From Microbacterium pumilum (GTDB taxonomy: Bacteria > Actinomycetota > Actinomycetes > Actinomycetales > Microbacteriaceae): a stretch of 64,000 bases of DNA. The translations under genes and the position numbers were made by a program. Location: assembly GCF_039530225.1 (NCBI RefSeq), contig NZ_BAAAOH010000001.1, forward strand, positions 4,387,675-4,451,674, given 5' to 3'. A model generated the notes under the pieces. It had not been told where the DNA came from, did no database searches, and saw nothing but the letters and a program-made list of their open reading frames with translations. Shown here piece by piece: positions 1-64,000 of the stretch (the first letter of the stretch is position 1; each line of letters starts with the position of its first letter).

Positions 1-475
1 CGGCCACCAGCAGCACCGCGCCGCCCCACTCGCCGCCGATCGCGAAGCCCTGGATGAAGCGCAGCCCAACCAGAAGCGCGGGAGCCCAGTAGCCGATCGT
101 TCCGAAGCCCGGCAGACATCCGATCAAGAAGGTCGCCACGCCGATCAAGATGATCGTCACCTGCAGAGTGTGCTTGCGGCCGAAACGGTCCCCGATCTGA
201 CCGAAGACGATTCCACCGATCGGTCGGGCGATGAAACCGACGGCGTAGGTGACGAACGCCGCGATGATCCCGTCGAGCGGAGTAGCGGCATTCGGGAAGA
301 ACACTGCACCGAAGACCAAGCTCGCCGCCGTGGCGTAAAGGAAGAACTCATACCACTCGACAACCGTGCCGATCATCGAAGCCGCGACGATCCGCTTCAG
401 GCCCGACTTCGCCGAATGTTCTGCGGCATCCGCGTGAGGTGCGTGATGAGTGCGGACTCGTTGGTCGCCGGTCAT
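1..475 (-). CDS. MHS-family MFS transporter, N-terminal part (cut by window edge)
   Basis: The first 158 codons of a metabolite:proton symporter of the MHS branch of the major facilitator superfamily (ProP/KgtP/ShiA type), which imports organic acids or osmolytes across the cytoplasmic membrane. Seen: a short soluble N-terminus, then [20 protein letters not shown] (TM1), [20 protein letters not shown] with the family loop [10 protein letters not shown], and [18 protein letters not shown] just before the edge. These are hallmark MHS motifs. A clear AAGGAG lies 6 bases before the ATG. The gene is divergent from the LysR regulator, which is its probable regulator. Substrate cannot be told from this part; the gene continues beyond base 1. 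Confidence 0.93.
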
Positions 476-575
476 GGTTCTCCTTATGGGTCGTCGTTGA
501 CTCTGATGAGTAAAGGCGCACAACCAATGATTTGCAATGCACAGATCGGTACACACGGGTATGCAGAATTGCAGA
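476..575. promoter_or_regulatory. Divergent promoter region of transporter and LysR regulator
   Basis: About 100 bases between the two divergent starts. It contains TGCAGAATTGCA (562-573), a palindrome with TGCA arms, and a second TGCA-rich stretch TTTGCAATGCA (531-541). LysR-type regulators usually bind such interrupted dyads next to their own start, so this is a plausible operator controlling both genes. The site assignment is inference from position and symmetry. Confidence 0.4.
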
Positions 576-1490
576 ATGACTGTTGATCCGCAGGACCTCC
601 TGCTGCTCCTCGCCGTGGCGCGCACCGGTCGATACACCAGCGCGGCGGCGACGCTGGGCGTGAACCACACGACGGTAGCCCGACGCGTCGCAGCGCTTGA
701 GAAAGCTTTGGGCGGTCGCGTGCTGGCGCGCACTGCGGGAGGGTGGGAACTGACCGAACTGGGCCGCAGAGCCGCGTCGGCCGCGGAGGGGGTCGAATCG
801 GCAATGGCCGTCCTCGAGTCATCAGGCACGGAGACCGCGGCTCTGACCGGAGTGGTCAGGATGTCGGCGACCGACGGATTCAGCGCCTTCGTTGCGGCGC
901 CGGCGGTCGCCGCTTTGCAGCGTCACAACCCGCTCCTGCAGGTGGAGCTGGTCACCGTGACCCGGCGGGCGCTGCAGCAGCGCTCGGGCCTCGATATCGA
1001 AGTGGTAGTGGGGCGGCCGCAGGTGCATCGTGCCGAAGCCTTGCTGCTTGCCGCGTACGAGCTCGGCATGTACGGGTCGCGCGAATACCTCGCCGCGCAC
1101 GGCACACCGGCCGACCTTGTCGAACTCGCCACGCATCGGCTCGTCTACTTCATCGACTCGATGCTGATGGTTGACGACCTTGACGCGCCCAGGCGACTCG
1201 TCCCGACAATGCGCGATTCACTCACGTCCACGAATGTCTTCGTCCACGTCGAAGCCACGCGGGCCGGAGCCGGAATCGGTCTGCTGCCCTGCTTCGTAGC
1301 CGACCGTCATCCCGACTTGGTGCGTGTGCTGCCAGACGAGATCGCAGAGCGACTCAGCTACTGGATGGTGGTTCGGCGCGAATCGCTCGATCGCCCGGCA
1401 GTCGCCGCCGTGATACAGGCGGTCAGGCGCCGCGTGGCCGAGATGGAACCCGAGCTCTTGGGCCGACGGGATCTGCGACCGACGTCATGA
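576..1490 (+). CDS. LysR-family transcriptional regulator
   Basis: Encodes about 304 residues. The N-terminal winged helix is plain: [20 protein letters not shown] followed by [20 protein letters not shown] (recognition helix, residues about 25-45). A LysR substrate-binding domain follows, containing [20 protein letters not shown] and a late [20 protein letters not shown] segment. The serine that usually precedes TTVSRRI is replaced by H/T as in the small LysR subgroup regulating MFS genes. In-frame ATGs also exist at 537 and 561; 576 starts directly at the conserved helix and is preferred. It is divergent from the MHS transporter and probably regulates it in response to the transported compound. 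Confidence 0.9.
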
Positions 1491-1760
1491 AGTATCGGCG
1501 CGTCGGGGTCGGGTTGTGCGCGGAACGTCGACTCGTGGAATCGACCAGACTCGGCTCATGATGTTCACACGCATGCGGATCGGGGCGGTGATCCGGGTGC
1601 CGCCGCTCGCGGATGTCTGGGACTTCCTGAGCGAACCGGCGTTCACCCAATGCCGCGGGCACCATCCCGATACTCGTACCCGAGGAAGCCGAGTGCCCGC
1701 GGGAGCGTGACCGCGACAATCGGGTGAAGGTCCGCCGGATCGCGTCGACCGTGCTATCGG

Positions 1761-2444
1761 CTAGACAGTGACGGGGACATCCGCGCCCACGCGGACATCC
1801 GCCTCATCCCGCGTCGTGCCCACAAGCCGTGCCGTGTCCGACACTGCGGCGGTGAGCAGGGCGACGAGTCGTTCGTCAGGGTCCACGCCGCAGGCTCGCG
1901 CGATCCCATCCACGGCGCCGGTCACGATATCGCGGCACTGCCGCACAGTCATGCCCGGGCGGCCCGGACCGACTTTCTTCATGAACCGGATGGCCCAGGC
2001 ATCGGCGGCGGGCGCTGCGCGAAGGGCGGCCTCGGCCAGTTCCCACGACTCGTCGGCGAGCTCGTCGTCCCGTTCCGCGAGGACGATCATGGCCACATGC
2101 ACCCCCACCGCCAGGGACCATTGGCGCTCCTCCGCGGCGATTGGCAGGGCGGCGCTGGCAGCTCGCACGGCAAGCATGACGTCGAGCAGCGGGTCGTCGC
2201 TCGTCAGACCGATCACTGACGGGATGAGCGGCGTGAGCCTCGCTCGGCCGGCTTCGCTCGTCAGGTCGTTCACCATCCGTGCGAGATGCGCGAGCGTGCC
2301 GTGCGTACATGCAGGATGGTCGCTCCAACGCTCCCCCGCGAGGTACGACGCGAATTCCATGAAGCAGGCTCCGCGCCGTGGCGAGCGGTGCCTGCCCGGG
2401 GAGAGAATCGGCATAACATCCGGGTGAGCCATCCAGTCGCGCAT
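1761..2444 (-). CDS. Conserved hypothetical protein (227 aa)
   Basis: A soluble alpha-helical protein with no domain I can name. Seen: FMEFASYLAGERWSDHPACT near the N-terminus, a style shared by uncharacterised actinobacterial proteins, then several Ala/Leu-rich amphipathic helices and RFMKKVGPGRPGMTVRQCRD near residue 160. A GGAG sits just before the ATG. No signal peptide or membrane segment. It stands alone between a regulator and an acetyltransferase of opposite orientation. Function unknown. Confidence 0.7.
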   Translation of the reverse strand: MRDWMAHPDVMPILSPGRHRSPRRGACFMEFASYLAGERWSDHPACTHGTLAHLARMVNDLTSEAGRARLTPLIPSVIGLTSDDPLLDVMLAVRAASAALPIAAEERQWSLAVGVHVAMIVLAERDDELADESWELAEAALRAAPAADAWAIRFMKKVGPGRPGMTVRQCRDIVTGAVDGIARACGVDPDERLVALLTAAVSDTARLVGTTRDEADVRVGADVPVTV

Positions 2445-2793
2445 GTGATCTCCCTTCTCCTTCCACTGTGCGCCTACCCCATCCGCTATTCAAGTACCTC
2501 GGCCGGATGTCCGTAGCCAAGGGTCTGTCGGGATCATGCGCTTGGCTCGCGATCACCCTCGTGCGAGACGTGATCCTCTCGCTGACGGAATGAGCTACAC
2601 CATGATCCCGGGTGAGGCGCTGGCGGCACGAAGGATCCCTCTCCTCGCCGGGCCCGACTCGGGCACCATCGGGCGCGCTCGACCAGGATGCTGATGTGCC
2701 CGTGAGGGAAGGTTTGGGATGGAGGTCGAGATAGCACGACTCTGAATCCCTGTCGTGTCGGGGTGCCGTAGCTGGCTGGTGCATGATTGCTCT

Positions 2794-3381
2794 GTGTCTC
2801 AGGCGACGTTGCAGACCGACAGGATCCGACTGGTCCCCCTGGGTGATGAGCATTTGGAACTCGAGGTGGAGTTGGACTCCGACCCAGAGGTGATGCGCTA
2901 CCTGACCGGCGACGCTCGCACTCGCGCCCAGGTTGAAAAGGCTCACGGACTCCGGCTCGCGACCGCAGAGGCCGTCTCGGGGCTCGGCTTCTGGGTCGGG
3001 TTCGTCGAAGACGAGTTCGTCGGTTGGTGGCTGTTGCAGCCTGCCGGTTGGGGAGAGGAGACTCTCCTCCCGGGCCAGGCAGAGTTGGGTTACCGGCTGC
3101 TGCGGCGACACTGGGGCAAGGGGCTGGCCACCGAGGGCGCACGGGAGCTGGTGCGTCATTCTTTCCAGGATCTCGAGATGCAACGTGTCTTCGCCCTCAC
3201 CCTGGCAGTGAACGAACGATCCCGGGCAACGATGGCCTCAGTAGGCCTTCAGTACATCCGGACCTTCCACGAAGACGACGACGATCGCGACGGCAGCGAA
3301 CTCGGCGCCGTTGAATACGCGCTCACTCGAGACCAATGGGAGTCAACGCACCGAGGGCGCGACGCCCTCGGTGTGACCTAA
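2794..3381 (+). CDS. GNAT-family N-acetyltransferase, RimJ/RimL-like
   Basis: About 195 residues. It transfers acetyl from acetyl-CoA to an amine, as in N-terminal alanine or antibiotic acetylation. Seen: TDRIRLVPLGDEHLE at the start, beta strands with FWVGFVEDEFVGWWLLQP, ELGYRLLRRHWGKGLATEGA (pyrophosphate-binding loop R-x-x-W-G-K-G-x-A) and RVFALTLAVNERSRATMASVGL, the Asn/Ser helix typical of Acetyltransf_3. The GTG at 2794 is preferred because it begins just before the domain; an upstream in-frame start at 2755 would add 13 unlikely residues. No good ribosome binding site is visible, so the start is uncertain. Confidence 0.88.
   Translation: MSQATLQTDRIRLVPLGDEHLELEVELDSDPEVMRYLTGDARTRAQVEKAHGLRLATAEAVSGLGFWVGFVEDEFVGWWLLQPAGWGEETLLPGQAELGYRLLRRHWGKGLATEGARELVRHSFQDLEMQRVFALTLAVNERSRATMASVGLQYIRTFHEDDDDRDGSELGAVEYALTRDQWESTHRGRDALGVT
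3349..3373 (+). terminator. Strong hairpin overlapping the acetyltransferase end
   Basis: CACCGAGGGCG, a 3-base loop, then CGCCCTCGGTG gives a perfect 11-bp stem. It overlaps the last codons of the acetyltransferase and precedes the ABC exporter genes. There is no T-run after it, common for actinobacterial terminators. Confidence 0.6.
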
Positions 3382-3506
3382 CCGCCCGCGAAGTGGTGCA
3401 CCCGGAGCGCGTGCCCGCATCCTATGGCTGTGCCTGACAGATGTCATGGTGAGGTCGTGACTCACGGCCGAGGCAGCGCGGCGCCCCGCGAGCGAGCCTG
3501 GTGGAC

Positions 3507-4472
3507 ATGCACAACACACCCTCTACCCTGCTCCCCCGGCCCGCACGCACTCCATCCAGCGCGAACGGTGGTGTCGCCGCGGTCGAGATCACGAACTTGA
3601 CCAAGTCCTACGGTGCCGTGCGGGCAGTTGACGACCTCACGATGCGTGTCGAGCCTGGTGAGATCGTCGCGGTCCTCGGCCCGAACGGCGCCGGCAAGTC
3701 GACCACGAATGAGATGATCCTTGGTTTGGCGAAGCCCGACGCAGGCTCCGTTTCGGTTTTCGGACTCGAGCCGCTCGACGCTGTGCGTTCCGGACGGATC
3801 GGCGCGATGATCCAGGCCGGCGCACTGCTCTCCGACGCCCGAGTGATCGACGTCCTCACGCTGATGTCGGGTCTGCACGCGCAGCCGCTCCCGGTGCCCG
3901 AGGTAGTCGAGCGAGCAGACCTCGGCGGGTTTCTGAAGACGAGGACGGACCGGCTCTCCGGGGGCCAGGCCCAGCGTCTGCGGTATGCCCTCGCACTGCT
4001 GCCCGACCCCGACCTGCTCGTACTCGACGAGCCGACAGTGGGGATGGACGTCCAGGCCCGCCGCAATTTCTGGCGTTCGATGCGAGAGTTCGCCGACGCC
4101 GGGCGCACAGTGCTGTTCGCCACCCATTACCTCGAGGAGGCTGACGACGTCGCAGAGCGGATCATCGTCCTCGCGGCGGGCCGGTGCGTGGCACAGGGCA
4201 CCGGTGACGAGATCCGGTCGCGCGCCGCGGGGCGCACGATCACCCTGGCCGCCGTCGGCCTCGCGTCAGCCGACCTGAGCGGGCTGCCGGGCGTCGTCGC
4301 GCTGGAGAGGGTCGGCGCCCGCTGGCACCTGCACAGCACAGACTCCGACCGCACCCTGCGCGCCCTGCTTCCCGACGATCGCGTCCGCGACGTCGAGGTC
4401 AACGCAGTCAAGCTCGAGGACGCCTTCCTCGCCCTAACCACCCTTCATGTCAGACACGGAGAGACCTCATGA
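3507..4472 (+). CDS. ABC exporter ATP-binding protein (DrrA/CcmA type)
   Basis: About 321 residues. Nucleotide-binding subunit of an ABC-2 type exporter. Seen: Walker A GPNGAGKST, signature LSGGQAQRLRYALALL, Walker B LLVLDEPTVGMDVQARR, H-loop LFATHYLEEADDVAER, then a C-terminal domain of about 100 residues as in drug-exporter ATPases. The Thr-Asn pair after Walker A (STTNEMI) is slightly unusual; most homologs have a hydrophobic helix start. GTG 3501 and ATG 3507 are both possible starts. It overlaps the permease by ATGA and is followed by a kinase/regulator pair, a layout typical of peptide-antibiotic sensing and detoxification modules. Confidence 0.93.
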   Translation: MHNTPSTLLPRPARTPSSANGGVAAVEITNLTKSYGAVRAVDDLTMRVEPGEIVAVLGPNGAGKSTTNEMILGLAKPDAGSVSVFGLEPLDAVRSGRIGAMIQAGALLSDARVIDVLTLMSGLHAQPLPVPEVVERADLGGFLKTRTDRLSGGQAQRLRYALALLPDPDLLVLDEPTVGMDVQARRNFWRSMREFADAGRTVLFATHYLEEADDVAERIIVLAAGRCVAQGTGDEIRSRAAGRTITLAAVGLASADLSGLPGVVALERVGARWHLHSTDSDRTLRALLPDDRVRDVEVNAVKLEDAFLALTTLHVRHGETS

Positions 4473-5254
4473 CCACTATCCCTGCCCGACGCTCGACGAT
4501 CCAATCGACCGGGTTGCCGCCGGCGCTCCACTACGCATTGCACAGTGCGGTGCTTACTGCCAAGAACGTCAGCTTCGTGCTCTTCACCGTCATCATGCCG
4601 GTGACCTTGTATCTCGTCTTCTCGGCCATGTACGGCGAGTCAGACGGCGGGCTGGCCTCCGCGATGATCATGGTCTCGATGGCCGCATACGGTAGCCTCG
4701 GGGCCGCGATGAGCGGGGGCGCACAGCTCGCGCTCGAGCGCCGGTCCGGCTGGTTCCGGCAGCTGATGATCACGAGTGTTCCACCGCGCGTCTTCCTGTG
4801 GGCGCGGGCGGCGGTGACCATGCTGCTCGTGCTTCCGGCGTTGCTCCTCGTCTTCGTCGCCGGCGGATCGCTCGGCGGGGTCACCGCCACCGTCAGCCAG
4901 TGGCTTGCCTCGCTCGCCCTGCTGTGGCTCGGCCTCCTCCCGATGACGGTGCTCGGCATGGTCGTCGGAGTGTGGGTCAAAGCGGAGGCGGTCCAGGGTG
5001 TGACGACCATGCTTCTTCTTGCCCTGTCGCTGCTCGGCGGTCTGTGGTTCCCGGTCGAGGCCATGCCGCCGGCCATGAAGGCCGTGGCGCCCCTGTTCCC
5101 CACGTACTGGCTGGGCGAACTCGGCCGATTCCCGTTTCTGCCGGACGCGATCTTCCCGTCGGGTGCGATCTTGGCGCTGGCCGCCTGGTCGTTGGTCCTG
5201 ACAGTCGTCGGTGCGCTCGGCTATCGTCGAGCCGCAGCCACCAGCAAACGCTGA
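4469..5254 (+). CDS. ABC-2 type exporter permease
   Basis: 261 residues with about six membrane segments, including SFVLFTVIMPVTLYLVFSAM, LLVLPALLLVFVAGG, LALLWLGLLPMTVLGMVVGV and LALSLLGGLWFPVEAMPPAM, the last being the typical ABC-2 GGxxFPxxxxP region. It starts within the stop codon of the ATPase (ATGA), so the two are translationally coupled and form one exporter. Substrate unknown; the adjoining two-component system suggests a membrane-active compound or lipid. Confidence 0.92.
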   Translation: MTTIPARRSTIQSTGLPPALHYALHSAVLTAKNVSFVLFTVIMPVTLYLVFSAMYGESDGGLASAMIMVSMAAYGSLGAAMSGGAQLALERRSGWFRQLMITSVPPRVFLWARAAVTMLLVLPALLLVFVAGGSLGGVTATVSQWLASLALLWLGLLPMTVLGMVVGVWVKAEAVQGVTTMLLLALSLLGGLWFPVEAMPPAMKAVAPLFPTYWLGELGRFPFLPDAIFPSGAILALAAWSLVLTVVGALGYRRAAATSKR

Positions 5255-5269
5255 GCGGGAGGAGGTGCC

Positions 5270-6466
5270 ATGGCTCGATCATTCCTCAGCGGCCTGTTAC
5301 GGCCCGCGCCGTTCGCGCGGAGCGACGACCGCGACACCGCGCCGTGGGCGCTCTCCGGCAGTCCGACCGACCTGCCGTATCGCTGGCGGGGAGTACGACC
5401 CAACCTGCTTCTGACGTACCTGGTCGGCGTCGTCTTCCTTGTCTTCGCGTTCCCGACCATCACCGATGGGGTGGGTTCAATCGGGCTCGCCCTCAGGATC
5501 GGCTATCTGGCGCTGCTCGCGGTGCTCTACGTCGGAGCAGCGTGGACAGCCGACAGGTCCCTCCGGCTGCGCTGGTGGTACGTCGCGGCGTTGACTGCCT
5601 TCGTTGTCAGCGGAGCGCTGCTGTGGGGCTGGGAGTTCGCCAACTTCGGCGTCTTCCCGGCCGTCTTGATGGCCACCCTCATCCCGTGGCATCAGTCCCG
5701 TCTAGCGGTGGTCGGTTGGGCGATGGTCCTGAGTCTGGCTGCGTTGCTCGGTCGACAATGGATGCCGGTCCTCATCGCCGCGCTCTCCCTCGGCATAGGG
5801 CTCGGGATAGCGGGTTGGATCGAGAGCAGCCGGGTCAGGCGCCTGCTCGAGCAGAGTCAAGCCAGGGTCCAAACCCTCACCGTAGGCGCAGAGCGGGCGC
5901 GGATCAGCCGAGATCTGCACGACATCCTCGGCCACTCGCTTACTGCCATCACGATCAAGTCGTCGCTGGCCGCGCGCCTTGCCGACACGTCACCGGAGGC
6001 GGCGAAGGAGCAGATGGCTGCAGTCGAGGCGATCGCCCGCCAAGCTCTGGCCGACGTGCGGGCCACGGTTTCCGGCCTGACCGAGATCCGGCTCGCCACC
6101 GAGATCGCCAGCGGCCGCTCTGTGCTACTTGCGGCCGGCATCGATGCTCGCACGCCCCAGGCGCTGCCGACACTGTCCGACGGTGTCAGCGAGCTGTTCG
6201 GATACGTGGTCCGCGAGTCGGTGACCAACGTCGTCCGGCACGCGGAGGCGACGCAGTGCGTGATCGAGGTCGACGAGCACTCCGTCGAGGTGCGGGACGA
6301 CGGCGTCGGACTCGACACCGACCGGTCCGGTCGCGGGCTCACCGGGCTCCGCGAACGAGTCGTCGAAGCCGGCGGTGTCCTGGAGATCGCGGCCGCGCCG
6401 GGGCGCGGCACTTCGGTCCGCGCCGCCCTCGCCGCATCCTCTCGACCGATCGGGGAAACTGCGTGA
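5270..6466 (+). CDS. Sensor histidine kinase (HisKA_3/DesK type)
   Basis: 398 residues. About five membrane segments (residues 40-185) are followed by the dimerisation box RARISRDLHDILGHSLTAIT with the phospho-accepting His in DLHD, an N-box ESVTNVVRHAEAT and a G-box DDGVGLDTDRSGRGLTGLRE. It autophosphorylates and passes phosphate to the response regulator encoded next, whose gene it overlaps by GTGA. GGAGGAGG precedes the ATG. Located 15 bases after the permease, it belongs to the exporter operon and probably senses the exported compound or membrane stress. Confidence 0.94.
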   Translation: MARSFLSGLLRPAPFARSDDRDTAPWALSGSPTDLPYRWRGVRPNLLLTYLVGVVFLVFAFPTITDGVGSIGLALRIGYLALLAVLYVGAAWTADRSLRLRWWYVAALTAFVVSGALLWGWEFANFGVFPAVLMATLIPWHQSRLAVVGWAMVLSLAALLGRQWMPVLIAALSLGIGLGIAGWIESSRVRRLLEQSQARVQTLTVGAERARISRDLHDILGHSLTAITIKSSLAARLADTSPEAAKEQMAAVEAIARQALADVRATVSGLTEIRLATEIASGRSVLLAAGIDARTPQALPTLSDGVSELFGYVVRESVTNVVRHAEATQCVIEVDEHSVEVRDDGVGLDTDRSGRGLTGLRERVVEAGGVLEIAAAPGRGTSVRAALAASSRPIGETA

Positions 6467-7080
6467 TCCGCGTGCTCGTGGCTGACGACCAGGCGATCAT
6501 CGCCGAGGCGCTCGCGGCGCTCCTGCGCACCGAGTCCGACCTCGAGGTGGTCGCTCTTGCCCACAGCGCAGCCGACTCAGTTCGCCGAGCGTCCGACGTG
6601 CGTCCGGACGTCGTGCTGATGGACGTGCAGATGCCCGGCACGGCCGATTGCAAGGACGGCATCGAAGCAACCGCGGCCATCGTCGCCGCCCAACCGGCGA
6701 CGAGGGTGATCGTCTTGACCACCTTCGGCCGTCCCGGCTACCTGCGACGCGCCATGGAGGCGGGAGCTGTCGGATTCATGGTCAAGGACGCCTCGGCCGA
6801 CCGGCTCGTGGATGCCATCCGGCGCGTCTCCGCGGGTATGCGCGTCGTCGACCCCGCGCTGGCTGCCGCCAGTCTGAGCATCGGACCATCCCCGCTCACC
6901 GAGCGCGAGACTGAGGTATTGGCGGCCGCCACCGGAGGCGTATCGACAGCCGCCATCGCCGCGGCGACCTTCCTCAGCGAGGGCACGGTACGCAATCATC
7001 TATCGGCCGCCATCGGCAAGCTCGGCGCCGTCTCGCGGGCTGAGGCCGTCCGGATCGCGACCGAGAACGGCTGGCTGTGA
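6463..7080 (+). CDS. LuxR/NarL-family response regulator
   Basis: 205 residues from a GTG that overlaps the kinase stop (GTGA). The receiver domain has the acidic pair D8/D9, the phospho-acceptor D54 in VVLMDVQMPG, a conserved Thr (VIVLTTFGR) and Lys (GFMVKDASADR). The C-terminal LuxR helix-turn-helix reads LTERETEVLAAATGG with FLSEGTVRNHLSAAIGKLGA. It most likely controls the upstream ABC exporter operon in which it is last. Full length for the family. Confidence 0.95.
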   Translation: MIRVLVADDQAIIAEALAALLRTESDLEVVALAHSAADSVRRASDVRPDVVLMDVQMPGTADCKDGIEATAAIVAAQPATRVIVLTTFGRPGYLRRAMEAGAVGFMVKDASADRLVDAIRRVSAGMRVVDPALAAASLSIGPSPLTERETEVLAAATGGVSTAAIAAATFLSEGTVRNHLSAAIGKLGAVSRAEAVRIATENGWL

Positions 7081-7116
7081 ACCGCATGGGCTAAAGCGTT
7101 CGTGTGGCATTCCTCT

Positions 7117-7155
7117 GCGGGCAGTGCACGGATCGCGGACCTCGACGGGCGGCCG
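7117..7155 (+). repeat. Intergenic repeat family, copy A
   Basis: GCGGGCAGTGCACGGAT (7117-7133), 12 bases, then CGGGCGGCCG (7146-7155). Both blocks recur with identical spacing at 11648-11686 (copy B), and the wider sequence resembles copies C-G further on. It sits in the roughly 310-base gap between the response regulator and the next small gene. That gap otherwise shows nothing I can support. Confidence 0.6.
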
Positions 7156-7390
7156 TAGCTCGTTTCTTTACGCGGAGTTGGATTGCGCGGACCCGCGCCG
7201 GGGCGGCCGCGGCTGCCTTTTCGGCTCGGTCGGTGCGCGCGATGTCCGTCGGCAGGGCGCGGCAGTGCGGCCCCGATCCGCTCGCGGGCTGCGGCTGAGA
7301 TTCCGCGCTGCGAAGCGTCGTCGACTGTCGCCGCCGCGAATCACACCGGAGCGGGCGCGGCTGAGACCCGCGCCCGGCTAGCCTCATTGG

Positions 7391-7516
7391 ATGACCTTCG
7401 ATGCGAACGACGCGGCCGCCGGCGTTGACGGGATCCGCCGCGAGCTCCTCCCGCGGAACCAGTTCGATGATGCGGCACGATCGTTCCCCATCACCGCCGG
7501 CGAGGATGCCGCGTGA
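7391..7516 (+). CDS. Small ORF (41 aa) overlapping the peptidase start
   Basis: ATG at 7391 to TGA at 7516, overlapping the GTG of the next gene by GTGA. The product (begins MTFDANDAAAGVDGIRREL) is acidic and has no recognisable domain. The overlap argues for translational coupling, so this is either a short functional protein or the trimmed tail of a lost upstream gene. No obvious ribosome binding site was seen. Confidence 0.4.
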   Translation: MTFDANDAAAGVDGIRRELLPRNQFDDAARSFPITAGEDAA

Positions 7517-8238
7517 GCGTGCACCTCATCGGCGGCGGTGCGACAACGGCGGCGGATGCCGCGCTCTACGCGCCGTTCGTCGCCGAAGCGTTCCTGCGAG
7601 CGACCCGCGTGGGCCGCGTGCGGCCGCGCGTCGCCGTGATCTCGCTGCACCCCGAGGCCGAGGAGAAGGCGGCGGCGCTCGGGGAGCTCCTCACCATGGC
7701 GAGAACGGGACCCGCCCTCGAACTGCACCTCACTGCGGGGACGCCCGGCGAGCCGATCGGGCTCGCCGCAATCGCCGACGTTGACGGCATCGCGGTGGGC
7801 GGCGGCAACGTCGAGAACGTGCGCGCCGGGCTCGAGCCGGTGTTCGATGAGTTGCGCCTGCTGGTTGCCGACGGTGTGCCCTACCTTGGAGTCTCGGCCG
7901 GCGCGATGATCGCGGCGGAGGGCTCTCTCGGAAGCGGCTCCCGCATCGGCGGCGTGGTCGTCTCACCCGAGGATCCCGGCGAACCAGGCGATGAGCTGGA
8001 AATCGAGCTCGGCATCGGCCTGATCGATGTGGCCATCGAGGTGCATGTGGCCCAGCGCGGCATGCTGTCTCGACTGGTCGCGGCCGCCGAATCGGGGCTG
8101 ATCGCCGGTGGGCTCGGCATCGACGAGCGCACGGCCCTGATCGTGGGCGACGGCGCGCTCCGGGTCGAGGGCACGGGCAGCGTCTGGCGGGTGCTGCCTT
8201 CCGAGGGCGGCGTGCTGGTCTCGACAATCGGGATTTGA
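7513..8238 (+). CDS. Peptidase S51 (dipeptidase E-like) / type 1 glutamine amidotransferase-like protein
   Basis: 241 residues. S51 enzymes such as PepE cleave Asp-X dipeptides or act as cyanophycinases in the cytoplasm. Seen: GIAVGGGNVENV (family GGGN motif), nucleophile elbow GVSAGAM with Ser128, and EVHVAQRGMLSRLV matching the His-x-x-x-Arg region. The order of these motifs and the length match S51 proteins. A GTG start overlaps the preceding small ORF. Substrate is not predictable; the family also includes non-peptidase members. Confidence 0.8.
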   Translation: MSVHLIGGGATTAADAALYAPFVAEAFLRATRVGRVRPRVAVISLHPEAEEKAAALGELLTMARTGPALELHLTAGTPGEPIGLAAIADVDGIAVGGGNVENVRAGLEPVFDELRLLVADGVPYLGVSAGAMIAAEGSLGSGSRIGGVVVSPEDPGEPGDELEIELGIGLIDVAIEVHVAQRGMLSRLVAAAESGLIAGGLGIDERTALIVGDGALRVEGTGSVWRVLPSEGGVLVSTIGI

Positions 8239-8519
8239 CGTCCCGCGCGAAGTCCTGGCAATTGCAGAGGACGGTGGATCCACGCATCCGCGGGCGACCG
8301 ATCGAAATCGCGAACCGGACTGCGACGAGGTGACCCGCGGGACGCCCAGACGGGCGCTACGCACCATCCGTATGCGGGCACTACCCGTAACGGGCAGGTC
8401 GCGCGTAGCCCTGATCGCGCGCGACCACGATGGGCAAGCGGGCGGTGCCGCAGTGGGTCGCGGCGGGCGCCGAAGCGCCCGCAATGGATCCTGTCGGTAT
8501 GAGGGTCTACGGTTCGAGG

Positions 8520-9092
8520 ATGGTCGCTGCCTCTCCCAAGCCAGAGCTGCACGTTGACACGGTCGAAGAGTGGGAGCGCTGGCTGGAGTCCGATCCCGGT
8601 CTTGACGGAGTGAGGCTACGCGTCCGCAAGGCGGCGTCGAAGAGGCCGGGCATCAGCTACGCAGATGCGTTGGACGTCGCGCTGTGCTTCGGATGGATCG
8701 ACGGACAGAAGCAGTCGTTGGATGCCGACTACTTCCTGCAGGTCTTCACACCGCGCCGTCCGCATGGGCTGTGGTCGAAGGTCAACACAGAGCACGCCGC
8801 CCGTTTGATCGAGGAGGGTCGGATGCGTCCCGCAGGTCACCGTGAGATCAACCGTGCGATGGCCGACGGGCGATGGGACGCCGCTTATCGTCAGCGGGAC
8901 GGGGAGATCCCGCGTGAGCTCCAGGCGGCACTCGATGCCGACCCGGCCATCGCCGCTGCGTTCGCCGCCCAGTCGGCTCAGAACCGGTTTGCGATGGCGT
9001 TTCGTGTGAGCCATCTGAAGCGACCGGAGACGCGTGCGGCCCGCGTCGCCCAGTACGTCGCCATGCTTGAGCGGGGGGAGACCATCCACTGA
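8520..9092 (+). CDS. YdeI/OmpD-associated family protein
   Basis: 190 residues. Seen: EEWERWLESDPGLDGVRLRV, SYADALDVALCFGWIDGQKQ, FTPRRPHGLWSKVNTEHAAR and a C-terminal SHLKRPETRAARVAQYVAML. This is the standard motif series of the YdeI/OmpD-associated (bacteriocin-protection-like) family. The biochemical role is not established; E. coli YdeI has been linked to peptide or stress resistance. Start chosen at the ATG nearest the conserved region; about 280 bases upstream carry no gene I can support. Confidence 0.88.
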   Translation: MVAASPKPELHVDTVEEWERWLESDPGLDGVRLRVRKAASKRPGISYADALDVALCFGWIDGQKQSLDADYFLQVFTPRRPHGLWSKVNTEHAARLIEEGRMRPAGHREINRAMADGRWDAAYRQRDGEIPRELQAALDADPAIAAAFAAQSAQNRFAMAFRVSHLKRPETRAARVAQYVAMLERGETIH

Positions 9093-9542
9093 CTTGACGC
9101 GGAGCCGGCGCAAGGCAATCCCCGCTTCGCGACACCAACGGGCTCGTGGCCATCGCCATCAGCTGATCTTCTGTCACTTCGTGGGCGCAGTGGATCCCTG
9201 TCCGCGGGAAGATGGCGATCTGGATCAGCAGGTAGAGAACCACGAACCAGAGGAGGAACTGGGCTTGCCGCCATGGGATGGTTGCTCTGACGCGGGTAGT
9301 GCGCGGCCACCGGTGCAGCGCGGGGGCAGCGGCCGGCAATCACGGGATTGTCGCCTATCGTCTCGCTGAGGGTACGGCTAATGAGGCGTTGGCAGCGGAA
9401 ACGGTGGATTCCTTCGTCAACCAGTGGGACGGAAATCCCACATCAGGTCCTCGAGTTCAGCGATCTGGAGACCGGCTGACCACAACGGCGCTTCCCCGTC
9501 AACCTGTGGCACGTACAGGCGACGAGCGTTAGACATGGAATC
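9093..9542. other. 450-base gap with a possible membrane-peptide remnant
   Basis: No convincing complete gene. On the minus strand, between about 9339 and 9150, an open frame contains one good membrane helix (WRQAQFLLWFVVLYLLIQIA), but the frame then runs antisense into the YdeI-like gene (to 8848). This is either a degraded small membrane protein or chance. No promoter or RNA gene recognised. Confidence 0.3.
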
Positions 9543-11234
9543 ATGGCGTCCTCCCCTCTCCTCGTCGGACCGATGCTGCGCTACACCGCAGAGACCTGCG
9601 CGACTGTCTGGGTCGAGACCGCGGGCGACGCTGCCGTGAGCGTGAGCATCGGCGAGCGCGAGTGGAGCACTCGGACCTTCGCGGTGCACGGACATCACTA
9701 CGCCCTGGTCGCCCTCGACGACCTCGCACCGGGGGCGGTGATGCCTTATGAGGTTCGTCTCGACGGAGAGAGGGTGTGGCCGGACCGGGACTCACCCATG
9801 CCGGCTCCCGTCATCGCCACGCGAGCACCTGAGCAGCCTCTTCGGATGGCGTGGGGATCGTGTCGCACGAGCGTGGACCACGACGCCACCGGCAATCGCA
9901 CACACGGCGTCGACGCGATGCGGACGTTCGCTCTGGCGCTGGGCGAGGATGCGTCGCTTCGGCCGGATCTCATCCTGCTCCTGGGTGACCAGGTATACGC
10001 CGACATGACCACCGAAGCCATGCAGGAGTTCATCCGCGATCGCCGAGACATTCGCGAGCCGCCCGGCAAAGAGCTCAAGGACTTCGAGGAGTACGCGCAC
10101 CTGTATCGGCTCGCTTGGTCGGACGATGCCAACCGATGGCTGCTGTCGACTGTGCCGAGCGCGATGATCTTCGACGACCACGACGTGCGCGACGACTGGA
10201 ACGCCTCGCTGGACTGGAAGAAGCAGATGGAGGCGACGTCGTGGTGGCACGAGCGTATCGTCGCCGGGCTGGCCTCGTACTGGGTTTACCAGCACCTCGG
10301 CAACCTCTCTCCCGCGCAACGCGCAGACGACGAGATCTGGCAGCGGATCAGCGCGCACGACGGTCCCAGCGAGCTGGACATCACCGGCGCACTGGACGCC
10401 TTGGCGGATCGGGTGGACCGGGAGCCCCGCACGTACCGTTTCAGCTACTGCCGCGACTTCGGCGACATCCGTCTGGCGGTCGTCGACTCCCGGGCAGCGC
10501 GCGACCTCACGCCCACGGCGCGAGCGCTGGTCGACTCGACGGAGTGGGAGTGGCTGGACGAGCAACTGCAGGGCGGCTTCCGGCATCTGCTCGTCGCGAC
10601 CTCGCTCCCGTTCCTGCTGCCTATCGGGCTGCATCACGTCGAGTCCTGGGACGAGGCGATCTCGCAGGGCGCCTGGGGGCGCGTCGCCGCCCGGATCGGC
10701 GAACGCCTGCGGCAGATGGTGGATCTCGAGCACTGGGCCGCCTGGCAGAACAGCTTCCAGTCGCTGGCAGGCATCCTGACGGAGATCGCCGATGGAGGCC
10801 GCGGCGCCGCGCCCGACTCGGTGCTGGTTCTCTCCGGCGACGTGCACTTCTCGTACGTCGCGGAGGTCGAGCGGTCGGGCGGGGGCAGGATCGTGCAAGC
10901 CGTGTGCTCTCCTGTGCGCAATCCGCTGCCGATCCTGATGCGCTGGTTCTCGGTGGTGATGTCATACGGCCTGGCGCGTCCGGTCGGTGCCGTCGTTGCC
11001 CGCTCTGCGAAAGTACCCGATCCCCCGTTCGAGTGGACGACGACCAAGGGGCCGTGGTTCGACAACAATCTCTCGGTGCTGCAGGAGACGCCTGACGGCC
11101 TCGAGTTGACCTGGCACAAGGGCGTGGTCGAAAACGGCGACGAGCGGCATCCGCGGATGGAAGAAGTCTCGCGCGTCATGGTGGGCCCTCGCCGCTCAGT
11201 GGACGGAGCGGTCGGCGGGCGAGCTCAGGGATAG
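9543..11234 (+). CDS. PhoD-like alkaline phosphatase family protein
   Basis: 563 residues. A metal-dependent phosphoesterase with an N-terminal fibronectin-like PhoD_N region (ATVWVETAG; HHYALVALDDLAPG), then the catalytic domain: MAWGSCRT, LLLGDQVYADMTTEAMQEFI, MIFDDHDVRDDW (metal ligands), RDFGDIRLAVVDSRAARDL and VLSGDVHFSYVAEVER. There is no Tat or Sec signal peptide, unlike secreted PhoD, so it is probably cytoplasmic and may act on phosphodiesters other than environmental phosphate esters. Monocistronic. Long insertions around residues 190-260 set it in the larger PhoD-like subgroup. Confidence 0.9.
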   Translation: MASSPLLVGPMLRYTAETCATVWVETAGDAAVSVSIGEREWSTRTFAVHGHHYALVALDDLAPGAVMPYEVRLDGERVWPDRDSPMPAPVIATRAPEQPLRMAWGSCRTSVDHDATGNRTHGVDAMRTFALALGEDASLRPDLILLLGDQVYADMTTEAMQEFIRDRRDIREPPGKELKDFEEYAHLYRLAWSDDANRWLLSTVPSAMIFDDHDVRDDWNASLDWKKQMEATSWWHERIVAGLASYWVYQHLGNLSPAQRADDEIWQRISAHDGPSELDITGALDALADRVDREPRTYRFSYCRDFGDIRLAVVDSRAARDLTPTARALVDSTEWEWLDEQLQGGFRHLLVATSLPFLLPIGLHHVESWDEAISQGAWGRVAARIGERLRQMVDLEHWAAWQNSFQSLAGILTEIADGGRGAAPDSVLVLSGDVHFSYVAEVERSGGGRIVQAVCSPVRNPLPILMRWFSVVMSYGLARPVGAVVARSAKVPDPPFEWTTTKGPWFDNNLSVLQETPDGLELTWHKGVVENGDERHPRMEEVSRVMVGPRRSVDGAVGGRAQG

Positions 11235-11340
11235 CCGCCGAGCGCGGGCGGCAGCCGATGAAAGCCGTGTCACGAAGCAGGGCTGCTTGAGCAACGCCAG
11301 ATCGATCCCTAGAATTCCGCAGCGAAAGGAGCGATCAGAC

Positions 11341-11592
11341 ATGGATGGACCAGATCTTCTCGCGGCACGACTTCTCCGCGCAATGGTCGCCGACGACGTC
11401 GACGCCGTCAGTGACCTCGTCGTAGAGATCGAGGACAGCGGCTACGCCGGCCTCGTCGCCACAGGACTCGCGCAGTCCTACATCACCGAAATGCTGAAGA
11501 CTGCAAGACGCGAACCACTTCTGCGTGCACTGGAAGCGCGGATCCTCGAGCTGACCGCCATCGCCGACGAATCGAACGACAAGTCGGCCTGA
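11341..11592 (+). CDS. Small hypothetical protein (83 aa)
   Basis: An acidic, wholly helical protein beginning MDGPDLLAARLLRAMVADDV. AAAGGAG is well placed before the ATG, which supports real translation. The internal pattern (DAVSDLVVEIEDSGYAGLVA) suggests a compact helical bundle. No family recognised, no signal peptide. It stands alone after the PhoD-like gene. Confidence 0.6.
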   Translation: MDGPDLLAARLLRAMVADDVDAVSDLVVEIEDSGYAGLVATGLAQSYITEMLKTARREPLLRALEARILELTAIADESNDKSA

Positions 11593-11647
11593 TCCCCCGT
11601 GGGGCACTTCGTTCCACCGTGACGCGTCCCCCCGCCGGCTCCCCAAC

Positions 11648-11686
11648 GCGGGCAGTGCACGGATGAGACATGTCTGCGGGCGGCCG
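11648..11686 (+). repeat. Intergenic repeat family, copy B
   Basis: GCGGGCAGTGCACGGAT (11648-11664), 12 bases, CGGGCGGCCG (11677-11686): same blocks and spacing as copy A at 7117. It lies between the 83-aa gene and the poly-C tract. Confidence 0.6.
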
Positions 11687-11730
11687 ACGCCGCCACAGGA
11701 CCCTGTCCGGCAAAATGCGGAGCGAGGCCA

Positions 11731-11746
11731 CCCCCCCCCCCCCCCC
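11731..11746 (+). repeat. Homopolymer tract of 16 C
   Basis: Sixteen consecutive C residues, the longest homopolymer I noticed in the window. It is in noncoding sequence between the 83-aa gene and the small basic protein gene. Such tracts are slippage-prone and may vary between cells or be miscounted in sequencing. Confidence 0.9.
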
Positions 11747-11841
11747 GCGCGTGGACCGGCAATCGTCATCAACCCGGCGACTTCGCGACGTGCACGCAGC
11801 TGACGCCGGCTGACCTCAGTCAGGTCTGTGCCGCAGCCCAA

Positions 11842-11976
11842 TCAGGCCCTCGCCGCCTTGCGCGGCTTGACGAACGTGCTCGGCTCGCGCTTGTCGCGCT
11901 TCGCCGCTCGCTTTTCCTTTATCGACATCATCGCGACTTTCTTCACGTCGCGTTCCTGTCTTGACTTACCGGACAT
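11842..11976 (-). CDS. Small basic protein (44 aa), actinobacterial
   Basis: A 44-residue Lys/Arg-rich protein: begins MSGKSRQERDVKKVAMMSIK and ends FVKPRKAARA. Tiny proteins of this pattern (MxxKEKRAAKRxK...KPRKA) are widespread and intact in Actinobacteria, from my memory of the family, and have no assigned function; nucleic-acid or ribosome association is a guess from the charge. A longer in-frame extension upstream has no gene-like composition. AAGGGGA lies about 9 bases before the ATG. Confidence 0.7.
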   Translation of the reverse strand: MSGKSRQERDVKKVAMMSIKEKRAAKRDKREPSTFVKPRKAARA

Positions 11977-12271
11977 CGGTTCTCGCTTCCCCTTATCGGC
12001 TGGCGGTGAACCTCCGACCATAGCCCTCTGCCGGAGGAAGTCAATTCCGCGGTCCACGCTGGGATCATGGAGAGTGATCAGCAAAGACACGAACCAGACA
12101 GCATCCAGTGGATCATGGGAGCGCACCCGTCTCAGATGAGGTCGTCGGCGGTTGCCCCCGCGCTCGCCGATGACGTCATCTACCGGCAAAGCAATCGACG
12201 CCCGCGTCACGGGAGCACAGATGTCGGCGACGCCCATAGCCAACCTCGCGGTGGACGCAACTCGCGCCGAC

Positions 12272-12299
12272 TTGCCTTTTCTGTCGGCTCAGCTATGGT
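12272..12299 (+). promoter_or_regulatory. Promoter-like sequence for a possible leaderless small ORF
   Basis: TTGCCT (12272-12277), 16-base spacer, TATGGT (12294-12299). Transcription would begin around 12306, essentially at the ATG of the 54-codon ORF at 12307, i.e. a leaderless transcript as is common in Actinobacteria. Inference from sequence only. The rest of the 11977-12271 gap shows nothing I can support. Confidence 0.4.
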
Positions 12300-12306
12300 G
12301 AGGGCC

Positions 12307-12471
12307 ATGAGCCGGATGCCCTCTCTCGTTTCCTCGGACCGTCGTCTCGACGCGTCCGTGGTGACGTGTGCAGCCGACATCGCCGGTGCCCGGCACGAGG
12401 TCCTTCCGCCCCGGCGTGCCGCGGCAGGTGGCCGGCGTATTCGTGCCACCTTGCGCGCTGCACCCCCGTAG
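12307..12471 (+). CDS. Possible leader peptide (54 aa) of the DksA-like gene
   Basis: ATG 12307 to TAG 12471. The product begins MSRMPSLVSSDRRLDAS and ends in an Arg/Ala/Pro-rich tail (GGRRIRATLRAAPP). It lies directly after a promoter-like sequence and its stop codon is followed one base later by a hairpin (12473-12491), with the DksA/TraR-like gene 80 bases further. That order is typical of a regulatory leader peptide. No homolog recalled; may be noncoding. Confidence 0.35.
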   Translation: MSRMPSLVSSDRRLDASVVTCAADIAGARHEVLPPRRAAAGGRRIRATLRAAPP

Positions 12472-12472
12472 A

Positions 12473-12491
12473 CCCCTTCAGCCCGAAGGGG
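12473..12491 (+). terminator. Hairpin between possible leader ORF and DksA-like gene
   Basis: CCCCTTC, loop AGCCC, GAAGGGG: a 7-bp perfect stem. Downstream is a pyrimidine-rich stretch (TTTCTCTTTTCTC, about 12527-12540) just before the ribosome binding site of the zinc-finger gene. Could be an attenuator or an mRNA stabiliser. Confidence 0.4.
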
Positions 12492-12550
12492 TATTCCGGT
12501 CAACCAGCGCGTCGCATCTGCGGCGCGTTTCTCTTTTCTCAGGAGCCGTC

Positions 12551-12871
12551 ATGACACACACTTCCCAACCCGTCAGGGACATGGACGTCGATACCATCCG
12601 CCAGCAGCTCGAGCAGCATCTCCAGGAACGGCTCGACATCCTGGCCGAACTCGCCCCCGAGGCTCTGCCGAGCGTCGACCCCGTCGCCTACCAGAGGGCG
12701 GCGACGAACCGTTTGGTCGTCGAGCAGATCACGGCAGCATTGAATCGATTGGATGCCGGCACCTACGGTCACTGCACCCGCTGCGGACGTGAGATCGCTG
12801 CTGGACGACTGGAGATCCTGCCTCACGCTGCGGCGTGTATCGACTGTCAGAGCCATGCTGACGCCGCCTAG
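12551..12871 (+). CDS. DksA/TraR-family zinc-finger protein
   Basis: 106 residues. An N-terminal coiled-coil (RQQLEQHLQERLDILAELAP and RLVVEQITAALNRLDAG) precedes the zinc finger C-T-R-C ... C-I-D-C, spacing C-x2-C-x17-C-x2-C, exactly that of DksA. These proteins insert the coiled-coil into the RNA polymerase secondary channel and modulate initiation, often in stress. In Actinobacteria the role is less defined than in E. coli. AGGAG precedes the ATG. Small size matches the actinobacterial branch. Confidence 0.9.
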   Translation: MTHTSQPVRDMDVDTIRQQLEQHLQERLDILAELAPEALPSVDPVAYQRAATNRLVVEQITAALNRLDAGTYGHCTRCGREIAAGRLEILPHAAACIDCQSHADAA

Positions 12872-12970
12872 CACGGGTCGCTGCACGGAGCATCACCGCC
12901 TCGCGAGTCGAACCCGGCACGGACTATCCCACGAGGGAACGGCTGGACGTCGGCCTCCGCGGGAGGTCCA

Positions 12971-13023
12971 GATTTCCATTCATTGGAATATAAATTCGAC
13001 TTCGGCCGTTATAAAGATCAAGT
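12971..13023 (+). promoter_or_regulatory. AT-rich promoter/operator upstream of the SDR gene
   Basis: A sharply AT-rich island in GC-rich surroundings. It holds TTCCATTCATTGGAA (palindrome with TTCCA/TGGAA arms), overlapping GAATATAAATTC (second dyad), then TTATAAAG as a possible -10 region. The nested dyads look like a repressor site; no cognate regulator is adjacent. Confidence 0.45.
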
Positions 13024-13069
13024 CGAAACCCGCGTTGGGTTCGGCTCAAAGACGTGAGGAGTGATCGAG

Positions 13070-13810
13070 ATGACGAATAGATTCCATGGTCGTGTGGCTC
13101 TGGTGACCGGCGGCGCGAGCGGGATCGGCAAGGCGACAGCGTTGCGTATCGCGTCCGAAGGGGGTGCGGTGGCAATCGGCGATGTGCAGGAGCCGGCCGG
13201 CATCGAGGTGGTCTCCGAGATCGAGCGCAGCGGCGGCAAGGCCGTCTTCGTGCGCCTGGATGTCACCAGCGAACAGGATTGGGCGAATGCGGTCGAGGTC
13301 GTGGTGTCGACGTTAGGCAAACTCGACATCCTGATCAACAACGCGGGCATCGGTGACACCGAGCCACTTGAGATAACGAGCCTGGACACCTGGAACAAGG
13401 TCGTCGCCGTCACGCAGACCAGCGTCTTCCTCGGCATGAAGGCCGCCGCTGCCCCCCTCAAGGCCAGTGGCAACGGATCGGTCGTGAATATCAGCTCGAT
13501 GTACGGCATCGTCGGATCAGGGGTCAGTCCCGCGTATCACGCCGCCAAGGGCGCCGTGCGCCTCTTGACCAAGACCACTGCCCTCGGCTGGGCGAAGGAA
13601 GGCGTGCGCGTCAACTCGGTCCACCCCGGTTTCATCGACACTCCGATCCTGGGCGACACCGACCGCGAGATGCTCATCGCGGGCACCCCTATGGGCAGGC
13701 TCGGACGAGCAGATGAGATGGCCGCGCTCATCGCGTTCGTGGCAAGCGACGACGCAAGCTTCGCAACAGGCTCTGAGTTCGTCGCCGACGGCGGTGTCAC
13801 AGCCGGCTGA
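13070..13810 (+). CDS. SDR-family NAD(P)-dependent oxidoreductase
   Basis: 246 residues from the ATG at 13070 (GTG 13061 is also in frame but leaves no room after GAGGAG). Classical short-chain dehydrogenase: cofactor loop VTGGASGIGKATA, Asp in AIGDVQ favouring NAD, NNAGIGD, catalytic Ser in VNISSMYG, and YHAAK (Tyr-x3-Lys). The C-terminus ends in SEFVADGGVTAG, close to cyclohexanol or 3-alpha-hydroxysteroid dehydrogenase types. Substrate cannot be fixed. Monocistronic with an unusual AT-rich promoter and a strong terminator. Confidence 0.93.
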   Translation: MTNRFHGRVALVTGGASGIGKATALRIASEGGAVAIGDVQEPAGIEVVSEIERSGGKAVFVRLDVTSEQDWANAVEVVVSTLGKLDILINNAGIGDTEPLEITSLDTWNKVVAVTQTSVFLGMKAAAAPLKASGNGSVVNISSMYGIVGSGVSPAYHAAKGAVRLLTKTTALGWAKEGVRVNSVHPGFIDTPILGDTDREMLIAGTPMGRLGRADEMAALIAFVASDDASFATGSEFVADGGVTAG

Positions 13811-13883
13811 CTTCAGCCTGTCCCGCGATGAGGAGGATCAACTCCGCATCTGGCAGGGCCGGACCCCGGTTCCGCGCCCGAGA

Positions 13884-13912
13884 TAGTGCGGCCCCGATTC
13901 GGGGCCGCACTA
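13884..13912 (+). terminator. Perfect 13-bp hairpin after the SDR gene
   Basis: TAGTGCGGCCCCG, loop ATT, CGGGGCCGCACTA: a 13-bp perfect stem with a 3-base loop. Positioned 75 bases after the SDR stop and before the next gene; a strong Rho-independent-type terminator lacking a T tail. Confidence 0.75.
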
Positions 13913-13950
13913 CCTGAACGTGACGAAGGCGTCACAGAAACGAGGTCGAC

Positions 13951-14274
13951 ATGACACACATCATGTTCGGACGCATAGAAGTTGCCCGCGTCGATGAGCA
14001 TTGTTGGCGTCTCTGCGACGCAACCCTCCCTGAGGACGATCCGAGACGGGTCATCGCACTCGCAGAGCTGAAGGACGAGCACGTCACAGTTCTTTGGCTC
14101 AGGGAGCGGAACAGTCGAAGCACGTTCGCCACCTTCGAGCAAGCACTAGGCGCCGCCGAGAAGATCGCCTACAAGGCGGATCGCAGGCGCGCAAGCCGCC
14201 CGGTTCCGATCCCGCATTTCCCTCCGCGCCGACACGCTCTCGGATCGTTGCAGTCAGACTCCAATCGGACGTAG
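13951..14274 (+). CDS. Hypothetical protein (107 aa)
   Basis: Begins MTHIMFGRIEVARVDEHCWR. The first two thirds (CDATLPEDDPRRVIALAELK; HVTVLWLRERNSRSTFATFE) look like a small alpha/beta domain, and the tail is Arg/Pro-rich. No family recognised. Preceded by ACGAGGTCG; converges on the DUF1269 gene. A small regulatory or modification-sensing role is conceivable but not supported. Confidence 0.6.
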   Translation: MTHIMFGRIEVARVDEHCWRLCDATLPEDDPRRVIALAELKDEHVTVLWLRERNSRSTFATFEQALGAAEKIAYKADRRRASRPVPIPHFPPRRHALGSLQSDSNRT

Positions 14275-14375
14275 GCAACCGGCTTTGGCGATCTCCTTGG
14301 AACGGCGGGAGTCCCCGCCGGCTGGGCTCGACCAGGGGTGCAGCGTGTACAGCGGCACTCCTCGCCATCTGCGCG

Positions 14376-14939
14376 CTACTTATTGTCGTCGGCTTCCGCC
14401 TTCGCCACCGCCTTGGCGTCCGTGGCCACCGCGTCGTCCACTGCCTTCTCGACGATCTTGTCGGCCTTCTCGAGCGCCTTGCGGATCCTCACCTCGCCCG
14501 GGTCGGACACGAGGGCGATGATGCCGGAGTGGCCCGGCTCGATCGCGTCCTGCAATCCCTCCGCCAGCTCCTTCTTGTGGTGGCGCTCACGCAACTTCCC
14601 GATGATCCCTCCACCCGCGCCCACGACCAGGACGCTGCCGAGGATCGAGGGCGGAAACAGGATGCCGACAACGGCGCCGCCGACAGCTCCCCAGCCGAGG
14701 CCCTCGCGTGTGCTGTGATCGGTGACCTTCTGCACCTCGAGCTTGCCGGTGTCGTCGCGCTTGACGACCAGGACGCCTTCGATCTTGACTGTCGCTCCGT
14801 CTTCGACCTCCTTGAGGGCCTGGTAGGCCTCCAACGCGACGTCGACGTCGGCGAAGTCGGCAGCGATGAGCGTGTACGCACCGTCGCTGACGGCTGCGAC
14901 CGCGATCTCGTCCGCCGCGGCGGGTGTCTCATCAGTCAT
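14376..14939 (-). CDS. DUF1269-like membrane-associated protein
   Basis: 187 residues. After an acidic N-terminus comes an alpha/beta domain (TLIAADFADVDVALEAYQAL; KIEGVLVVKRDDTGKLEVQK), then a Gly-rich hydrophobic hairpin (GLGWGAVGGAVVGILFPPSI; GSVLVVGAGGGIIGKLRERH) and a charged helical C-terminus ending in Ala/Lys/Glu-rich sequence. This order is typical of DUF1269 proteins, often annotated as general-stress or membrane proteins of unknown role. GGAG lies before the ATG. Convergent with the preceding 107-aa gene. Confidence 0.8.
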   Translation of the reverse strand: MTDETPAAADEIAVAAVSDGAYTLIAADFADVDVALEAYQALKEVEDGATVKIEGVLVVKRDDTGKLEVQKVTDHSTREGLGWGAVGGAVVGILFPPSILGSVLVVGAGGGIIGKLRERHHKKELAEGLQDAIEPGHSGIIALVSDPGEVRIRKALEKADKIVEKAVDDAVATDAKAVAKAEADDNK

Positions 14940-15042
14940 GTCGGTTCTCCTTTGGCTCCAGCGACCTTCTGACGGTCGTCAGTATAGGGAGCGCGTGCAT
15001 ATGGGTGACAGACCAGCTACAGCGGTCAGACATGCCGGTCCA

Positions 15043-15112
15043 GGATCCCTGTCCGGGCCGTGCCCGAAGTGGAGACCTGGGCGGGGCGATCGATTCGGAT
15101 CCCTCAGCGGCC
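15043..15112 (+). repeat. Intergenic repeat family, copy C
   Basis: GGATCC, 5 bases, CGGGCCGTGCCCG, then a GGAGACCTGGG block and a second half with CGATTCGGATCCCTCAGCGG. The first half matches copy D (18911) with the same GGATCC-to-CGGGCC spacing, the second half matches copy E. It fills part of the 323-base gap between the DUF1269 gene and the nucleotidyltransferase; nothing else was seen there. Confidence 0.6.
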
Positions 15113-15262
15113 AGGGTGACCAAGGGGCTTCGATCCAGGATTGCTGATCTTGATACCCGGGCTGGTGGAACGGTGACTTGGGCGCAAGGCCGGCCGCGCA
15201 GTTCATCGAGGATCGCTCTGCCCGTAGCGGTCCAACCTGTTGTCGGGGCCTCGCATGATTGC

Positions 15263-16003
15263 TCAAGGTGCGCCAAGGGTGTGAAGCGGTTGCGTGAGTG
15301 CGCGGGATCGCGTGCCGTCGTGGTCGGCGACTTCTGCAAGGAACCGTTCGATGAGCATCCGCAGAGATCGCTGGAGTGCGGACGCGGTCACCGTCGCTGA
15401 CCTGCTTCGCAGCAGGGCGTCCAGGTCCGCGGCGGGGAGATGGTCGACGTCGCGGCCGTGCCACGGGTTCAGCCCGTGCCGGACGCAGGCGAGCGCGATG
15501 ATCTGGTTGCGAAGATCGTCGAGCATCATCACTGCTTGCCACAGTTTGCCGCGGGCGATGGCTGAACGAGCGTGGAGGGCGTACAGCCATCCCATTCCGA
15601 TGAGCGCGTCGAGGTCAGGCGCGGACGGGGTGGATGGTGGGTTTGCCGTGCCGAAGACGAGATGGAAGCTCTCACCGGTGCCGCGGAACTCGCCGTACTT
15701 CCAGAAAGACAGGTCGATCTGGAGAGAGGTTGTCAGCAGGAAGACACGGTATCGCGCTCCCGCGAAGACATCGAGCGTGTCTGCGACGTCGAATCGATCG
15801 TCGATCCATCGAGTCCACGCGTCGACAATCGTCGGTTCGTCAGCATCCGGTGCCAGTTGCAGCACCAAGTCGATGTCCGACCAGGCGTCTTCCTCGCCTC
15901 GTGCCGCCGATCCCACCAGAGCGGCACCGACGATCTGATCATCGTTTCGCGCATGGGCGATCAGATCATCGCGAATACGCAAGCGGTCAGCAACGGCGAA
16001 CAT
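15263..16003 (-). CDS. Nucleotidyltransferase domain protein
   Basis: 246 residues. Seen: VGAALVGSAARGEEDAWSDI, the G-S-x(n)-D-x-D motif of pol-beta-type nucleotidyltransferases (GSAARG ... SDIDLVLQL), followed by LQIDLSFWKYGEFRGTGESF and a helical C-terminal part (AIARGKLWQAVMMLDDLRNQ; ACVRHGLNPWHGRDVDHLPA). The arrangement resembles AadK/LinB-like antibiotic nucleotidyltransferases and uncharacterised relatives that transfer AMP to small molecules. Substrate unknown; resistance should not be assumed. Monocistronic. Confidence 0.82.
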   Translation of the reverse strand: MFAVADRLRIRDDLIAHARNDDQIVGAALVGSAARGEEDAWSDIDLVLQLAPDADEPTIVDAWTRWIDDRFDVADTLDVFAGARYRVFLLTTSLQIDLSFWKYGEFRGTGESFHLVFGTANPPSTPSAPDLDALIGMGWLYALHARSAIARGKLWQAVMMLDDLRNQIIALACVRHGLNPWHGRDVDHLPAADLDALLRSRSATVTASALQRSLRMLIERFLAEVADHDGTRSRALTQPLHTLGAP

Positions 16004-16100
16004 GCTTCCACTTCACTCGCGATGTCGGCGAGCGTCAACACATTGCAGACGCTCTCCCGCCCGCGTGTGGATCCATATACGGGCATGCATCCTCCTGAAC

Positions 16101-16153
16101 GGACGTGCCGGATATGGCTCTAGCCACGTTGACTGATTGAGTCCGGCACGTCC
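16101..16153. repeat. 12-bp perfect inverted repeat with 29-base spacer
   Basis: GGACGTGCCGGA (16101-16112) and TCCGGCACGTCC (16142-16153), perfect complements. It lies about 100 bases upstream of the nucleotidyltransferase start. Could be an operator, a terminator-like RNA hairpin, or the end of an old mobile element. The rest of the 16004-16674 gap holds only this and the remnant below. Confidence 0.7.
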
Positions 16154-16310
16154 TCGTACGGGCGATGCGCGTGCAAGGGTCGTCGCGTAAAGGCTTGAGC
16201 GCGTGCGATTCCCCGCCTCGCACCCGCAATACTCGCAGGCTCGAGGGACGTGAGGGACACCGCTCGGACGTCAGGCAGGGGCTCCCCGCCTGCGACGGAC
16301 GATCGCGGTG

Positions 16311-16544
16311 CTAGAGGTTCTGGGCGGTGCTGGTCTCGTGGGAGGTGACGGCTGCGTCTGTGATCCGCTGGACTTGGTGCCCGGCACTGAAGTCCGGGGC
16401 GATCGGCAGGTTGTTGACGATCGCGTCGATGAACAGTCGCCGGCCCACCGGTTGCTGACGGAGCGCACTCATCACCATCGGATGATGCAGATCCTCAGGA
16501 GTCGCGACGAGACCGCGACCAGCCCAGCCCGGCCGATCATCTCC
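16311..16544 (-). pseudogene. Remnant of a Gfo/Idh/MocA-type oxidoreductase C-terminus
   Basis: An open frame of 77 codons, bounded upstream by a stop, with no plausible start. It contains PVGRRLFIDAIVNNLPIAPD and FSAGHQVQRITDAAVTSHET before the stop. That is the usual C-terminal signature of NAD(P)-dependent sugar dehydrogenases (family FxxAI...P.P.F..G..VQ...DAA..S). The dinucleotide-binding domain is absent from the neighbourhood, so this is a deletion remnant. Family call is from memory of the motif. Confidence 0.5.
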
Positions 16545-16674
16545 TCATATTCCGTAGATGGAAGTCGTCCGCCCACTAGCTGGTCCCGATCAGACCGACA
16601 CGGACTCTTGCTGACATTTCGACCCCCGAAGGCCCCCAGCCCGCGAAGTCATGTTGGGCGTCTCCTCCGAACAG

Positions 16675-17259
16675 TTACTGGATGGCGGAGAACACCTTGT
16701 CGGCTAGCATCCCGGGCTGAATAGCAAGCACGCCATCGGGGGGCGAAGGCACAGCGATTGCCTTGTTGCCTGTCACGCTGCCGCCGTTGTAGAGGGCGGA
16801 TGTGGTGTCGACAGCGGGATCGGGAGCGACTGCGAGGCTGCCCATCGAGTCGACCGTTGTGCCGGAGGCGGTCACGTAATCGAGGGTCACGAAAGCCCCC
16901 ATCTGTCCGTCCGGGTCGTCCCCCGTGTACGTGACGGTGTAGTTGACGACGATGTACTGGCTGCCTTCGGCAGGAGGCTCGTTGAACTGGTTGGCGGCGG
17001 CCACGGCTTCGTTGCCGTCGAGAGTCACAGAGTTGACCACCACAGTCCATTCGTCCGACTCGATCACGGTGCCGAGTGGGAAGGGGTTCTCGCGGGTGCC
17101 CGCGGCGGCCGCGGGCGCCTCGGTCTCTTCGGTGTCCTCCGCCGCTGTGGTGTCGTCGGGTGGAGCGCTGCCGGTCGTTGGGCTGGAGCATCCAGCGAAC
17201 GCGAGCGACCCGAGGACGGCCAATGTTGCGACAGCGGCGACCAAGCGATTTGCGGACAT
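16675..17259 (-). CDS. Lipoprotein, DUF4352-like
   Basis: 194 residues. A type II signal peptide is clear: MSANRLVAAVATLAVLGSLA then FAGC-S-S, with Cys23 as the lipid-attachment site, followed by a Thr/Glu/Ala linker (about 30 residues). The mature domain GTRENPFPLGTVIESDEWTV ... GSQYIVVNYTVTYTGDDPDG is the beta-sandwich of DUF4352/Telomeric-repeat-like lipoproteins. Anchored to the outer face of the membrane. Function unknown in the family. Purine-rich GAAAGGGT precedes the ATG. Confidence 0.87.
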   Translation of the reverse strand: MSANRLVAAVATLAVLGSLAFAGCSSPTTGSAPPDDTTAAEDTEETEAPAAAAGTRENPFPLGTVIESDEWTVVVNSVTLDGNEAVAAANQFNEPPAEGSQYIVVNYTVTYTGDDPDGQMGAFVTLDYVTASGTTVDSMGSLAVAPDPAVDTTSALYNGGSVTGNKAIAVPSPPDGVLAIQPGMLADKVFSAIQ

Positions 17260-18068
17260 GGTGACCCTTTCATTCGTTGCGCATTGACACCGATGACTAT
17301 TCGCCTGGTGTCGTCAGCGCGAGACAGAGTTGTCGAGCGCGGCAGGGACCATGAAACCCACGTCAGACCCGACAATCGGGCGGACAATCGAGGCACTTGT
17401 CGCGACGCGGTTCGATCGCGGAGCGGTGTCCCCCGAGAACGTTTGGCGAGGATTGCCAGAGCTGGGTGCTCTCGAATCAGAGAGGGAATCCACACGCTCG
17501 GATTGCGAACGTTGCGTCTCTCTCTTCGGTCAAACATGCACACGCGGCGAAGGTTTGCGCTCGTGCCGTTCAGCCACTTGGTTGGAGTCTAGGAGCCCAC
17601 ACAGCAGCTGTCTGTCACCCGAATGGTGGACACGCACCTCTCGCTGGAGCTGTGATACGTATGCCGCAAACCGGGCTCTCGATCGTCGTTCGTGGCCTCA
17701 AGCGTGAGCAACAGCTGAAGGCCTGGGCCACTGCGACCTCGTTCTCACCTCACTCTCGAACGTCGTCGAAACTCCCGCAAACTTTGCTGACATTCGCGCC
17801 ATTCTGCGTTTCCATCCGTGAAATCGACTGCGCAAGTTGGTGCGACATCTACGACCGCAGGCCTGAAGGCCTCAGCCAGCGAAGTGCGATTCAGCAATGT
17901 GGTCACACGATGTGCGATGAAGGCAGGGCGCCCAATCTCGGCGAGCGTCACGTCGGATCCTTCAACGGGCTGGGCTCGGCCCCTCACCGCGATGGGTGCG
18001 GGGCTCGGTGGACGGTGGCGCCGCCGGCGGGATGGAGAGTTGGCGGGTCTGCGCGATAGGGTCCCGCC
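17260..18068. other. 809-base gap without an assignable gene
   Basis: Several long open frames exist on both strands (for example 17397-18059 plus), but their residue usage is Cys/Arg/Ser-rich and unlike a real protein. Between about 17745 and 18060 a minus-strand frame reads more naturally (TLAEIGRPAFIAHRVTTLLN) but lacks a start. It may be a decayed gene. Just before the methyltransferase, TGGCGGG (18039-18045) and CCCGCCA (18063-18069) can pair and would hide its start. Confidence 0.35.
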
Positions 18069-18848
18069 ATGACCGAGCTCCCTGAACATGTCGCTGTCAA
18101 TCGTGAGTACTGGGACGGTATGGCTCATGAGTGGGTCGACGCGGGTGAGCGCGCCTGGGATCAGGTCGAACCCACCTGGGGTCAGTGGGGTATCCGCGAG
18201 AACGAGATCCACCTGCTTCCTGAAGACATGACCGGGATGCGTGCCATCGAACTGGGATGTGGGACCGCCTATGTGTCCGCGTGGATGGCACGACGCGGAG
18301 CGTCGGTCACCGGAATCGACAACTCGGCCGCGCAACTCCGCACCGCCCAGCGACTCTCCGCGCAGCACGGTGTCGTCCTCGAACTCATCCACGGCAACGC
18401 CGAGACGGTCCCGATGCCCGGCGACTCCTTCGACTTCGCGATCAGCGAATACGGAGCGGCCATCTGGGCCGACCCCTACCAGTGGATTCCCGAAGCCCAC
18501 CGGCTGTTGCGGCAGGGAGGGACGCTGGTGTTCCTCGGCAGCCACATCTTCGTGGGCCTGTGCTCTCCGGTCGACGGCTCATACCCGATCACCCGCCGAC
18601 TGGAGCGGCCATACTTCGGCAGCCACAGGCTCGACTGGCGGGACGCCGTGGATGACCCGGGCGGCATCGAGTTCACGCTGACTTTCTCGGAGTGGATCAA
18701 ACTCTTTGTAGGGACGGGATTCGAGATCGTCGATCTGATCGAGATCCAGGCTCCTGCCGACGCGACCGGTTCGCGATCAGGTATCTCTGCAGACTGGGCA
18801 CGAGACTTCCCCAACGAGCATGTCTGGACGCTTCGCAAGAAGTCCTGA
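18069..18848 (+). CDS. Class I SAM-dependent methyltransferase
   Basis: 259 residues. Motif I is AIELGCGTAYVSAWMARRGA, motif II TGIDNSAAQLRTAQRLS, motif III region DSFDFAISEYGAAIWADPYQ, and a post-motif strand GGTLVFLGSH. This is a Methyltransf_11 fold. The N-terminus EHVAVNREYWDGMAHEWVDA is typical of actinobacterial small-molecule methyltransferases. The substrate is unknown. No operon partner: the next gene is 176 bases downstream. Confidence 0.92.
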   Translation: MTELPEHVAVNREYWDGMAHEWVDAGERAWDQVEPTWGQWGIRENEIHLLPEDMTGMRAIELGCGTAYVSAWMARRGASVTGIDNSAAQLRTAQRLSAQHGVVLELIHGNAETVPMPGDSFDFAISEYGAAIWADPYQWIPEAHRLLRQGGTLVFLGSHIFVGLCSPVDGSYPITRRLERPYFGSHRLDWRDAVDDPGGIEFTLTFSEWIKLFVGTGFEIVDLIEIQAPADATGSRSGISADWARDFPNEHVWTLRKKS

Positions 18849-18910
18849 CTCGGACAGCTCGCCCAGTTGAATCCGCCTCAGTCACTCATTGTCCAAACGG
18901 CGAGCGCACG

Positions 18911-18966
18911 GGATCCTCAAACGGGCCGTGCCCGCATGGGGGACCTCGGGTGTGCGGGCATGGCCG
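18911..18966 (+). repeat. Intergenic repeat family, copy D
   Basis: Begins GATCCTCAAACGGGCCGTGC and continues with CCCGCATGGGGGACCTCGGG and TGCGGGCATGG. Shares a 13-base identity (CGGGCCGTGCCCG) with copy C and GATCCTCAAA with copy E. Confidence 0.6.
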
Positions 18967-19024
18967 CGTTAGATCGGGACGCGGACCTGGGCGTTCGGTG
19001 CGCTGAGCGGGGCAGGATTGGAGC

Positions 19025-19375
19025 ATGGTCGAGATCTCGGATGATGACTTCGAGCGCATGGTGTCCGAGGTGTTCAACGCTCTGCCCGACGACATCCTCC
19101 GCGGTCTCGAGAACGTCGGGATCGTCATCGAAAACCAGCCTGTGGGGCAACGGCCACGGCTGTTCGGGCTGTACCGCGGGCATCCGCTGACAACACGCGG
19201 GGTTTACGGTTTCGGGGAGCTTCCCGACCGGATCACGTTGTACAAGAACAACATGCAGGAGCACAGCGCTGACCTCGACGCGCTGCGTACGCGGGTGCAC
19301 ATCACACTCGTGCACGAGATCGGTCACTACTTCGGGCTCGACGACGCCCGGCTGCAGGAGCTCGGCTGGGCATAG
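19025..19375 (+). CDS. Metallopeptidase family protein (MMP-like zincin)
   Basis: 116 residues. The zinc motif VHEIGHYFGLDDARL (His97, Glu98, His101 and a downstream Asp) is the minimal zincin signature HExxHxxGxxD. The preceding part, DDFERMVSEVFNALPDDILR and LFGLYRGHPLTTRGVYGFGE, matches the short actinobacterial metallopeptidase (formerly DUF1025/UPF0054-like) family. Probably cytoplasmic since no signal peptide is present. Natural substrate unknown. Monocistronic. Confidence 0.9.
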   Translation: MVEISDDDFERMVSEVFNALPDDILRGLENVGIVIENQPVGQRPRLFGLYRGHPLTTRGVYGFGELPDRITLYKNNMQEHSADLDALRTRVHITLVHEIGHYFGLDDARLQELGWA

Positions 19376-19464
19376 CACGCAGCGACCCAGGCGGAGGAAT
19401 GCCGAGGCGCGTGGATGGGGTGTGCCGGACTGCACCCATCACGCTGTACAGCCGCGTCCATACC

Positions 19465-19541
19465 CGATCCTCAAAACGTGCGGCGCCCGCTTGAGGGAGC
19501 CCTCCAGGCGACCGATTCGCATCCTTAAGCGGGCCATGCCG
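19465..19541 (+). repeat. Intergenic repeat family, copy E
   Basis: GATCCTCAAA...GCCCGCTTGAGGGA...GGCGACCGATTCGCATCC and TTAAGCGGGCCATGCC. It looks like the most complete copy: two inverted half-sites (ATCCTCAAA and TTGAGGGA; CATCCTTAAGCGGGC). It lies in the 250-base gap between the metallopeptidase and the lipoprotein gene. Confidence 0.6.
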
Positions 19542-19625
19542 ATTGGATTGCGGACAGTCGACCTCTGTCCGTCGACCGCACCGATGAGATGCCGTGACGA
19601 AGGGGGAACGGTGGATGGGTGAAAC

Positions 19626-20405
19626 CTAGGATGAAAACGCGAAGTCGTCCACCACGGCCGATAATTGGTCCAAAGTCGCAGGGGCGGCGTCGATGTCGTC
19701 CACCTCAATGACCAGGACTTCTCCGTCGTAATCGAGGAGGTAGAGCCGCAACGTCATGTCGGGGATGACGCCGTGGGCCAGGGACGAAGGAGCGACGCCG
19801 ATGAAGAGCAAAAATACCGGCACCTGCTCGCCGGATTCGGGATCAGTGCAGGAAGGCATTGTCGCCCCGTCGGCAATGCGAACGTCGACACGCTGCCCCT
19901 CAAGCCCACCTATTGAGGTCGCCACCGGGTCCGACACGGTAAGCGCCGATTGCTTGCCCAACCACTGGACGATGGCATCCGGCGTTGCCTCTACGCCGGG
20001 AACAGCCTCCAGGTCATCGCATGTGCCGCCATCCGTGAACTGCGCCGCGACGATCGACGTATACACGCCGAGGTAGTCCGAGGTCCCCGCGTTCACCCCT
20101 GCGAGCGACTGATCCGGCGGCACGAGCAGGAAGTTGCCCGGAGTGTCCTCCAGGTTCGACCAGCCCTCAACGGGCACCGAGTAGCTCAGCGTCGGAATGA
20201 AAGACACGGTGGTATAGCGCTCCCCGGAGGTCAACGACCCCAGACAATTCTGCCCTTCGGGATTTGGACACGTGGGGCGACTTGACGCTGACGCTGACGC
20301 TGACATGGACGGTGGGCTTGAGGATTCCGGCTGCGCCGTACAACCGACTGCTGCGAGTATCGCGCATGCGAGCAGCCCCGCAGCAAGCACGCGTCGTCGA
20401 AGCAT
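19626..20405 (-). CDS. Lipoprotein of unknown function
   Basis: 259 residues. Signal peptide MLRRRVLAAGLLACAILAAV with lipobox AAVGC, then a Ser/Ala linker encoded in part by a short GCTGAC-type tandem repeat (20285-20307). The mature domain (FIPTLSYSVPVEGWSNLEDT; NFLLVPPDQSLAGVNAGTSD; LYLLDYDGEVLVIEVDDIDA) resembles secreted actinobacterial proteins with a CAP-like beta fold of unknown role. Expected at the outer face of the cytoplasmic membrane. Monocistronic. Confidence 0.78.
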   Translation of the reverse strand: MLRRRVLAAGLLACAILAAVGCTAQPESSSPPSMSASASASSRPTCPNPEGQNCLGSLTSGERYTTVSFIPTLSYSVPVEGWSNLEDTPGNFLLVPPDQSLAGVNAGTSDYLGVYTSIVAAQFTDGGTCDDLEAVPGVEATPDAIVQWLGKQSALTVSDPVATSIGGLEGQRVDVRIADGATMPSCTDPESGEQVPVFLLFIGVAPSSLAHGVIPDMTLRLYLLDYDGEVLVIEVDDIDAAPATLDQLSAVVDDFAFSS

Positions 20406-20436
20406 GCGCTCAGGCTAGCCCTCCACGCCGTTCCTA

Positions 20437-20488
20437 GAGATCCGTAATCGGGCAATGCACGAAGCGGGCTCGGTGGCGGGCATTCGCC
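20437..20488 (+). repeat. Intergenic repeat family, copy G (diverged)
   Basis: GATCCGTAATCGGGCAATGC then ACGAAGCGGGCTCGGTGGCG and GGCATTCGCC. Aligns with copy D (GATCC, CGGGC..TGC.CG, GGCGGGCAT). It lies in the 260-base gap before the glycosyltransferase; nothing else recognised there. Confidence 0.45.
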
Positions 20489-20665
20489 TGCTGGGTTGCT
20501 TCCCGTTCGTATACCGGCCTGCGTCGGGGAGTGCTGAGCCCACCAGAGGCCGCGCCTGTCGGCGGTTGGGGCGTACCGGTGGTGGAGGCGTGCGGATTGT
20601 GAACGCCGGCGCCGCGCCGGGCTGCCGGTCGCGGCATCCTGGTTCCGCACGGCATCCTGAGTCGT

Positions 20666-21967
20666 ATGGCCCGCTTCCTGCTCTCGGCAATGCCGTTCAC
20701 GGGGCACATCAACCCCATTCGCGCCGTGGCGAGTGCGCTCGTCGCTCGCGGACACGATGTGCGCGTCTATTCCGGCGAGGCGTTCCGCGCGCCCGTCGAG
20801 TCGACGGGCGCCCGGCTCGTCCCGTGGCATCACGCTCCCGACTTCGATGAGAGTGACCTCGCCGCTACGTTCCCGCGGCTCCTGGGCAAGAAAGGGCTCA
20901 GCCAGCTCCTCATCAACGTCGAAGAGGTGTTCATCAACACCTCTGCAGCGCAGGTGCAGGATCTGCGGGACGAGTGGGTCAGGGAACCATGGGATGCGAT
21001 CGCCGGCGACGACGTCTCGATCGGCGCGGCGCTGTACGCCGAGCAGACCGGCGGCCCATGGGCAACGATCTCGATCACCCCGCTCAATCTCGCCGGACGG
21101 CAGGGCCCTCCCGCCGGACTGGGTCTGTGGCCCGGTACGAACCTGTTCACCAAGGCGAGGGACGCCGCCCTCCGCGCCACCGCACCGCTCATCGCCCGAC
21201 CGCTCGTGAAGGCCATCGCGAGATCCGAGGAATCCATCGGCCTGCGGCCGCGAGGGCTGACGATGGAGCAGATCGCCTTCTCACGACAGCTCATCGTCGC
21301 GAGCGGATCCCCACTGCTGGACTTCGAGCGCACCGACCGGCCCGACTTCCTGCACTTCGTCGGTGAACTCCGGATGCCGCCGCCGACGTCGGTTGCGCTG
21401 CCGGCGTGGTGGCGCGACCTCGAGGGCCGACGCGTCGTACACGTCACGCAGGGAACGCAGAACATCGATCCCGCCGACCTCATCGTGCCCACGCTCGAGG
21501 CCCTGGCCGACCGCGACGACCTGCTCGTGGTGGTCGCGACGGGCGTCCCCGAGGACGATGAACTGCCCTTCCCCGTACCCTCCAACACGCGCGTCGCAGG
21601 ATTCCTGCCTTACACCGAACTCCTCCCGCTCGTGGATGTCGCCCTCACGAACGGAGGATGGGGCGGGACGCTCGCGATGCTGGCCCACGACATCCCGCTC
21701 GTGATCGCGGGGGGAGACCTCGACAAACCCGAGATCGCCTCCCGCGTCGCATGGACCGGCGCAGCCGTCAACCTCAAGACCGGCACGCCAACCGCGGCCC
21801 AGGTCGCAGCCGGACTCGACACAGTCACGACAGATCCGTCATATCGGGATGCCGCAGCCCGCGTCGGCGCACAACTGCGGTTACTCGGCGGACCCGCCCA
21901 AGCGGCCGAACTGCTCGAACAGCTCGCCCAACCAGCGCACGAACCGACCCCTCGATCCGGCGCCTGA
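20666..21967 (+). CDS. Glycosyltransferase, UGT/MGT-like (GT1)
   Basis: 433 residues. GT-B fold enzyme that transfers a sugar from a nucleotide donor, typically to a small hydrophobic acceptor. Seen: N-terminal MARFLLSAMPFTGHINPIRA, the H-x-N-P signature with catalytic His, and in the C-terminal half VRVAGFLPYTELLPLVDVAL... with TNGGWGGTLAMLAHDIPLVI, which corresponds to the nucleotide-sugar region of macrolide glycosyltransferases (H-x-G-G-x-G-T with Asn for His). The HGG to NGG change is common in this clade. Acceptor unknown; may glycosylate an antibiotic or lipid. Confidence 0.88.
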   Translation: MARFLLSAMPFTGHINPIRAVASALVARGHDVRVYSGEAFRAPVESTGARLVPWHHAPDFDESDLAATFPRLLGKKGLSQLLINVEEVFINTSAAQVQDLRDEWVREPWDAIAGDDVSIGAALYAEQTGGPWATISITPLNLAGRQGPPAGLGLWPGTNLFTKARDAALRATAPLIARPLVKAIARSEESIGLRPRGLTMEQIAFSRQLIVASGSPLLDFERTDRPDFLHFVGELRMPPPTSVALPAWWRDLEGRRVVHVTQGTQNIDPADLIVPTLEALADRDDLLVVVATGVPEDDELPFPVPSNTRVAGFLPYTELLPLVDVALTNGGWGGTLAMLAHDIPLVIAGGDLDKPEIASRVAWTGAAVNLKTGTPTAAQVAAGLDTVTTDPSYRDAAARVGAQLRLLGGPAQAAELLEQLAQPAHEPTPRSGA

Positions 21968-22027
21968 CACCGCGTTCTCAAGCATCTCCGGCTCCCCACG
22001 CCGTCGCCAGCCGCGATGGTTCATCGG

Positions 22028-22107
22028 GACCCTATGCGTGCCATGCCCGCTTGAGGGACTGCCGCGTCCGGCCGATTGGGAGTCCTCACCGGGCATCCCT
22101 ATGCGCT
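22028..22107 (+). repeat. Intergenic repeat family, copy F
   Basis: GCCCGCTTGAGGGA is identical to part of copy E (shared core CCCGCTTGAGGGA); CCGGCCGATT and CACCGGGCATCCCTA follow in the same order as the second half of E. It lies between the glycosyltransferase stop and the kinase gene and overlaps no gene. Confidence 0.55.
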
Positions 22108-22137
22108 GGCGATTGGCCGAAGCGCGGCATGTGGCTC

Positions 22138-23031
22138 TCACTGCGATGGGACGAAGATGTCCAACAGCCGCTGACATCTTGGCGGATCTTCGGTGAGGTG
22201 GTGACTGAGGCCCCACAGCAGATACGAGGTGCTGCGGATGATGACCCACTGGCGTGCGCGTTCGGGGGGGATATTTGCTTCGCCGGTGAAGATGTCGAAG
22301 AGTCGCAAGACTTCGGCGTCGTCGGCGATCTCATCCAATCGGCTCCAAAGGATGCGCCCGAGGTCGTACTCCGTGTCGCCTCGAAGGAGCACCGGGTCAA
22401 CGACGATCCAAGGCGCGCGTGTGCCGCCGAGGACTTGGTCGAAGTGGAGATCACCATTCACAGCCAGTGATTCAGGACGCTCGTGGGCTCGGTCCTCGGC
22501 GCATCTCATCGCCGCGTCGAGTTGGCGTCGCGCAAGTGGGCGGTCAAGCGCAGCCCAGTCTCGTTCGAAAGACTCGAGATGCTCGGTAGCGACCTGATCC
22601 GTGCCTCGCACCGTGGTAGGCACAGCGACCGCGAGGCTGATGGCCAGCTGAGCGAGGACGACGATCGCCCGTTCGAGCGGCTCACCGGCAAGGCTCCGTC
22701 CTCCATCGAGGCGCTCCAGGAGCATCGCGCCGTTCTCCGCATCGACGTCGAACAGGCGAACAGTCCCGCGGCCATCCCACACGCGCAACGCGGCCGCTTC
22801 TGCTGCGACATCATCTCCGGGCGGCGCCAACCGCAGGATCAGCGGCTCGCCATCCCGGTCCACCGGCACAACGAGCGCATTCGAGCCGTGCATCACGGCC
22901 CCGTCCACTCTCAGGCCCCAATCGCGACACTGAACGTCCACGCGCTCAGGCAGTGCCTCCAACCACTCGCTGCCAGTCGCATCGTGCCACCAGCGCGGCA
23001 TTCGACGAAACGATTGCGGCACCGTGATCAT
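22138..23031 (-). CDS. APH(6)/hydroxyurea-phosphotransferase-like kinase
   Basis: 297 residues. Small-molecule kinase of the aminoglycoside/hydroxyurea phosphotransferase family (streptomycin 6-kinase clade). Seen: MPRWWHDATGSEWLEALPER, LILRLAPPGDD (ATP-binding Lys replaced by Arg in this strand or supplied elsewhere), and the catalytic loop LAVNGDLHFDQVLGG followed by APWIVVDPVLLRGDTEYDLG. Asp of GDLH is kept; Gln in place of the usual Asn (D-x-x-x-x-N) is a known variant of this subgroup. Substrate cannot be inferred; resistance would need testing. Confidence 0.85.
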   Translation of the reverse strand: MITVPQSFRRMPRWWHDATGSEWLEALPERVDVQCRDWGLRVDGAVMHGSNALVVPVDRDGEPLILRLAPPGDDVAAEAAALRVWDGRGTVRLFDVDAENGAMLLERLDGGRSLAGEPLERAIVVLAQLAISLAVAVPTTVRGTDQVATEHLESFERDWAALDRPLARRQLDAAMRCAEDRAHERPESLAVNGDLHFDQVLGGTRAPWIVVDPVLLRGDTEYDLGRILWSRLDEIADDAEVLRLFDIFTGEANIPPERARQWVIIRSTSYLLWGLSHHLTEDPPRCQRLLDIFVPSQ

Positions 23032-23154
23032 CGCCCGAGCCTAAGCGAGCGGCCACAACGGTCGCGTCCAAGACGGCCACCGCGGGCTGGGCGATGGACC
23101 AGGCCGGATCTGAGTTGTCTGGCAATCCCAGTCCCATTGCGAGCGGTGCTCAGA

Positions 23155-23499
23155 TCAGATCTGGTCGACGCGCGGAACACGAACGGTCCACCCGACGCGC
23201 TGGAGTGCCTGTGCGAGGCGGACTGGTGCGACATGCGCGACCTGGATTGACGCATCCGAACACACATCAACCGCGATTGGCGGGTGGATCAGCGAATCGT
23301 GGGATCTGCACTTCGGCCCACGCATTCTGGCCGACGGGCACACGCGGATACGCGGTCCTGGTGTTCTCGACGGCGCCATCTGACGCGAAGGCGATGACCT
23401 CGAGCGCCTCGAGCTTCGTGACGGGCAGGTCCACGACCAGGGTCACCACGAAAGGCGCGCTCTGGACGCAGCCGCTGCGACGAGGTCGCCTCTGGGCAT
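23155..23499 (-). pseudogene. Hypothetical gene with two compensating single-base frameshifts
   Basis: Read in one frame from ATG 23499 the product begins MPRGDLVAAAASRARL and stops; adding one T to the TTT run near 23452 opens a protein-like frame (VVTLVVDLPVTKLEALEVIA; NAWAEVQIPRFADP); removing one C from the CCC run near 23284 continues it with IAVDVCSDASIQVAHVAPVR to the TGA at 23155. Net phase is kept, giving about 113 residues. No family recognised. Broken gene or sequencing indels; inference from frame behaviour. Confidence 0.4.
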
Positions 23500-23902
23500 A
23501 TCGATCGCGCGTTGCGTGTAGTCATGCGGGACACACAGAGGGGCTTCGTGCCTCCCGCAACGCATTGTTCGCCGAGTGGGAGCTCTGATTCGAACAGCCC
23601 ACCCATGGGTCTTCGGCTGCGGCTGCGAGCCGACTACGACCTCACCTCATTCAACGGCCCCTCGCGCGCGTCCCAGGAGACGCTTTCGAAGTCGTCAATA
23701 CAGGGCCCGTTCGGACGGAGTAGCTGCAGGCAGGTCGGGGATCATCGGTTCCATAGTCGTCGCGCCCTCCAGCCCGCGGTTTTGAGCCGGTCCACAGATG
23801 TTCCGCGCGCCGTTGGGTTGACACGAAGGCCCTTGCAGGCGGAGACCGGCAGGAGCACACTGGCGAGTGGCCGCGCCGGTGCGGCCCCTTGGAGGAAAGC
23901 CC
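23500..23902. other. 400-base gap before the secreted-protein gene
   Basis: No complete gene supported. A T-loop-like GTTCGAATC occurs on the minus strand near 23590, but flanking bases do not form a tRNA arm. Several open frames are Arg/Ser/Pro-rich artefacts. Confidence 0.35.
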
Positions 23903-24202
23903 ATGCGCCGTTCCATCCTCATCACCGCGGCGATCGCGGCGCTCGTCGTCAGCCCCGCGACGTCGTCTTCCGCCACCGAACCCGCGGCCGTGACAGGTTG
24001 TCCCGCAAGCAACCAGGTCCTGGTCGTCGCGGACCTCAGCGCGTTGGGCTACCGGGTCCCGGCGCAGGTGGACTCCGAAGGCAACGCGAACGGCCTCGTC
24101 TGCGCCAAGCCCTTCAATCCGGTTGTCCAGGCGAGGGTGTGCGAGGACATCGTCTGCGCGGGTGTGCTCTACCGCTTCCGTGACGACGACCTGACCCCGT
24201 AG
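23903..24202 (+). CDS. Small secreted protein (99 aa)
   Basis: Signal peptide MRRSILITAAIAALVVSPAT, likely cut near SSSA-TE (about residue 25). The mature part of about 75 residues has four Cys (CPASNQ, VCAKPF, VCEDIVCAG) that could form two disulfides. A perfect GGAGG lies before the ATG. Exported by Sec. No family recognised; the size and Cys pattern recall small extracellular proteins of Actinobacteria. Confidence 0.75.
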   Translation: MRRSILITAAIAALVVSPATSSSATEPAAVTGCPASNQVLVVADLSALGYRVPAQVDSEGNANGLVCAKPFNPVVQARVCEDIVCAGVLYRFRDDDLTP

Positions 24203-24447
24203 TCTCCAAGGCAGAAGGGGCCCCCTCGAGCTGCCGATCGTTCAATCCGCGCTCGAAGAGGCGCTCATGACTGTCGGCCGTGGCGAAGTAGGGTGCAGCC
24301 TGGGCAAATCGCCGGAGCCCGCGATTCTCGACTGGCGACGAGAATGCCAGCGACGAAAGTGCCGTGCATGCAGGCGCTGCTGCCGTAGCGTCGAAGGTGT
24401 AGCACTGACGTAGTCGATCCGCCGCTTGCCTCGGAGGTGATACTCGA

Positions 24448-25197
24448 ATGGATGATCACACTGTGATCGGCCGCGTACTCGAAATCCTGGACGCAGTGGG
24501 GTCTCGCGACTATATCGGGCTGGCCGAGATCACGGTCATGACGTCCATACCGAAGCCCACGGTGCGCCGAATTGCCGAGGATCTCGTACGGCGCGGGAAG
24601 CTTGAGCGGTCGCCACTCGGCTACGGTCTCGGGTCGTTGCGGAACATCGCGCATCAAGCGCCGCCGTACCATTTAGCCAGCGTTGGCACACTGCTCGATT
24701 CGCTCCGCGACCGCTTCGGCGGGGTCGCGTGGTTCAGCTCCACCAGCGATCGGGCGTTGACCCAGCCAACCCTCGCTGTGTCGGAGCCCCCTCTCCGAAG
24801 TCTTGTTGCCACGGCGTGGCCGGATCCGCGCAGCCGGCAGACATTCACTCAAACGGCGTACGGCCACGCTGTCCTCGCCGTGAGGCCAGACCTGCTCGAT
24901 CGTCTTGAGTTCTCAGAGCGGCGCGAAGGCATAGCGCCCAGACAGGCAGGTGTGGCCGAGCACGTGCGCCAAGGCCTCGATCGCGGAGCGTTCTTCTTCG
25001 AGGATGCGGCATCCGGCTGGAGGTGCGTGGCCGTACGCGGTGAGATCCGACCCCCGCCGGTACCGCACCGTGAGTCCACGCAGACGAACTCGGTGGGCGC
25101 CATCGTGGGCGTCATCGTGCCGCGTGTGCATACTCCCGCTCACGAGCTGATCGCAGGAGCACGAGCAATGTCCGAGTCGGTGCTGCATCTGGGCTAG
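24448..25197 (+). CDS. IclR-family transcriptional regulator
   Basis: 249 residues. N-terminal winged helix: IGRVLEILDAVGSRDYIGLA and ITVMTSIPKPTVRRIAEDLV, with the recognition helix at PKPTVRR. The linker GYGLGSLRNIA leads into a GAF-like IclR effector domain ending GVIVPRVHTPAHELIAGARA. Effector pocket residues cannot be read reliably. It is monocistronic and upstream of the unknown two-gene cassette (244 bases away), whose expression it could control. Confidence 0.88.
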   Translation: MDDHTVIGRVLEILDAVGSRDYIGLAEITVMTSIPKPTVRRIAEDLVRRGKLERSPLGYGLGSLRNIAHQAPPYHLASVGTLLDSLRDRFGGVAWFSSTSDRALTQPTLAVSEPPLRSLVATAWPDPRSRQTFTQTAYGHAVLAVRPDLLDRLEFSERREGIAPRQAGVAEHVRQGLDRGAFFFEDAASGWRCVAVRGEIRPPPVPHRESTQTNSVGAIVGVIVPRVHTPAHELIAGARAMSESVLHLG

Positions 25198-25440
25198 CTC
25201 CCGCCGGCCGTGTCACTCACTGACACGCACGGGTTCCTCGAGGTTGCGATCAGCCGCTATCTTTCGATTCAGACCGTAGGTCGTGCGGGTCGGCGTGTCG
25301 AGAGGCCTCTCTCTGCCCAGAGATTCGAGTCGAGCGAGAAGCTGCGCAGTGCCAAGAAGGATGAACTTGTCAACCAGACATCGGCGGCTCCAAGCCGGCG
25401 TCCCAGCTCTGCTTGACTTCACAGCTAAGGGGATCAGCTC

Positions 25441-26010
25441 ATGGCCAGCTTGGCTTGGTATGCAAAACAACTGTCGCTCGGAGTTGGTGCGCTAGGGGTG
25501 CTTCTCGCCTGGGATCGTCACGACACTGGGCCGTCAGCCGCTGATGATCCCGCAGGCAACGCGGCTGGCGACGTTGGTCTTTATTCCTGGGTTGGCTTTA
25601 CCAGCGGAAAGGCTTTCGCGAGCGCAAAGTCGAAGAGCCCCGTTCAGTTAGCCGAATCCGGACTGCCAGAGTGGCTCGGGGATCCCTTTCACGACTACGT
25701 CGTGCGTTTCGCCTTAACGAGCGGATCGACCGGACTTGGACCCTTCGTTTCCCAACACTTCGAGATCCAAGAAGGGGGCTCGCAGGTGTATGCATCGGAC
25801 GAGCCAATGGTCGAACTCGCGGACGGCTCGTTCGGGCTGACGAATCTGTCATTCTTTGATCGGGTTCGATATCACCCCTGGTTGGAACCCCTCGATGGTC
25901 CTGCCTACTTTCTTGGCCATAGCGCAGAGGGGCCGTGGCAGGCGAATGAGCTCTGGCGGCTCCTGATGACCCCAAACGAGACGCTGAAGACGCCACCGTT
26001 CTCCGACTAA
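25441..26010 (+). CDS. Unknown protein, first gene of a two-gene cassette (189 aa)
   Basis: A short hydrophobic N-terminus (LSLGVGALGVLLAWDRHD) may be a single membrane anchor. The remainder (LPEWLGDPFHDYVVRFALTS; GPFVSQHFEIQEGGSQVYAS; GSFGLTNLSFFDRVRYHPWL) reads as a beta-rich domain with many aromatic residues. Base composition is less GC-rich than neighbours. AAGGGGA precedes the ATG. It is followed 100 bases later by the LGFP-containing gene; together they look like a module acquired by transfer. No family recognised. Confidence 0.65.
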   Translation: MASLAWYAKQLSLGVGALGVLLAWDRHDTGPSAADDPAGNAAGDVGLYSWVGFTSGKAFASAKSKSPVQLAESGLPEWLGDPFHDYVVRFALTSGSTGLGPFVSQHFEIQEGGSQVYASDEPMVELADGSFGLTNLSFFDRVRYHPWLEPLDGPAYFLGHSAEGPWQANELWRLLMTPNETLKTPPFSD

Positions 26011-26110
26011 TCTGCCGTGGGCCGGATGCTCGGTCGCGGCGAGTGAACATCTCCCCCACCACCGACCTGCGGCTCAACCAGGTCGCACCGTACCGAGAGA
26101 GGAATATGAC

Positions 26111-27049
26111 ATGGCGGTCGATGAGTTCGGTCTCGCTACCGCGCGCAAGGCGAATGTACCGTTCGGTTATGCAGGCCCGGCCAGAACTGCGCCGCCCCCA
26201 TATCAGCGGGTTGCGGGCATGAGCTATCCTGCTTCGACCAAGAAGGTCGGAGCGGTCTCGAGCTCGCTACAACCAGCGTCACCGTCGACCGGTACCGCAG
26301 CCGCAGCAATCCAGGACCATTGGGCGACATTGCCTGGAGCAGGAGCCGCGATCGGACGCGCCGTCAGTGAGGTCGCGCGGACCTCGGACGACGGTTACTA
26401 TCAGGCGTTCGAGAGGGGGCTGATCTACTGGTGGCCCGACACCGGAGCGGTGAATGTCGGGAATGTTGAGCTCGTCTATGCCGGAATGAACTGCTTTAAC
26501 GAGACTTCGCGGCTGAGCGGGAGTGATGAGCCATACTTCATCGTGTCGCATGTCGGGGACTCAAACATGGGGACATCCTCGGGCGTGCATTACCAAAATG
26601 TAGATGCGGGCGGATCGTTTCCCTACCCCAGCTGGGTGGTCTATTCAGGCAGCCCGGGGCACCATCTTTCAGTCACCGTTTTCACTATGGAGCAGGATCA
26701 GGGCGATCCTGCTGAAATTCAGGCAAAGATCGCTGGCGCGTTCGCGTCCGTAGGGGGCGCCGTGGGAACTGTCGTATCCCTTGCGGCGACTCCGGCTGCG
26801 GGTGGGGTCGTGATCACGGTGGCAGGCGCATTAGCCGCAATCTCCGCCGTGGTCGTGCCTCTTGTCGCTTCCCAAGACGACGTGTTGGGTGATACATCAA
26901 TGATGATCTCGGCCAAGACTCTGGTGACGTCGTACATGGTGCCACGTAAGACCGACCGGAACGTCGTGTACGACGTCAGCTCAGACATGATTAGTGGCGA
27001 CGGGGCGAACTACAAGGTGTACTTCACCATCGAGAATTATGGTTGGTGA
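26111..27049 (+). CDS. Unknown protein with LGFP repeat and hydrophobic segment (312 aa)
   Basis: Apparent layout: unstructured Pro/Ser/Thr-rich N-terminus (1-65); one LGFP-type repeat (67-113: IQDHWATLPGAGAAIGRAVS, YYQAFERGLIYWWPDTGA), a module found in corynebacterial cell-wall proteins; a beta domain with MNCFNETSRLSGSDEPYFIV (127-145), a Cys..Glu..SDEPY pattern I have seen in secreted or pore-forming proteins; a hydrophobic Ala/Val/Gly stretch (207-253) able to span a membrane as a hairpin; and a beta C-terminus. No signal peptide. GAGAGG before the ATG. Domain calls are from memory. Confidence 0.6.
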   Translation: MAVDEFGLATARKANVPFGYAGPARTAPPPYQRVAGMSYPASTKKVGAVSSSLQPASPSTGTAAAAIQDHWATLPGAGAAIGRAVSEVARTSDDGYYQAFERGLIYWWPDTGAVNVGNVELVYAGMNCFNETSRLSGSDEPYFIVSHVGDSNMGTSSGVHYQNVDAGGSFPYPSWVVYSGSPGHHLSVTVFTMEQDQGDPAEIQAKIAGAFASVGGAVGTVVSLAATPAAGGVVITVAGALAAISAVVVPLVASQDDVLGDTSMMISAKTLVTSYMVPRKTDRNVVYDVSSDMISGDGANYKVYFTIENYGW

Positions 27050-27254
27050 CCTCGCGCTTAGTGGAGCGGGCGTTTTGCCGGCTAGCACCACTTTCTGGGC
27101 CGTGGGAGCAGCATCTTGGCCCCATTCACTTCGAGGGGGTTGTCCAGGGTGAGCTGTTCCGAATCGGCGAGCGTACTCAACCGCGCGGAACCACGCAGCA
27201 ACGTCGCTCGACCTCTGATCGCCGCCCGTAAGTCGGTCCCCATACGATGAAGCC

Positions 27255-28122
27255 GTGTCACCGACCTATGCGCGCTACGACCGGATCGAAGACGACGATG
27301 ACCTCGACGCTGCCTCCGCGGTGTTCCTGGTCTCGGTGCAGCGGTTCCAGCGGCTCGGCGACCACCCCGATCCTCTGCCGGGCTCAATGCTGGCGGTGGA
27401 CGACGGACCCCGCCCGCGTTCCGATATCCACCCAAGTACAGATGGCTTCCGCGCGTGCGCGGGACGCACTGGAGGCGTTCCACGACCTGACAGTCGAGGA
27501 GGTCAACGCCTCCGCCACGCTGCGGCCGTTCGCGCACTACGCGCTGATCCGAATGGCCTGCGAAGCGGCGGGGCTTGGGCGCTGGCTTCTGCGACCCGAG
27601 AAGAAGTACAAGCGTGTCCATCGGTCACTGAACCTAGAGTTCAGCCACGACCAGGACGCCCGCGAGTTTTCGGCGACGCTGACAAGGCAACCGCGAAACG
27701 CGGCGACGCCGGAGCTGGACAAGTTCCTGAACCGGCTCAACGAACTGAAGAACACGGTCAGTCAGCTTCGCGAGGTGGAGCTGAAACGTATCCCGCAGTG
27801 GAGCGACATCCTTATCGACATCTCGCCGCCGTTGGGACGGACCACCGGTGGGCATGCGCCTGACTCGCCATTCGTCGTCTGGAAGATCGCATCAGCGTTT
27901 CTTCACGGGTCGACCGCCACGATGCGGGCGCTCTCCGATCTAGAGCAGCTCACCAACTTCGGCCCGAACCGGATGGCAACGATGCAGATGAGCCCGTCAT
28001 GGCGCGTGCTCGCCGCCTCCTATGGGACGTGCGTCCAGATGCTCTACGACCTACATGAGCGGTACGAGCACCTCGCAACTCACGACTACTCGCACCGGCG
28101 CGTCGAGTTGCCAGCCCAGTGA
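27255..28122 (+). pseudogene. Hypothetical gene broken by one extra C
   Basis: From GTG 27255 one frame reads YARYDRIEDDDDLDAASAVF ... GSMLAVDDGP; beyond a CCCC run near 27408 the protein-like sequence continues in the next frame (ARVPISTQVQMASARARDAL to the TGA at 28122). Removing one C joins them (DDGPARVPISTQ) into about 288 residues. The C-terminal part is helical (TVSQLREVELKRIPQWSDIL; SAFLHGSTATMRALSDLEQL). No family known. First of four neighbours with the same type of lesion. Confidence 0.6.
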
Positions 28123-28330
28123 TCGAGGCGGCTCCGATTCGGGCAACTCATGTGGGCCTGAGAAGCGGAGGGTCAATCGAGAACACGTTCTTCGCGGATA
28201 CGTGCCCGCTACTCGGTGCTCATCCGCGCAGATTCTCGCGTCGACGTGTCGTCGCTGGCGGGCCTACGGGTTGCGCGAGAATGTGCCCGGACGACCGACG
28301 ACGTCCCGGCGCGGGAGTGAAGGATCACGA

Positions 28331-28806
28331 ATGGCGACAGTGACGGTGCGGCCGATGACCCGCACGGAGTTCGACGAGTGGCAGCTCGTCACCGCAGAGG
28401 AGTATGCCGGGGAGCAGGTCGAGGCGGGCCGATGGGCAGCTGAGGGAGCGGTTGAGCGAGCGCGCGAAGAGAACGCGCAGGCCCTCCCCGACGGCCTCCA
28501 GACGGAGCGGATGCTGCTTCTCACGGGACTGGACGCGGCAGGGCAGCCGGTAGGTCGCGCGTGGGTGAGCCTGGATCATCCGCGCGGGGCGCCCGATGTC
28601 GCGTTCCTCTACGACATCGAGGTCATCGAGGCGCGGAGGGGCACAGGTCTCGGACGCGCACTGTTGTCGGCGGTCGAAGCCGCGGCCCGGGATGCCGGTG
28701 CCAGGGCGCTCGAGTTGACGTCTTCGGCTCCAATCGCCCCGCCATCCTGCTCTACACCTCAGCGGGGTACGACGTCGTGACGCAGCAGATGCGCAAGGCG
28801 CTTTAG
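28331..28806 (+). pseudogene. GNAT acetyltransferase, frameshifted near the C-terminus
   Basis: From ATG 28331 (AAGGA before it) the product shows VTVRPMTRTEFDEWQLVTAE, AFLYDIEVIEARRGTGLGRA (acetyl-CoA loop R-R-G-x-G-x-G) and AARDAGARALEL. At 28718 the frame changes: the expected ending NVFGSNRPAILLYTSAGYDV is read one base off (TTGACG where TTGAACG is expected) and runs to TAG 28806. The catalytic core is intact but the last strand and helix would be lost. Converges on the dodecin gene. Confidence 0.75.
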
Positions 28807-28820
28807 CCCGGCAAGTCGGT

Positions 28821-29011
28821 CTACTCGGGGCGTATTTGAACGAGAGCTGGATCCGCGATCGGAACGGTAGCGTTCCGTCCTCCGCGACGACGACGTCATG
28901 CTTCGTCGGCTCGGCGACACGGAGGTCGTGCAGCGATCCGGCCGCGGTGTTGATCGCTTCTCGAGCCGCATCCTCCGAGGACGACGCACTCGTGCCGATG
29001 ACGTCGATCAC
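28821..29011 (-). pseudogene. Dodecin-like flavin-binding protein with lost stop
   Basis: From GTG 29011, product MIDVIGTSASSSEDAAREAI ... LHDLRVAEPTKHDVVVAEDG ... IQLSFKYAP matches dodecins (about 65 residues; beta-alpha-beta2 dodecamers that store flavin). The present frame misses the family-type end and runs on antisense to the acetyltransferase; one more C in the CCCC run near 28827 would give APE followed by TAG at 28821. AGGAG is 10 bases before the GTG. Family identity is fairly sure, the lesion is inferred. Confidence 0.6.
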
Positions 29012-29027
29012 TCTATGAACGCTCCTG

Positions 29028-29682
29028 GTGAGCCCCTCAGCGGTCGTGGGCGGACCGATTGACGCCGTACCAGGCGCTCATGGATTAGAGCAGAAACTCC
29101 GGACGCACTTCCGCGATTCCGTCCAGTTCGCTACGGAGCTGGATGACGAGACGGTGGCCTTCGTCCTCCCAACCACTCGGTGGCGGATCATCTTCGTGCC
29201 GCGTGAGCCACGCCTCGTTGCGCCGATGCCGACGGCTCGGGAGCGGTTCAGGCTGGTAGCGTCCGGCCGATATCTGTACGCCATCGGCGGCAATGACTTT
29301 GACTTCGTGACGCTTACCACTGTCGAACGATACGACCCGAAGTCCGACACCTGGCGCTCCAACAACCCGTTGCGTGAGTCTCGTACCCTGCCCTGCGCGG
29401 TCGAGACAACAGTTGAGAAACCGACCCGTCATCGTCGTCGTCGGCGGGGGGTTCTCCGAAGGCGGCGTCCCGACCGCTGCAAGACGCACGACGGAGGTGT
29501 TCGACCCGGCCAGCGGCCGCTGGAAGATGCTCGAGGTCCTACTTCCCACCCAGCGAGTGTCGCATGATTGCGCCGTCCAGCCCGACGGCACCATCCTGGC
29601 GATCGGTGGCGCCGACCCAAGCGTGCAAATGTTCATGCCGACCGTCGACGCGTTGATGATCCAACCCCGGGATCTCAGATAG
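29028..29682 (+). pseudogene. Kelch-repeat protein broken by one extra A
   Basis: Two frames each carry Kelch blades. First: RYLYAIGGNDFDFVTLTTVE, RYDPKSDTWRSNNPLRESRT. Second: PVIVVVGGGFSEGG, TEVFDPASGRWKMLEVLLPT, DGTILAIGGADPSVQMFMPT. They join at the AAA run near 29417 if one A is removed (TTVENRPVIVVV). Kelch beta-propellers bind proteins or act as oxidase scaffolds. N-terminus and start codon uncertain. Too short for a full propeller, so a truncation or scattered domain is likely besides the frameshift. Confidence 0.6.
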
Positions 29683-29899
29683 CACCGGCCAGCGACGGGA
29701 ACCTTGCGGTCGATCTCCCGCACGCGCCGCCGAATCCACGGACCGCAGTGAAGGTCGTCAAGGCAGCTCGGCCGGACGAAGGCCACGGGATCGCTATCTC
29801 TACAAGCCGCCTGCACGCCGGTCCCTCATTGCGACAGCTGGAGCGCGGGTATGTGGATGGGCCCGGGTTGGAGGGCGTGTCGTGTCGGTGGGGCGAGTA

Positions 29900-30286
29900 T
29901 CAGGCGTCTTGGGCTGCCGGAGAGGTGGGGGTTGGTGTGTGCATCGCGAGCCAGGCGGTTCTGACGGCGCTGAGTGTCTGGTCAAGGTCGAGGTCACCGA
30001 TGGCGTTCACGTATCGCTTTGCTGCGCGCTGGATCTTCTGGGGGTGCGCGTTGCCCGGTGCAACGCGTGTCCCGCGAGTCCTGCTGGTTTCGATGAGACC
30101 CTCCGATTCGAGGATCGAGTAGGCCTTCGCGACGGTGCCGGGTGCGACGCGTAGGTCGGCGGCGAGTTGACGGATAGCGGGCAGGCGTTGTCCGCCGGTG
30201 AGATTGCCTGAGCGGATCAGGTCGGTGATCTGCCCGCGGACCTGTTCGAAGGGGACGACGGTGCTTTGCGGATCGAGGGTGATCAT
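29900..30286 (-). CDS. GntR-family regulator, YtrA type
   Basis: 128 residues. Seen: winged helix PFEQVRGQITDLIRSGNLTG, RLPAIRQLAADLRVAPGTVA with the GntR signature (LPxxRQLAxxLxVxxxTVxxAYxxLExEG) and LIETSRTRGTRVAP, followed by a short C-terminal helical part (about 50 residues) typical of the YtrA subgroup. It starts within the stop codon of the upstream membrane gene (ATGA) and so is coupled to it. YtrA regulators repress the operon they lie in; operator candidates lie before the membrane gene (31250-31301). Confidence 0.93.
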   Translation of the reverse strand: MITLDPQSTVVPFEQVRGQITDLIRSGNLTGGQRLPAIRQLAADLRVAPGTVAKAYSILESEGLIETSRTRGTRVAPGNAHPQKIQRAAKRYVNAIGDLDLDQTLSAVRTAWLAMHTPTPTSPAAQDA

Positions 30287-31239
30287 TGCGGGCTCCCCTC
30301 GAGCGCTGCGTGGCCGCGGTGGGCGGCCGCCCGTGGTTTGCGGATGAGGGACAGGTCGGGGAGGGTGAACGCCCAGAGCGCAGCAAGCGTCAGTCCGGCG
30401 ATGCTGCCGATCATCATGGCGAGCCCTGCTCCTTCAAAGACCTGACCGATCGTGTCCCAACCTGCGGGGACTCCATCGAAATGGGCGTTGCGGATCGCGA
30501 GACCGGACTGGACGGCAACTTCACCGAACTGGAGCAGCAGTGCCGCGCTGCTGATGGCGACGATGATCCGATTGGTTGCCCGGCGCCAGCCTGCGTCCAC
30601 TTCCGCGAGGTCGCGCTGGGGCAGGGCTGGTGTGGAGCTGACTCGCCACAGCGCAAGGAGCGTCGCCGCAACGAGGATCACCGTCGTCACGAGGAGTGGA
30701 ACGCCATAGAACCAGCCCGCGTAGGGGCCGCTCGCGCTGCCGGAGTCCGCGGTATGGAACGCGATCATCCGGTAGCGACCAGACTCGTCCGGGCTTGACG
30801 TAGCGCCCGTGAAGATGAGGAACACGATCTGAAGGAGCACGGCCACAGCAAGAAGGCCCGCCCCCACCCGTGGGAGGAAGGACAGCGGCGTTCGGCGTGT
30901 CAGCGAGGCTTCGCGTGCGGCATCGGAGTCGACCGCGAGTATGCGGGGCGGGGTTGCGGAGTAGACCAGCAAGCCTGCGGCGCCGCCGAGCGCGGGAGCG
31001 AGGACGACCGGAAGTCCGACGAGCGCATTCAAGAAGTAGCCGGCGACGAAGAGCGCGACGATCACGACACCAGAGCCGACGACGGCGATCACAGCTCTCC
31101 GTCGGGCTGCATCGAGCAGCGACCGCACGGGCGGCGCGAGCGGCTCCCCGCGCTGCGGGCGACGACGCACGATCAACCACACGATTGCGACCACCACCAT
31201 GACGCAGAGGACATAACCAACAAGCGCGATCCCAGCCAT
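30283..31239 (-). CDS. Membrane protein partner of YtrA-type regulator (DUF1648-like)
   Basis: 318 residues with about seven membrane segments, including MAGIALVGYVLCVMVVVAIV, VVIVALFVAGYFLNALVGLP and GVPLLVTTVILVAATLLALW. Hydrophilic loops are Arg/Ser-rich. This architecture and position upstream of a YtrA regulator match actinobacterial DUF1648/SdpI-like membrane proteins. The ATG at 31239 starts at the first membrane helix. Function unknown; such pairs often respond to cell-envelope antibiotics. Confidence 0.82.
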   Translation of the reverse strand: MAGIALVGYVLCVMVVVAIVWLIVRRRPQRGEPLAPPVRSLLDAARRRAVIAVVGSGVVIVALFVAGYFLNALVGLPVVLAPALGGAAGLLVYSATPPRILAVDSDAAREASLTRRTPLSFLPRVGAGLLAVAVLLQIVFLIFTGATSSPDESGRYRMIAFHTADSGSASGPYAGWFYGVPLLVTTVILVAATLLALWRVSSTPALPQRDLAEVDAGWRRATNRIIVAISSAALLLQFGEVAVQSGLAIRNAHFDGVPAGWDTIGQVFEGAGLAMMIGSIAGLTLAALWAFTLPDLSLIRKPRAAAHRGHAALEGSPQ

Positions 31240-31249
31240 AGTCAGCCCT

Positions 31250-31301
31250 TCGTGTATCAATTAGATAGTACAGAATGATCTGTCGTGTATCACTCTGTCA
31301 A
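31250..31301 (-). promoter_or_regulatory. Promoter/operator of the YtrA operon
   Basis: On the minus strand TGATACACGA occurs twice, 33 bases apart (31283-31292 and 31250-31259), three helical turns, flanking TACTAT (31265-31270). TTGACA is at 31296-31301. A TTGACA box with a 17-base spacer to TCATTC, or the TACTAT box, could be the promoter core. The direct repeats are likely YtrA binding sites. The upstream lipoprotein gene ends inside this region. Confidence 0.5.
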
Positions 31302-32027
31302 TACACCGCGGAGCTCGCGCCGAGTTGCGAGAGCGACTCGCCGAAATAGCCGCCCGATAGTCGGTCCTCCAGCGGGCGCCTGCTGGCTCCGAGACGACCT
31401 GCGCGGCACGCAGTTGCAGCGGGGCGATCTGTTCCTGGTTCGTCGTGACGACGCACCGGGGTCAGTCATCCGTACTAACTTCCCTGCGTTGGCCTCGATA
31501 GCGGCGACAACGGACGTCTCGGTGTATCGAGATTGCGTGTGCGCGCGGAGGGTGCTTAGCCATTGCGGGCAATCCTCGTCGTCGAGGTTCCAGTCCGGCA
31601 TTGGCTCGCCAAGGGTACCGGTGGCGGTTGCGCAGCCGTAGAGGCCGACCGACGCGTCTGTGATCCGTCCTCCGGCCGCTCCGTAACCCTCAACCAGCAG
31701 GTGCGCCGTGATGGATCCCGAGTCCTCTTCGAGGCCGTAGAGAGTTGTCTTCCCCGGCACATCACCAACTGTTACATCCTCGAGTCCCACGATGACGTTG
31801 ATCCCCGAGACTTCCGGCGTCAGCGACGAGGGCACCGACTCGGGATCCCGCAAGAGACTCGGCACGAACGGATCGAGCACGTCAAGTGCCTCCTCCATCC
31901 GAGTTGTCAGCGCCGACTCCCCCTGCGACCGCGCTTCCACGGACGGGATGTGAACGGTGCAGGCGCTAAGACTGCTGGTCACGGCAATCAGAGCCACTGC
32001 GACAACCCAACGCCAAGCAATCACCAA
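31290..32027 (-). CDS. Putative lipoprotein (245 aa)
   Basis: From a TTG (32027) or GTG (32024) after GAGGA: signal VIAWRWVVAVALIAVTSSLS then lipobox LSAC. The mature domain shows ESALTTRMEEALDVLDPFVP, GLEDVTVGDVPGKTTLYGLE, HLLVEGYGAAGGRITDASVG and LGEPMPDWNLDDEDCPQWLS. The last 50 residues are Arg/Ser-rich and less convincing; another frame there (TTNQEQIAPLQLRAAQVVSE) reads better, so a frameshift near 31450 is possible. Follows the LysM-like gene by 25 bases, probably one operon. Confidence 0.6.
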   Translation of the reverse strand: MVIAWRWVVAVALIAVTSSLSACTVHIPSVEARSQGESALTTRMEEALDVLDPFVPSLLRDPESVPSSLTPEVSGINVIVGLEDVTVGDVPGKTTLYGLEEDSGSITAHLLVEGYGAAGGRITDASVGLYGCATATGTLGEPMPDWNLDDEDCPQWLSTLRAHTQSRYTETSVVAAIEANAGKLVRMTDPGASSRRTRNRSPRCNCVPRRSSRSQQAPAGGPTIGRLFRRVALATRRELRGVLTE

Positions 32028-32052
32028 TACGACGTCCTCGGATGCGATTGCT

Positions 32053-32622
32053 CTAGTAGGGGTACACGTACTCGAAGTCGGGAACGGCGGCAGGGTCGAG
32101 AACGAGCACCTCGCCAGGTTGGATCGCCTCGTAGCCCGCGTGTCCGTTGAGGTCTGGGATAGCGAGGCCGTTGTAGATGCAGAACCGGTCGCCGATCGCA
32201 AACGGTGCATCACCCGCTGCCACCGTGTACGTTGCGATCCTGCCGTCTTCGGCGTACCCGACCTTTCCCTCTGCGAACTCGCGCGGGCCCATGTCCACGA
32301 GATTCTGCGGCTGAAGCAGTCGGGCGGTGAAGGGTCCCTCGCCTAGCCGCGTGATGCTGATCATGCTTGACGCCGCACAGTCCCCAGGTCCTCCTGCGGG
32401 GATCCAGGTGCCGTCCCCCATCAACACATACCCATCCGGGATGCCGGCGGCGGATGCGGCGGTCGGCTTGCCTGTGGGTTTGGGCGCCGTGGCTTGCAGA
32501 CGATGTGCAACCGTATCCGAGGCCCAGGACACAGTGCCAGCGATCAGCGGAGTGGCCAGCGCGACGAGGCCGACCACGACCAAGCTGGAAGCGACCACCG
32601 CGATCCTCTCGGACCTCCTCAT
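32053..32622 (-). CDS. Envelope protein with LysM-like C-terminal domain
   Basis: 189 residues. N-terminal membrane/signal segment RIAVVASSLVVVGLVALATP, a Pro/Thr/Lys linker, a Gly-rich middle (GYVLMGDGTWIPAGGPGDCA), and a C-terminal GDAPFAIGDRFCIYNGLAIP... IQPGEVLVLDPAAVP that resembles a LysM motif (peptidoglycan binding). First gene of a likely two-gene operon with the lipoprotein. Probably exposed at the wall. Family-level function unknown. Confidence 0.65.
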   Translation of the reverse strand: MRRSERIAVVASSLVVVGLVALATPLIAGTVSWASDTVAHRLQATAPKPTGKPTAASAAGIPDGYVLMGDGTWIPAGGPGDCAASSMISITRLGEGPFTARLLQPQNLVDMGPREFAEGKVGYAEDGRIATYTVAAGDAPFAIGDRFCIYNGLAIPDLNGHAGYEAIQPGEVLVLDPAAVPDFEYVYPY

Positions 32623-33464
32623 AGTCCAGGTGCCGCGATCACTACAACTGTCGGGTCGCTGGGTGCGGGCATACGAGTACCTCCCATGATGATGTGCCGG
32701 AGGACCACAAGACGGTCGTCACTGACTGGTCTGGGAACACCGGGAAACACTGATGCCCACAGTCTGGCGGGTCGCCACCGCGCGCGCAGCAAATGTTGTC
32801 ACTCTGTGGACAGTCCCGCTGATTGGATGCGCATCGGACGGTTCGAGGTCGACGCTAGCCCGCGTGACACCTCCCGCAACACATCCGCGCAGGACGCACG
32901 CACAGCACGGCTCGGGGCCTCCAGGGGTTGCACGCACGCATAGCCCGCCCGAGGCGTTTCGCAGTGGAGGGGTGCCATACGGGCCAGCCACCAACCCCGG
33001 ACGACGACACGATGAGCTTGGCACCGGTCGCCGAAGGCCGACTGCTGACGCACGATCAGCGCCACACGCGCGCGTTCCCTGGCAACGGGCTATGCGTCAG
33101 CTAAGAATCACGAAAAGATAACGCCCAGGTCTTCCCTTCCGTTACCTGTCCGTTATAGAGTGCAAGCACGGAAGTTGTTTGCTGTGGCAACTACCGCATG
33201 TGATTGCAGGACACTCTTGGTGCAAGGGACAAGGGCCGGTCGGGAGCCTCTCCGACCGGCCCTTACTCTTGCCCGGATGCCGCGATGCACCGAAAACTGA
33301 GCCCCTGATCTGGCCTTTTCGCCCACGTCGCTCACACGTGCCTGCCAGGCAAGCCAGGGGTTTCGTCCAGAAAGCCCCGTCAGACTCGGGACTTCGTGCC
33401 CGACCCGAGGGCGCACACCGGCGCACGCCACCGGTGCCGAAGACCCGAAGGACCCCTCCTCCGT
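32623..33464. other. 842-base region upstream of the transglycosylase
   Basis: No convincing gene. Contains a TTATAGAG element around 33152-33159, near the start of what would be a 300-base untranslated leader, and the hairpin listed below. Open frames here (for example 32753-33121) have no protein-like composition. A ydaO-type riboswitch was considered, since such leaders precede cell-wall hydrolase genes in Actinobacteria, but its conserved sequence was not found. Confidence 0.4.
33231..33264 (+). terminator. 13-bp hairpin in the leader of the transglycosylase gene
   Basis: AAGGGCCGGTCGG and CCGACCGGCCCTT form a perfect 13-bp stem; flanking GCAAG and TTGC extend it with an internal loop. 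It is 200 bases before the start of the transglycosylase gene and could terminate upstream transcripts or act as an attenuator. Confidence 0.7.
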
Positions 33465-34391
33465 ATGCGTTCAACGCGCCCGCTTCGCCCTGCCCGCCCC
33501 ATCCACCGTCATACTCTCGCAACTGCCAGCGTCGCCGCCGGAGCCGCCCTCGCGGTCATCGCGATGACCGGCCTGACCGCGGCATCGGCCTCGGCATCCG
33601 TCGGCGCGGCGACCGATGAGACGGTTGCAGCGACGATTCTCATCGCCGCGCCGGCGCCCGCCGAGACTGTGGAACCGGCGACACTGGCTGAGATCACAGC
33701 GCAGGCGAAGGTCTCCCTCGCTGCAGCGAAAGAGTCGCTCGCGGCTGCCGAGAGCGTGACCGCGGATATCGCCGCATCCGGGCTGGACGTCGGCATCGAG
33801 AAGACGACGGTCGACACCGCAGCCCTTCGCGACCAGATCGACCGGCTCTCGGCACTGGACGAGCTGCCGCTCTTCTTCCTTCCCGGCGTGCAGTACGAGG
33901 CTGCGAGCGAAGTGCAGCGCGTCGACGAGCAGACCGCTACGCTGCGCGAACACCTCGTTAAGGCCAAGGTGAAGCGAGCCGCCGAGGTGGCCGCCGCGAA
34001 GGCCAAGAAGGCCGCCGAGGAAGCAGCCGCGAAGGCGAAAGCTGAAGCCGAAGCAGCCGCCGCGGCAGCCGCCGCAGCGAACACACCGGATGGCGCCAGG
34101 GCGGTCGGAGCACAGATCGCGTCCGCGGAGTACGGCTGGGGAGCCGACCAGTTCTCGTGCCTCGACTCGCTGTGGAACCGCGAGTCGGGCTGGAACTACC
34201 AGGCTTACAACGCGTCCAGCGGGGCCACCGGCATCCCGCAGGCACTGCCCGGCAACAAGATGGCGAGCGCCGGCTCGGACTGGGCGACGAATGCTGCGAC
34301 GCAGATTCGCTGGGGCCTGGGGTACATCGCTGCTGCGTACGGCACGCCCTGCGGGGCTTGGTCGCACTCACAGGGGTCGGGCTGGTACTGA
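33465..34391 (+). CDS. Secreted lytic transglycosylase-like protein (SLT fold)
   Basis: 308 residues. Signal sequence about 1-45 ([20 protein letters not shown]), a helical middle with an Ala/Lys/Glu coiled-coil ([20 protein letters not shown]), then the catalytic domain: [20 protein letters not shown] with Glu in [26 protein letters not shown], and [20 protein letters not shown] to the C-terminus. It resembles resuscitation-promoting-factor-like wall hydrolases. AAGGA precedes the ATG by 11 bases. Cleaves peptidoglycan outside the membrane. Confidence 0.93.
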
Positions 34392-34409
34392 GTTCGGAGG
34401 TGTCGGACG

Positions 34410-34455
34410 CTTCGACAGGCTCAACGACCTCGGGGGTTCTTCGACAAGCCGATGG
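34410..34455 (+). repeat. TTCGACA interspersed repeat, copies before pgi
   Basis: CTTCGACAGGCTC (34410-34422) and TTCGACAAGCC (34440-34450) in the short gap between the transglycosylase and pgi. This sequence is widely dispersed in Microbacteriaceae and other actinobacterial genomes. The same 13 bases occur inverted inside the serine ammonia-lyase gene (42967-42979). Confidence 0.75.
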
Positions 34456-34476
34456 GCGGGGTCTAGCGTGGGGAGC

Positions 34477-36156
<1,680 letters not shown>

Positions 36157-36172
36157 CCACCCGCCCAGTGAG

Positions 36173-36227
36173 CATGTCCCACTTCCGCCCGGATCCGGCA
36201 CCCCGGAACCGGGACAACTGGGACATG
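36173..36227. repeat. 9-bp inverted repeat between convergent genes
   Basis: CATGTCCCA (36173-36181) and TGGGACATG (36219-36227) with palindromic CCGGATCCGG and CCCGGAACCGGG between them. Located between the convergent pgi and DUF2207 genes; probably a bidirectional terminator or a dispersed intergenic element. Confidence 0.6.
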
Positions 36228-36271
36228 GTCGACGTGCCCCCGCCCTTGGCCGCAGCGCGACGGCGCCGGCT

Positions 36272-38104
36272 CTAGACTCCCCCGCCGCCTCCGCCACCGC
36301 CTCCGCCACCCGCCGAGCCTCCGCCGCCCGAACCGCCGGAGGTCGACGAAGACGACGATGTGCTGGATGAGAGCGTCGAGATGCCCGACGAGAACGAGCT
36401 CGCGCTGAACCCGCTCGTGCCCACGTACCAGGTCGGCGAGTTGCCCTGACCGTAGAGCACGGCGAGCTCTTTCGCCCACTGCTTCTCTTGCCCGAACACG
36501 ACCGCGTACGGCAGCAGCAGCTCGTACAGCCACAGGATCTGGCGCACATCGCGGCTGTCGATCTGCACCCGCTCGGCACCCTGGGGTGACTGCAGCATGC
36601 GGATGCGGTCGGCTTCAGCCCATTCGATGAACTCCTTGAGCCCGCGCAGGTGGTCCCGGGTCTCGGCGCCGGCAGCGGTGAGGGGCCGGCGGCTCATCAT
36701 TCCGATGATGATGAACTCCACGACCGCGGCCCCGACGATGAGACAGATCGGCAGCACCGGATCCACCGCGTTGTCGAGGGCGAAGAAGCCGAATACGATG
36801 ACCAGAGCGGCCAACACCGCCGCGACGAGGATGGGGAGTGCCCGCACTGTCGCCGGCACCTTGCGGCGCAGGCCGCGCGTGAAGAGCTCCTGGTTCGCCG
36901 CCTTGAGGATCTTCTGCGCCGCCGTCGAGAACCGCGTGTCGGTCCGGCCGAACTCGAACTCCTCGCCCGGCATTCCGGTGGAGAAGAGCCCGTCGAGCAG
37001 CATCTGCCCGTCACCGTCGGCCTTCGTCGGGTCGACCAGCACCGCCTTGAGCTTGACCCCGCCCCAGAACTTGCGCTCCCCCTCGACGATGCGGATGCTG
37101 CCGACCACGGCCTGCTCGAGAACCTCGGCCGGAATCGCCTTGGTGGTGAGACCCAGCAGCACGGCGCTCTCGAGCGCATCGATGCCGCGAGGCGGGGTGT
37201 ACTCGGCGATGATCGTCGGGCGACCGGGGTCGTCGCGCAGCTTGCGCGCCCGCGTCACGCCGGCGAACACGAATGCGCCGGCGAGCCCGAGTCCGGCGAA
37301 GGCCTGCAGCCAACCCCATGGCGAGGCGAGGTACGACCCGTCGAACGGCGTGAAGGTGCCGGGCTCGAAGCCGATCGCGATCGTCATGGTCTGGTACGGC
37401 GCGACGGCGTCCGCACTCGCCACGACGGCACCGTCGCTGTCGCCGATCTCGCACGTGTCGGACGAGCCCTGGTAGCCGACGTAGCAGGCCTGCTGACCGG
37501 TGCGTGCGGCATCCAACTCGGCGGGCATGGTCACTCTCGCGCTCACCTCGCCGAACGGCTGCTGCCATTGCGTGCCGTTGACGTCCCAGTAGAACTCGTC
37601 CGAACCGGTGTCCTCGAACGCGCGCACGACGTTCTCCAACGTGTAGGTGAACACGTAGGTCTGCGGCCCGTGGACGAACCCGTCGGATCGCGAGGTGATC
37701 GAGTAGACGTCATCCTCCGACTCGACCTCGGCGTTGCGGGGATTTCCGTCGCCGTCGGTGACCGACACGAGCTGTGGATGCAGGGGCACCCCGAGGTACG
37801 ACTCGTCGAGGCTCCGCCGCATCCCGTGATTCTGGTCGTACTCCGGGAACACGGCGACGATGGTCTCGACCACCCGCAGCGTGCTCGTGCCGTCTTCGGC
37901 CCGGCCGAGCTCGTACTCGACATCCATGCTGTCGAAGGTGAAGTCGTTGACGTCGGTTGCAATCCCGAGTGCGTCGACCTCGGCGGACGAGTCGATGCTG
38001 CAGGCGGCGAGCAGTGCTCCCGGAACGGCGAGCATGACGACGGCGAACACGACGACGCGCCACCACGGGGCCGCGCGCCTCGGTGCGTGCTGTGCCATCG
38101 TCAC
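36272..38104 (-). CDS. DUF2207 membrane protein
   Basis: 610 residues. N-terminal membrane segment (WWRVVVFAVVMLAVPGALLA), an extracellular DUF2207 domain (VEYELGRAEDGTSTLRVVET; QTYVFTYTLENVVRAFEDTG), a second hydrophobic segment (FAGLGLAGAFVFAGV), a cytoplasmic region with PPRGIDALESAVLLGLTTKA, two more helices (LPILVAAVLAALVIVFGFFA; ICLIVGAAVVEFIIIGM), and a Ser then Gly-rich tail ending in a long Gly run. Family proteins are often found with cell-envelope genes; activity unknown. Confidence 0.92.
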   Translation of the reverse strand: MTMAQHAPRRAAPWWRVVVFAVVMLAVPGALLAACSIDSSAEVDALGIATDVNDFTFDSMDVEYELGRAEDGTSTLRVVETIVAVFPEYDQNHGMRRSLDESYLGVPLHPQLVSVTDGDGNPRNAEVESEDDVYSITSRSDGFVHGPQTYVFTYTLENVVRAFEDTGSDEFYWDVNGTQWQQPFGEVSARVTMPAELDAARTGQQACYVGYQGSSDTCEIGDSDGAVVASADAVAPYQTMTIAIGFEPGTFTPFDGSYLASPWGWLQAFAGLGLAGAFVFAGVTRARKLRDDPGRPTIIAEYTPPRGIDALESAVLLGLTTKAIPAEVLEQAVVGSIRIVEGERKFWGGVKLKAVLVDPTKADGDGQMLLDGLFSTGMPGEEFEFGRTDTRFSTAAQKILKAANQELFTRGLRRKVPATVRALPILVAAVLAALVIVFGFFALDNAVDPVLPICLIVGAAVVEFIIIGMMSRRPLTAAGAETRDHLRGLKEFIEWAEADRIRMLQSPQGAERVQIDSRDVRQILWLYELLLPYAVVFGQEKQWAKELAVLYGQGNSPTWYVGTSGFSASSFSSGISTLSSSTSSSSSTSGGSGGGGSAGGGGGGGGGGGV

Positions 38105-38147
38105 TCGCTCAGCCTATGGCCCCCGGGTTCGCCGTACTCTTGTGCGT

Positions 38148-38585
38148 ATGACCGATCGCCGCCTCGCCATCGATGCCTGGGAGAGTCTCTTCCGCGCGCA
38201 GCACGAGGTGTTCGAAGAGATCAGCGGCGACTTCGGCGACGGGCTCAGCCAAGGCGAGTACGACGTACTCCTCACGGTGACCCGCGGCGCCGACATGACC
38301 GCTCGGCTGCGGGATGTCACGGCCAACATGCTGATCAGCCAGCCCAGCGTCTCACGGCTCGTCGACCGCATGGCAGCGCGCGGCCTGATCTCGAAATGCC
38401 CCGACCCCGAAGACGGGCGCGGAGCCCTCGTCCGAGCGACCGAGCAGGGTGCCGCGGCATTCCGCAAGGTCGCGTCTCTCCATGGGAAGGCGATCGCGGA
38501 GCGGATGTCGCTGCTCAGCGATGAGGAGCTCACACAGCTGCGCGACCTGACTGCGAAGCTGCGCAAGACGGCTTCCGACTGCTGA
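38148..38585 (+). CDS. MarR-family transcriptional regulator
   Basis: 145 residues. Winged-helix regulator: AWESLFRAQHEVFEEISGDF, TANMLISQPSVSRLVDRMAA (recognition helix QPSVSRLVDR) and GLISKCPDPEDGRGALVRAT (wing D-x-R). Dimerises through terminal helices and usually responds to phenolic or toxic ligands. Convergent with the ABC-2 permease gene and divergent from DUF2207. Likely target: its own gene or a neighbour. Start at the ATG after TTGTGCGT. Confidence 0.93.
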   Translation: MTDRRLAIDAWESLFRAQHEVFEEISGDFGDGLSQGEYDVLLTVTRGADMTARLRDVTANMLISQPSVSRLVDRMAARGLISKCPDPEDGRGALVRATEQGAAAFRKVASLHGKAIAERMSLLSDEELTQLRDLTAKLRKTASDC

Positions 38586-38619
38586 CGCCAGCTCACCGAC
38601 GTCAGATTGTGCACCGCCG

Positions 38620-39354
38620 TCAGGGCGTGCGCCGCCGGAGCGTCAGCGACGCGAGGATCAGCGAGCCCACGGCGAACCCCACGACGACGAGGATCGGTCC
38701 GTACACCTCCCATTCGTCGTCGCCCGCGGTGACCGCGTTGATGGCGTCGATCGCGTAGCTGAGCGGCAGGAAATTGGAGATGACGTAGAGCGCCTCAGGC
38801 ATCTGATCGCGCGGCATGAAGAGGCCGCCGAGCAGGATCTGCGGAAAGACGATGAGCGGCATGAACTGCACGGCCTGGAACTCGGTGCGCGCGAAGGCGC
38901 TCGCGAGCAGCCCGAGCGCGGTGCCGAGGATCGCGTCGATCACGGCGACGAGTCCGAGCTGCCAGACATCGCCCTCGACCTCGAGTCCGCAGATCCAGAC
39001 GGCGAACGTCACGGTGATCGTCGCCTGCAGCGTCGCCATGAGACCGAACGCGAGTCCGTATCCCACGATGAAGTCGGCTTTTCCGATCGGCGTGGTCATG
39101 AGCCGCTCGAGCGTGCCGGACCGACGCTCGCGCAGGGTCGTGATCGAGGTGATCAGGAACATCACGATGAACGGGAAGAGGCCCAGTATCGGTCCGCCGT
39201 AGATGTTGAAGACGCCCTCCTGTTCGCTGAAGAGCCACGCGAACAGTCCGACCAGCAGGCCGGGCGCGACGAGCATCAGCACGATCGATCGCGGATCGTG
39301 GCTGAGCTGCCGCAGCACACGGCCGGCGGTGGCGAAGGTGAGCGTCGCGTTCAT
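38620..39354 (-). CDS. ABC-2 type exporter permease
   Basis: 244 residues, about six membrane helices. Seen: RSIVLMLVAPGLLVGLFAWL, GLFPFIVMFLITSITTLRER with the coupling ERRSGTLERLMTTPI, and a C-terminal FPQILLGGLFMPRDQMPEAL. That is the usual order in YhhJ/DrrB-type multidrug permeases. Overlaps the ATPase gene by ATGA. Forms an exporter with that ATPase; likely controlled by the TetR upstream. Confidence 0.93.
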   Translation of the reverse strand: MNATLTFATAGRVLRQLSHDPRSIVLMLVAPGLLVGLFAWLFSEQEGVFNIYGGPILGLFPFIVMFLITSITTLRERRSGTLERLMTTPIGKADFIVGYGLAFGLMATLQATITVTFAVWICGLEVEGDVWQLGLVAVIDAILGTALGLLASAFARTEFQAVQFMPLIVFPQILLGGLFMPRDQMPEALYVISNFLPLSYAIDAINAVTAGDDEWEVYGPILVVVGFAVGSLILASLTLRRRTP

Positions 39355-40262
39355 CGCTCGCCCTCCTCGTTCTCGCGCGCGTGGTGTTCACCGGACTCGT
39401 GTGCCTCGCGCAGCTCCCGCCGGGTGAGCGGATGCTCGGGCTCGGTGTGGGGGGACGGAGTCGTGTCCGCACCGGGAGCCGCCTCGGCATCCGCGTCCTC
39501 GACCGTGTCGACATCCGGCGCTGCGTGGTGCCCGGCGGCCTCGTCCCGCTCGACGAGCGCCAGGAACGCGGCATCCGGGTCATCCGTGCCCGTCTCGGCC
39601 AGCAGCCCGGCAGGAGTCGTGTCGGCGATGATGCGCCCGGCCCGCATGAGCACCAGCCGATCGCAGCGCAGCGCCTCGTCCATGACGTGGCTCGAGACGA
39701 CGAGCGTCGCGCCGCCATCGGCGAGGGCGCGGAACAGCGTCCACAGTTCGGCGCGCAGCACCGGGTCGAGACCCACCGTCGGCTCGTCGAGCACCAGGAG
39801 CTCCGGTGAGCCGAGCATCGCGACGGCGAGTGAGACGCGGTTCTCCTCTCCACCGCTGAGGGACGCGATGGTCTGGTCGGCGTGACCGCGCAGCCCGACC
39901 TGCCCGATGACTCGATCGACATCCGACCGAGGCGCTCCGATCAGCCGGGCGAAGTAGCGCAGGTTCTGACTGACGGTGAGGTCGCCGTAGACGGATGCGG
40001 CCTGCGTGTCGTAGGCGACTCGTCGCCGCTGCGGGCTCGTGCCCGCTGGATCGTCGAGCACCGTGACGTCGCCGCTGTCGATCTTCTGCACGCCCACGAT
40101 CGAGCGCATCAGCGTGGTCTTGCCGCACCCCGAAGGACCGAGCAGACCCGTGATCTGGCCCCGCGGGATGTCGAGCTGCAATCCGTCGAAGACCTGGGTC
40201 GTGCCGCGGCGGACCTTCAGATCGCGCACTTCGACCGCATTCGCGGGCGTGTTATTCATCAC
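39351..40262 (-). CDS. ABC exporter ATP-binding protein
   Basis: 303 residues. Walker A GPSGCGKTT, Q-loop YDTQAASVYGDLTVSQNLRY, signature LSGGEENRVSLAVAML, Walker B LLVLDEPTVGLDPVLR, H-loop VVSSHVMDEALRC. The Glu in LSGGE (for LSGGQ) is common in drug-exporter subunits. A C-terminal extension of about 70 residues is Asp/Glu/His-rich (PDVDTVEDADAEAAPGADTT) and could bind metal or mediate contacts. Exports an unknown compound. Two adjacent ATG codons at the start. Confidence 0.93.
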   Translation of the reverse strand: MMNNTPANAVEVRDLKVRRGTTQVFDGLQLDIPRGQITGLLGPSGCGKTTLMRSIVGVQKIDSGDVTVLDDPAGTSPQRRRVAYDTQAASVYGDLTVSQNLRYFARLIGAPRSDVDRVIGQVGLRGHADQTIASLSGGEENRVSLAVAMLGSPELLVLDEPTVGLDPVLRAELWTLFRALADGGATLVVSSHVMDEALRCDRLVLMRAGRIIADTTPAGLLAETGTDDPDAAFLALVERDEAAGHHAAPDVDTVEDADAEAAPGADTTPSPHTEPEHPLTRRELREAHESGEHHARENEEGER

Positions 40263-40314
40263 ACGTTGAATTATGCTCGTGCGCTGAACAGCGGGTCAAG
40301 AGGCCGCAGGCGGG

Positions 40315-40605
40315 TCACGTTGCGGGTTTGGTCGCCTTGCCGTCGAGCCACAGCGTGTCGGACGGGTCGCTGTGCGCGGTGCCGGTGCCCACGTGCTTCG
40401 AGTCGATCTTGTCGCCTTTCGTGATGACGTACACGAGAGCCATGGCGTGTCCCCTCCCGAGGCCGTAGTCCTCGTCGAGCCATGCGACGATCTCGTTGGA
40501 CTTCGTGCCGGGTCCGAAGCCCTTGGCCGTGGCGAGTTCGATGAACTGGCGTGGCGTGAGACCCGTCTTGTCTTCGATGTTGTCGAGGTATGCCTGGAAC
40601 GACAT
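40315..40605 (-). CDS. DUF4287 domain protein
   Basis: 96 residues. Seen: MSFQAYLDNIEDKTGLTPRQ, AKGFGPGTKSNEIVAWLDED and YGLGRGHAMALVYVITKGDK, the standard DUF4287 pattern (also seen fused to DUF5655). Role unknown; thought to be a small nucleic-acid-related or transport-associated domain. Lies between a TetR gene and the ABC exporter genes in the same direction, so it may be co-transcribed. Confidence 0.9.
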   Translation of the reverse strand: MSFQAYLDNIEDKTGLTPRQFIELATAKGFGPGTKSNEIVAWLDEDYGLGRGHAMALVYVITKGDKIDSKHVGTGTAHSDPSDTLWLDGKATKPAT

Positions 40606-40633
40606 GCGATTCCCTTCCGAGCTTCGAGCCGAA

Positions 40634-41242
40634 TCACTCCAGAAGATAGCGTTGCACGGTGGGTCCCACGCGCGCGACGAGTTCGTCGACGGTCGCCTCG
40701 GTCACCGCCGGCAGCTGCAGCAGATAGCGGGTGATGAGCAGCCCCGCCAGCTGGCCCGCGACGAGTGAGGCACGGAGCGCGGCATCCGGAGTGTCGAGTC
40801 GGGCGGCGATCCTCGAGAACAGCTCGCGCTGCAGGAACTCCGACAGCAGCGGTGTCGCCAGTCGGTTGCCGATGCCCGCCCGAAGCAGCATGACACCGCG
40901 CTTGCGGGTCTCGGGGCGCTCCCACGCTTCGAGCACGTAGCGCACGATGCGCTCGCCCAGCACGTCGCGAGGTCCTGCAAGCAGGGCCGGGATGTCGACA
41001 TCCGGCCGCATCGGCGCACCCACCGTCTCGGCGAACAGGTCGGCCTTCGTGCCGAAGTAGTGGTGGAGCAATGCGGCATCCACGCCGGCCCGCGCCGCGA
41101 TCCCGCGCATCGTCGCACCGTCGTAGCCGAGTTCGCCGAACTCCTCGATGGCCGAGGCGATGATCCGATCGCGCGCGCCGGACTCGCCGCCGCGCGGCCG
41201 ACCACGGCGCCGCTTGGGCGTGGGGACGGCGTACTCGGGCAT
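40634..41242 (-). CDS. TetR-family regulator
   Basis: 202 residues. N-terminal Lys/Arg-rich tail, then helix-turn-helix DRIIASAIEEFGELGYDGAT and MRGIAARAGVDAALLHHYFG. The C-terminal ligand domain (TetR_C-type: ERIVRYVLEAWERPETRKRG; RVGPTVQRYLLE). Located upstream of DUF4287 and an ABC-2 exporter, its likely regulon. No obvious operator was identified upstream. Confidence 0.95.
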   Translation of the reverse strand: MPEYAVPTPKRRRGRPRGGESGARDRIIASAIEEFGELGYDGATMRGIAARAGVDAALLHHYFGTKADLFAETVGAPMRPDVDIPALLAGPRDVLGERIVRYVLEAWERPETRKRGVMLLRAGIGNRLATPLLSEFLQRELFSRIAARLDTPDAALRASLVAGQLAGLLITRYLLQLPAVTEATVDELVARVGPTVQRYLLE

Positions 41243-41302
41243 GGCGTCAGCCTAGAACGCGCCCACGCAGCGGGCGACGCCCGGTTGCTCGTGGAAATGC
41301 CG

Positions 41303-41334
41303 GAGCCGCCCCCGTCGCGAGGCGGGAGCGGCTC
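41303..41334 (-). terminator. Terminator of the Hsp20 gene
   Basis: GAGCCGCCCCCG, 8-base loop, CGGGAGCGGCTC: a 12-bp stem with one mismatch, about 40 bases after the Hsp20 stop on its coding strand. Confidence 0.6.
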
Positions 41335-41370
41335 CCAGAGTGGAGCGTGATTCGACTCGGTGTCGACCGG

Positions 41371-41826
41371 TCACTGGTCGATCGGCTGCGGCTCCTCGGC
41401 GTTCTCGTGCGCCTGGATCACTGAGGCATCGCTGCCTGACATGACCTCGATCTTGCGCGGCTTTGCCCGCTCGCTCACCGGAATCGTGACGCTGAGCACG
41501 CCGTTGCTGTAGTTCGCCGAGATGCGCTCGGTGTCGATGCCCTGCCCCAGGTTGAGCTGACGCAGGAAGCTGGCGGCCTCTCGCTCGCGTGTGATCCATT
41601 TGACGTCGTCGCCGTTGCGCAGCGTCCGCTCCGCGCGGATCGTGAGCAGCTGACCGTCGACGTCGATGTCAACCGAACCGGGGTCGATACCCGGCAGATC
41701 GGCGGTCAGGACGTAGTGGTCGCCATCGCGGTACAGGTCCATCGGCATTCGGCGCGGGCCTCTGCGCGTGTCGAAGAGACTTGACGCGAGGCGGTCGAAG
41801 TCTCGGCTGGGGTCATAGGTGGCCAT
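41371..41826 (-). CDS. Small heat-shock protein Hsp20
   Basis: 151 residues. Alpha-crystallin domain: [60 protein letters not shown] with the A-x-x-x-G-V-L motif, then [14 protein letters not shown]-independent chaperone that holds unfolded proteins. GAGGAG before the ATG. The promoter carries a CIRCE box and a HAIR-like box, so it is probably repressed by both HrcA and HspR and induced on heat shock. C-terminal IxI anchor is not evident. Confidence 0.95.
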
Positions 41827-41849
41827 GGGAATCTCCTCTCGTTCGTAGA

Positions 41850-41870
41850 GTTGAGCCGACTCGACTCAAC
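41850..41870. promoter_or_regulatory. HAIR-like element (HspR site)
   Basis: GTTGAGC, 7 bases, ACTCAAC. The known HspR operator is CTTGAGT-N7-ACTCAAG; arms match in 11 of 14 positions and the spacing is exact. Located just upstream of the Hsp20 start. Confidence 0.6.
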
Positions 41871-41880
41871 TACGCCCAGA

Positions 41881-41907
41881 CTAGCACTCTGGCATCCCGA
41901 GTGCTAA
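41881..41907. promoter_or_regulatory. CIRCE element (HrcA operator)
   Basis: CTAGCACTC, 9 bases, GAGTGCTAA. The CIRCE consensus is TTAGCACTC-N9-GAGTGCTAA; only the first base differs. It lies 55-80 bases before the Hsp20 ATG and 42 bases from the end of the serine ammonia-lyase gene. Confidence 0.93.
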
Positions 41908-41948
41908 TGAGATTTCTGTTCGCCCAGAACGAACCGGGCCAGCATCGG

Positions 41949-43562
41949 TCAGCACTCGATGACGTTGACCGCGAGACCGCCTTCGCTGGTCTCCTTGTAC
42001 TTCGTCGACATGTCGATGCCGGTCTGCCGCATGGTCTCGACGACCGTGTCGAGTGACACGTAGTGCGACCCGTCACCGCGCAACGCGAGCCGGGCGGCGG
42101 TCACGGCGGTCGAGGCGGCGATGGCGTTGCGCTCTATGCACGGGATCTGCACGAGCCCGCCGACGGGGTCGCACGTCAGGCCGAGGTGGTGCTCCATCGC
42201 GATCTCGGCGGCGTTCTCGATCTGGCGGTTGGTGCCACCCATGACAGCGGTCAGCCCGCCGGCGGCCATCGCGCACGCCGAGCCGACCTCGGCCTGGCAC
42301 CCGCCTTCGGCGCCCGAGATCGACGCGTTCGCCTTGAAGAGCGACCCGAGCGCGGTCGCGGTCAGCAGAAAGCGACGGATGCCGCGCCGGCGGTTCGCCT
42401 CGGCCACGAGTTCCTCGTCGATCGGATCGGGGTCGAGCGGGCCCGCCGGCGCGGAGAAGCCGAGGAGCGCGCTGCCGACGAGCTCACCGTACGGGGTCAC
42501 GGCGTTGCCTGCACCGAGCCCTGAGTCGGCGAGGAATCGCCACCAGTACATGGCGACGGCGGGCAGGATGCCGGCGGCGCCGTTGGTCGGTGCGGTGACC
42601 ACGCGCCCACCCGCGGCGTTCTCTTCATTGACCGCGAGGGCGAAGGCGCCGAGCCACTCCCCCGGCAGCTCCCTGCGCCCATCGGCCTCCGCTGCTTCGA
42701 GCTGTTCGCGGATCGCCGATGCCCGCCGCTTGACCTGGAGCATGCCTGGCAGCAGACCGTCGACGTGCAGACCCGCCTCGACACATCGGGCCATGGTGTC
42801 CCAGATGGCGTCGAGCCCGGCGGCGATCTCTTCGTCGCTGCGCAGCGCCTCTTCGTTGATGCGGGCGGCCTCGGCGATCGTGATGCCGCGCTCGTCGCAC
42901 AGCTCGATGAGCGCGTCCGCGCTGGCGAAGTCGAGCGGATACGCGGGCTTGCTCGACGCGGTCCCCGAGCCTGTCGAAGGATCCCCGTCGCGCCGGATGA
43001 ACCCTCCCCCCACCGAGTAGTACGTCTCTCGCGACAGGAGTCCTTGGTCGCTCGCGACGATCGGCGCCTGAGCGGGTGCGCTGCCCGTCGCCCGTATTCC
43101 GATCGCCGCTCGTGCGGCATCGTCGCTGTTCGGTGACGCGGCGGGTGCGGCATCCGTGCCCCATGCCTCGAGCGTCATCGCATTCGGATGTCCGGGCAGA
43201 CGCGTTCGCGGGGCGAAGACGATGTCGGCCTTCGAGAACGGCACGGCGTGCGCGCCGTCGAGCACGAGCTGCTCACCGTCGGGCCACTCGCTCCACGCCG
43301 CGCGAACGGCATCCGGATCCACGGTTTCGGGAGCCAGGCCCTGCAGTCCCGCGACGACGGCGTCTGGGGTGCCGTGGCCGATACCCGTCGCGCCGAGCGA
43401 TCCGTACAGGGTGCACGTGACGCGCGCCACCTGGTCGAGCGCTCCCGTTTCGCGCAGACGGGTCGCGAAGTCGAGGGCCGCCCTCATCGGGCCGACCGTG
43501 TGGGAGCTCGAGGGTCCTACTCCGATGGAGAACAGCTCGAACGCCGAGACGTATGCGCTCAC
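41949..43562 (-). CDS. sdaA: L-serine ammonia-lyase (iron-sulfur type)
   Basis: 537 residues. Converts L-serine to pyruvate and ammonia with a [4Fe-4S] cluster. Seen: [40 protein letters not shown] (beta domain), [60 protein letters not shown] (cluster cysteines), ending in VNVIEC, a C-terminal Cys-bearing tail. An extra loop [14 protein letters not shown] at about residues 196-209 comes from an inserted TTCGACA-type repeat (42967-42979). Longer than E. coli SdaA (454) partly from such loops. Confidence 0.95.
42967..42979 (-). repeat. TTCGACA repeat inside sdaA
   Basis: GAGCCTGTCGAAG on the plus strand, the reverse complement of CTTCGACAGGCTC at 34410-34422. In the sdaA frame it encodes the linker S-T-G-S-G, an in-frame insertion that adds residues without breaking the gene. 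Confidence 0.75.
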
Positions 43563-43713
43563 TCCGCCAGACTACGCCCTGTGCGCATAGTGCCCGGCAA
43601 TCCACTCAGGTGACGAGCAGGATGCGCGAATCCGACGTGTGTCGACAGGCAGAGTGCTGGGATTTGCCAGGGCTGATCGGCCCGGAAGTCACCGACACCC
43701 GCACTGGGCCGCA

Positions 43714-44079
43714 CTATGGCCGCTGGAACGCGATCAACCCGACGGTGTTGCCTTCGGAATCCCTGATGAACGCCTGCCACTCGTCGTGCTCGGCCGGGCC
43801 GAGGGTGTCATCGTGGTGGTGGAAGATCACATGCGGGTGCGACACGACATCGGCGAGGCCACCGAGTCGCTCGAGGGTCTCGTGCACGTTGTCGACGTAC
43901 AGGTAGATGAGGGATGTCGGCGCGTTGCGGTCGAGCAGCAGCCGCACCCCGTCCAGCTCGAAGAAGAGCAGACCTGGCTCATCGAACCGCGCCAGCGGCT
44001 CGGCCTCGAGCAGCACGCGGTAGAAGTCCGCGGCGCGACCGAGGTCCTCGGCGTGCTGAGCGATCTGCTGGAGCCTCAT
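43714..44079 (-). CDS. VOC-family (glyoxalase-like) protein
   Basis: 121 residues. Two beta-alpha-beta3 modules: RLQQIAQHAEDLGRAADFYR, LEAEPLARFDEPGLLFFELD, and a second IYLYVDNVHETLERLGGLAD with FIRDSEGNTVGLIAFQRP. Candidate metal ligands are the first-module His and Glu of FFELD with later His in HPHVIFHHHD and Glu of DSEGN. Family includes glyoxalases, dioxygenases and antibiotic-binding proteins; the specific role is unknown. Divergent from the GH13 gene. Confidence 0.9.
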   Translation of the reverse strand: MRLQQIAQHAEDLGRAADFYRVLLEAEPLARFDEPGLLFFELDGVRLLLDRNAPTSLIYLYVDNVHETLERLGGLADVVSHPHVIFHHHDDTLGPAEHDEWQAFIRDSEGNTVGLIAFQRP

Positions 44080-44197
44080 GTTCCACCTTCGGTCCCTGAA
44101 ATTCTGTCACTCGCGCGTCGCATCCGGCGACCCCATCGCAATAGCCTGGTGATGCTCCGGGGGCCTCCGACCGTCGGGAGTCGAACTTAGGAGGAGC

Positions 44198-46105
44198 ATG
44201 CCACGACTGAGCGCCGACTCGACGAGCGACATCCAGGAGGTTCTCGACCTGGCCCGCCGCGACGCGACGATCTACGATCCGGTCTTCCTGAATCGCTTCC
44301 ACGCGCACTTCCCCACGTTGCACCGGCTGTTCTTCACGCTGTACGGCGAGCGCGACGACGGTGTCGAACAGCTCTCGGCCGTGATCGCGGAGGCGTCGGC
44401 ATCGTGGAATGCGAGGCCCCTCGAGCTCAGGGCGCGCGATGACCGCAGTGACGTCGACCCGGAGTGGTTCCAGTCCGAGCGGATGCTGGGTGGGGTCTGC
44501 TACGTCGACCGCTACGCAGGCTCGCTCGCCGGCATCCGCGAGAAGATCCCGTACTTCCAGGAGCTCGGCCTCTCGTACCTGCACCTGATGCCGATCTTCG
44601 AGAGCCCGGAGGGCAACTCGGACGGCGGCTACGCGGTCTCGAGCTACCGTCGAGTCGATCCGCGCGTGGGCACGATGGCTGAACTCGCCCACCTCGCGAC
44701 TGAGCTCCGGGCGGCCGACATCTCGCTTGTCGTCGACTTCATCTTCAACCACACGAGCAATGAGCACGATTGGGCGCGCAAGGCGATCGCGGGCGAGCCC
44801 GGGTTCGAGGATTTCTACCTCATCTATCCCGATCGCACGATGCCCGACGCCTACGAGCAGACCGTCCGCGAGATCTTTCCCGACGACCACCCAGGCGCCT
44901 TCGTGCAGCTGGATGACGGTCGCTGGATCTGGGCGACCTTCTACCACTTCCAATGGGACCTGAACTACGCGAACCCCGCAGTCTTCCGTGCCATGGCGGG
45001 CGAGATGCTGTTCCTCGCGAACCAGGGCGTCGAGATCCTGCGCATGGATGCCGTCGCATTCATCTGGAAGCGACTCGGCACGCCGTGCGAGTCGCTACCC
45101 GAAGCCCACCTGCTGCTGCGCGCGTTCAACGAGGTGCTGCGGATGGCGGCGCCCTGCCTGCTCTTCAAGTCCGAGGCGATCGTGCACCCCGACGAGGTCG
45201 TAGAGTACATCTCGCTCGAGGAGTGTCAGCTGTCGTACAACCCGCTGCAAATGGCCCTGACATGGGAGGCGCTCGCCACCCGAGACCCCCGCCTGCTGCA
45301 GCAGGCGCTCGAGCGGCGCCACGCCCTGCCGTCGGGCACCTCGTGGGTCAACTACGTGCGCAGCCATGACGACATCGGCTGGACGTTCGCCGACGAGGAT
45401 GCCGCGGAGCTCGGCATCCACGGCTACAGCCACCGGCGGTTCCTCAACGACTTCTTCGTCGGTCGTGCGCCTGGGACGTTCGCGCGAGGGGTTCCGTTCC
45501 AGGAGAATCCGAAGACGGGCGACGCCCGCGTCACGGGCACCACGGCGTCTCTCGCCGGCATCGAGGCGGACGACGCAGGCGGCGTGGATCGCGTCATCCT
45601 TGCCCACTCGATCGCACTGTCGACCGGCGGCGTGCCGCTCATCTATCTCGGCGACGAGGTCGCACAGCTGAACGACTACAGCTACGTCGTCGATCCGGCA
45701 ACCGCCGACGACAGCCGCTGGGTGCATCGACCCGCGAATCCGGCCGACCGGTACGCGCAGCGCGACGACCCCGCGACGGTGCCCGGCCAGGTGTACGGAC
45801 GGCTCTCGGCGCTCATCCGGGCGCGGCGATCGACACCGGAGTTCGCGGGCAACGAGCTGATCGGCTTCGATGCGCACCATCCGGCGGTGCTCGGCTACCA
45901 GCGACCAGGAGCGGATGCGGCATCTCCCTGCATCCTCGTCCTCGCCAACGTCGGCGACGATCCGGCGAGGATCGAACCGATGACCTTGAGCGGATTCCAG
46001 GGCGACGCCGAAGACATCGTCACGAAGTCCCCCGTCGACCTCACTGACGGGATGACGATGCCGGCGCACGGCTTCGTCTGGCTGCGCGTCACGCCGGTGG
46101 GGTGA
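44198..46105 (+). CDS. Amylosucrase-type GH13 glycoside hydrolase
   Basis: 635 residues, the usual size for amylosucrases (about 630). A GH13 subfamily 4-like enzyme that transfers glucose from sucrose to alpha-glucan or hydrolyses it. Seen: N-terminal helical domain (YDPVFLNRFHAHFPTLHRLF), FQELGLSYLHLMPIFESPEG, VVDFIFNHTSNEHDWARKAI, nucleophile region GVEILRMDAVAFIW, acid/base CLLFKSEAIVHPDEV and stabiliser NYVRSHDDIGWTF. AGGAGG before the ATG. Sucrose specificity inferred from domain order; trehalose synthase-type activity is less likely. Confidence 0.88.
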   Translation: MPRLSADSTSDIQEVLDLARRDATIYDPVFLNRFHAHFPTLHRLFFTLYGERDDGVEQLSAVIAEASASWNARPLELRARDDRSDVDPEWFQSERMLGGVCYVDRYAGSLAGIREKIPYFQELGLSYLHLMPIFESPEGNSDGGYAVSSYRRVDPRVGTMAELAHLATELRAADISLVVDFIFNHTSNEHDWARKAIAGEPGFEDFYLIYPDRTMPDAYEQTVREIFPDDHPGAFVQLDDGRWIWATFYHFQWDLNYANPAVFRAMAGEMLFLANQGVEILRMDAVAFIWKRLGTPCESLPEAHLLLRAFNEVLRMAAPCLLFKSEAIVHPDEVVEYISLEECQLSYNPLQMALTWEALATRDPRLLQQALERRHALPSGTSWVNYVRSHDDIGWTFADEDAAELGIHGYSHRRFLNDFFVGRAPGTFARGVPFQENPKTGDARVTGTTASLAGIEADDAGGVDRVILAHSIALSTGGVPLIYLGDEVAQLNDYSYVVDPATADDSRWVHRPANPADRYAQRDDPATVPGQVYGRLSALIRARRSTPEFAGNELIGFDAHHPAVLGYQRPGADAASPCILVLANVGDDPARIEPMTLSGFQGDAEDIVTKSPVDLTDGMTMPAHGFVWLRVTPVG

Positions 46106-46122
46106 CGACACTCCCGACACAC

Positions 46123-46147
46123 GCGACGCGACGCGACGCGACGCGAC
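46123..46147 (+). repeat. (GCGAC)5 tandem repeat
   Basis: Five perfect GCGAC pentamers, followed by diverged GCGAG copies to about 46170, in the 72-base gap between the GH13 gene and the phage-lysin-like remnant. Slippage-prone noncoding tract. Confidence 0.85.
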
Positions 46148-46177
46148 GAGGCGAGGCGAGAAGCGAGAAGCCGACGA

Positions 46178-47117
46178 TCACAGTCTGTTGTTGAGGGCTC
46201 CGTCGCCGACGGCGTCGGCAATTCTGGAGTTCGTTGTGATCGCGTCGTTCACCCGATCCGAGACCGTAGCCGGATCGACATCCTCGCTGATGTCCGACAA
46301 CGCATCCGCGAGGGCCTGAGCGTCGATCTCGACGTGCGGCGGCGGGTTGATCGCGGTGAGGTACCCGCGAACGATGTCGAGCTCTCGCTGACGCATCTCG
46401 TCGTTGAATTCGTTCTTCTTGACGCGATTCAGCAGATTCAGGTGAACCGGGTTCTTGATGTGAGCCTGTATGCCCGTGATGAGCGAGACGACGTGGATTT
46501 CGTCGCTGTTCGACAGAGGGACTAGTGAGTACGACATGTTCTTCTCCTTCGGTCGTTGAGGTACCTCCGCAAGCACCCCTTGGGCGATCCCATCGATGGG
46601 TACGCCCAGAATGGTCTCGGTCCAGCCGAGATAGATTCGCCTGATCTGGTTCTGGCGGGCATCGAGAGTCGTGGTGCCGACCTGTGTGTTGCCGGGAAAG
46701 TCAGTGGCTGCCACTCTGCCGCCGCCGAGACTGATCACCACATCGCCGGCATGAGCATTGCGATCGCCGGGCGAAGGGTTTATCCGTTCACCCCACCACA
46801 CCGGAACGCCGGCGGGCGGATTCCGATCACCCTCGTGCTTGCCCGGCGAGTCCGTCCACGCGGCGAAGGCCGTGGGCCACAAGCCGGAAACCGAGGCGCC
46901 GTGGTCCGCATACGCTCGCCACACGTGCTGCAAGCACTTGCCGATATCGCACCTGGGAAGCGCGAGAAGACTCTGTGCCGCGGCATTTCCATCGACCATG
47001 ATGCACACTCCGACCAAGGTGGGGTCCATAGACCTCGCCAGAGTAGTAGTCCTCCGGCGACGTCCGCGAACGGGACTCGATGTCTTGATAGAGCGTGATC
47101 GGGCCTGGGTGATACAC
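46178..47117 (-). pseudogene. Phage-lysin-like gene, frameshifted and joined to a second module
   Basis: From GTG 47117: MYHPGPITLYQDIESRSRTS... then, if one C is removed from CCCC near 47023, EVYGPTLVGVCIMVDGNAAA, GKCLQHVWRAYADHG (possible catalytic Cys), HEGDRNPPAGVPVWWGERIN, HAGDVVISLGGGRVAATDFP and IRRIYLGWTETILGV. The second half resembles the N-terminal amidase part of actinophage endolysins (from memory). Beyond it, in frame, a second module starts at an ATG (46537) with its own AAGGAG: MSYSLVPLSNSDEIHVVSLI ... DALSDISEDVDPATVSDRVN. Probably a prophage leftover. Confidence 0.55.
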
Positions 47118-47129
47118 CCGGGGTCGGAA

Positions 47130-48116
47130 TCAGTCGTCCAGCCAGCGCTCGGCGAGGTGATCGGCGATAACGCGCCGGATCGTGCCTGAGTGCGAGCGCA
47201 GCACGATGCTCTCGGTCCTGATGATGTGGCCGCGCCGGCGAACGCCGCTGACGAGGTTGCCATCGGTGACTCCGGTGGCGACGAAGAAGGTGTTGTCGCT
47301 CTTGACGAGCTCGTCCGCCTCGTACACGTGGTCGAACTTGAGGCCCGCATCGAGGCCGCGCTGGCGCTCCTCGTCGGACTGCGGCGCGAGGATCGTCTGG
47401 ATCACTCCCCCGAGCGCCTTGATTGCGCAGGCTGTGGCGACTCCCTCGGGGCTCCCGCCGGTGCCGACACAGATATCGAAGAGCCCGTCCACACTGGCGG
47501 CATCGATTCCACCCGCGACATCCCCATCCAGGAGCAGGCGGGTGCCGGCGCCGGCGGCCCGGATGTCGCGAACGAGATCCTCGTGTCGCGGCCGATCGAG
47601 AACGGCGACCTGAAGCTCCGACACGGCTCGTCCACGTGCGTTCGCGATTGCACGCAAGTTCTCCCCGATCGGAAGCCGGATGTCTACGACGCCGACCAGG
47701 TCTGGACCGGCGACGAGCTTCTGCATGTAGAAGACACTGGACGCGTCGAGCATCGATCCGCGGTCGGCGGCGGCGATCATCGAGATGGCATTGCGCCGGC
47801 CGGCGGCGGTCAGCGACGTGCCGTCGATCGGATCGACCGCGATGTCGCACGCGGGTCCGCGGCCGTTGCCGACGACCTCGCCGTTGTACAGCATCGGAGC
47901 CTCGTCTTTCTCTCCCTCGCCGATCACGACGGTGCCCGAGAAGTTGACGGTGCCGAGAAATTTGCGCATGGCATCCACCGCCGCGCCGTCGGCGGCGTTC
48001 TTGTTGCCATGTCCGATGAACGGGGTGGCACGGATGGCCGCAGCCTCGGTCGCACGCACGAGTTCGAGCGCAAGATTTCGGTCGGGATTTTCGAAGAGGG
48101 GCGCGTGCTCAGTCAT
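47130..48116 (-). CDS. glpX: Fructose-1,6-bisphosphatase, class II
   Basis: 328 residues, full length. Dephosphorylates fructose-1,6-bisphosphate in gluconeogenesis. Seen: RATEAAAIRATPFIGHGNKN, GTVVIGEGEKDEAPMLYNGE (metal-binding Glu), CDIAVDPIDGTSLTAAGRRN (DPIDGT signature), GTGGSPEGVATACAIKALGG and VTDGNLVSGVRRRGHIIRTE. In many Actinobacteria this is the only FBPase. Adjoins the lysin remnant downstream; promoter presumably in 48117-48290. Confidence 0.97.
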   Translation of the reverse strand: MTEHAPLFENPDRNLALELVRATEAAAIRATPFIGHGNKNAADGAAVDAMRKFLGTVNFSGTVVIGEGEKDEAPMLYNGEVVGNGRGPACDIAVDPIDGTSLTAAGRRNAISMIAAADRGSMLDASSVFYMQKLVAGPDLVGVVDIRLPIGENLRAIANARGRAVSELQVAVLDRPRHEDLVRDIRAAGAGTRLLLDGDVAGGIDAASVDGLFDICVGTGGSPEGVATACAIKALGGVIQTILAPQSDEERQRGLDAGLKFDHVYEADELVKSDNTFFVATGVTDGNLVSGVRRRGHIIRTESIVLRSHSGTIRRVIADHLAERWLDD

Positions 48117-48290
48117 GGGATCGGTCCTTTGCCGCCGGTTACGCTCGTGGTCAAGGTATAGCAGACAGGGACTTTCCGGATCCCGAGTGTGTCTGGACCT
48201 TTGGCCTTGGCCCCGATCCCCTGCCGAGGCGCAGCGAACCAGAGGGCTCCCTGGGAGCGTGGCGCTGGTCAGCCGACGCGATCGGACAGG

Positions 48291-48899
48291 TTATCGAGGC
48301 GGGAAGTGCGCGATCGCAATCGGTCGTTCGACGCGGGGTGAGGCCGGATCAGGCCACTCAACGGTTTCTTCGTAGGGTCGCGTCGGTTCCTGTGCGCCGA
48401 TCGGCTGCTTGAGGATCGCCGCATCCTCCGACTCCGACGTCCTACCGGATGACGAGGCGAATCGCCGGCCCGAAACCGTGGCGGGCGTCACGCAGATGTA
48501 GTTGTACTTCGTGGTGGGGCTCGACGACACGAGGTCCTGCACACCGGACTCGCGGATCTCTTTGTCGATCACGAGTCGGCGCACGGCACCTCGGAGGACG
48601 ACGCTCCAGTGGAATCCGTCGTCTTCGCCGTCGATCTCGAACGCCGCCACGGGATGCACCACGATGGCCATGAGCTTCGAGCCGGGGGCCGAGCGGATGT
48701 AGAGCGATCCGTCATGCACCGTGTAGTTCAGCGGAAAGACGTCGGGGATCCCGTCGAGCGCCTCGACCGCGAGGCGGCCGAACGATCTTGCCTCGATCAA
48801 CTCCCAGCACTCTGCCGTCGAAAGGTGCTCGACGGTGCCAGGCGTGCTGCGCGCGGCGCCCTCGGAAGGAGTGCGCGTGTTGTCGGTCGAAGTGTTCAT
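48291..48899 (-). CDS. Pyridoxamine 5'-phosphate oxidase family protein
   Basis: 202 residues. Split-barrel flavin (FMN or F420) binding fold: VEHLSTAECWELIEARSFGR, DVFPLNYTVHDGSLYIRSAP, GSKLMAIVVHPVAAFEIDGE and HWSVVLRGAVRRLV. Typical of actinobacterial PPOX/Nim-like proteins. A region near residue 150 (ATVSGRRFASSSGRTSESED) and the acidic-to-Pro tail look loop-like. AGGAG before the ATG. Probably a small reductase acting on unknown substrate. Downstream of the acyltransferase gene but not closely coupled. Confidence 0.85.
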   Translation of the reverse strand: MNTSTDNTRTPSEGAARSTPGTVEHLSTAECWELIEARSFGRLAVEALDGIPDVFPLNYTVHDGSLYIRSAPGSKLMAIVVHPVAAFEIDGEDDGFHWSVVLRGAVRRLVIDKEIRESGVQDLVSSSPTTKYNYICVTPATVSGRRFASSSGRTSESEDAAILKQPIGAQEPTRPYEETVEWPDPASPRVERPIAIAHFPPR

Positions 48900-48980
48900 G
48901 GATGTCTGCTCCTTCGTTCTCCTTTCCCAGTCCACGCCGACGGTACGCCCACCGGAAGGGCCGAAGGTCCCGTCATCCGG

Positions 48981-50276
48981 TCAGGCCGCCGCGGAGCGGA
49001 GCGCGTGCGCTCCATCCATCCGGTCCAGCTCGTGCTGCACGGCTGTCGCGAACGCCGCCCCGGGCACGCTTCCCGCGTCGTAGTGGATGCCGCAGCACAG
49101 CCGGTCGTCATACGACACCGCCGCAACGCCGAGGCGAACGTCAGCTGCGAGCACCGCGACGGGCCAGATCGCGGCCACCCGTGCGCCACCGAGCCGGAGG
49201 ACCCCCGCCGGACCCGGAACAGTCGTGACGAACCCTCCGACCAGGTGCTGACGCCTTGCGAGGCGATCCATGATCCGCGCTCCGACAGGGCCGCGCATGA
49301 ACTCGAGCGTGCCCTGCGACCGCGCGGTGACCTTCTCGGCGCGCGTCTGAACGGCGATGAGCCGGAGTCGCTCGTCCGGGTCGGACTCGCCGAGTGGCAG
49401 ACGAACCAGCATGATCCCGACGCGATTCGCCGCCGACCCCCGGCGCGGCAGCGCGACGGGGACCGACACCGGCAGAAGGACGGGGACTCCTTCGCCGGCG
49501 GCAGCGAGAGCGGCCGCGTAGCCGGATGCTGCAGCGGCGAGCACCGCGTCGTTCACCGTCGCACCCATCGTTCGCGCATGCGCTTGGAGTGCGTCGAGAT
49601 CAGCGCTGAGAAACGCGACGCCGTGGTTCGGGCCGCGGTCGCCGAGCAGCACGGTCGATCCGACCTCCCGGCCGCTCAGCGTCATCCGGATGCGGTGCAG
49701 ACTGGCGCCGAGCCTCGCGAGCGCATTTCTCCTGCGTGGTGCCACGCTGTCGTGCGTCAGGGGCGAAGGCGGAGTCGCGGCAGGCGCCGAGTCGTCGTCG
49801 CGATCGAAGAGCCGCTGCGCGATCTCGACCGCCGCCATCCCGTCAGCGATCGCGTGATGGATGCGCAGCACGATTCCCACCCCGTCCGCGCTGGCCCCCG
49901 GAACGATCAGGAGTTCCCAGAGCGGACGATCTCGGGGCAGAGGCATGCCCATCAGCTCCCCGCAGAGACGCATGAGTCCAGGCAGCCCGTCCACGGGGTC
50001 AGCGCTGCGGATGTGGTGCTGCAGGTCGGGCGACGCATCTGCCCATCGATGCCGCCAACCAGCGATCGCCGCGATGCGACGCAGCTGCGGCAACGAGGCG
50101 ATCCGCTCACCGACCGTTGCGCGCAGCGCATCCAGGTCAGGGATGCCGTCGACTCCGACGAACCCGCCCGGGGCGAGGAGACCGGCGATCAGGAATACGT
50201 TCACCTGCCCCGCGTGGTCGAGCACGAGATTCGCCTCGTCGACCGACGCGAGACGCTGCGTCGATCCGGCGGTCAT
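48981..50276 (-). CDS. Wax-ester synthase/DGAT-type acyltransferase
   Basis: 431 residues. Transfers acyl-CoA to alcohols or diacylglycerol (storage lipid). Seen: MTAGSTQRLASVDEANLVLD, a catalytic HHAIADGMA (HHxxxDG), GATVNDAVLAAAASGYAAAL, RVGIMLVRLPLGESDPDERL and VTTVPGPAGVLRLGGARV in the C-terminal half (the P-G-P-x-x family loop). The ATG at 50276 overlaps the stop of the upstream membrane gene (ATGA); a longer in-frame extension would be Arg/Pro-rich and unlikely. Confidence 0.9.
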   Translation of the reverse strand: MTAGSTQRLASVDEANLVLDHAGQVNVFLIAGLLAPGGFVGVDGIPDLDALRATVGERIASLPQLRRIAAIAGWRHRWADASPDLQHHIRSADPVDGLPGLMRLCGELMGMPLPRDRPLWELLIVPGASADGVGIVLRIHHAIADGMAAVEIAQRLFDRDDDSAPAATPPSPLTHDSVAPRRRNALARLGASLHRIRMTLSGREVGSTVLLGDRGPNHGVAFLSADLDALQAHARTMGATVNDAVLAAAASGYAAALAAAGEGVPVLLPVSVPVALPRRGSAANRVGIMLVRLPLGESDPDERLRLIAVQTRAEKVTARSQGTLEFMRGPVGARIMDRLARRQHLVGGFVTTVPGPAGVLRLGGARVAAIWPVAVLAADVRLGVAAVSYDDRLCCGIHYDAGSVPGAAFATAVQHELDRMDGAHALRSAAA

Positions 50277-51241
50277 GCGCCGGCTCGCTCGGTGGCCGGT
50301 GCGGCGCGCGCCGCATCCAGATGGCGGACGAAGATCCAGAGCGGGACCGCGCCGATGACGGCGAGTGCCAGGAACAGGGGCACCGCGCCCATCGAAGCGA
50401 ACGGCGTGCTCGGGTCGGCCATCGCGCCGAACCACTGATCAGTGGCGACGCCGATGCTCTCGAGCACGAGCGTGACGAGCATCGCACCGACGAGCAGCTG
50501 GCCGAGCGGCCGCCGCATCCACAACCAGATCGCCGACATCACGAGGAGCGGCAGCCACACCGCCAGATCTTGGACGAACACGGCGTTGGTCGTCGCTCCC
50601 GAACCTTGCAGGAAGGCACTCGGTGAGTCGCTGAACATGGCCGGAACGATCGTCCGAAGCCAGACCAGCGCATTGAGAGCGGCCAGCGCGAGCGCGTAGA
50701 TCGCAATGCCCCGTGCAGGCAGGCGCGCGTCGACTCGCGCGCTGAAGCCGGTCAGATCGATTTGCACCATCACCACCACGGCAGACCAGAATCCGAGTGA
50801 AAGCATGGCGACGTAGATCAGGAACAGGCCGTTGAACGGCGTGGCGAAGAGGAACAGCACGGACTGGTAGATGAGATACGCCACAGCTCCGAGCCATCCC
50901 ACGACGGCTCGCGCCGAATTCCTCGCCGCGAAGGACATCGACGTGATGAGCAGCGGCACGGCGATTGCCATGACCACCAGAGCCGTCCCGCGGAGATTGC
51001 CCTGAGCGACGGCCGGCCCGCCGAGCACCCCCGGGATGAAGAACGAGGCGGATGCCGCTGCCAGCGCCACCGCCGCCAGCGCGGCAGCGAGCCGGTACGC
51101 CGTCGCCGAGGGCTTCACGCTCGCGGTGAGGCTCTGCTCGGTGCGCTGCCGCCCGGTCGACCGTGGGACCGACCCGGGCGCCCCGTCGGTCCCACGGCGA
51201 GTCGATGCGGAAGCGTGCGATTGCGCAGCGTTGTTGTCCAT
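50273..51241 (-). CDS. Polytopic membrane protein coupled to the acyltransferase
   Basis: 322 residues from ATG 51241. After a Ser/Thr/Arg-rich cytoplasmic head (about 45 residues) there are about seven membrane helices, e.g. LAAALAAVALAAASASFFIP, LRGTALVVMAIAVPLLITSM and LGAVAYLIYQSVLFLFATPF. No family recognised. Overlap with the acyltransferase (ATGA) suggests a joint role in lipid traffic or synthesis. Head contains no signal peptide. Confidence 0.8.
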   Translation of the reverse strand: MDNNAAQSHASASTRRGTDGAPGSVPRSTGRQRTEQSLTASVKPSATAYRLAAALAAVALAAASASFFIPGVLGGPAVAQGNLRGTALVVMAIAVPLLITSMSFAARNSARAVVGWLGAVAYLIYQSVLFLFATPFNGLFLIYVAMLSLGFWSAVVVMVQIDLTGFSARVDARLPARGIAIYALALAALNALVWLRTIVPAMFSDSPSAFLQGSGATTNAVFVQDLAVWLPLLVMSAIWLWMRRPLGQLLVGAMLVTLVLESIGVATDQWFGAMADPSTPFASMGAVPLFLALAVIGAVPLWIFVRHLDAARAAPATERAGA

Positions 51242-51396
51242 GAGGACAACTCTCCGCGCCGGAGACGGCGCGGTCAGGGCCGAACGTCCCTCGTCGAGCA
51301 CGTCGCTTGGTGTCAAGGGCTCGTCCGCGCAAGGCCTCCCGAGTAATGTCGGCAACGGCCCAACCGCGCCGCATCCGCACTTCTGGAAGGTTGCTC

Positions 51397-51654
51397 ATGA
51401 GCATCAACGACGACGACATCACGACCACCTCGGGCACACCCGGTGAGGGACCCGCAGACGGCGGAGCCAACCCCGACGGTCACGACGGCGGAGCCGACGG
51501 ATCCGCAGATGCCGGGGAAGGACCCGCGGACGGCGGAGCCACCCCGAGCGGACACGACGGCGGAGCCGACGGATCCGCCGACGCCGGGGAAGGACCCGCG
51601 GACGGCGGGGCCAACGCGGGCGGACACGACGGCGGAGCCGACGGATCCGCTTGA
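51397..51654 (+). CDS. Asp/Gly/His tandem-repeat small protein (candidate modification substrate)
   Basis: 85 residues: a short leader (MSINDDDITTTSGTP), then three near-identical 24-residue units, e.g. GEGPADGGANPDGHDGGADG, each carrying one His and many Asp and Gly. Acidic and flexible; no signal peptide. GGAAGG precedes the ATG. Its stop overlaps the TTG of the JmjC gene. Leader plus core repeats plus coupled oxygenase recalls a RiPP precursor, and I infer it to be the oxygenase substrate. Similar Asp/Gly repeat proteins occur in Actinobacteria, from memory, without known function. Confidence 0.8.
   Translation: MSINDDDITTTSGTPGEGPADGGANPDGHDGGADGSADAGEGPADGGATPSGHDGGADGSADAGEGPADGGANAGGHDGGADGSA
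51442..51651 (+). repeat. Three tandem 72-bp coding repeats
   Basis: Units at 51442-51513, 51514-51585 and 51586-51651 (last lacks two codons). Nearly identical at the protein level; differences cluster at the N-P-D / T-P-S / N-A-G position. Both DNA and protein repeats allow unit number to change by recombination. Confidence 0.93.
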
Positions 51655-52877
51655 GCGAGCCCGACCTGCGCGGGCCGCGCGATCGGCCCGCGCTCGCGCG
51701 TCTCAGCGGCGTCCCCGCGACCGACTTCAGCCGCGAGTACTGGGGAGAGCGGCCGCTCCTCACCCACCGGGCGGACGGATTCGCCCATCTTTTCAGTGCG
51801 AATGCGGTCGATGAACTCGTCGCCGAACGCGGGCTCCGCACGCCCTTCGCCCGGATGGCTTCGGAGGGCGCGGTGCTCTCGCCGTCGCTGTTCACGGCGC
51901 CGGGCGGCTTCGGCGCCGAAGTGGGCGACCAGCTCGACTCCGCGAAGGTGCTGGAGCAGTTCGCAGGCGGCGCGACGCTGGTGCTGCAGGGACTCCACCG
52001 CACGTGGGAGCCGATCGCAGCGTTCACCCGTCAGCTCGTCGCCGATCTCGGCCACCCCGCCCAGGTGAACGCCTACATCACGCCGGCGTCCTCCCGCGGA
52101 TTCGACCCGCACTACGACACGCACGACGTGTTCGTCATCCAGATCGCGGGCGCGAAGCGCTGGACGATCCACGAGCCGGTGCACCGGCATCCGCTCGCCG
52201 ACCAGCCGTGGACCGACCACCGCGACGCCGTCGCCGAACGCGCGCGAACCGAGCCTTGGATCGACGCGGTCTTCAAGCCCGGCGACGTCCTCTATCTGCC
52301 GCGCGGATGGATCCACTCCGCGGTGGCGCAGGGCGGCACATCCATCCACCTGACGATCGGGGTGCGCGCGGCGACGCGACACGATCTGCTCACGCGCCTG
52401 CTCGCGCGCGCGGGCGATGACCCCGCCTTGAGGCAGCCGCTGCCGATGGGCGTGGACTACGCCGACGCCGCGTCGCTCGATGCCGACCTGGCCGCCACGA
52501 TCGACGCGGCGCAGGCCTTGCTGAGCGCTGCGGCGGACGACGGTGAGATCGCTGCCGCGATGCAGCGCGAGTTCCAGCAGGCGGTCCGACCGGCCCCGGT
52601 GCGCCCGCTCGCGACCGTCGACCTGCTGGCCGACCTCGACGCCGCTGCGACGCTCGGGTGGCGCGACTCGCTCCGCGGGCGCATCGAGGACGACGACCTC
52701 GGCGTGCGCATCGTGCTGCCGCACAAGACCATCGGGCTTCCGGCTGAGGCGTCGGGCGCAGTGCACGCCCTGCGCGAGCGCGACCAGCCCGCGGGCGCAC
52801 TGCCGGGGCTCGACCCGGGCTCGTCGCTCGTCGTCTCGAGACGGCTGCTGCGCGAAGGCGTGCTGGTGGCGAGATGA
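51651..52877 (+). CDS. JmjC/cupin-domain Fe(II)/2-oxoglutarate oxygenase
   Basis: 408 residues. Seen: TDFSREYWGERPLLTHRADG (ROX/cupin_4 N-terminus), the iron site FDPHYDTHDVFVIQIAGAKR (His154, Asp156) with LYLPRGWIHSAVAQGGTSIH (His222), and 2-oxoglutarate-binding K/R in GAKRWTIHEP. A helical C-terminal domain follows as in YcfD-type ribosomal oxygenases, which hydroxylate protein Arg or His residues. TTG start overlapping the stop of the repeat gene (TTGA); there is no other start before the conserved region, so coupling is firm. Likely hydroxylates the repeat protein (inference). Confidence 0.9.
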   Translation: MSEPDLRGPRDRPALARLSGVPATDFSREYWGERPLLTHRADGFAHLFSANAVDELVAERGLRTPFARMASEGAVLSPSLFTAPGGFGAEVGDQLDSAKVLEQFAGGATLVLQGLHRTWEPIAAFTRQLVADLGHPAQVNAYITPASSRGFDPHYDTHDVFVIQIAGAKRWTIHEPVHRHPLADQPWTDHRDAVAERARTEPWIDAVFKPGDVLYLPRGWIHSAVAQGGTSIHLTIGVRAATRHDLLTRLLARAGDDPALRQPLPMGVDYADAASLDADLAATIDAAQALLSAAADDGEIAAAMQREFQQAVRPAPVRPLATVDLLADLDAAATLGWRDSLRGRIEDDDLGVRIVLPHKTIGLPAEASGAVHALRERDQPAGALPGLDPGSSLVVSRRLLREGVLVAR

Positions 52878-52887
52878 GCGTTCGCCG

Positions 52888-53820
52888 ATGAGCGCGACGG
52901 CCCTCCCCTCGACGTCGCAATCGATGGGAGCGTGGGAGCCGTGCAGCGACCGCTCGCTCGAACGCGGCGATCCGCTCGCGGGCACCGGCGGGTTCGGCGC
53001 TCGGTGGCTGCTCGTCGAGATCGACGGCGCGTGGGGCACGCACGCCTTCTTCCAGTCGCGCCTCGACCCGGCGATCGGGCGCGAACTGGTCGGACGAGCC
53101 GAGAGCGCAGGCATCCGTCCCGTTGCGATCCGCCCGTTCGGACGCCGCGCGGACGAACGCCGTGCTCAGCGGCGGTGGCGCTGGGCACTCGCCGACGCGC
53201 GCCCGGGTCGCGAGTCGGTGCGATGGGGCGTCGTCGACGATCCTGCTGAGCTGCTCGACGTGTCGCTCGACGGCACAGCGGGCACCGCGTCGGACCGACC
53301 CGTGGTGCTGGTGTGCACTCATGCCCGGCACGATCAGTGCTGCGCCGTCCGCGGACGACCGGTGGCGCAGACGCTCTCGCGCGCGTTCCCAGACGACACC
53401 TGGGAGAGCTCGCACCTCGGCGGCGACCGCTTCGCCGCGACGATGATCGTCCTGCCGCACGGTCTCTACTACGGCCGGGTGCCGACCGCAGAGGCGGGAG
53501 CCATCGTGGAGCGCTATCGGCAGGGCGAGATCGTCGAGCAGTACTATCGCGGACGCAGTTCGCTCAGCAACATCGTGCAGTCCGCGCAGTCCTTCGCACG
53601 CGCGGACAGCGGCGATGCCCGCATCGAGGCGTTCCCGCCGGTACTCGAGGAACGCACCGCGGAGGGCGGCTGGCGGGTCGACCTCGCGCACGACGGCGAG
53701 GTCGTCACGGTGCTGCTGCACGAGCGGATGTCTGCCCCGTTGCTGAGCACGTGTGCGGCGACCCGGCCCACATCCGTTCGCGAGTTCGCGTTGACGTCGA
53801 TGTCGCGGCGCCCCGTATGA
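52888..53820 (+). CDS. Sucrase/ferredoxin-like [2Fe-2S] thioredoxin-fold protein
   Basis: 310 residues. Related to Apd1/Aim32-type thioredoxin-like ferredoxins, which bind a [2Fe-2S] cluster with Cys and His. Seen: GARWLLVEIDGAWGTHAFFQ, VVLVCTHARHDQCCAVRGRP (Cys143, Cys151, Cys152) and WESSHLGGDRFAATMIVLPH (His176; the eukaryotic H-x-G-G-H has Asp here). Ten bases after the oxygenase stop and followed by a terminator, so it is the last gene of this operon. It may supply electrons to keep the oxygenase iron reduced (inference). Confidence 0.87.
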   Translation: MSATALPSTSQSMGAWEPCSDRSLERGDPLAGTGGFGARWLLVEIDGAWGTHAFFQSRLDPAIGRELVGRAESAGIRPVAIRPFGRRADERRAQRRWRWALADARPGRESVRWGVVDDPAELLDVSLDGTAGTASDRPVVLVCTHARHDQCCAVRGRPVAQTLSRAFPDDTWESSHLGGDRFAATMIVLPHGLYYGRVPTAEAGAIVERYRQGEIVEQYYRGRSSLSNIVQSAQSFARADSGDARIEAFPPVLEERTAEGGWRVDLAHDGEVVTVLLHERMSAPLLSTCAATRPTSVREFALTSMSRRPV

Positions 53821-53842
53821 CCCCGTCCCGCAGGAACGTCGA

Positions 53843-53881
53843 AGCCCTCCCGAGGGCGCTTTCGCGCACCGCGGGAGGGCT
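53843..53881. terminator. Terminator between oxygenase operon and ABC permease
   Basis: AGCCCTCCCG and CGGGAGGGCT form a 10-bp perfect stem with a 19-base loop. Lies between convergent genes and probably serves both. Confidence 0.75.
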
Positions 53882-53892
53882 CGGGATTCGGC

Positions 53893-54663
53893 TCAGCTGA
53901 TCTTGCGGCGGTAGATCGCCATCGCGGCGAAGTACGCGACGACCAGGATGCCGACGCACCACGCCAGCGCCACCCAGATGGCCGAGTCCACGGGCTGCCC
54001 CGAGAACAGGTCCCGGATCGTGTTGACGATGGGCGTCACGGGCTGGTTCTCGGCGAACCATGCGACCGGAGCAGGCATGGTGTCGGTCGGAACGAAGGCC
54101 GAGCTGATGAACGGCAGGAAGATGAGCGGGTACGAGAACGCGCTCGCGCCGTCCACCGTCTTGGCCGACAGCCCCGCGATCACCGCGATCCAGGTCAGCG
54201 CCAGCGTGAACAGCACGAGGATGCCGACCACCTCGAGCCACGCGACGAGACCGGCACCGGTTCGGAACCCCAGGAGGAGGGCGACGCCGACGACGATGAC
54301 GATCGACGCCAGGTTGGCCACGAGCGAGGTCAGGACGTGCGCCCACAGCGAGCTCGACCGTGCGATCGGCATCGACTGGAACCGCTCGAAGATGCCACCC
54401 TGCAGATCGAGGAACAGGCGATACGCGGTGTACGCGATGCCCGACGCGATCGTGATGAGCAGGATGCCCGGCAGCATGTAGTCGATGTACGACATCGACC
54501 CGGTGTCGATCGCGCCGCCGAAGACGAACACGAACAGCACCATGAGGGCCACCGGAGTGACCGCGGTCGTGATGATCGTGTCGGGGCTGCGCAGGATGTG
54601 GCGCAGCGACCGCCAGGTCAGGACCGTGGTGTCACCGAAGAAGTGCGTTGTGCTGGTCATCAT
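53893..54663 (-). CDS. ABC-2 permease (DrrB-like)
   Basis: 256 residues, about six helices. Seen: IITTAVTPVALMVLFVFVFG, DYMLPGILLITIASGIAYTA, DLQGGIFERFQSMPIARSSS and a C-terminal PLIFLPFISSAFVPTDTMPA. This is the DrrB/oleandomycin-exporter type. Overlaps the ATPase gene by ATGA and ends the PadR-DUF1048-ATPase-permease operon. Exports an unknown, probably amphipathic, compound. Confidence 0.94.
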   Translation of the reverse strand: MMTSTTHFFGDTTVLTWRSLRHILRSPDTIITTAVTPVALMVLFVFVFGGAIDTGSMSYIDYMLPGILLITIASGIAYTAYRLFLDLQGGIFERFQSMPIARSSSLWAHVLTSLVANLASIVIVVGVALLLGFRTGAGLVAWLEVVGILVLFTLALTWIAVIAGLSAKTVDGASAFSYPLIFLPFISSAFVPTDTMPAPVAWFAENQPVTPIVNTIRDLFSGQPVDSAIWVALAWCVGILVVAYFAAMAIYRRKIS

Positions 54664-55466
54664 CGTTCCTTTCTGCTGGTGGTGGTGACGCTGTCGGCGT
54701 CGTCGCCCTTGCCGTCGTCGCCGACGAGCGCGAGGAACACGTCCTCCAGGCTCGGCTGCTTTTCGACGTACTCGACCTGGGCGGCCGGCAGCAGCTGCTT
54801 CAGCTCGGCCAGGGTGCCGTTCACGATGATCCGGCCCTGGTGGAGGATCGCGATCCGGTCGGCGAGCTGCTCCGCCTCATCGAGGTACTGGGTGGTGAGC
54901 AGCACGGTCGTGCCACTGTTCGCGAGCTCCTTCACCGTCTGCCAGACCTCGATGCGGCCCTGCGGGTCGAGGCCCGTCGTCGGCTCGTCGAGGAAGATCA
55001 CCGGGGGGTTGCCGATGAGGCTCATCGCGATATCGAGGCGTCGACGCATCCCACCCGAGTAGGTGGATGCCTTGCGGCTGCCTGCCTCGGTCAACGAGAA
55101 GCGAGCGAGCAGATCGTCCGCGATCTTTCCGGGGTCCTTCAGGTGCCGCAGCTGCGCCACCAGCACGAGGTTCTCACGCCCGCTGAGGATCTCGTCGACG
55201 GCCGCGAACTGGCCCGTCAGACTGATGGACTCGCGCACGCTCTGCGGTTTCGCTGCGACGTCGAATCCGCTCACCGTGGCAGTGCCGGCATCCTGCGTGA
55301 GCAGGGTCGACAGGATCCTGATGACGGTGGTCTTGCCCGCACCGTTCGAGCCGAGCAGGGCGAAGATGCTCCCCGGCGCGACGTCGAAGTCCACGCCGCG
55401 CAGCACGTGCAGGTCCTTGAAGGACTTCTCCAGGCCAGTCACCCTGATGGCGGCATCCGTGGTCAT
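54660..55466 (-). CDS. ABC exporter ATP-binding protein (DrrA-like)
   Basis: 268 residues. Walker A GSNGAGKTT, Q-loop SLTGQFAAVDEILSGRENLV, signature YSGGMRRRLDIAMSLI, Walker B VIFLDEPTTGLDPQGR, H-loop LLTTQYLDEAEQLADRIAIL (Gln replaces the switch His, as is usual in DrrA). Ends in a charged tail. Starts inside the DUF1048 stop (ATGA). Part of an antibiotic-type exporter under PadR control. Confidence 0.95.
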   Translation of the reverse strand: MTTDAAIRVTGLEKSFKDLHVLRGVDFDVAPGSIFALLGSNGAGKTTVIRILSTLLTQDAGTATVSGFDVAAKPQSVRESISLTGQFAAVDEILSGRENLVLVAQLRHLKDPGKIADDLLARFSLTEAGSRKASTYSGGMRRRLDIAMSLIGNPPVIFLDEPTTGLDPQGRIEVWQTVKELANSGTTVLLTTQYLDEAEQLADRIAILHQGRIIVNGTLAELKQLLPAAQVEYVEKQPSLEDVFLALVGDDGKGDDADSVTTTSRKER

Positions 55467-55834
55467 TTCGGTTCTCCCTTCTCCGCCTCGTCGATCGACT
55501 TGTTGAGGCGCTCGCGCTCCTTGTCGATCCACCGCTTGCCCGAGTAGGCCTGTGCGAAGGTCTCGGCGAACTCTGCAGGATCGTCGCCGACGATCTCTCG
55601 CACCGGCGTGCCGTCCGCTGCCGCGCGCTCCCACAGGTCGGCGAGGTCGCTGAACATCGTGACGAGGGTCTCACCATCGACGGTGATGCTTCCCGAAACC
55701 ATGAAGTATCGCTCGACCGCGTTCGCGGCTCCCCGATAGGGCTCGGGGAGCGCCTTCACACGTGCCTTGTACTGCCTCCACTGCTTCTTCTGCTCGAGGG
55801 ATCCGGTGACCATCTCGATCCACTTCGCGGCCAT
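55463..55834 (-). CDS. DUF1048 domain protein
   Basis: 123 residues. Seen: MAAKWIEMVTGSLEQKKQWR, VKALPEPYRGAANAVERYFM, FSDLADLWERAAADGTPVRE and FAQAYSGKRWIDKERERLNK. DUF1048 is a helical domain almost always found downstream of PadR regulators and next to DrrAB exporters; it may be a sensor or partner. Coding overlaps both neighbours by a few bases. Role not established. Confidence 0.93.
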   Translation of the reverse strand: MAAKWIEMVTGSLEQKKQWRQYKARVKALPEPYRGAANAVERYFMVSGSITVDGETLVTMFSDLADLWERAAADGTPVREIVGDDPAEFAETFAQAYSGKRWIDKERERLNKSIDEAEKGEPK

Positions 55835-55836
55835 GA

Positions 55837-56187
55837 CTACTTCTCCATCTCATCGTTGTCGGTGTTGTCGGTGTGGAGCTGTTCGATCCGCTCTGCCAGG
55901 AAGCTCCACGTCCTCCAGAACTCTTCGAGCTGTTCCCGCCCCTGTGCGTTGAGCGAGTACACCTTGCGCGGCGGGCCCTTCTCGGACGGCACCTTCACCA
56001 CGTCCACGAAGCCTCGCTGCTCGATCCGCACGAGCAGCGCGTACACGGTGCCCTCGACCAGATCGGTGAAGCCCTGGTCTCGCAGTCGCGCCGTGATCTC
56101 GTACCCGTATGCGGGTCGCACGGCCAGGACCGCGAGCACGACGCCCTCGAGAGTGCCCTTCAGCATCGCGGTCATCTGATTTCCCAC
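55837..56187 (-). CDS. PadR-family regulator
   Basis: 116 residues. Winged helix: MLKGTLEGVVLAVLAVRPAY, GYEITARLRDQGFTDLVEGT, VYALLVRIEQRGFVDVVKVP with the PadR GTVYxxLxRLExxG signature, and a short dimerisation helix (REQLEEFWRTWSFLAERIEQ). GTG at 56187 has GGAGG 7 bases away; an ATG at 56175 is the alternative. Usually represses its own operon; the operator candidate is 56219-56253. Confidence 0.95.
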   Translation of the reverse strand: MGNQMTAMLKGTLEGVVLAVLAVRPAYGYEITARLRDQGFTDLVEGTVYALLVRIEQRGFVDVVKVPSEKGPPRKVYSLNAQGREQLEEFWRTWSFLAERIEQLHTDNTDNDEMEK

Positions 56188-56218
56188 TTGCTCACCTCCG
56201 CTCTACTCTGTGTTGCTG

Positions 56219-56253
56219 ACTACCAGTAGACGGTAACACTAAGTACCGGTAGT
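56219..56253. promoter_or_regulatory. PadR operator/promoter region
   Basis: ACTACCAGTA (56219-56228) and TACCGGTAGT (56244-56253) are inverted with one mismatch, 15 bases apart. Flanking these, GGTAACACTAAGTA and GGCAACACTGAATA are direct near-repeats. On the minus strand TTGCCA and TTACCG with 17 bases between them could be the promoter. Local AT richness supports a control region. Confidence 0.6.
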
Positions 56254-56335
56254 TGGCAACACTGAATAGTGACCCAGCAGAGGGATTCGATCCGGGAGTG
56301 CGGTTTCGGCAGACGGGCCTGACGCTGCGGAATCG

Positions 56336-57340
56336 CTAGACGGCGGGGCGAGACGGCTTGCGGTGCTCCACGATGTCGAGCATCTCGAGCGACCAGTCGT
56401 GGACGACATCCAACCTCGCCGCGAATGCCGGGTTGATCTGCGCCGTGCCTGTGTACCAGAGGTCGAAGGCGACTTGACGGAGGGCGATGTAGTCGTCGAG
56501 CTGCGCGAGATCGGTGTCACGACCCGTGAGGTATCCCGAGCGGAGCGCCTCGAGGTAGAGCGGGTAGTCGGGGCGGTCTCGCAGCTCCCACACGGCGACC
56601 GCGAGCTCGTACATGCGAGGGCCGGTGCCGCAGTCGTCGAAGTCGATCAGCTTGACCCGATCACCCTCGAACACGGCGTTGCCGGCGTGCAGGTCGGCGT
56701 GGATGAGTCCGACATCTTCGGCCGATGCCATGACATCGACCATTCGCTCGCCGACGGCCTCGAACCGGGCGCGCAGCGGCGCAGGCAGGAGGTTCCAGCA
56801 CTCCGCGGCGGGGATTCCTCCGTAGACCATGACGTTGCCGAAGAACGCCTCATGGTCCCATCGGATCCTCACGAAGTCGTCGGGCGGCGCCCAGGCATCG
56901 GCCTGATCGTGAAGCACGGCCATGGCGGCACCGAGACGATGCAGGTGCACGGGCCGGGCGGAGTCTTCGTGGATGCGGCCGTCCATCCAGCGCAGCACCG
57001 AGCAGTCCCTCGTTTCACCGGCGGCCGTGGCCCGCACAGTCTGTGATCCGTCTCGTGCCGCGACTGCATCCGGAACTTCCAGCTCGGTGTCAGCTCGGAT
57101 GCTGCGCATCCAGGCGATCTCGGAGCGGATCGCGGCCGCGCCATCCACTCCCTGACCGTGCCGTTGTGGTCGGTGCACCCGCACCAGGTGACGTCCTGCG
57201 GCGCTGTCGTGCCGGAAGGTCGTGTTCTCGCCATGGGTGACGAACGTCAGCCGCCCATGGGGCAGCGGATACTCGCGGAGTGCCGCGAGCGCGATCAGGC
57301 GCAGCTGGGCGATCTGCGCGCGGCGTGATGGCACGACCAC
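56336..57340 (-). CDS. Aminoglycoside/homoserine-kinase-like phosphotransferase
   Basis: 334 residues. Small-molecule kinase of the APH fold: RLTFVTHGENTTFRHDSAAG (N-lobe), LVRVHRP (ATP-binding strand; the usual Lys is not obvious), SVLRWMDGR hinge, catalytic loop VGLIHADLHAGNAVFEGDRV (H-x-D-x-x-x-x-N intact) and LIDFDDCGTGPRMYELAVAV (metal Asp). Very close in style to uncharacterised phosphotransferases of Actinobacteria. Substrate unknown. Alone between operons of the same direction. Confidence 0.92.
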   Translation of the reverse strand: MVVPSRRAQIAQLRLIALAALREYPLPHGRLTFVTHGENTTFRHDSAAGRHLVRVHRPQRHGQGVDGAAAIRSEIAWMRSIRADTELEVPDAVAARDGSQTVRATAAGETRDCSVLRWMDGRIHEDSARPVHLHRLGAAMAVLHDQADAWAPPDDFVRIRWDHEAFFGNVMVYGGIPAAECWNLLPAPLRARFEAVGERMVDVMASAEDVGLIHADLHAGNAVFEGDRVKLIDFDDCGTGPRMYELAVAVWELRDRPDYPLYLEALRSGYLTGRDTDLAQLDDYIALRQVAFDLWYTGTAQINPAFAARLDVVHDWSLEMLDIVEHRKPSRPAV

Positions 57341-57422
57341 TACTGTGCGGCAACTCCGGGGCTCGTGACAACCTGCGTGCCGCGGTGGAAGGCAAGCGTT
57401 CCCGGGTGCAGCGACCTCCGCC

Positions 57423-58016
57423 TCAGCCGACGCGTGAGCGAATCGGATCCAGCACTGCCTCCGCCGCCCATGCGGCGGCGTCGGCGATATCGCGGCGGCT
57501 CATTCCGAACTCTCGGCGGAACGTCACCCACGTCGCGGCCGAGTCGAGGTGGGCAAGGGCTGCGACGATCGCCCTGCGCTCATCGTCGTCGAGCATGGGG
57601 ATCTCGGCATCGAGCATCGCCTCGAGCATCGCCCGTCGCGGGCTGGGCGCGGCTCCGCTCACGCCTCGCATGGTCGTCTCGGCAACCACATGGGCCAGCT
57701 CCGGGCGATGATCGTAGGATTCCATCGCCGCCCGGATCGTGAGAGGCATGTCGAAGATGCTCGGGGAGTCCTGCCGCGGGAAGATCCTGCTCTCGATCCA
57801 CGCCGCAGTCGCGAGCAGCAGGTCCACCCGCGTCGCATAGTTGCGGAAGACGGTGCGCTCGCCGACACCCGCACGTCTGGCGATCAGCCGGAATGACACG
57901 TCGTCCGTGCCCAGCTCCTCGATCAGCTCGGCGTAGGAGGCGAGGATCGCCTCTTGCGTGCGACTCACGTCGCCGGCTGCGTTCGCATCCGGGTCGGAGG
58001 TGGCCGGCATCGTCAC
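57423..58016 (-). CDS. TetR-family regulator (second of a pair)
   Basis: About 197 residues. Helix-turn-helix: TQEAILASYAELIEELGTDD, FRLIARRAGVGERTVFRNYA. The ligand domain contains FDMPLTIRAAMESYDHRPEL and ATWVTFRREFGMSRRDIADA. GTG 58016 overlaps the upstream TetR stop (GTGA) and is chosen over ATG 58010. The two regulators and the NCS1 permease form one unit (overlaps throughout). They may control the permease or the urt genes. Confidence 0.92.
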   Translation of the reverse strand: MTMPATSDPDANAAGDVSRTQEAILASYAELIEELGTDDVSFRLIARRAGVGERTVFRNYATRVDLLLATAAWIESRIFPRQDSPSIFDMPLTIRAAMESYDHRPELAHVVAETTMRGVSGAAPSPRRAMLEAMLDAEIPMLDDDERRAIVAALAHLDSAATWVTFRREFGMSRRDIADAAAWAAEAVLDPIRSRVG

Positions 58017-58609
58017 GCGGGCGCCCGCCGCGAGACGCCGGCCATCTCGGTGTCCGTGAGAATGAGCACGTCTCCCAGGACCTTTGCGACGGTGCGCTCG
58101 AAGACGTCCGCGATGGCCGGCGCGCTCATCTCGAAGCCCGTCCGCATGCGAGCCCAGAACTGTGCCGACGCGAAGTATCGGAGCGCGGCTGCCACCCGAC
58201 GCCGATCCCGCTCGTTCACCGAGGGGTGATTCGTGGCGAGCATCGTCGCCAGTGCCCTGGTGAAGAACGTGGGCTCCGGCTCGCCGGTCGGCGAGATGGA
58301 TGCCGCGCGCGCACACACGAACGCGAACGCCGGCGACGAGTCGAAAGCCAGGAACCGGGCGCGCGCAGCGTCCTGGAACTGATCGATCGTGACGAACGGT
58401 GGCAACGGGAATTCGGTGGACTCGATCCACCCCGCAACGCCCTCGAGCAGATGCGATCTCGTCGGGAAGTGACGGTAGACCGTCCTCTCCGACACGCCCA
58501 CCGCGTCGCCGAGGGTGCGGTACGAGATGTCGTCGAAGGGATTCTCGCGCAGTGCTGCGGCGGCGCTGGCGAGGATCGCCGTCGGAGTGTCCACCCCCTC
58601 CGCCATCAT
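58013..58609 (-). CDS. TetR-family regulator (first of a pair)
   Basis: 198 residues. HTH: AILASAAAALRENPFDDISY, RTLGDAVGVSERTVYRHFPT. Close in style to the following regulator (both have VxERTV(Y/F)R and C-terminal (F/Y)xxSAQFWARMRTGFEMS-like helices), suggesting gene duplication. Start overlaps the permease stop (ATGA). Ligand probably a compound taken up by the permease. Confidence 0.93.
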   Translation of the reverse strand: MMAEGVDTPTAILASAAAALRENPFDDISYRTLGDAVGVSERTVYRHFPTRSHLLEGVAGWIESTEFPLPPFVTIDQFQDAARARFLAFDSSPAFAFVCARAASISPTGEPEPTFFTRALATMLATNHPSVNERDRRRVAAALRYFASAQFWARMRTGFEMSAPAIADVFERTVAKVLGDVLILTDTEMAGVSRRAPA

Positions 58610-60363
58610 CCGCCCCTTCCCCGCTGCGTTCCGGTCACCTCGGCTGTCCGCGTCGGCGGTTGACTTCGCCGCGACGTCGGCTCGGCAGGCAGCACATAAC
58701 GATCGGAGTCGTCGAGCGTCAGCGCGAGTGACGACACATACTGCGTCTCCCCGTGAGCTCCCCGCTCCGCCGATGTCAGCATATCCGGACGCTCGAACGT
58801 GTACCCGGTGACGTGGCAGCGCAAGCGCTCACCCGACGGGTTGCCGTCGGCATCGAGTATCGGCGAGGCGATGCCATCCGTCTGGCGCCGCAGGTAATAC
58901 CTGCCGCGCGTGGCCACCGCCATGAGCGGGGTTGCGATCGCCGCGACACCGATGGCGATCAGCACCGAGAACGGCTGGAGCCCCTCGCCGAGCAGCCCCG
59001 CGAACGCCGCCAACGACAGGAGGGACGCCAGCCCGACCGACACGAGGCCCACCGGATTCCAATCGCGCAGCATCCCCCGGCGGAACTCGGGGTACTTGGG
59101 CGAGATGTGCAGCACGTGCTTGTTGATCGCGATGTCGGCGGCGATCGTGACCAGCCACGCCATCACGACGTTGGCGTAGAGGCTGAGCACGAAGCTGATG
59201 AGGCTGAAGACGTCCATCCACATCAGCGCGAGTGCGATGGCGCCGTTGAAGAAGATGAAGATCGTTCTGCCGGGGTAGGTCTTGGTGAGACGGGTGTAGA
59301 CGTTCGACCACGCCAGCGACCCCGAGTACGCGTTGGTGACGTTGATCTTGACCTGCGCGACGACGACGAGAACGAGCGCCAAGCCGATCGCCAGCCACTC
59401 CGGCATGATCGATTCGTAGAGGGCGATGAATTGGCGTACCGGCTCAGCGGCCCGCATGCCGAGATCGGGGTCGACACGCGTGATGAGGTAGACGGCGAGG
59501 AAGACGCCGATGACCTGCTTGATGCCGCTGAAGAGCACCCAACCGGGACCCGCGAACAGCAGCGAAGCCCACCATGACCGCCGATTCAGGCGCGTGCGCG
59601 GCGGCATCGCCCGGATCACGTCGATCTGCTCGGCCAGCTGCGGCGTCAGCGCGAAGCAGACGGCGGCGCTCCCCGCGATCGCCTGGAAACTCAGGGCGCC
59701 GTCGGACGCGCCGGTGAACGTCACGAACGCGCTCACCGCGTCGGGGTCGGAGACGATCACCCAGAGCAGAGGCAGCAGCGCGAGCGCGAGCCACAGCGGT
59801 GTGGTCCAGAACTGCAGTCGCTCGAGTGCGCGCATGCCGTAGATCACGATCGGGATCACGACCACCGTGGAGATGAGGTAGCCGATCGGCAGCGGGATGG
59901 CGAGGGCGATGTGGAGCCCTTGCGCCATGATCGCCCCCTCGAGGGCGAAGAAGATGCACGTGAACACGGCGAAGATCACGGTCGTGATCGATGAGCCGTA
60001 GTAGCCGAAGCCCGACCCGCGCGCGATGAGATCCAGATCGATGTTGTAGCGCGCGGCGTAGTACGCGATGGGCAGGCCGACGATGAAGATCGTGATCGAG
60101 GCGAACAGGATGCCGAGCACTGCGTTGTTCGTGCCGTGCTCGATGCCGACGCTGGCCCCGATCGAGAAGTCGGCGAGGAATGCGATCGAGCCCAGGGCCG
60201 TGACCCCGATCGCGCCCGCGCTCCAGCGCCGGAATGTTCGCGGGACATAGCGGAACGCATAGTCCTCGAGACTGTCCTCGGCGGCCGCCCGCGCGTTGTC
60301 TGCCCTCGTCACCGCGAACTGCTCGCCACGTCGCACTCCCTGCGCCTCGCACGTGGGGCTCAT
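58606..60363 (-). CDS. NCS1-family permease (cytosine/purine/allantoin type)
   Basis: 585 residues, about twelve membrane helices. Seen: AGAIGVTALGSIAFLADFSI, GLPIAYYAARYNIDLDLIAR, GSGFGYYGSSITTVIFAVFT (purine-permease motif), LAEQIDVIRAMPPRTRLNRR and VKINVTNAYSGSLAWSNVYT (NCS1 signature). Imports nucleobases, allantoin, hydantoins or related compounds with Na+ or H+. A C-terminal cytoplasmic extension of about 100 residues (YYLRRQTDGIASPILDADGN; LDDSDRYVLPAEPTSRRSQP) is longer than usual. Start uncertain: in-frame GTG codons lie downstream of the ATG. Next to urt genes. Confidence 0.9.
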   Translation of the reverse strand: MSPTCEAQGVRRGEQFAVTRADNARAAAEDSLEDYAFRYVPRTFRRWSAGAIGVTALGSIAFLADFSIGASVGIEHGTNNAVLGILFASITIFIVGLPIAYYAARYNIDLDLIARGSGFGYYGSSITTVIFAVFTCIFFALEGAIMAQGLHIALAIPLPIGYLISTVVVIPIVIYGMRALERLQFWTTPLWLALALLPLLWVIVSDPDAVSAFVTFTGASDGALSFQAIAGSAAVCFALTPQLAEQIDVIRAMPPRTRLNRRSWWASLLFAGPGWVLFSGIKQVIGVFLAVYLITRVDPDLGMRAAEPVRQFIALYESIMPEWLAIGLALVLVVVAQVKINVTNAYSGSLAWSNVYTRLTKTYPGRTIFIFFNGAIALALMWMDVFSLISFVLSLYANVVMAWLVTIAADIAINKHVLHISPKYPEFRRGMLRDWNPVGLVSVGLASLLSLAAFAGLLGEGLQPFSVLIAIGVAAIATPLMAVATRGRYYLRRQTDGIASPILDADGNPSGERLRCHVTGYTFERPDMLTSAERGAHGETQYVSSLALTLDDSDRYVLPAEPTSRRSQPPTRTAEVTGTQRGRGG

Positions 60364-60405
60364 TGTGGCGGTCGCGTGTTACGGCAGCATTGCGCGCAGA
60401 CAGCG

Positions 60406-61089
60406 CTAGATGGCCATGGCCGCGCGCACCCCCTCCGCGGCGAACGCTCCGCCGTCGCCGGTGCTCGACGCGAAGCCGCTCGCAAGGACGAGGTACTTGT
60501 CCGCAGCCTCCAGCGCGAACCCGATGTGCTGCTCGACCAGCAGCACGGAAAGGCCCTCGCTCGCGAGCTGCATCACGGTCTGCTCGATCTCCGCGACGAT
60601 CGTCGGCTGGATGCCCTCGGTCGGCTCGTCCAGGATGAGCAGCTTCGGCTCGGTGATGAGCGCCCGGGCGATCGCGAGCTGCTGGCGCTGGCCGCCCGAC
60701 AGCAGCCCGGCCTTGCGGGTGGCGAACTTCTCCAGCGCTGGGAAGCGCGAGAGCTGCTGTTCGATGAGCGCCTTGCCGCGCTTGCGGCCGTCAGCGACCA
60801 GTTGCAGGTTCTCCATCGTCGACAGCTGCGGGAACGACTGCTGGCCCTGCGGCACATAACCCATGCCCCGCGCGACGCGCTTGTTGGGCGGCAGCGCCGT
60901 GACGTCCTCGCCGTCGAAGATCACCTGACCGCTGCGCGGCTTGATGAGGCCGATCGCGACGCGCAGCAGCGTCGACTTCCCGGCGCCGTTATGGCCGAGC
61001 ACGGCGACCACCTTGGCTGAGGGCAGCGTCACGCCGTGCAGCACGAGCGTGCGGCCGTAGCCGGCCTGGATGTCATTCAGCTCGAGCAT
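60406..61089 (-). CDS. urtE: Urea ABC transporter ATP-binding protein UrtE
   Basis: 227 residues. Walker A GHNGAGKST, Q-loop GMGYVPQGQQSFPQLSTMEN, signature LLSGGQRQQLAIARALI, Walker B LLILDEPTEGIQPTIVAEIE (Gln-Pro is typical of LivF/UrtE), H-loop VLLVEQHIGFALEAAD. Energises urea import with UrtD; at low nitrogen. ATG one base after the urtD stop. The last listed gene of urtBCDE. Confidence 0.95.
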   Translation of the reverse strand: MLELNDIQAGYGRTLVLHGVTLPSAKVVAVLGHNGAGKSTLLRVAIGLIKPRSGQVIFDGEDVTALPPNKRVARGMGYVPQGQQSFPQLSTMENLQLVADGRKRGKALIEQQLSRFPALEKFATRKAGLLSGGQRQQLAIARALITEPKLLILDEPTEGIQPTIVAEIEQTVMQLASEGLSVLLVEQHIGFALEAADKYLVLASGFASSTGDGGAFAAEGVRAAMAI

Positions 61090-61090
61090 G

Positions 61091-61915
61091 TCAGGCCTGC
61101 TTCCCGTGCGTTGTCGCGGCATCGGCTGCGATACCCGCCGAATCAGCGACGACCAGCATGCCGGTGGTGGTCGCTGCCCCGGCGGTGCCGAGATAGACCG
61201 CCTGGACACTGGGATCGGCTTGCACCTGCGCCACCGTGCCCTCCGAGAGCAGCTTGCCCTGGTGAAGCACCGTCACCCGGGTCGCGAAGCGGCGCATGAA
61301 GTCCATGTCGTGCTCGACGACCAGCACGACGCGGCGCTGGGCGATGCGGTGCAGCAGTTCGCCCGTCGCGGTCCGCTCGTCCTGGCTCATGCCTGCGACT
61401 GGCTCGTCCAGCAACAGCGCGCGAGGATCCTGCACGAGCATCATGGCGATCTCGAGCCACTGCTTCTGGCCGTGGGAAAGCACTCCCGCGGGAGTGTCAC
61501 GCTCCCTGGTGAGTCCGCTCTCCTCTAGCGCCACCTCGATCGCCGGATCGACGCCGCGCCGAGCCCGCAGCAGAGACCACGAAGAGCGACGGAGCCCCGC
61601 CGCGATGTCGAGATTCTGCAGCACGGAGAGCTGCTCGAACACGCTCGCCGTCTGGAAGGTGCGCCCGACACCGAGCTGGACGATCTTCTGCGTGGACCTG
61701 CCCAGCAGTTCCTGGTCGCCCAGCTTCACCGATCCGGTGCCCTTGGACAGGCCGGTGATGGCGTCGATGCAGGTCGTCTTGCCTGCGCCGTTCGGGCCGA
61801 TGAGGAATCGGACCTCACCCGGGTGGGCGTCGAACGAGACGTCGTCGACGGCGACGAATCCGTCGAACTGGACGTGCAGATTCTCGACGACGAGTGAACC
61901 TGCGGCGACGGTCAC
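61091..61915 (-). CDS. urtD: Urea ABC transporter ATP-binding protein UrtD
   Basis: 274 residues. LivG-type ATPase: SLVVENLHVQFDGFVAVDDV, Walker A GPNGAGKTT, GVGRTFQTASVFEQLSVLQN, signature LSHGQKQWLEIAMMLV (typical UrtD form), Walker B LLLDEPVAGMSQDER, H-loop VVEHDMDFMRRFA. A C-terminal tail of about 30 residues is longer than usual (AGAATTTGMLVVADSAGIAA). GTG start overlapping the urtC stop (GTGA). Confidence 0.96.
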   Translation of the reverse strand: MTVAAGSLVVENLHVQFDGFVAVDDVSFDAHPGEVRFLIGPNGAGKTTCIDAITGLSKGTGSVKLGDQELLGRSTQKIVQLGVGRTFQTASVFEQLSVLQNLDIAAGLRRSSWSLLRARRGVDPAIEVALEESGLTRERDTPAGVLSHGQKQWLEIAMMLVQDPRALLLDEPVAGMSQDERTATGELLHRIAQRRVVLVVEHDMDFMRRFATRVTVLHQGKLLSEGTVAQVQADPSVQAVYLGTAGAATTTGMLVVADSAGIAADAATTHGKQA

Positions 61916-63027
61916 TTCGTCACCTCCTGGACGTCGGGCTCGAGCACGAGTTCAGGGGCGGAGGGGGATGCGGGTGGAGATTCTCGTGAGCGCCACACCA
62001 GACCCTTGGCCCTTCCGAAGAGCGATGACAGTCCCATCGGCAGGAAGAGCGTGACCAGGATGAAGACCAGGCCCAGGATGTAGATCCACCCATCCGGCCA
62101 GGTGGAACCGAGGCTCGACTGGCCCCAGCCGATCGCCATCGCACCGAGGGCCGGACCGAAGAGGGAGGCGCGACCGCCCAGTGCCACTCCGGCGATCATG
62201 AGGATCGAGGCGGACGCCCCGATCTCTGCCGGCGTGATGATGCCGACGATCGGCACGAACATGGCCCCCGCGACGCTGGCCATGAGAGCGGCGACCACGT
62301 AGGCGACCAGCTTGATGTTGGCAGGGTCGTAACCGAGGAACCGCACGCGCTCCTCGGCATCTCGGGTGGCGATCAGCAGCTCGCCGAAGCGGCTGCGGTT
62401 GAGCTGCCACACCACCAGCAGGCACGCGACGAGCAGCGCCGCTGCGATCGAGTAGACCATGAGCTTGTTGGCGTCGTCGTTCAGCACGAATCCGAAGAAG
62501 TACTTGAAGTCGCTGAGCCCGGTATCCCCTCCGGTCTCGCGGATCGTCGAGCTGATGAGCACCGCCAGCGCCACGGCGAGTGCCTGGGACAGGATCGCGA
62601 AGTACGCTCCCTTGATCCTGCGCTTGAACAGGGCATAGCCGAGGACTCCCGCCACGATGACCGGGAGCAGGACGATGGCCAGCAGCGTGAACACGTCGCT
62701 GCGGAACGGCTCCCAGAAGGCGGGGAGCCCTCCCGACGGGTCGTACAGGATCATGAACACGGGAAGGCTGTCGGGCCCCGCGCTCTCCAACGTGAGATGC
62801 ATCGCCATGGCGTAGGCGCCGAGCCCGAAGAAGACGCCCTGACCGAGGACCAGCATTCCGCCTCTGCCCCAGGCCAGACCGATGCCGACCGCCGCGATCG
62901 CCCAGCAGCAGTACTTGCCGAGATTGTTGATCCAGTGCATGGAGAGCACGGCGGGGGCGACGACCAGGAGCAGGATGGCGAACACCCCGATCCCGATGAG
63001 GGGAAGCCACGGTCTGATTTTCGTCAT
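61912..63027 (-). CDS. urtC: Urea ABC transporter permease UrtC
   Basis: 371 residues. LivM-like permease: WLPLIGIGVFAILLLVVAPA, WGRGGMLVLGQGVFFGLGAY, AYFAILSQALAVALAVLISS, ETGGDTGLSDF (UrtC loop G-G-x-x-G-L) and RDAEERVRFLGYDPANIKLV (cytoplasmic EAA-like loop), then ALGGRASLFGPALGAMAIGW. About ten helices. ATG 63027 overlaps the urtB stop (ATGA). Confidence 0.95.
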   Translation of the reverse strand: MTKIRPWLPLIGIGVFAILLLVVAPAVLSMHWINNLGKYCCWAIAAVGIGLAWGRGGMLVLGQGVFFGLGAYAMAMHLTLESAGPDSLPVFMILYDPSGGLPAFWEPFRSDVFTLLAIVLLPVIVAGVLGYALFKRRIKGAYFAILSQALAVALAVLISSTIRETGGDTGLSDFKYFFGFVLNDDANKLMVYSIAAALLVACLLVVWQLNRSRFGELLIATRDAEERVRFLGYDPANIKLVAYVVAALMASVAGAMFVPIVGIITPAEIGASASILMIAGVALGGRASLFGPALGAMAIGWGQSSLGSTWPDGWIYILGLVFILVTLFLPMGLSSLFGRAKGLVWRSRESPPASPSAPELVLEPDVQEVTK

Positions 63028-63908
63028 GTCAACCCCCGGGTGCGGACCGTGAACAGGCCCTGTGGGCGGAACTGCAGGAAGACCACCACGAGCACGAAGG
63101 CGAGCACCACGGCCATGCTTCCGGTCGTCCAGTCGGCGAACAGCGACAGTGCGATGCCCAGAGCCCACGCTGCGATCACGGTGCCCTTGATCTGACCGAC
63201 ACCGCCGGCGACGACCACGAGGAAGGCCGGGATGATGTACTGCGTGCCCATCTGGGCATTCGTGCCGCCGATCAGTGAGGCGGCGACACCGGCGACTCCC
63301 GCAAGGCCCGATCCCACGAAGAAAGTGATGCGGTCGACGTTGCGGGTTCGGATGCCGCTGGTCTCGGCGAGGTCCCGGTTCTGGACGGTCGCTCGGATCC
63401 GGCGCCCGAACGGCGAGTATTTGAGCCATGCCGCGAGTGCCGCAAGACAGAGGGCCGCGAGCACGATGGTGAATACCTGACGAAGCGGCCACGCATAGCC
63501 GAGAACGTCGATCTGCCCGTCGAGCCATTGCGGACTCTCCACGGGCACCCCCTGCGCCGGAAAGATCTGCAGCGCGATCTGCTGCAGGATCAGGGCTACG
63601 CCCACGGTGACGAGGAGCGTGTCCAGTGGCCGGCGGTACATCCACTGGATGATGCCGACTTCAAGGAGCAGGCCGAGCAGGCCGGCCCCCAGGAAGGCGA
63701 GCGGCAGAGCCAGCAGGATCGAGATGTTGCTGGAGCTCACGGCGAGCTGGGTGAGGTAGGCGATGAAGGCACCGGCCATGATGAACTCGCCGTGCGCCAT
63801 GTTGATCACCCCCATCTGACCGAAGGTGAGGGTGAGTCCGAGCGCTGCGAGGAGCAGCAGCGCACCCAGTGCGGTGCCGTTCAGCAGCGGCGGTATGAGT
63901 GCATCCAC
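63024..63908 (-). CDS. urtB: Urea ABC transporter permease UrtB
   Basis: 294 residues from GTG 63908. LivH-like permease: LLNGTALGALLLLAALGLTL, TFGQMGVINMAHGEFIMAGA (hallmark G-x-x-N-M-A-H-G-E), EVGIIQWMYRRPLDTLLVTV, ATVQNRDLAETSGIRTRNVD and FLVVVAGGVGQIKGTVIAAW. Shorter than many UrtB since the N-terminal periplasmic domain found in some is absent. GAGAGAG precedes the start. urtA, the binding protein, is expected just upstream, beyond base 64000. Confidence 0.95.
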   Translation of the reverse strand: MDALIPPLLNGTALGALLLLAALGLTLTFGQMGVINMAHGEFIMAGAFIAYLTQLAVSSSNISILLALPLAFLGAGLLGLLLEVGIIQWMYRRPLDTLLVTVGVALILQQIALQIFPAQGVPVESPQWLDGQIDVLGYAWPLRQVFTIVLAALCLAALAAWLKYSPFGRRIRATVQNRDLAETSGIRTRNVDRITFFVGSGLAGVAGVAASLIGGTNAQMGTQYIIPAFLVVVAGGVGQIKGTVIAAWALGIALSLFADWTTGSMAVVLAFVLVVVFLQFRPQGLFTVRTRGLT

Positions 63909-63962
63909 GTGCGTTGACTCTCTCTCTGCGGTCGGGATACTGACGAGGAGGTTCCGGTGTGC

Positions 63963-63994
63963 GGGGTCCCGTGCCGGTGCCGGCACGGGGCCCC
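63963..63994 (-). terminator. Hairpin upstream of urtB (attenuator between urtA and urtB)
   Basis: GGGGTCCCGTGCCG, 4-base loop, CGGCACGGGGCCCC: a 14-bp stem with one T-G wobble. Lies about 55 bases before the urtB start. In ABC operons a hairpin here often limits read-through so that the binding protein is made in excess of permeases (family knowledge). Confidence 0.7.
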
Positions 63995-64000
63995 CCCTCC

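Follow-up and report, generated by a model that had tools for sequence, protein, structure and literature searches.

Within the window, by which is meant the whole 64,000-nucleotide stretch of Microbacterium pumilum DNA that was analysed, three plus-strand genes stand in a row and encode a repeat peptide, a JmjC_2 oxygenase and a Suc_Fer-like [2Fe-2S] protein, and they are read as one operon. This operon is probably a peptide-modification system with a RiPP-like pair of precursor and enzyme, in which the repeat peptide would be the substrate of the JmjC oxygenase, the likely product would be β-hydroxylated aspartate, the leader would serve for docking, and the Suc_Fer protein would be an optional redox helper. 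The basis of this explanation was observed and comprises the gene order, the linkage of peptide and oxygenase in both directions, purifying selection on the peptide, the metal-binding triad, a modelled fold relation of the oxygenase to NO66 and MINA53, and a switch at one ligand position of the third protein. Judged from its sequences, the peptide-JmjC pair is a candidate new class.

Operon Organization and the Repeat Peptide

The first gene (51397..51654, plus strand) starts with ATG and encodes the putative precursor, a peptide of 85 amino acids. A Shine-Dalgarno-like site, GGAAGG, can be read just upstream (51385..51390, plus strand), and 66 of 70 loci examined carry a loose word of this kind ahead of the peptide's start codon. 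The N-terminal acidic leader with the motif INDDDITT (51397..51439) is followed on the same strand by three 72-bp repeats (51440..51511, 51512..51583 and 51584..51655), the last extending into the stop codon; compared as DNA, copy 1 shares 86% identity with copy 2 and 83% with copy 3. At the protein level, the leader starts with MSINDDDITT and the repeats have the form GEGPADGGAN-PxGHDGGADGSA, each with more than one Asp. The number of repeats is three in 64 of the 71 precursors examined.

The oxygenase gene (51651..52877, plus strand; 408 amino acids) begins at a TTG, the first start codon of its frame, which overlaps the TGA stop of the peptide gene by four bases, and the two proteins are probably co-translated. 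Ten bases after the oxygenase stop lies the third gene (52888..53820, plus strand; 310 amino acids). The first-pass annotation of this DNA had already described the leader with its three repeats, the stop overlapped by a TTG start and the [2Fe-2S] gene 10 bases further on, and all of these features were recovered here. Its terminator after the third gene stands in part: a strong terminator-like hairpin is present (53839..53884, plus strand; folding energy -36.3 kcal/mol, z -4.6), but it has no T run, and a scan for T-run terminators did not list it.

No family in Pfam or NCBIfam was matched by the window peptide or by seven other precursors, the sole NCBIfam match being meaningless (8 bits, cut-off 150). 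Database entries label the peptide as hypothetical, or as 'BatC protein' in Leifsonia poae. The repeat peptide evolves as a protein, under purifying selection: dN/dS was below 1 in all 57 pairs compared, with a median of 0.089, the pairs being of equal length, differing by 3-20% in DNA, having at least 75% protein identity and sharing members.

Linkage Between the Repeat Peptide and the Oxygenase

When an alignment of the oxygenase was scanned against genome contigs, at least 581 relatives were found, of which the best 80 were kept as a sample of the near clade. In 79 of these best 80 relatives, the oxygenase is directly preceded on its own strand by a repeat ORF of the DGG type (at least four tetrapeptides); the 80th locus (L043) has a masked stretch inside the repeat, with two tetrapeptides visible. 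The tetrapeptide motif was picked after the repeats had been seen, and none of 1,546 control windows taken from these loci contained four DGG-type tetrapeptides, while five had at least two. A chance repeat in GC-rich DNA is ruled out by these control windows together with the dN/dS values. The co-occurrence search proposed in the first-pass annotation was thus carried out, and among the best 80 relatives the repeat gene proved to be present beside nearly all, rather than absent beside most, of the oxygenases. These loci belong to Microbacteriaceae (38), Mycobacteriaceae (12), Nocardiaceae (11), Cellulomonadaceae (6), Dietziaceae (4), Gordoniaceae (4) and others; two assignments to 'Gloeocapsa' are taken as a name homonym. 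In 72 of the best 80, the oxygenase is followed by a Suc_Fer gene on the same strand.

The converse search gave the same picture. At E ≤ 1e-6 the peptide was detected in 18 of 296 class genomes, each time on the same strand as an oxygenase and no more than about 210 bases ahead of it, as judged by eye from the coordinates. Because the linkage holds in both directions, the repeat peptide is strongly supported by these sequence comparisons as a dedicated partner of the oxygenase clade, and is probably its substrate. The first-pass interpretation is partly supported, and its list of targets (Asp, Asn, His or Pro) narrows toward Asp, as described below.

Distribution and Core Types

A protein search with the peptide gave 170 relatives, 120 of which were listed, with Leifsonia poae, Mycobacterium, Salinispora, Actinoplanes and Phytohabitans among those listed. 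Within the order, the oxygenase was found in 36 of 149 genomes. Of 30 loci from this search, 22 are of the DGG type (one truncated by the contig end), and in five (L025, L026, L028, L029 and L030) the same leader precedes a different core, such as GGDADSGDSDATQVDPAGSDPAG, in two copies; for L027 the sequence upstream is missing, and neither core type is seen in L020 or L023.

Within the class, 95 of 296 genomes encode an oxygenase relative, near or distant (E ≤ 1e-20), and 69 of these loci (L111-L179, window locus included) were read, together with L019, where the peptide is present, and L023, where it is absent. At a dividing line of 340 bits, set after the scores were known, 52 class loci fall above: 45 are of the DGG repeat type, six (L156, L157, L158, L175, L177 and L179) have a different type of Asp-rich peptide (DGTDGD, DADTTD, DSDGTD), and L129, which is the same gene as L020, is preceded by an unrelated acidic ORF. 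Suc_Fer adjoins 42 of the 52. Among the 17 loci below the line, L140 has TDADADS repeats and Suc_Fer, eight have a short peptide ending like DITAGGDSDGTDSSSDFI, the peptide of L159 contains HSDSDGSDG, the short peptides of L145 and L155 end in SDGND or SDMND, and no peptide was seen at five distant JmjC loci (L141, L143, L144, L152 and L154). In two related genomes, L020/L129 and L023, the oxygenase is present but the repeat peptide is not.

Other actinobacterial classes keep the operon plan with different Asp-rich cores. From 30 genomes with a match, 15 loci, mostly the best scoring, were read; 13 encode Asp-containing repeats in an ORF that opens with a leader, for example LTDEDIRT, the distant L261 has no repeat ORF, L269 has no upstream sequence, and Suc_Fer is present in 12 of the 15. 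The shared D-rich leader (INDDDITT and relatives) spans DGG and DxDG cores, and a pattern search recovered it from 116 of 155 distinct precursors; the 39 missed by the pattern are partly truly leaderless and partly the result of a wrongly chosen start codon. On a tree of 103 oxygenases, labels for core type and Suc_Fer change 13 times, compared with 41.9 times when shuffled. As the labels are strongly clustered in this way, enzyme and core seem to have co-evolved; the oxygenase and Suc_Fer trees were obtained by quick searches and contain open forks as well as long branches.

The JmjC_2 Oxygenase and Its Predicted Target Residue

The second protein, a ROX-like 2OG-Fe(II) oxygenase, matches the Pfam family JmjC_2 (PF08007) with 106.8 bits against a cut-off of 22. 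The triad His154-Asp156-His222, which the first-pass annotation had called intact, is invariant in 52 of 52 rows of an alignment that includes the window protein; His154-x-Asp156 is encoded at 52110..52118 and the third metal ligand, His222, at 52314..52316 (plus strand), and both parts are invariant in two oxygenase alignments. The modelled fold matches ROX enzymes over its full length, with the JmjC, dimerisation and winged-helix architecture of ROX/JmjC_2 enzymes, and its best structural matches are the histidyl hydroxylases NO66 and MINA53. Within this model the C-terminal domain is predicted with high confidence as four strands, two helices and a strand, and R398, L399 and R401 in it do not vary within the near clade. 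For precursors that have the acidic leader, this C-terminal winged-helix domain is the probable docking site of the leader, and the enzyme, using Fe(II), 2-oxoglutarate and O2, would hydroxylate Asp along the repeats, each of which contains DGG and ADG.

Known ROX members act on the ribosomal proteins uL2, uL15 and uL16 (PMC6006756), and the full-length fold match would fit an ordinary ribosomal oxygenase whose repeat peptide is an unrelated or regulatory neighbour. This is highly improbable, as the peptide linkage is near-complete across many families and reaches into other classes, no other neighbour is widely shared, and core type is clustered on the enzyme tree. The genomic context of the oxygenase points to the repeat peptide, rather than a ribosomal protein, as the predicted substrate.

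The residue that would be hydroxylated was considered from the composition of the precursors, counted after the first nine letters of each. In 155 distinct precursors, Asp is present in 155, Pro in 140, His in 134 and Asn in 105, and Asp and Gly alone occur in all of them. This set includes some wrong starts, all or most of the eight distant EVEVED-type peptides and the acidic ORF of L020/L129; the precursor picker dropped 15 loci before the count, among which L005, L026, L029, L041, L043 and L156 hold a precursor by eye. Since Asp is present in all 155 precursors and 17 lack both His and Asn, Asp β-hydroxylation by the oxygenase is the best guess from sequence.

For the same pair of peptide and enzyme, the hydroxylated residue might instead be His, or else Asn or Pro, within the NPxGHDGG stretch, as for NO66- and MINA53-like enzymes. 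The identity of the best structural matches favors this, as does the subfamily of the window peptide, in which N and H each occur in 201 of 204 repeat units, so that His is nearly as constant as the Asp of DGG. Across the wider set, however, 21 of the 155 precursors have no His, 17 neither His nor Asn, and 10 none of His, Asn and Pro, all of them still located before the oxygenase, and the precursor of L171 consists of almost pure DGGA runs. A target other than Asp is therefore rather unlikely, and Asp remains the preferred residue.

The Suc_Fer-Like Protein

The third protein matches Pfam Suc_Fer-like (PF06999) with 77.2 bits against a cut-off of 34.9, and part of it has a thioredoxin-like [2Fe-2S] ferredoxin fold (1m2d, E 3.2e-4, TM 0.71 on target). 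It resembles yeast Apd1 and Aim32, which also belong to PF06999, in the Suc_Fer-like Pfam match, the thioredoxin-like ferredoxin fold and the CX8C motif. In yeast Aim32, Cys and His of the motif CX8C-Xn-HX3H coordinate the cluster (PMC8482512). The corresponding predicted ligands here are Cys143-X8-Cys152 (53314..53343, plus strand) and, unlike in the yeast proteins, His176-X3-Asp180 replacing His-X3-His (53413..53427, plus strand); both motifs are invariant in a 45-row alignment including the window protein, and the protein would thus carry a [2Fe-2S] cluster with a Cys2-His-Asp ligand set.

The second HX3 position distinguishes the Suc_Fer proteins that occur with the oxygenase ("linked", on the same locus, either strand) from those that do not. 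Among 138 distinct linked proteins of the class it is D in 135, C in three and H in none, and among 12 linked proteins outside the class it is D in 11 and C in one, so HX3H is absent from all 150. Among 55 distinct unlinked proteins, from places picked by hand from the search list, it is H in 46 and D in nine. That D, C or H alone occur at position 180 supports it as a ligand; on the Suc_Fer tree the label changes four times, meaning few independent events.

Four of the nine unlinked D-type proteins (G475, G490, G503 and G514) come from genomes that have the peptide-oxygenase pair with no adjacent Suc_Fer, and in the rhodococci L250 and L252 a D-type Suc_Fer also lies away from the pair, as if the partner were encoded elsewhere in such genomes. 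Other genomes with the pair (L251, L253, L254 and L257) have only a trans-encoded Suc_Fer of the H type. Of 16 genomes with the oxygenase and no adjacent Suc_Fer, some of them drafts, eight gave no Suc_Fer match at all (E ≤ 0.001), so the protein is not obligatory, and the third gene thus appears to be a specialised but optional helper. It may keep the iron reduced or act on the product; the first-pass view that it supplies electrons is only a guess.

The chemistry might also go past hydroxylation, the oxygenase and the iron-sulfur protein together oxidising, cross-linking, shortening or cleaving the peptide at Asp-Gly, for example through β-hydroxyaspartate to aminomalonate. A graspetide gene cluster is known to convert Asp to β-hydroxy-Asp and then to aminomalonate, as recounted in papers citing that work, and an α-KG enzyme forming a Cys-Tyr cross-link in a RiPP has been reported (Xia et al., 2025, JACS, as described in a citing paper); the third protein also belongs mostly to a distinct subfamily tied to the operon. 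Against such chemistry, Suc_Fer is missing from some genomes, its fold match is an electron-transfer ferredoxin, and Cys and Tyr are nearly absent from the precursors (4 and 1 of 155, respectively). Steps beyond hydroxylation are accordingly considered unlikely.

Genomic Surroundings and Possible Fate of the Peptide

Among the top 22 ORF clusters near the best 80 loci, the only widely shared frames besides antisense ones are those of peptide/oxygenase and Suc_Fer, and no widely shared protease, exporter/transporter or regulator was found. With no widely shared protease or transporter nearby, the operon may yield a modified peptide that stays inside the cell, unlike a classical secreted RiPP. 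In that case, the peptide would be modified yet retained in the cell as an acidic, disordered, hydroxylated molecule that binds metal or senses oxygen and iron, which is compatible with the chemistry of the preferred explanation. Consistent with this, the N-terminus of the window peptide has, by reading, no hydrophobic signal-like stretch, and its composition is acidic and Gly-rich. On the other hand, RiPP precursors typically combine a shared leader with varying cores, as is seen here, and housekeeping proteases could serve for processing. Retention in the cell is thus a serious possibility, with a chance somewhat short of even.

It is also conceivable that the operon makes phylum-wide ribosomal β-hydroxyaspartate peptides, in which three repeats wrap one ferric or other hard metal ion via bidentate ligands and the Cys2-His-Asp partner reduces and releases the metal, the peptide acting as a metallophore or an iron/oxygen buffer; this proposal is a long shot. 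The metallophore reading is not helped by the presence of more than one Asp per repeat, nor by the missing iron box upstream. An IdeR-like box matched upstream of 70 peptides no better than in shuffled sequence, and an iron-regulated promoter was rejected on this result. Phage or plasmid origin was set aside as well: there is no phage match, and 17 plasmid records match (16 of them from Streptomyces), none over more than 80% of the query and all with less than 60% identity.

Relation to Known Systems

Like NO66/RIOX1, MINA53/RIOX2 and YcfD of the JmjC_2 family, the oxygenase has the full-length modelled fold and the HxD...H triad, and side-chain hydroxylation is expected of it; unlike the genes of ROX enzymes, the window-type oxygenase gene is tied to an Asp-rich repeat peptide. 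JmjC-type enzymes that act on ribosomal peptides have been described: the JmjC/cupin hydroxylases PbsQ and BpmG hydroxylate ornithine, after an MNIO and an arginase, in biphenomycin-type RiPPs (PMC12257519). Compared with that system, the JmjC_2 enzyme here, whose peptide substrate is predicted, would be the main or only modifying enzyme, beside a precursor without a biphenomycin-type motif.

Asp β-hydroxylation in RiPPs has been ascribed to the MNIOs PesHI and PflD, to α-KG-HExxH enzymes and to canonical α-KG enzymes (PMC13060819, PMC13097080, PMC12636437). The predicted product, β-hydroxy-Asp, is the same, whereas enzyme families and precursors differ, and the accessible portions of these papers name no JmjC_2 enzyme for Asp. 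In a survey of RREs, fish and algal JmjC (PF08007) proteins fused to an RRE were reported to have their closest bacterial homologues in RiPP-like contexts (PMC12710340); the precursor family, repeats and Suc_Fer partner described here are absent from the available part of that report. Among the matches listed from the open-access literature, outside which most subscription papers fall, no description of the precursor family or of the peptide-JmjC-Suc_Fer operon was found, and the repeat motifs matched a single, unrelated paper there.

Implications

If the explanation given here is true, a JmjC protein hydroxylase would be the class-defining enzyme of a common peptide system, and the best 80 loci with the peptide show its spread through mycobacteria, rhodococci, Microbacteriaceae and Cellulomonas. 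Orphan bacterial ROX-like enzymes would probably have their natural substrate in the repeat peptides, and the Suc_Fer proteins would offer a naturally occurring set of iron-sulfur proteins that differ in one predicted ligand (His, Asp or Cys).

Origin and genomic setting of the operon

The oxygenase of the operon at window positions 51397-53820 (+ strand), which encodes the repeat peptide, the JmjC_2 oxygenase and the Suc_Fer-like [2Fe-2S] protein, had no match at E <= 1e-20 in the class search in any of the seven further genomes that represent the window's genus there, and its best relative in the order search (locus L002, 73%) comes from a genome of another family. Together, these two observations suggest horizontal transfer. 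The ORF divergent from the operon (50273-51241, - strand), hydrophobic by eye, had no matches in Pfam or NCBIfam.

Other settings of the oxygenase and Suc_Fer genes

In one genus, g28 (L020, L023, and L129, the last being the same gene as L020), the oxygenase is kept with no Suc_Fer gene adjoining it, and the upstream ORF is acidic and unrelated; a changed substrate is possible. Suc_Fer proteins with HX3D, the motif with Asp at the predicted cluster-ligand position, also occur at L218, L227, and L235, in three genomes (G450, G482, and G509) absent from those with an oxygenase match in the class search, and may have a different partner there. At L243, L244, and L246, a D-type Suc_Fer gene adjoins a divergent JmjC gene on the opposite strand.

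Other candidate precursors

On a Streptomyces clavuligerus plasmid (L273:3805-5200), the gene directly downstream of a 48-aa peptide containing IADNDPSDPP / IADPDPFDPVI codes for a cupin related to JmjC proteins, and genes of the S9 peptidase and ABC transporter families lie <=4 kb away; this peptide is possibly another precursor type. Among loci read from the class search, a peptide of ~35-40 aa, MDPxEVEVEDLxEVTSRDxTAGGDSDGTDSSSDFI or a near variant, precedes a more distant JmjC_2 gene with no adjoining Suc_Fer gene (L142, L146-L151, and L153). These EVEVED-type peptides look like single-core precursors and represent a second candidate peptide family beside JmjC_2 genes.
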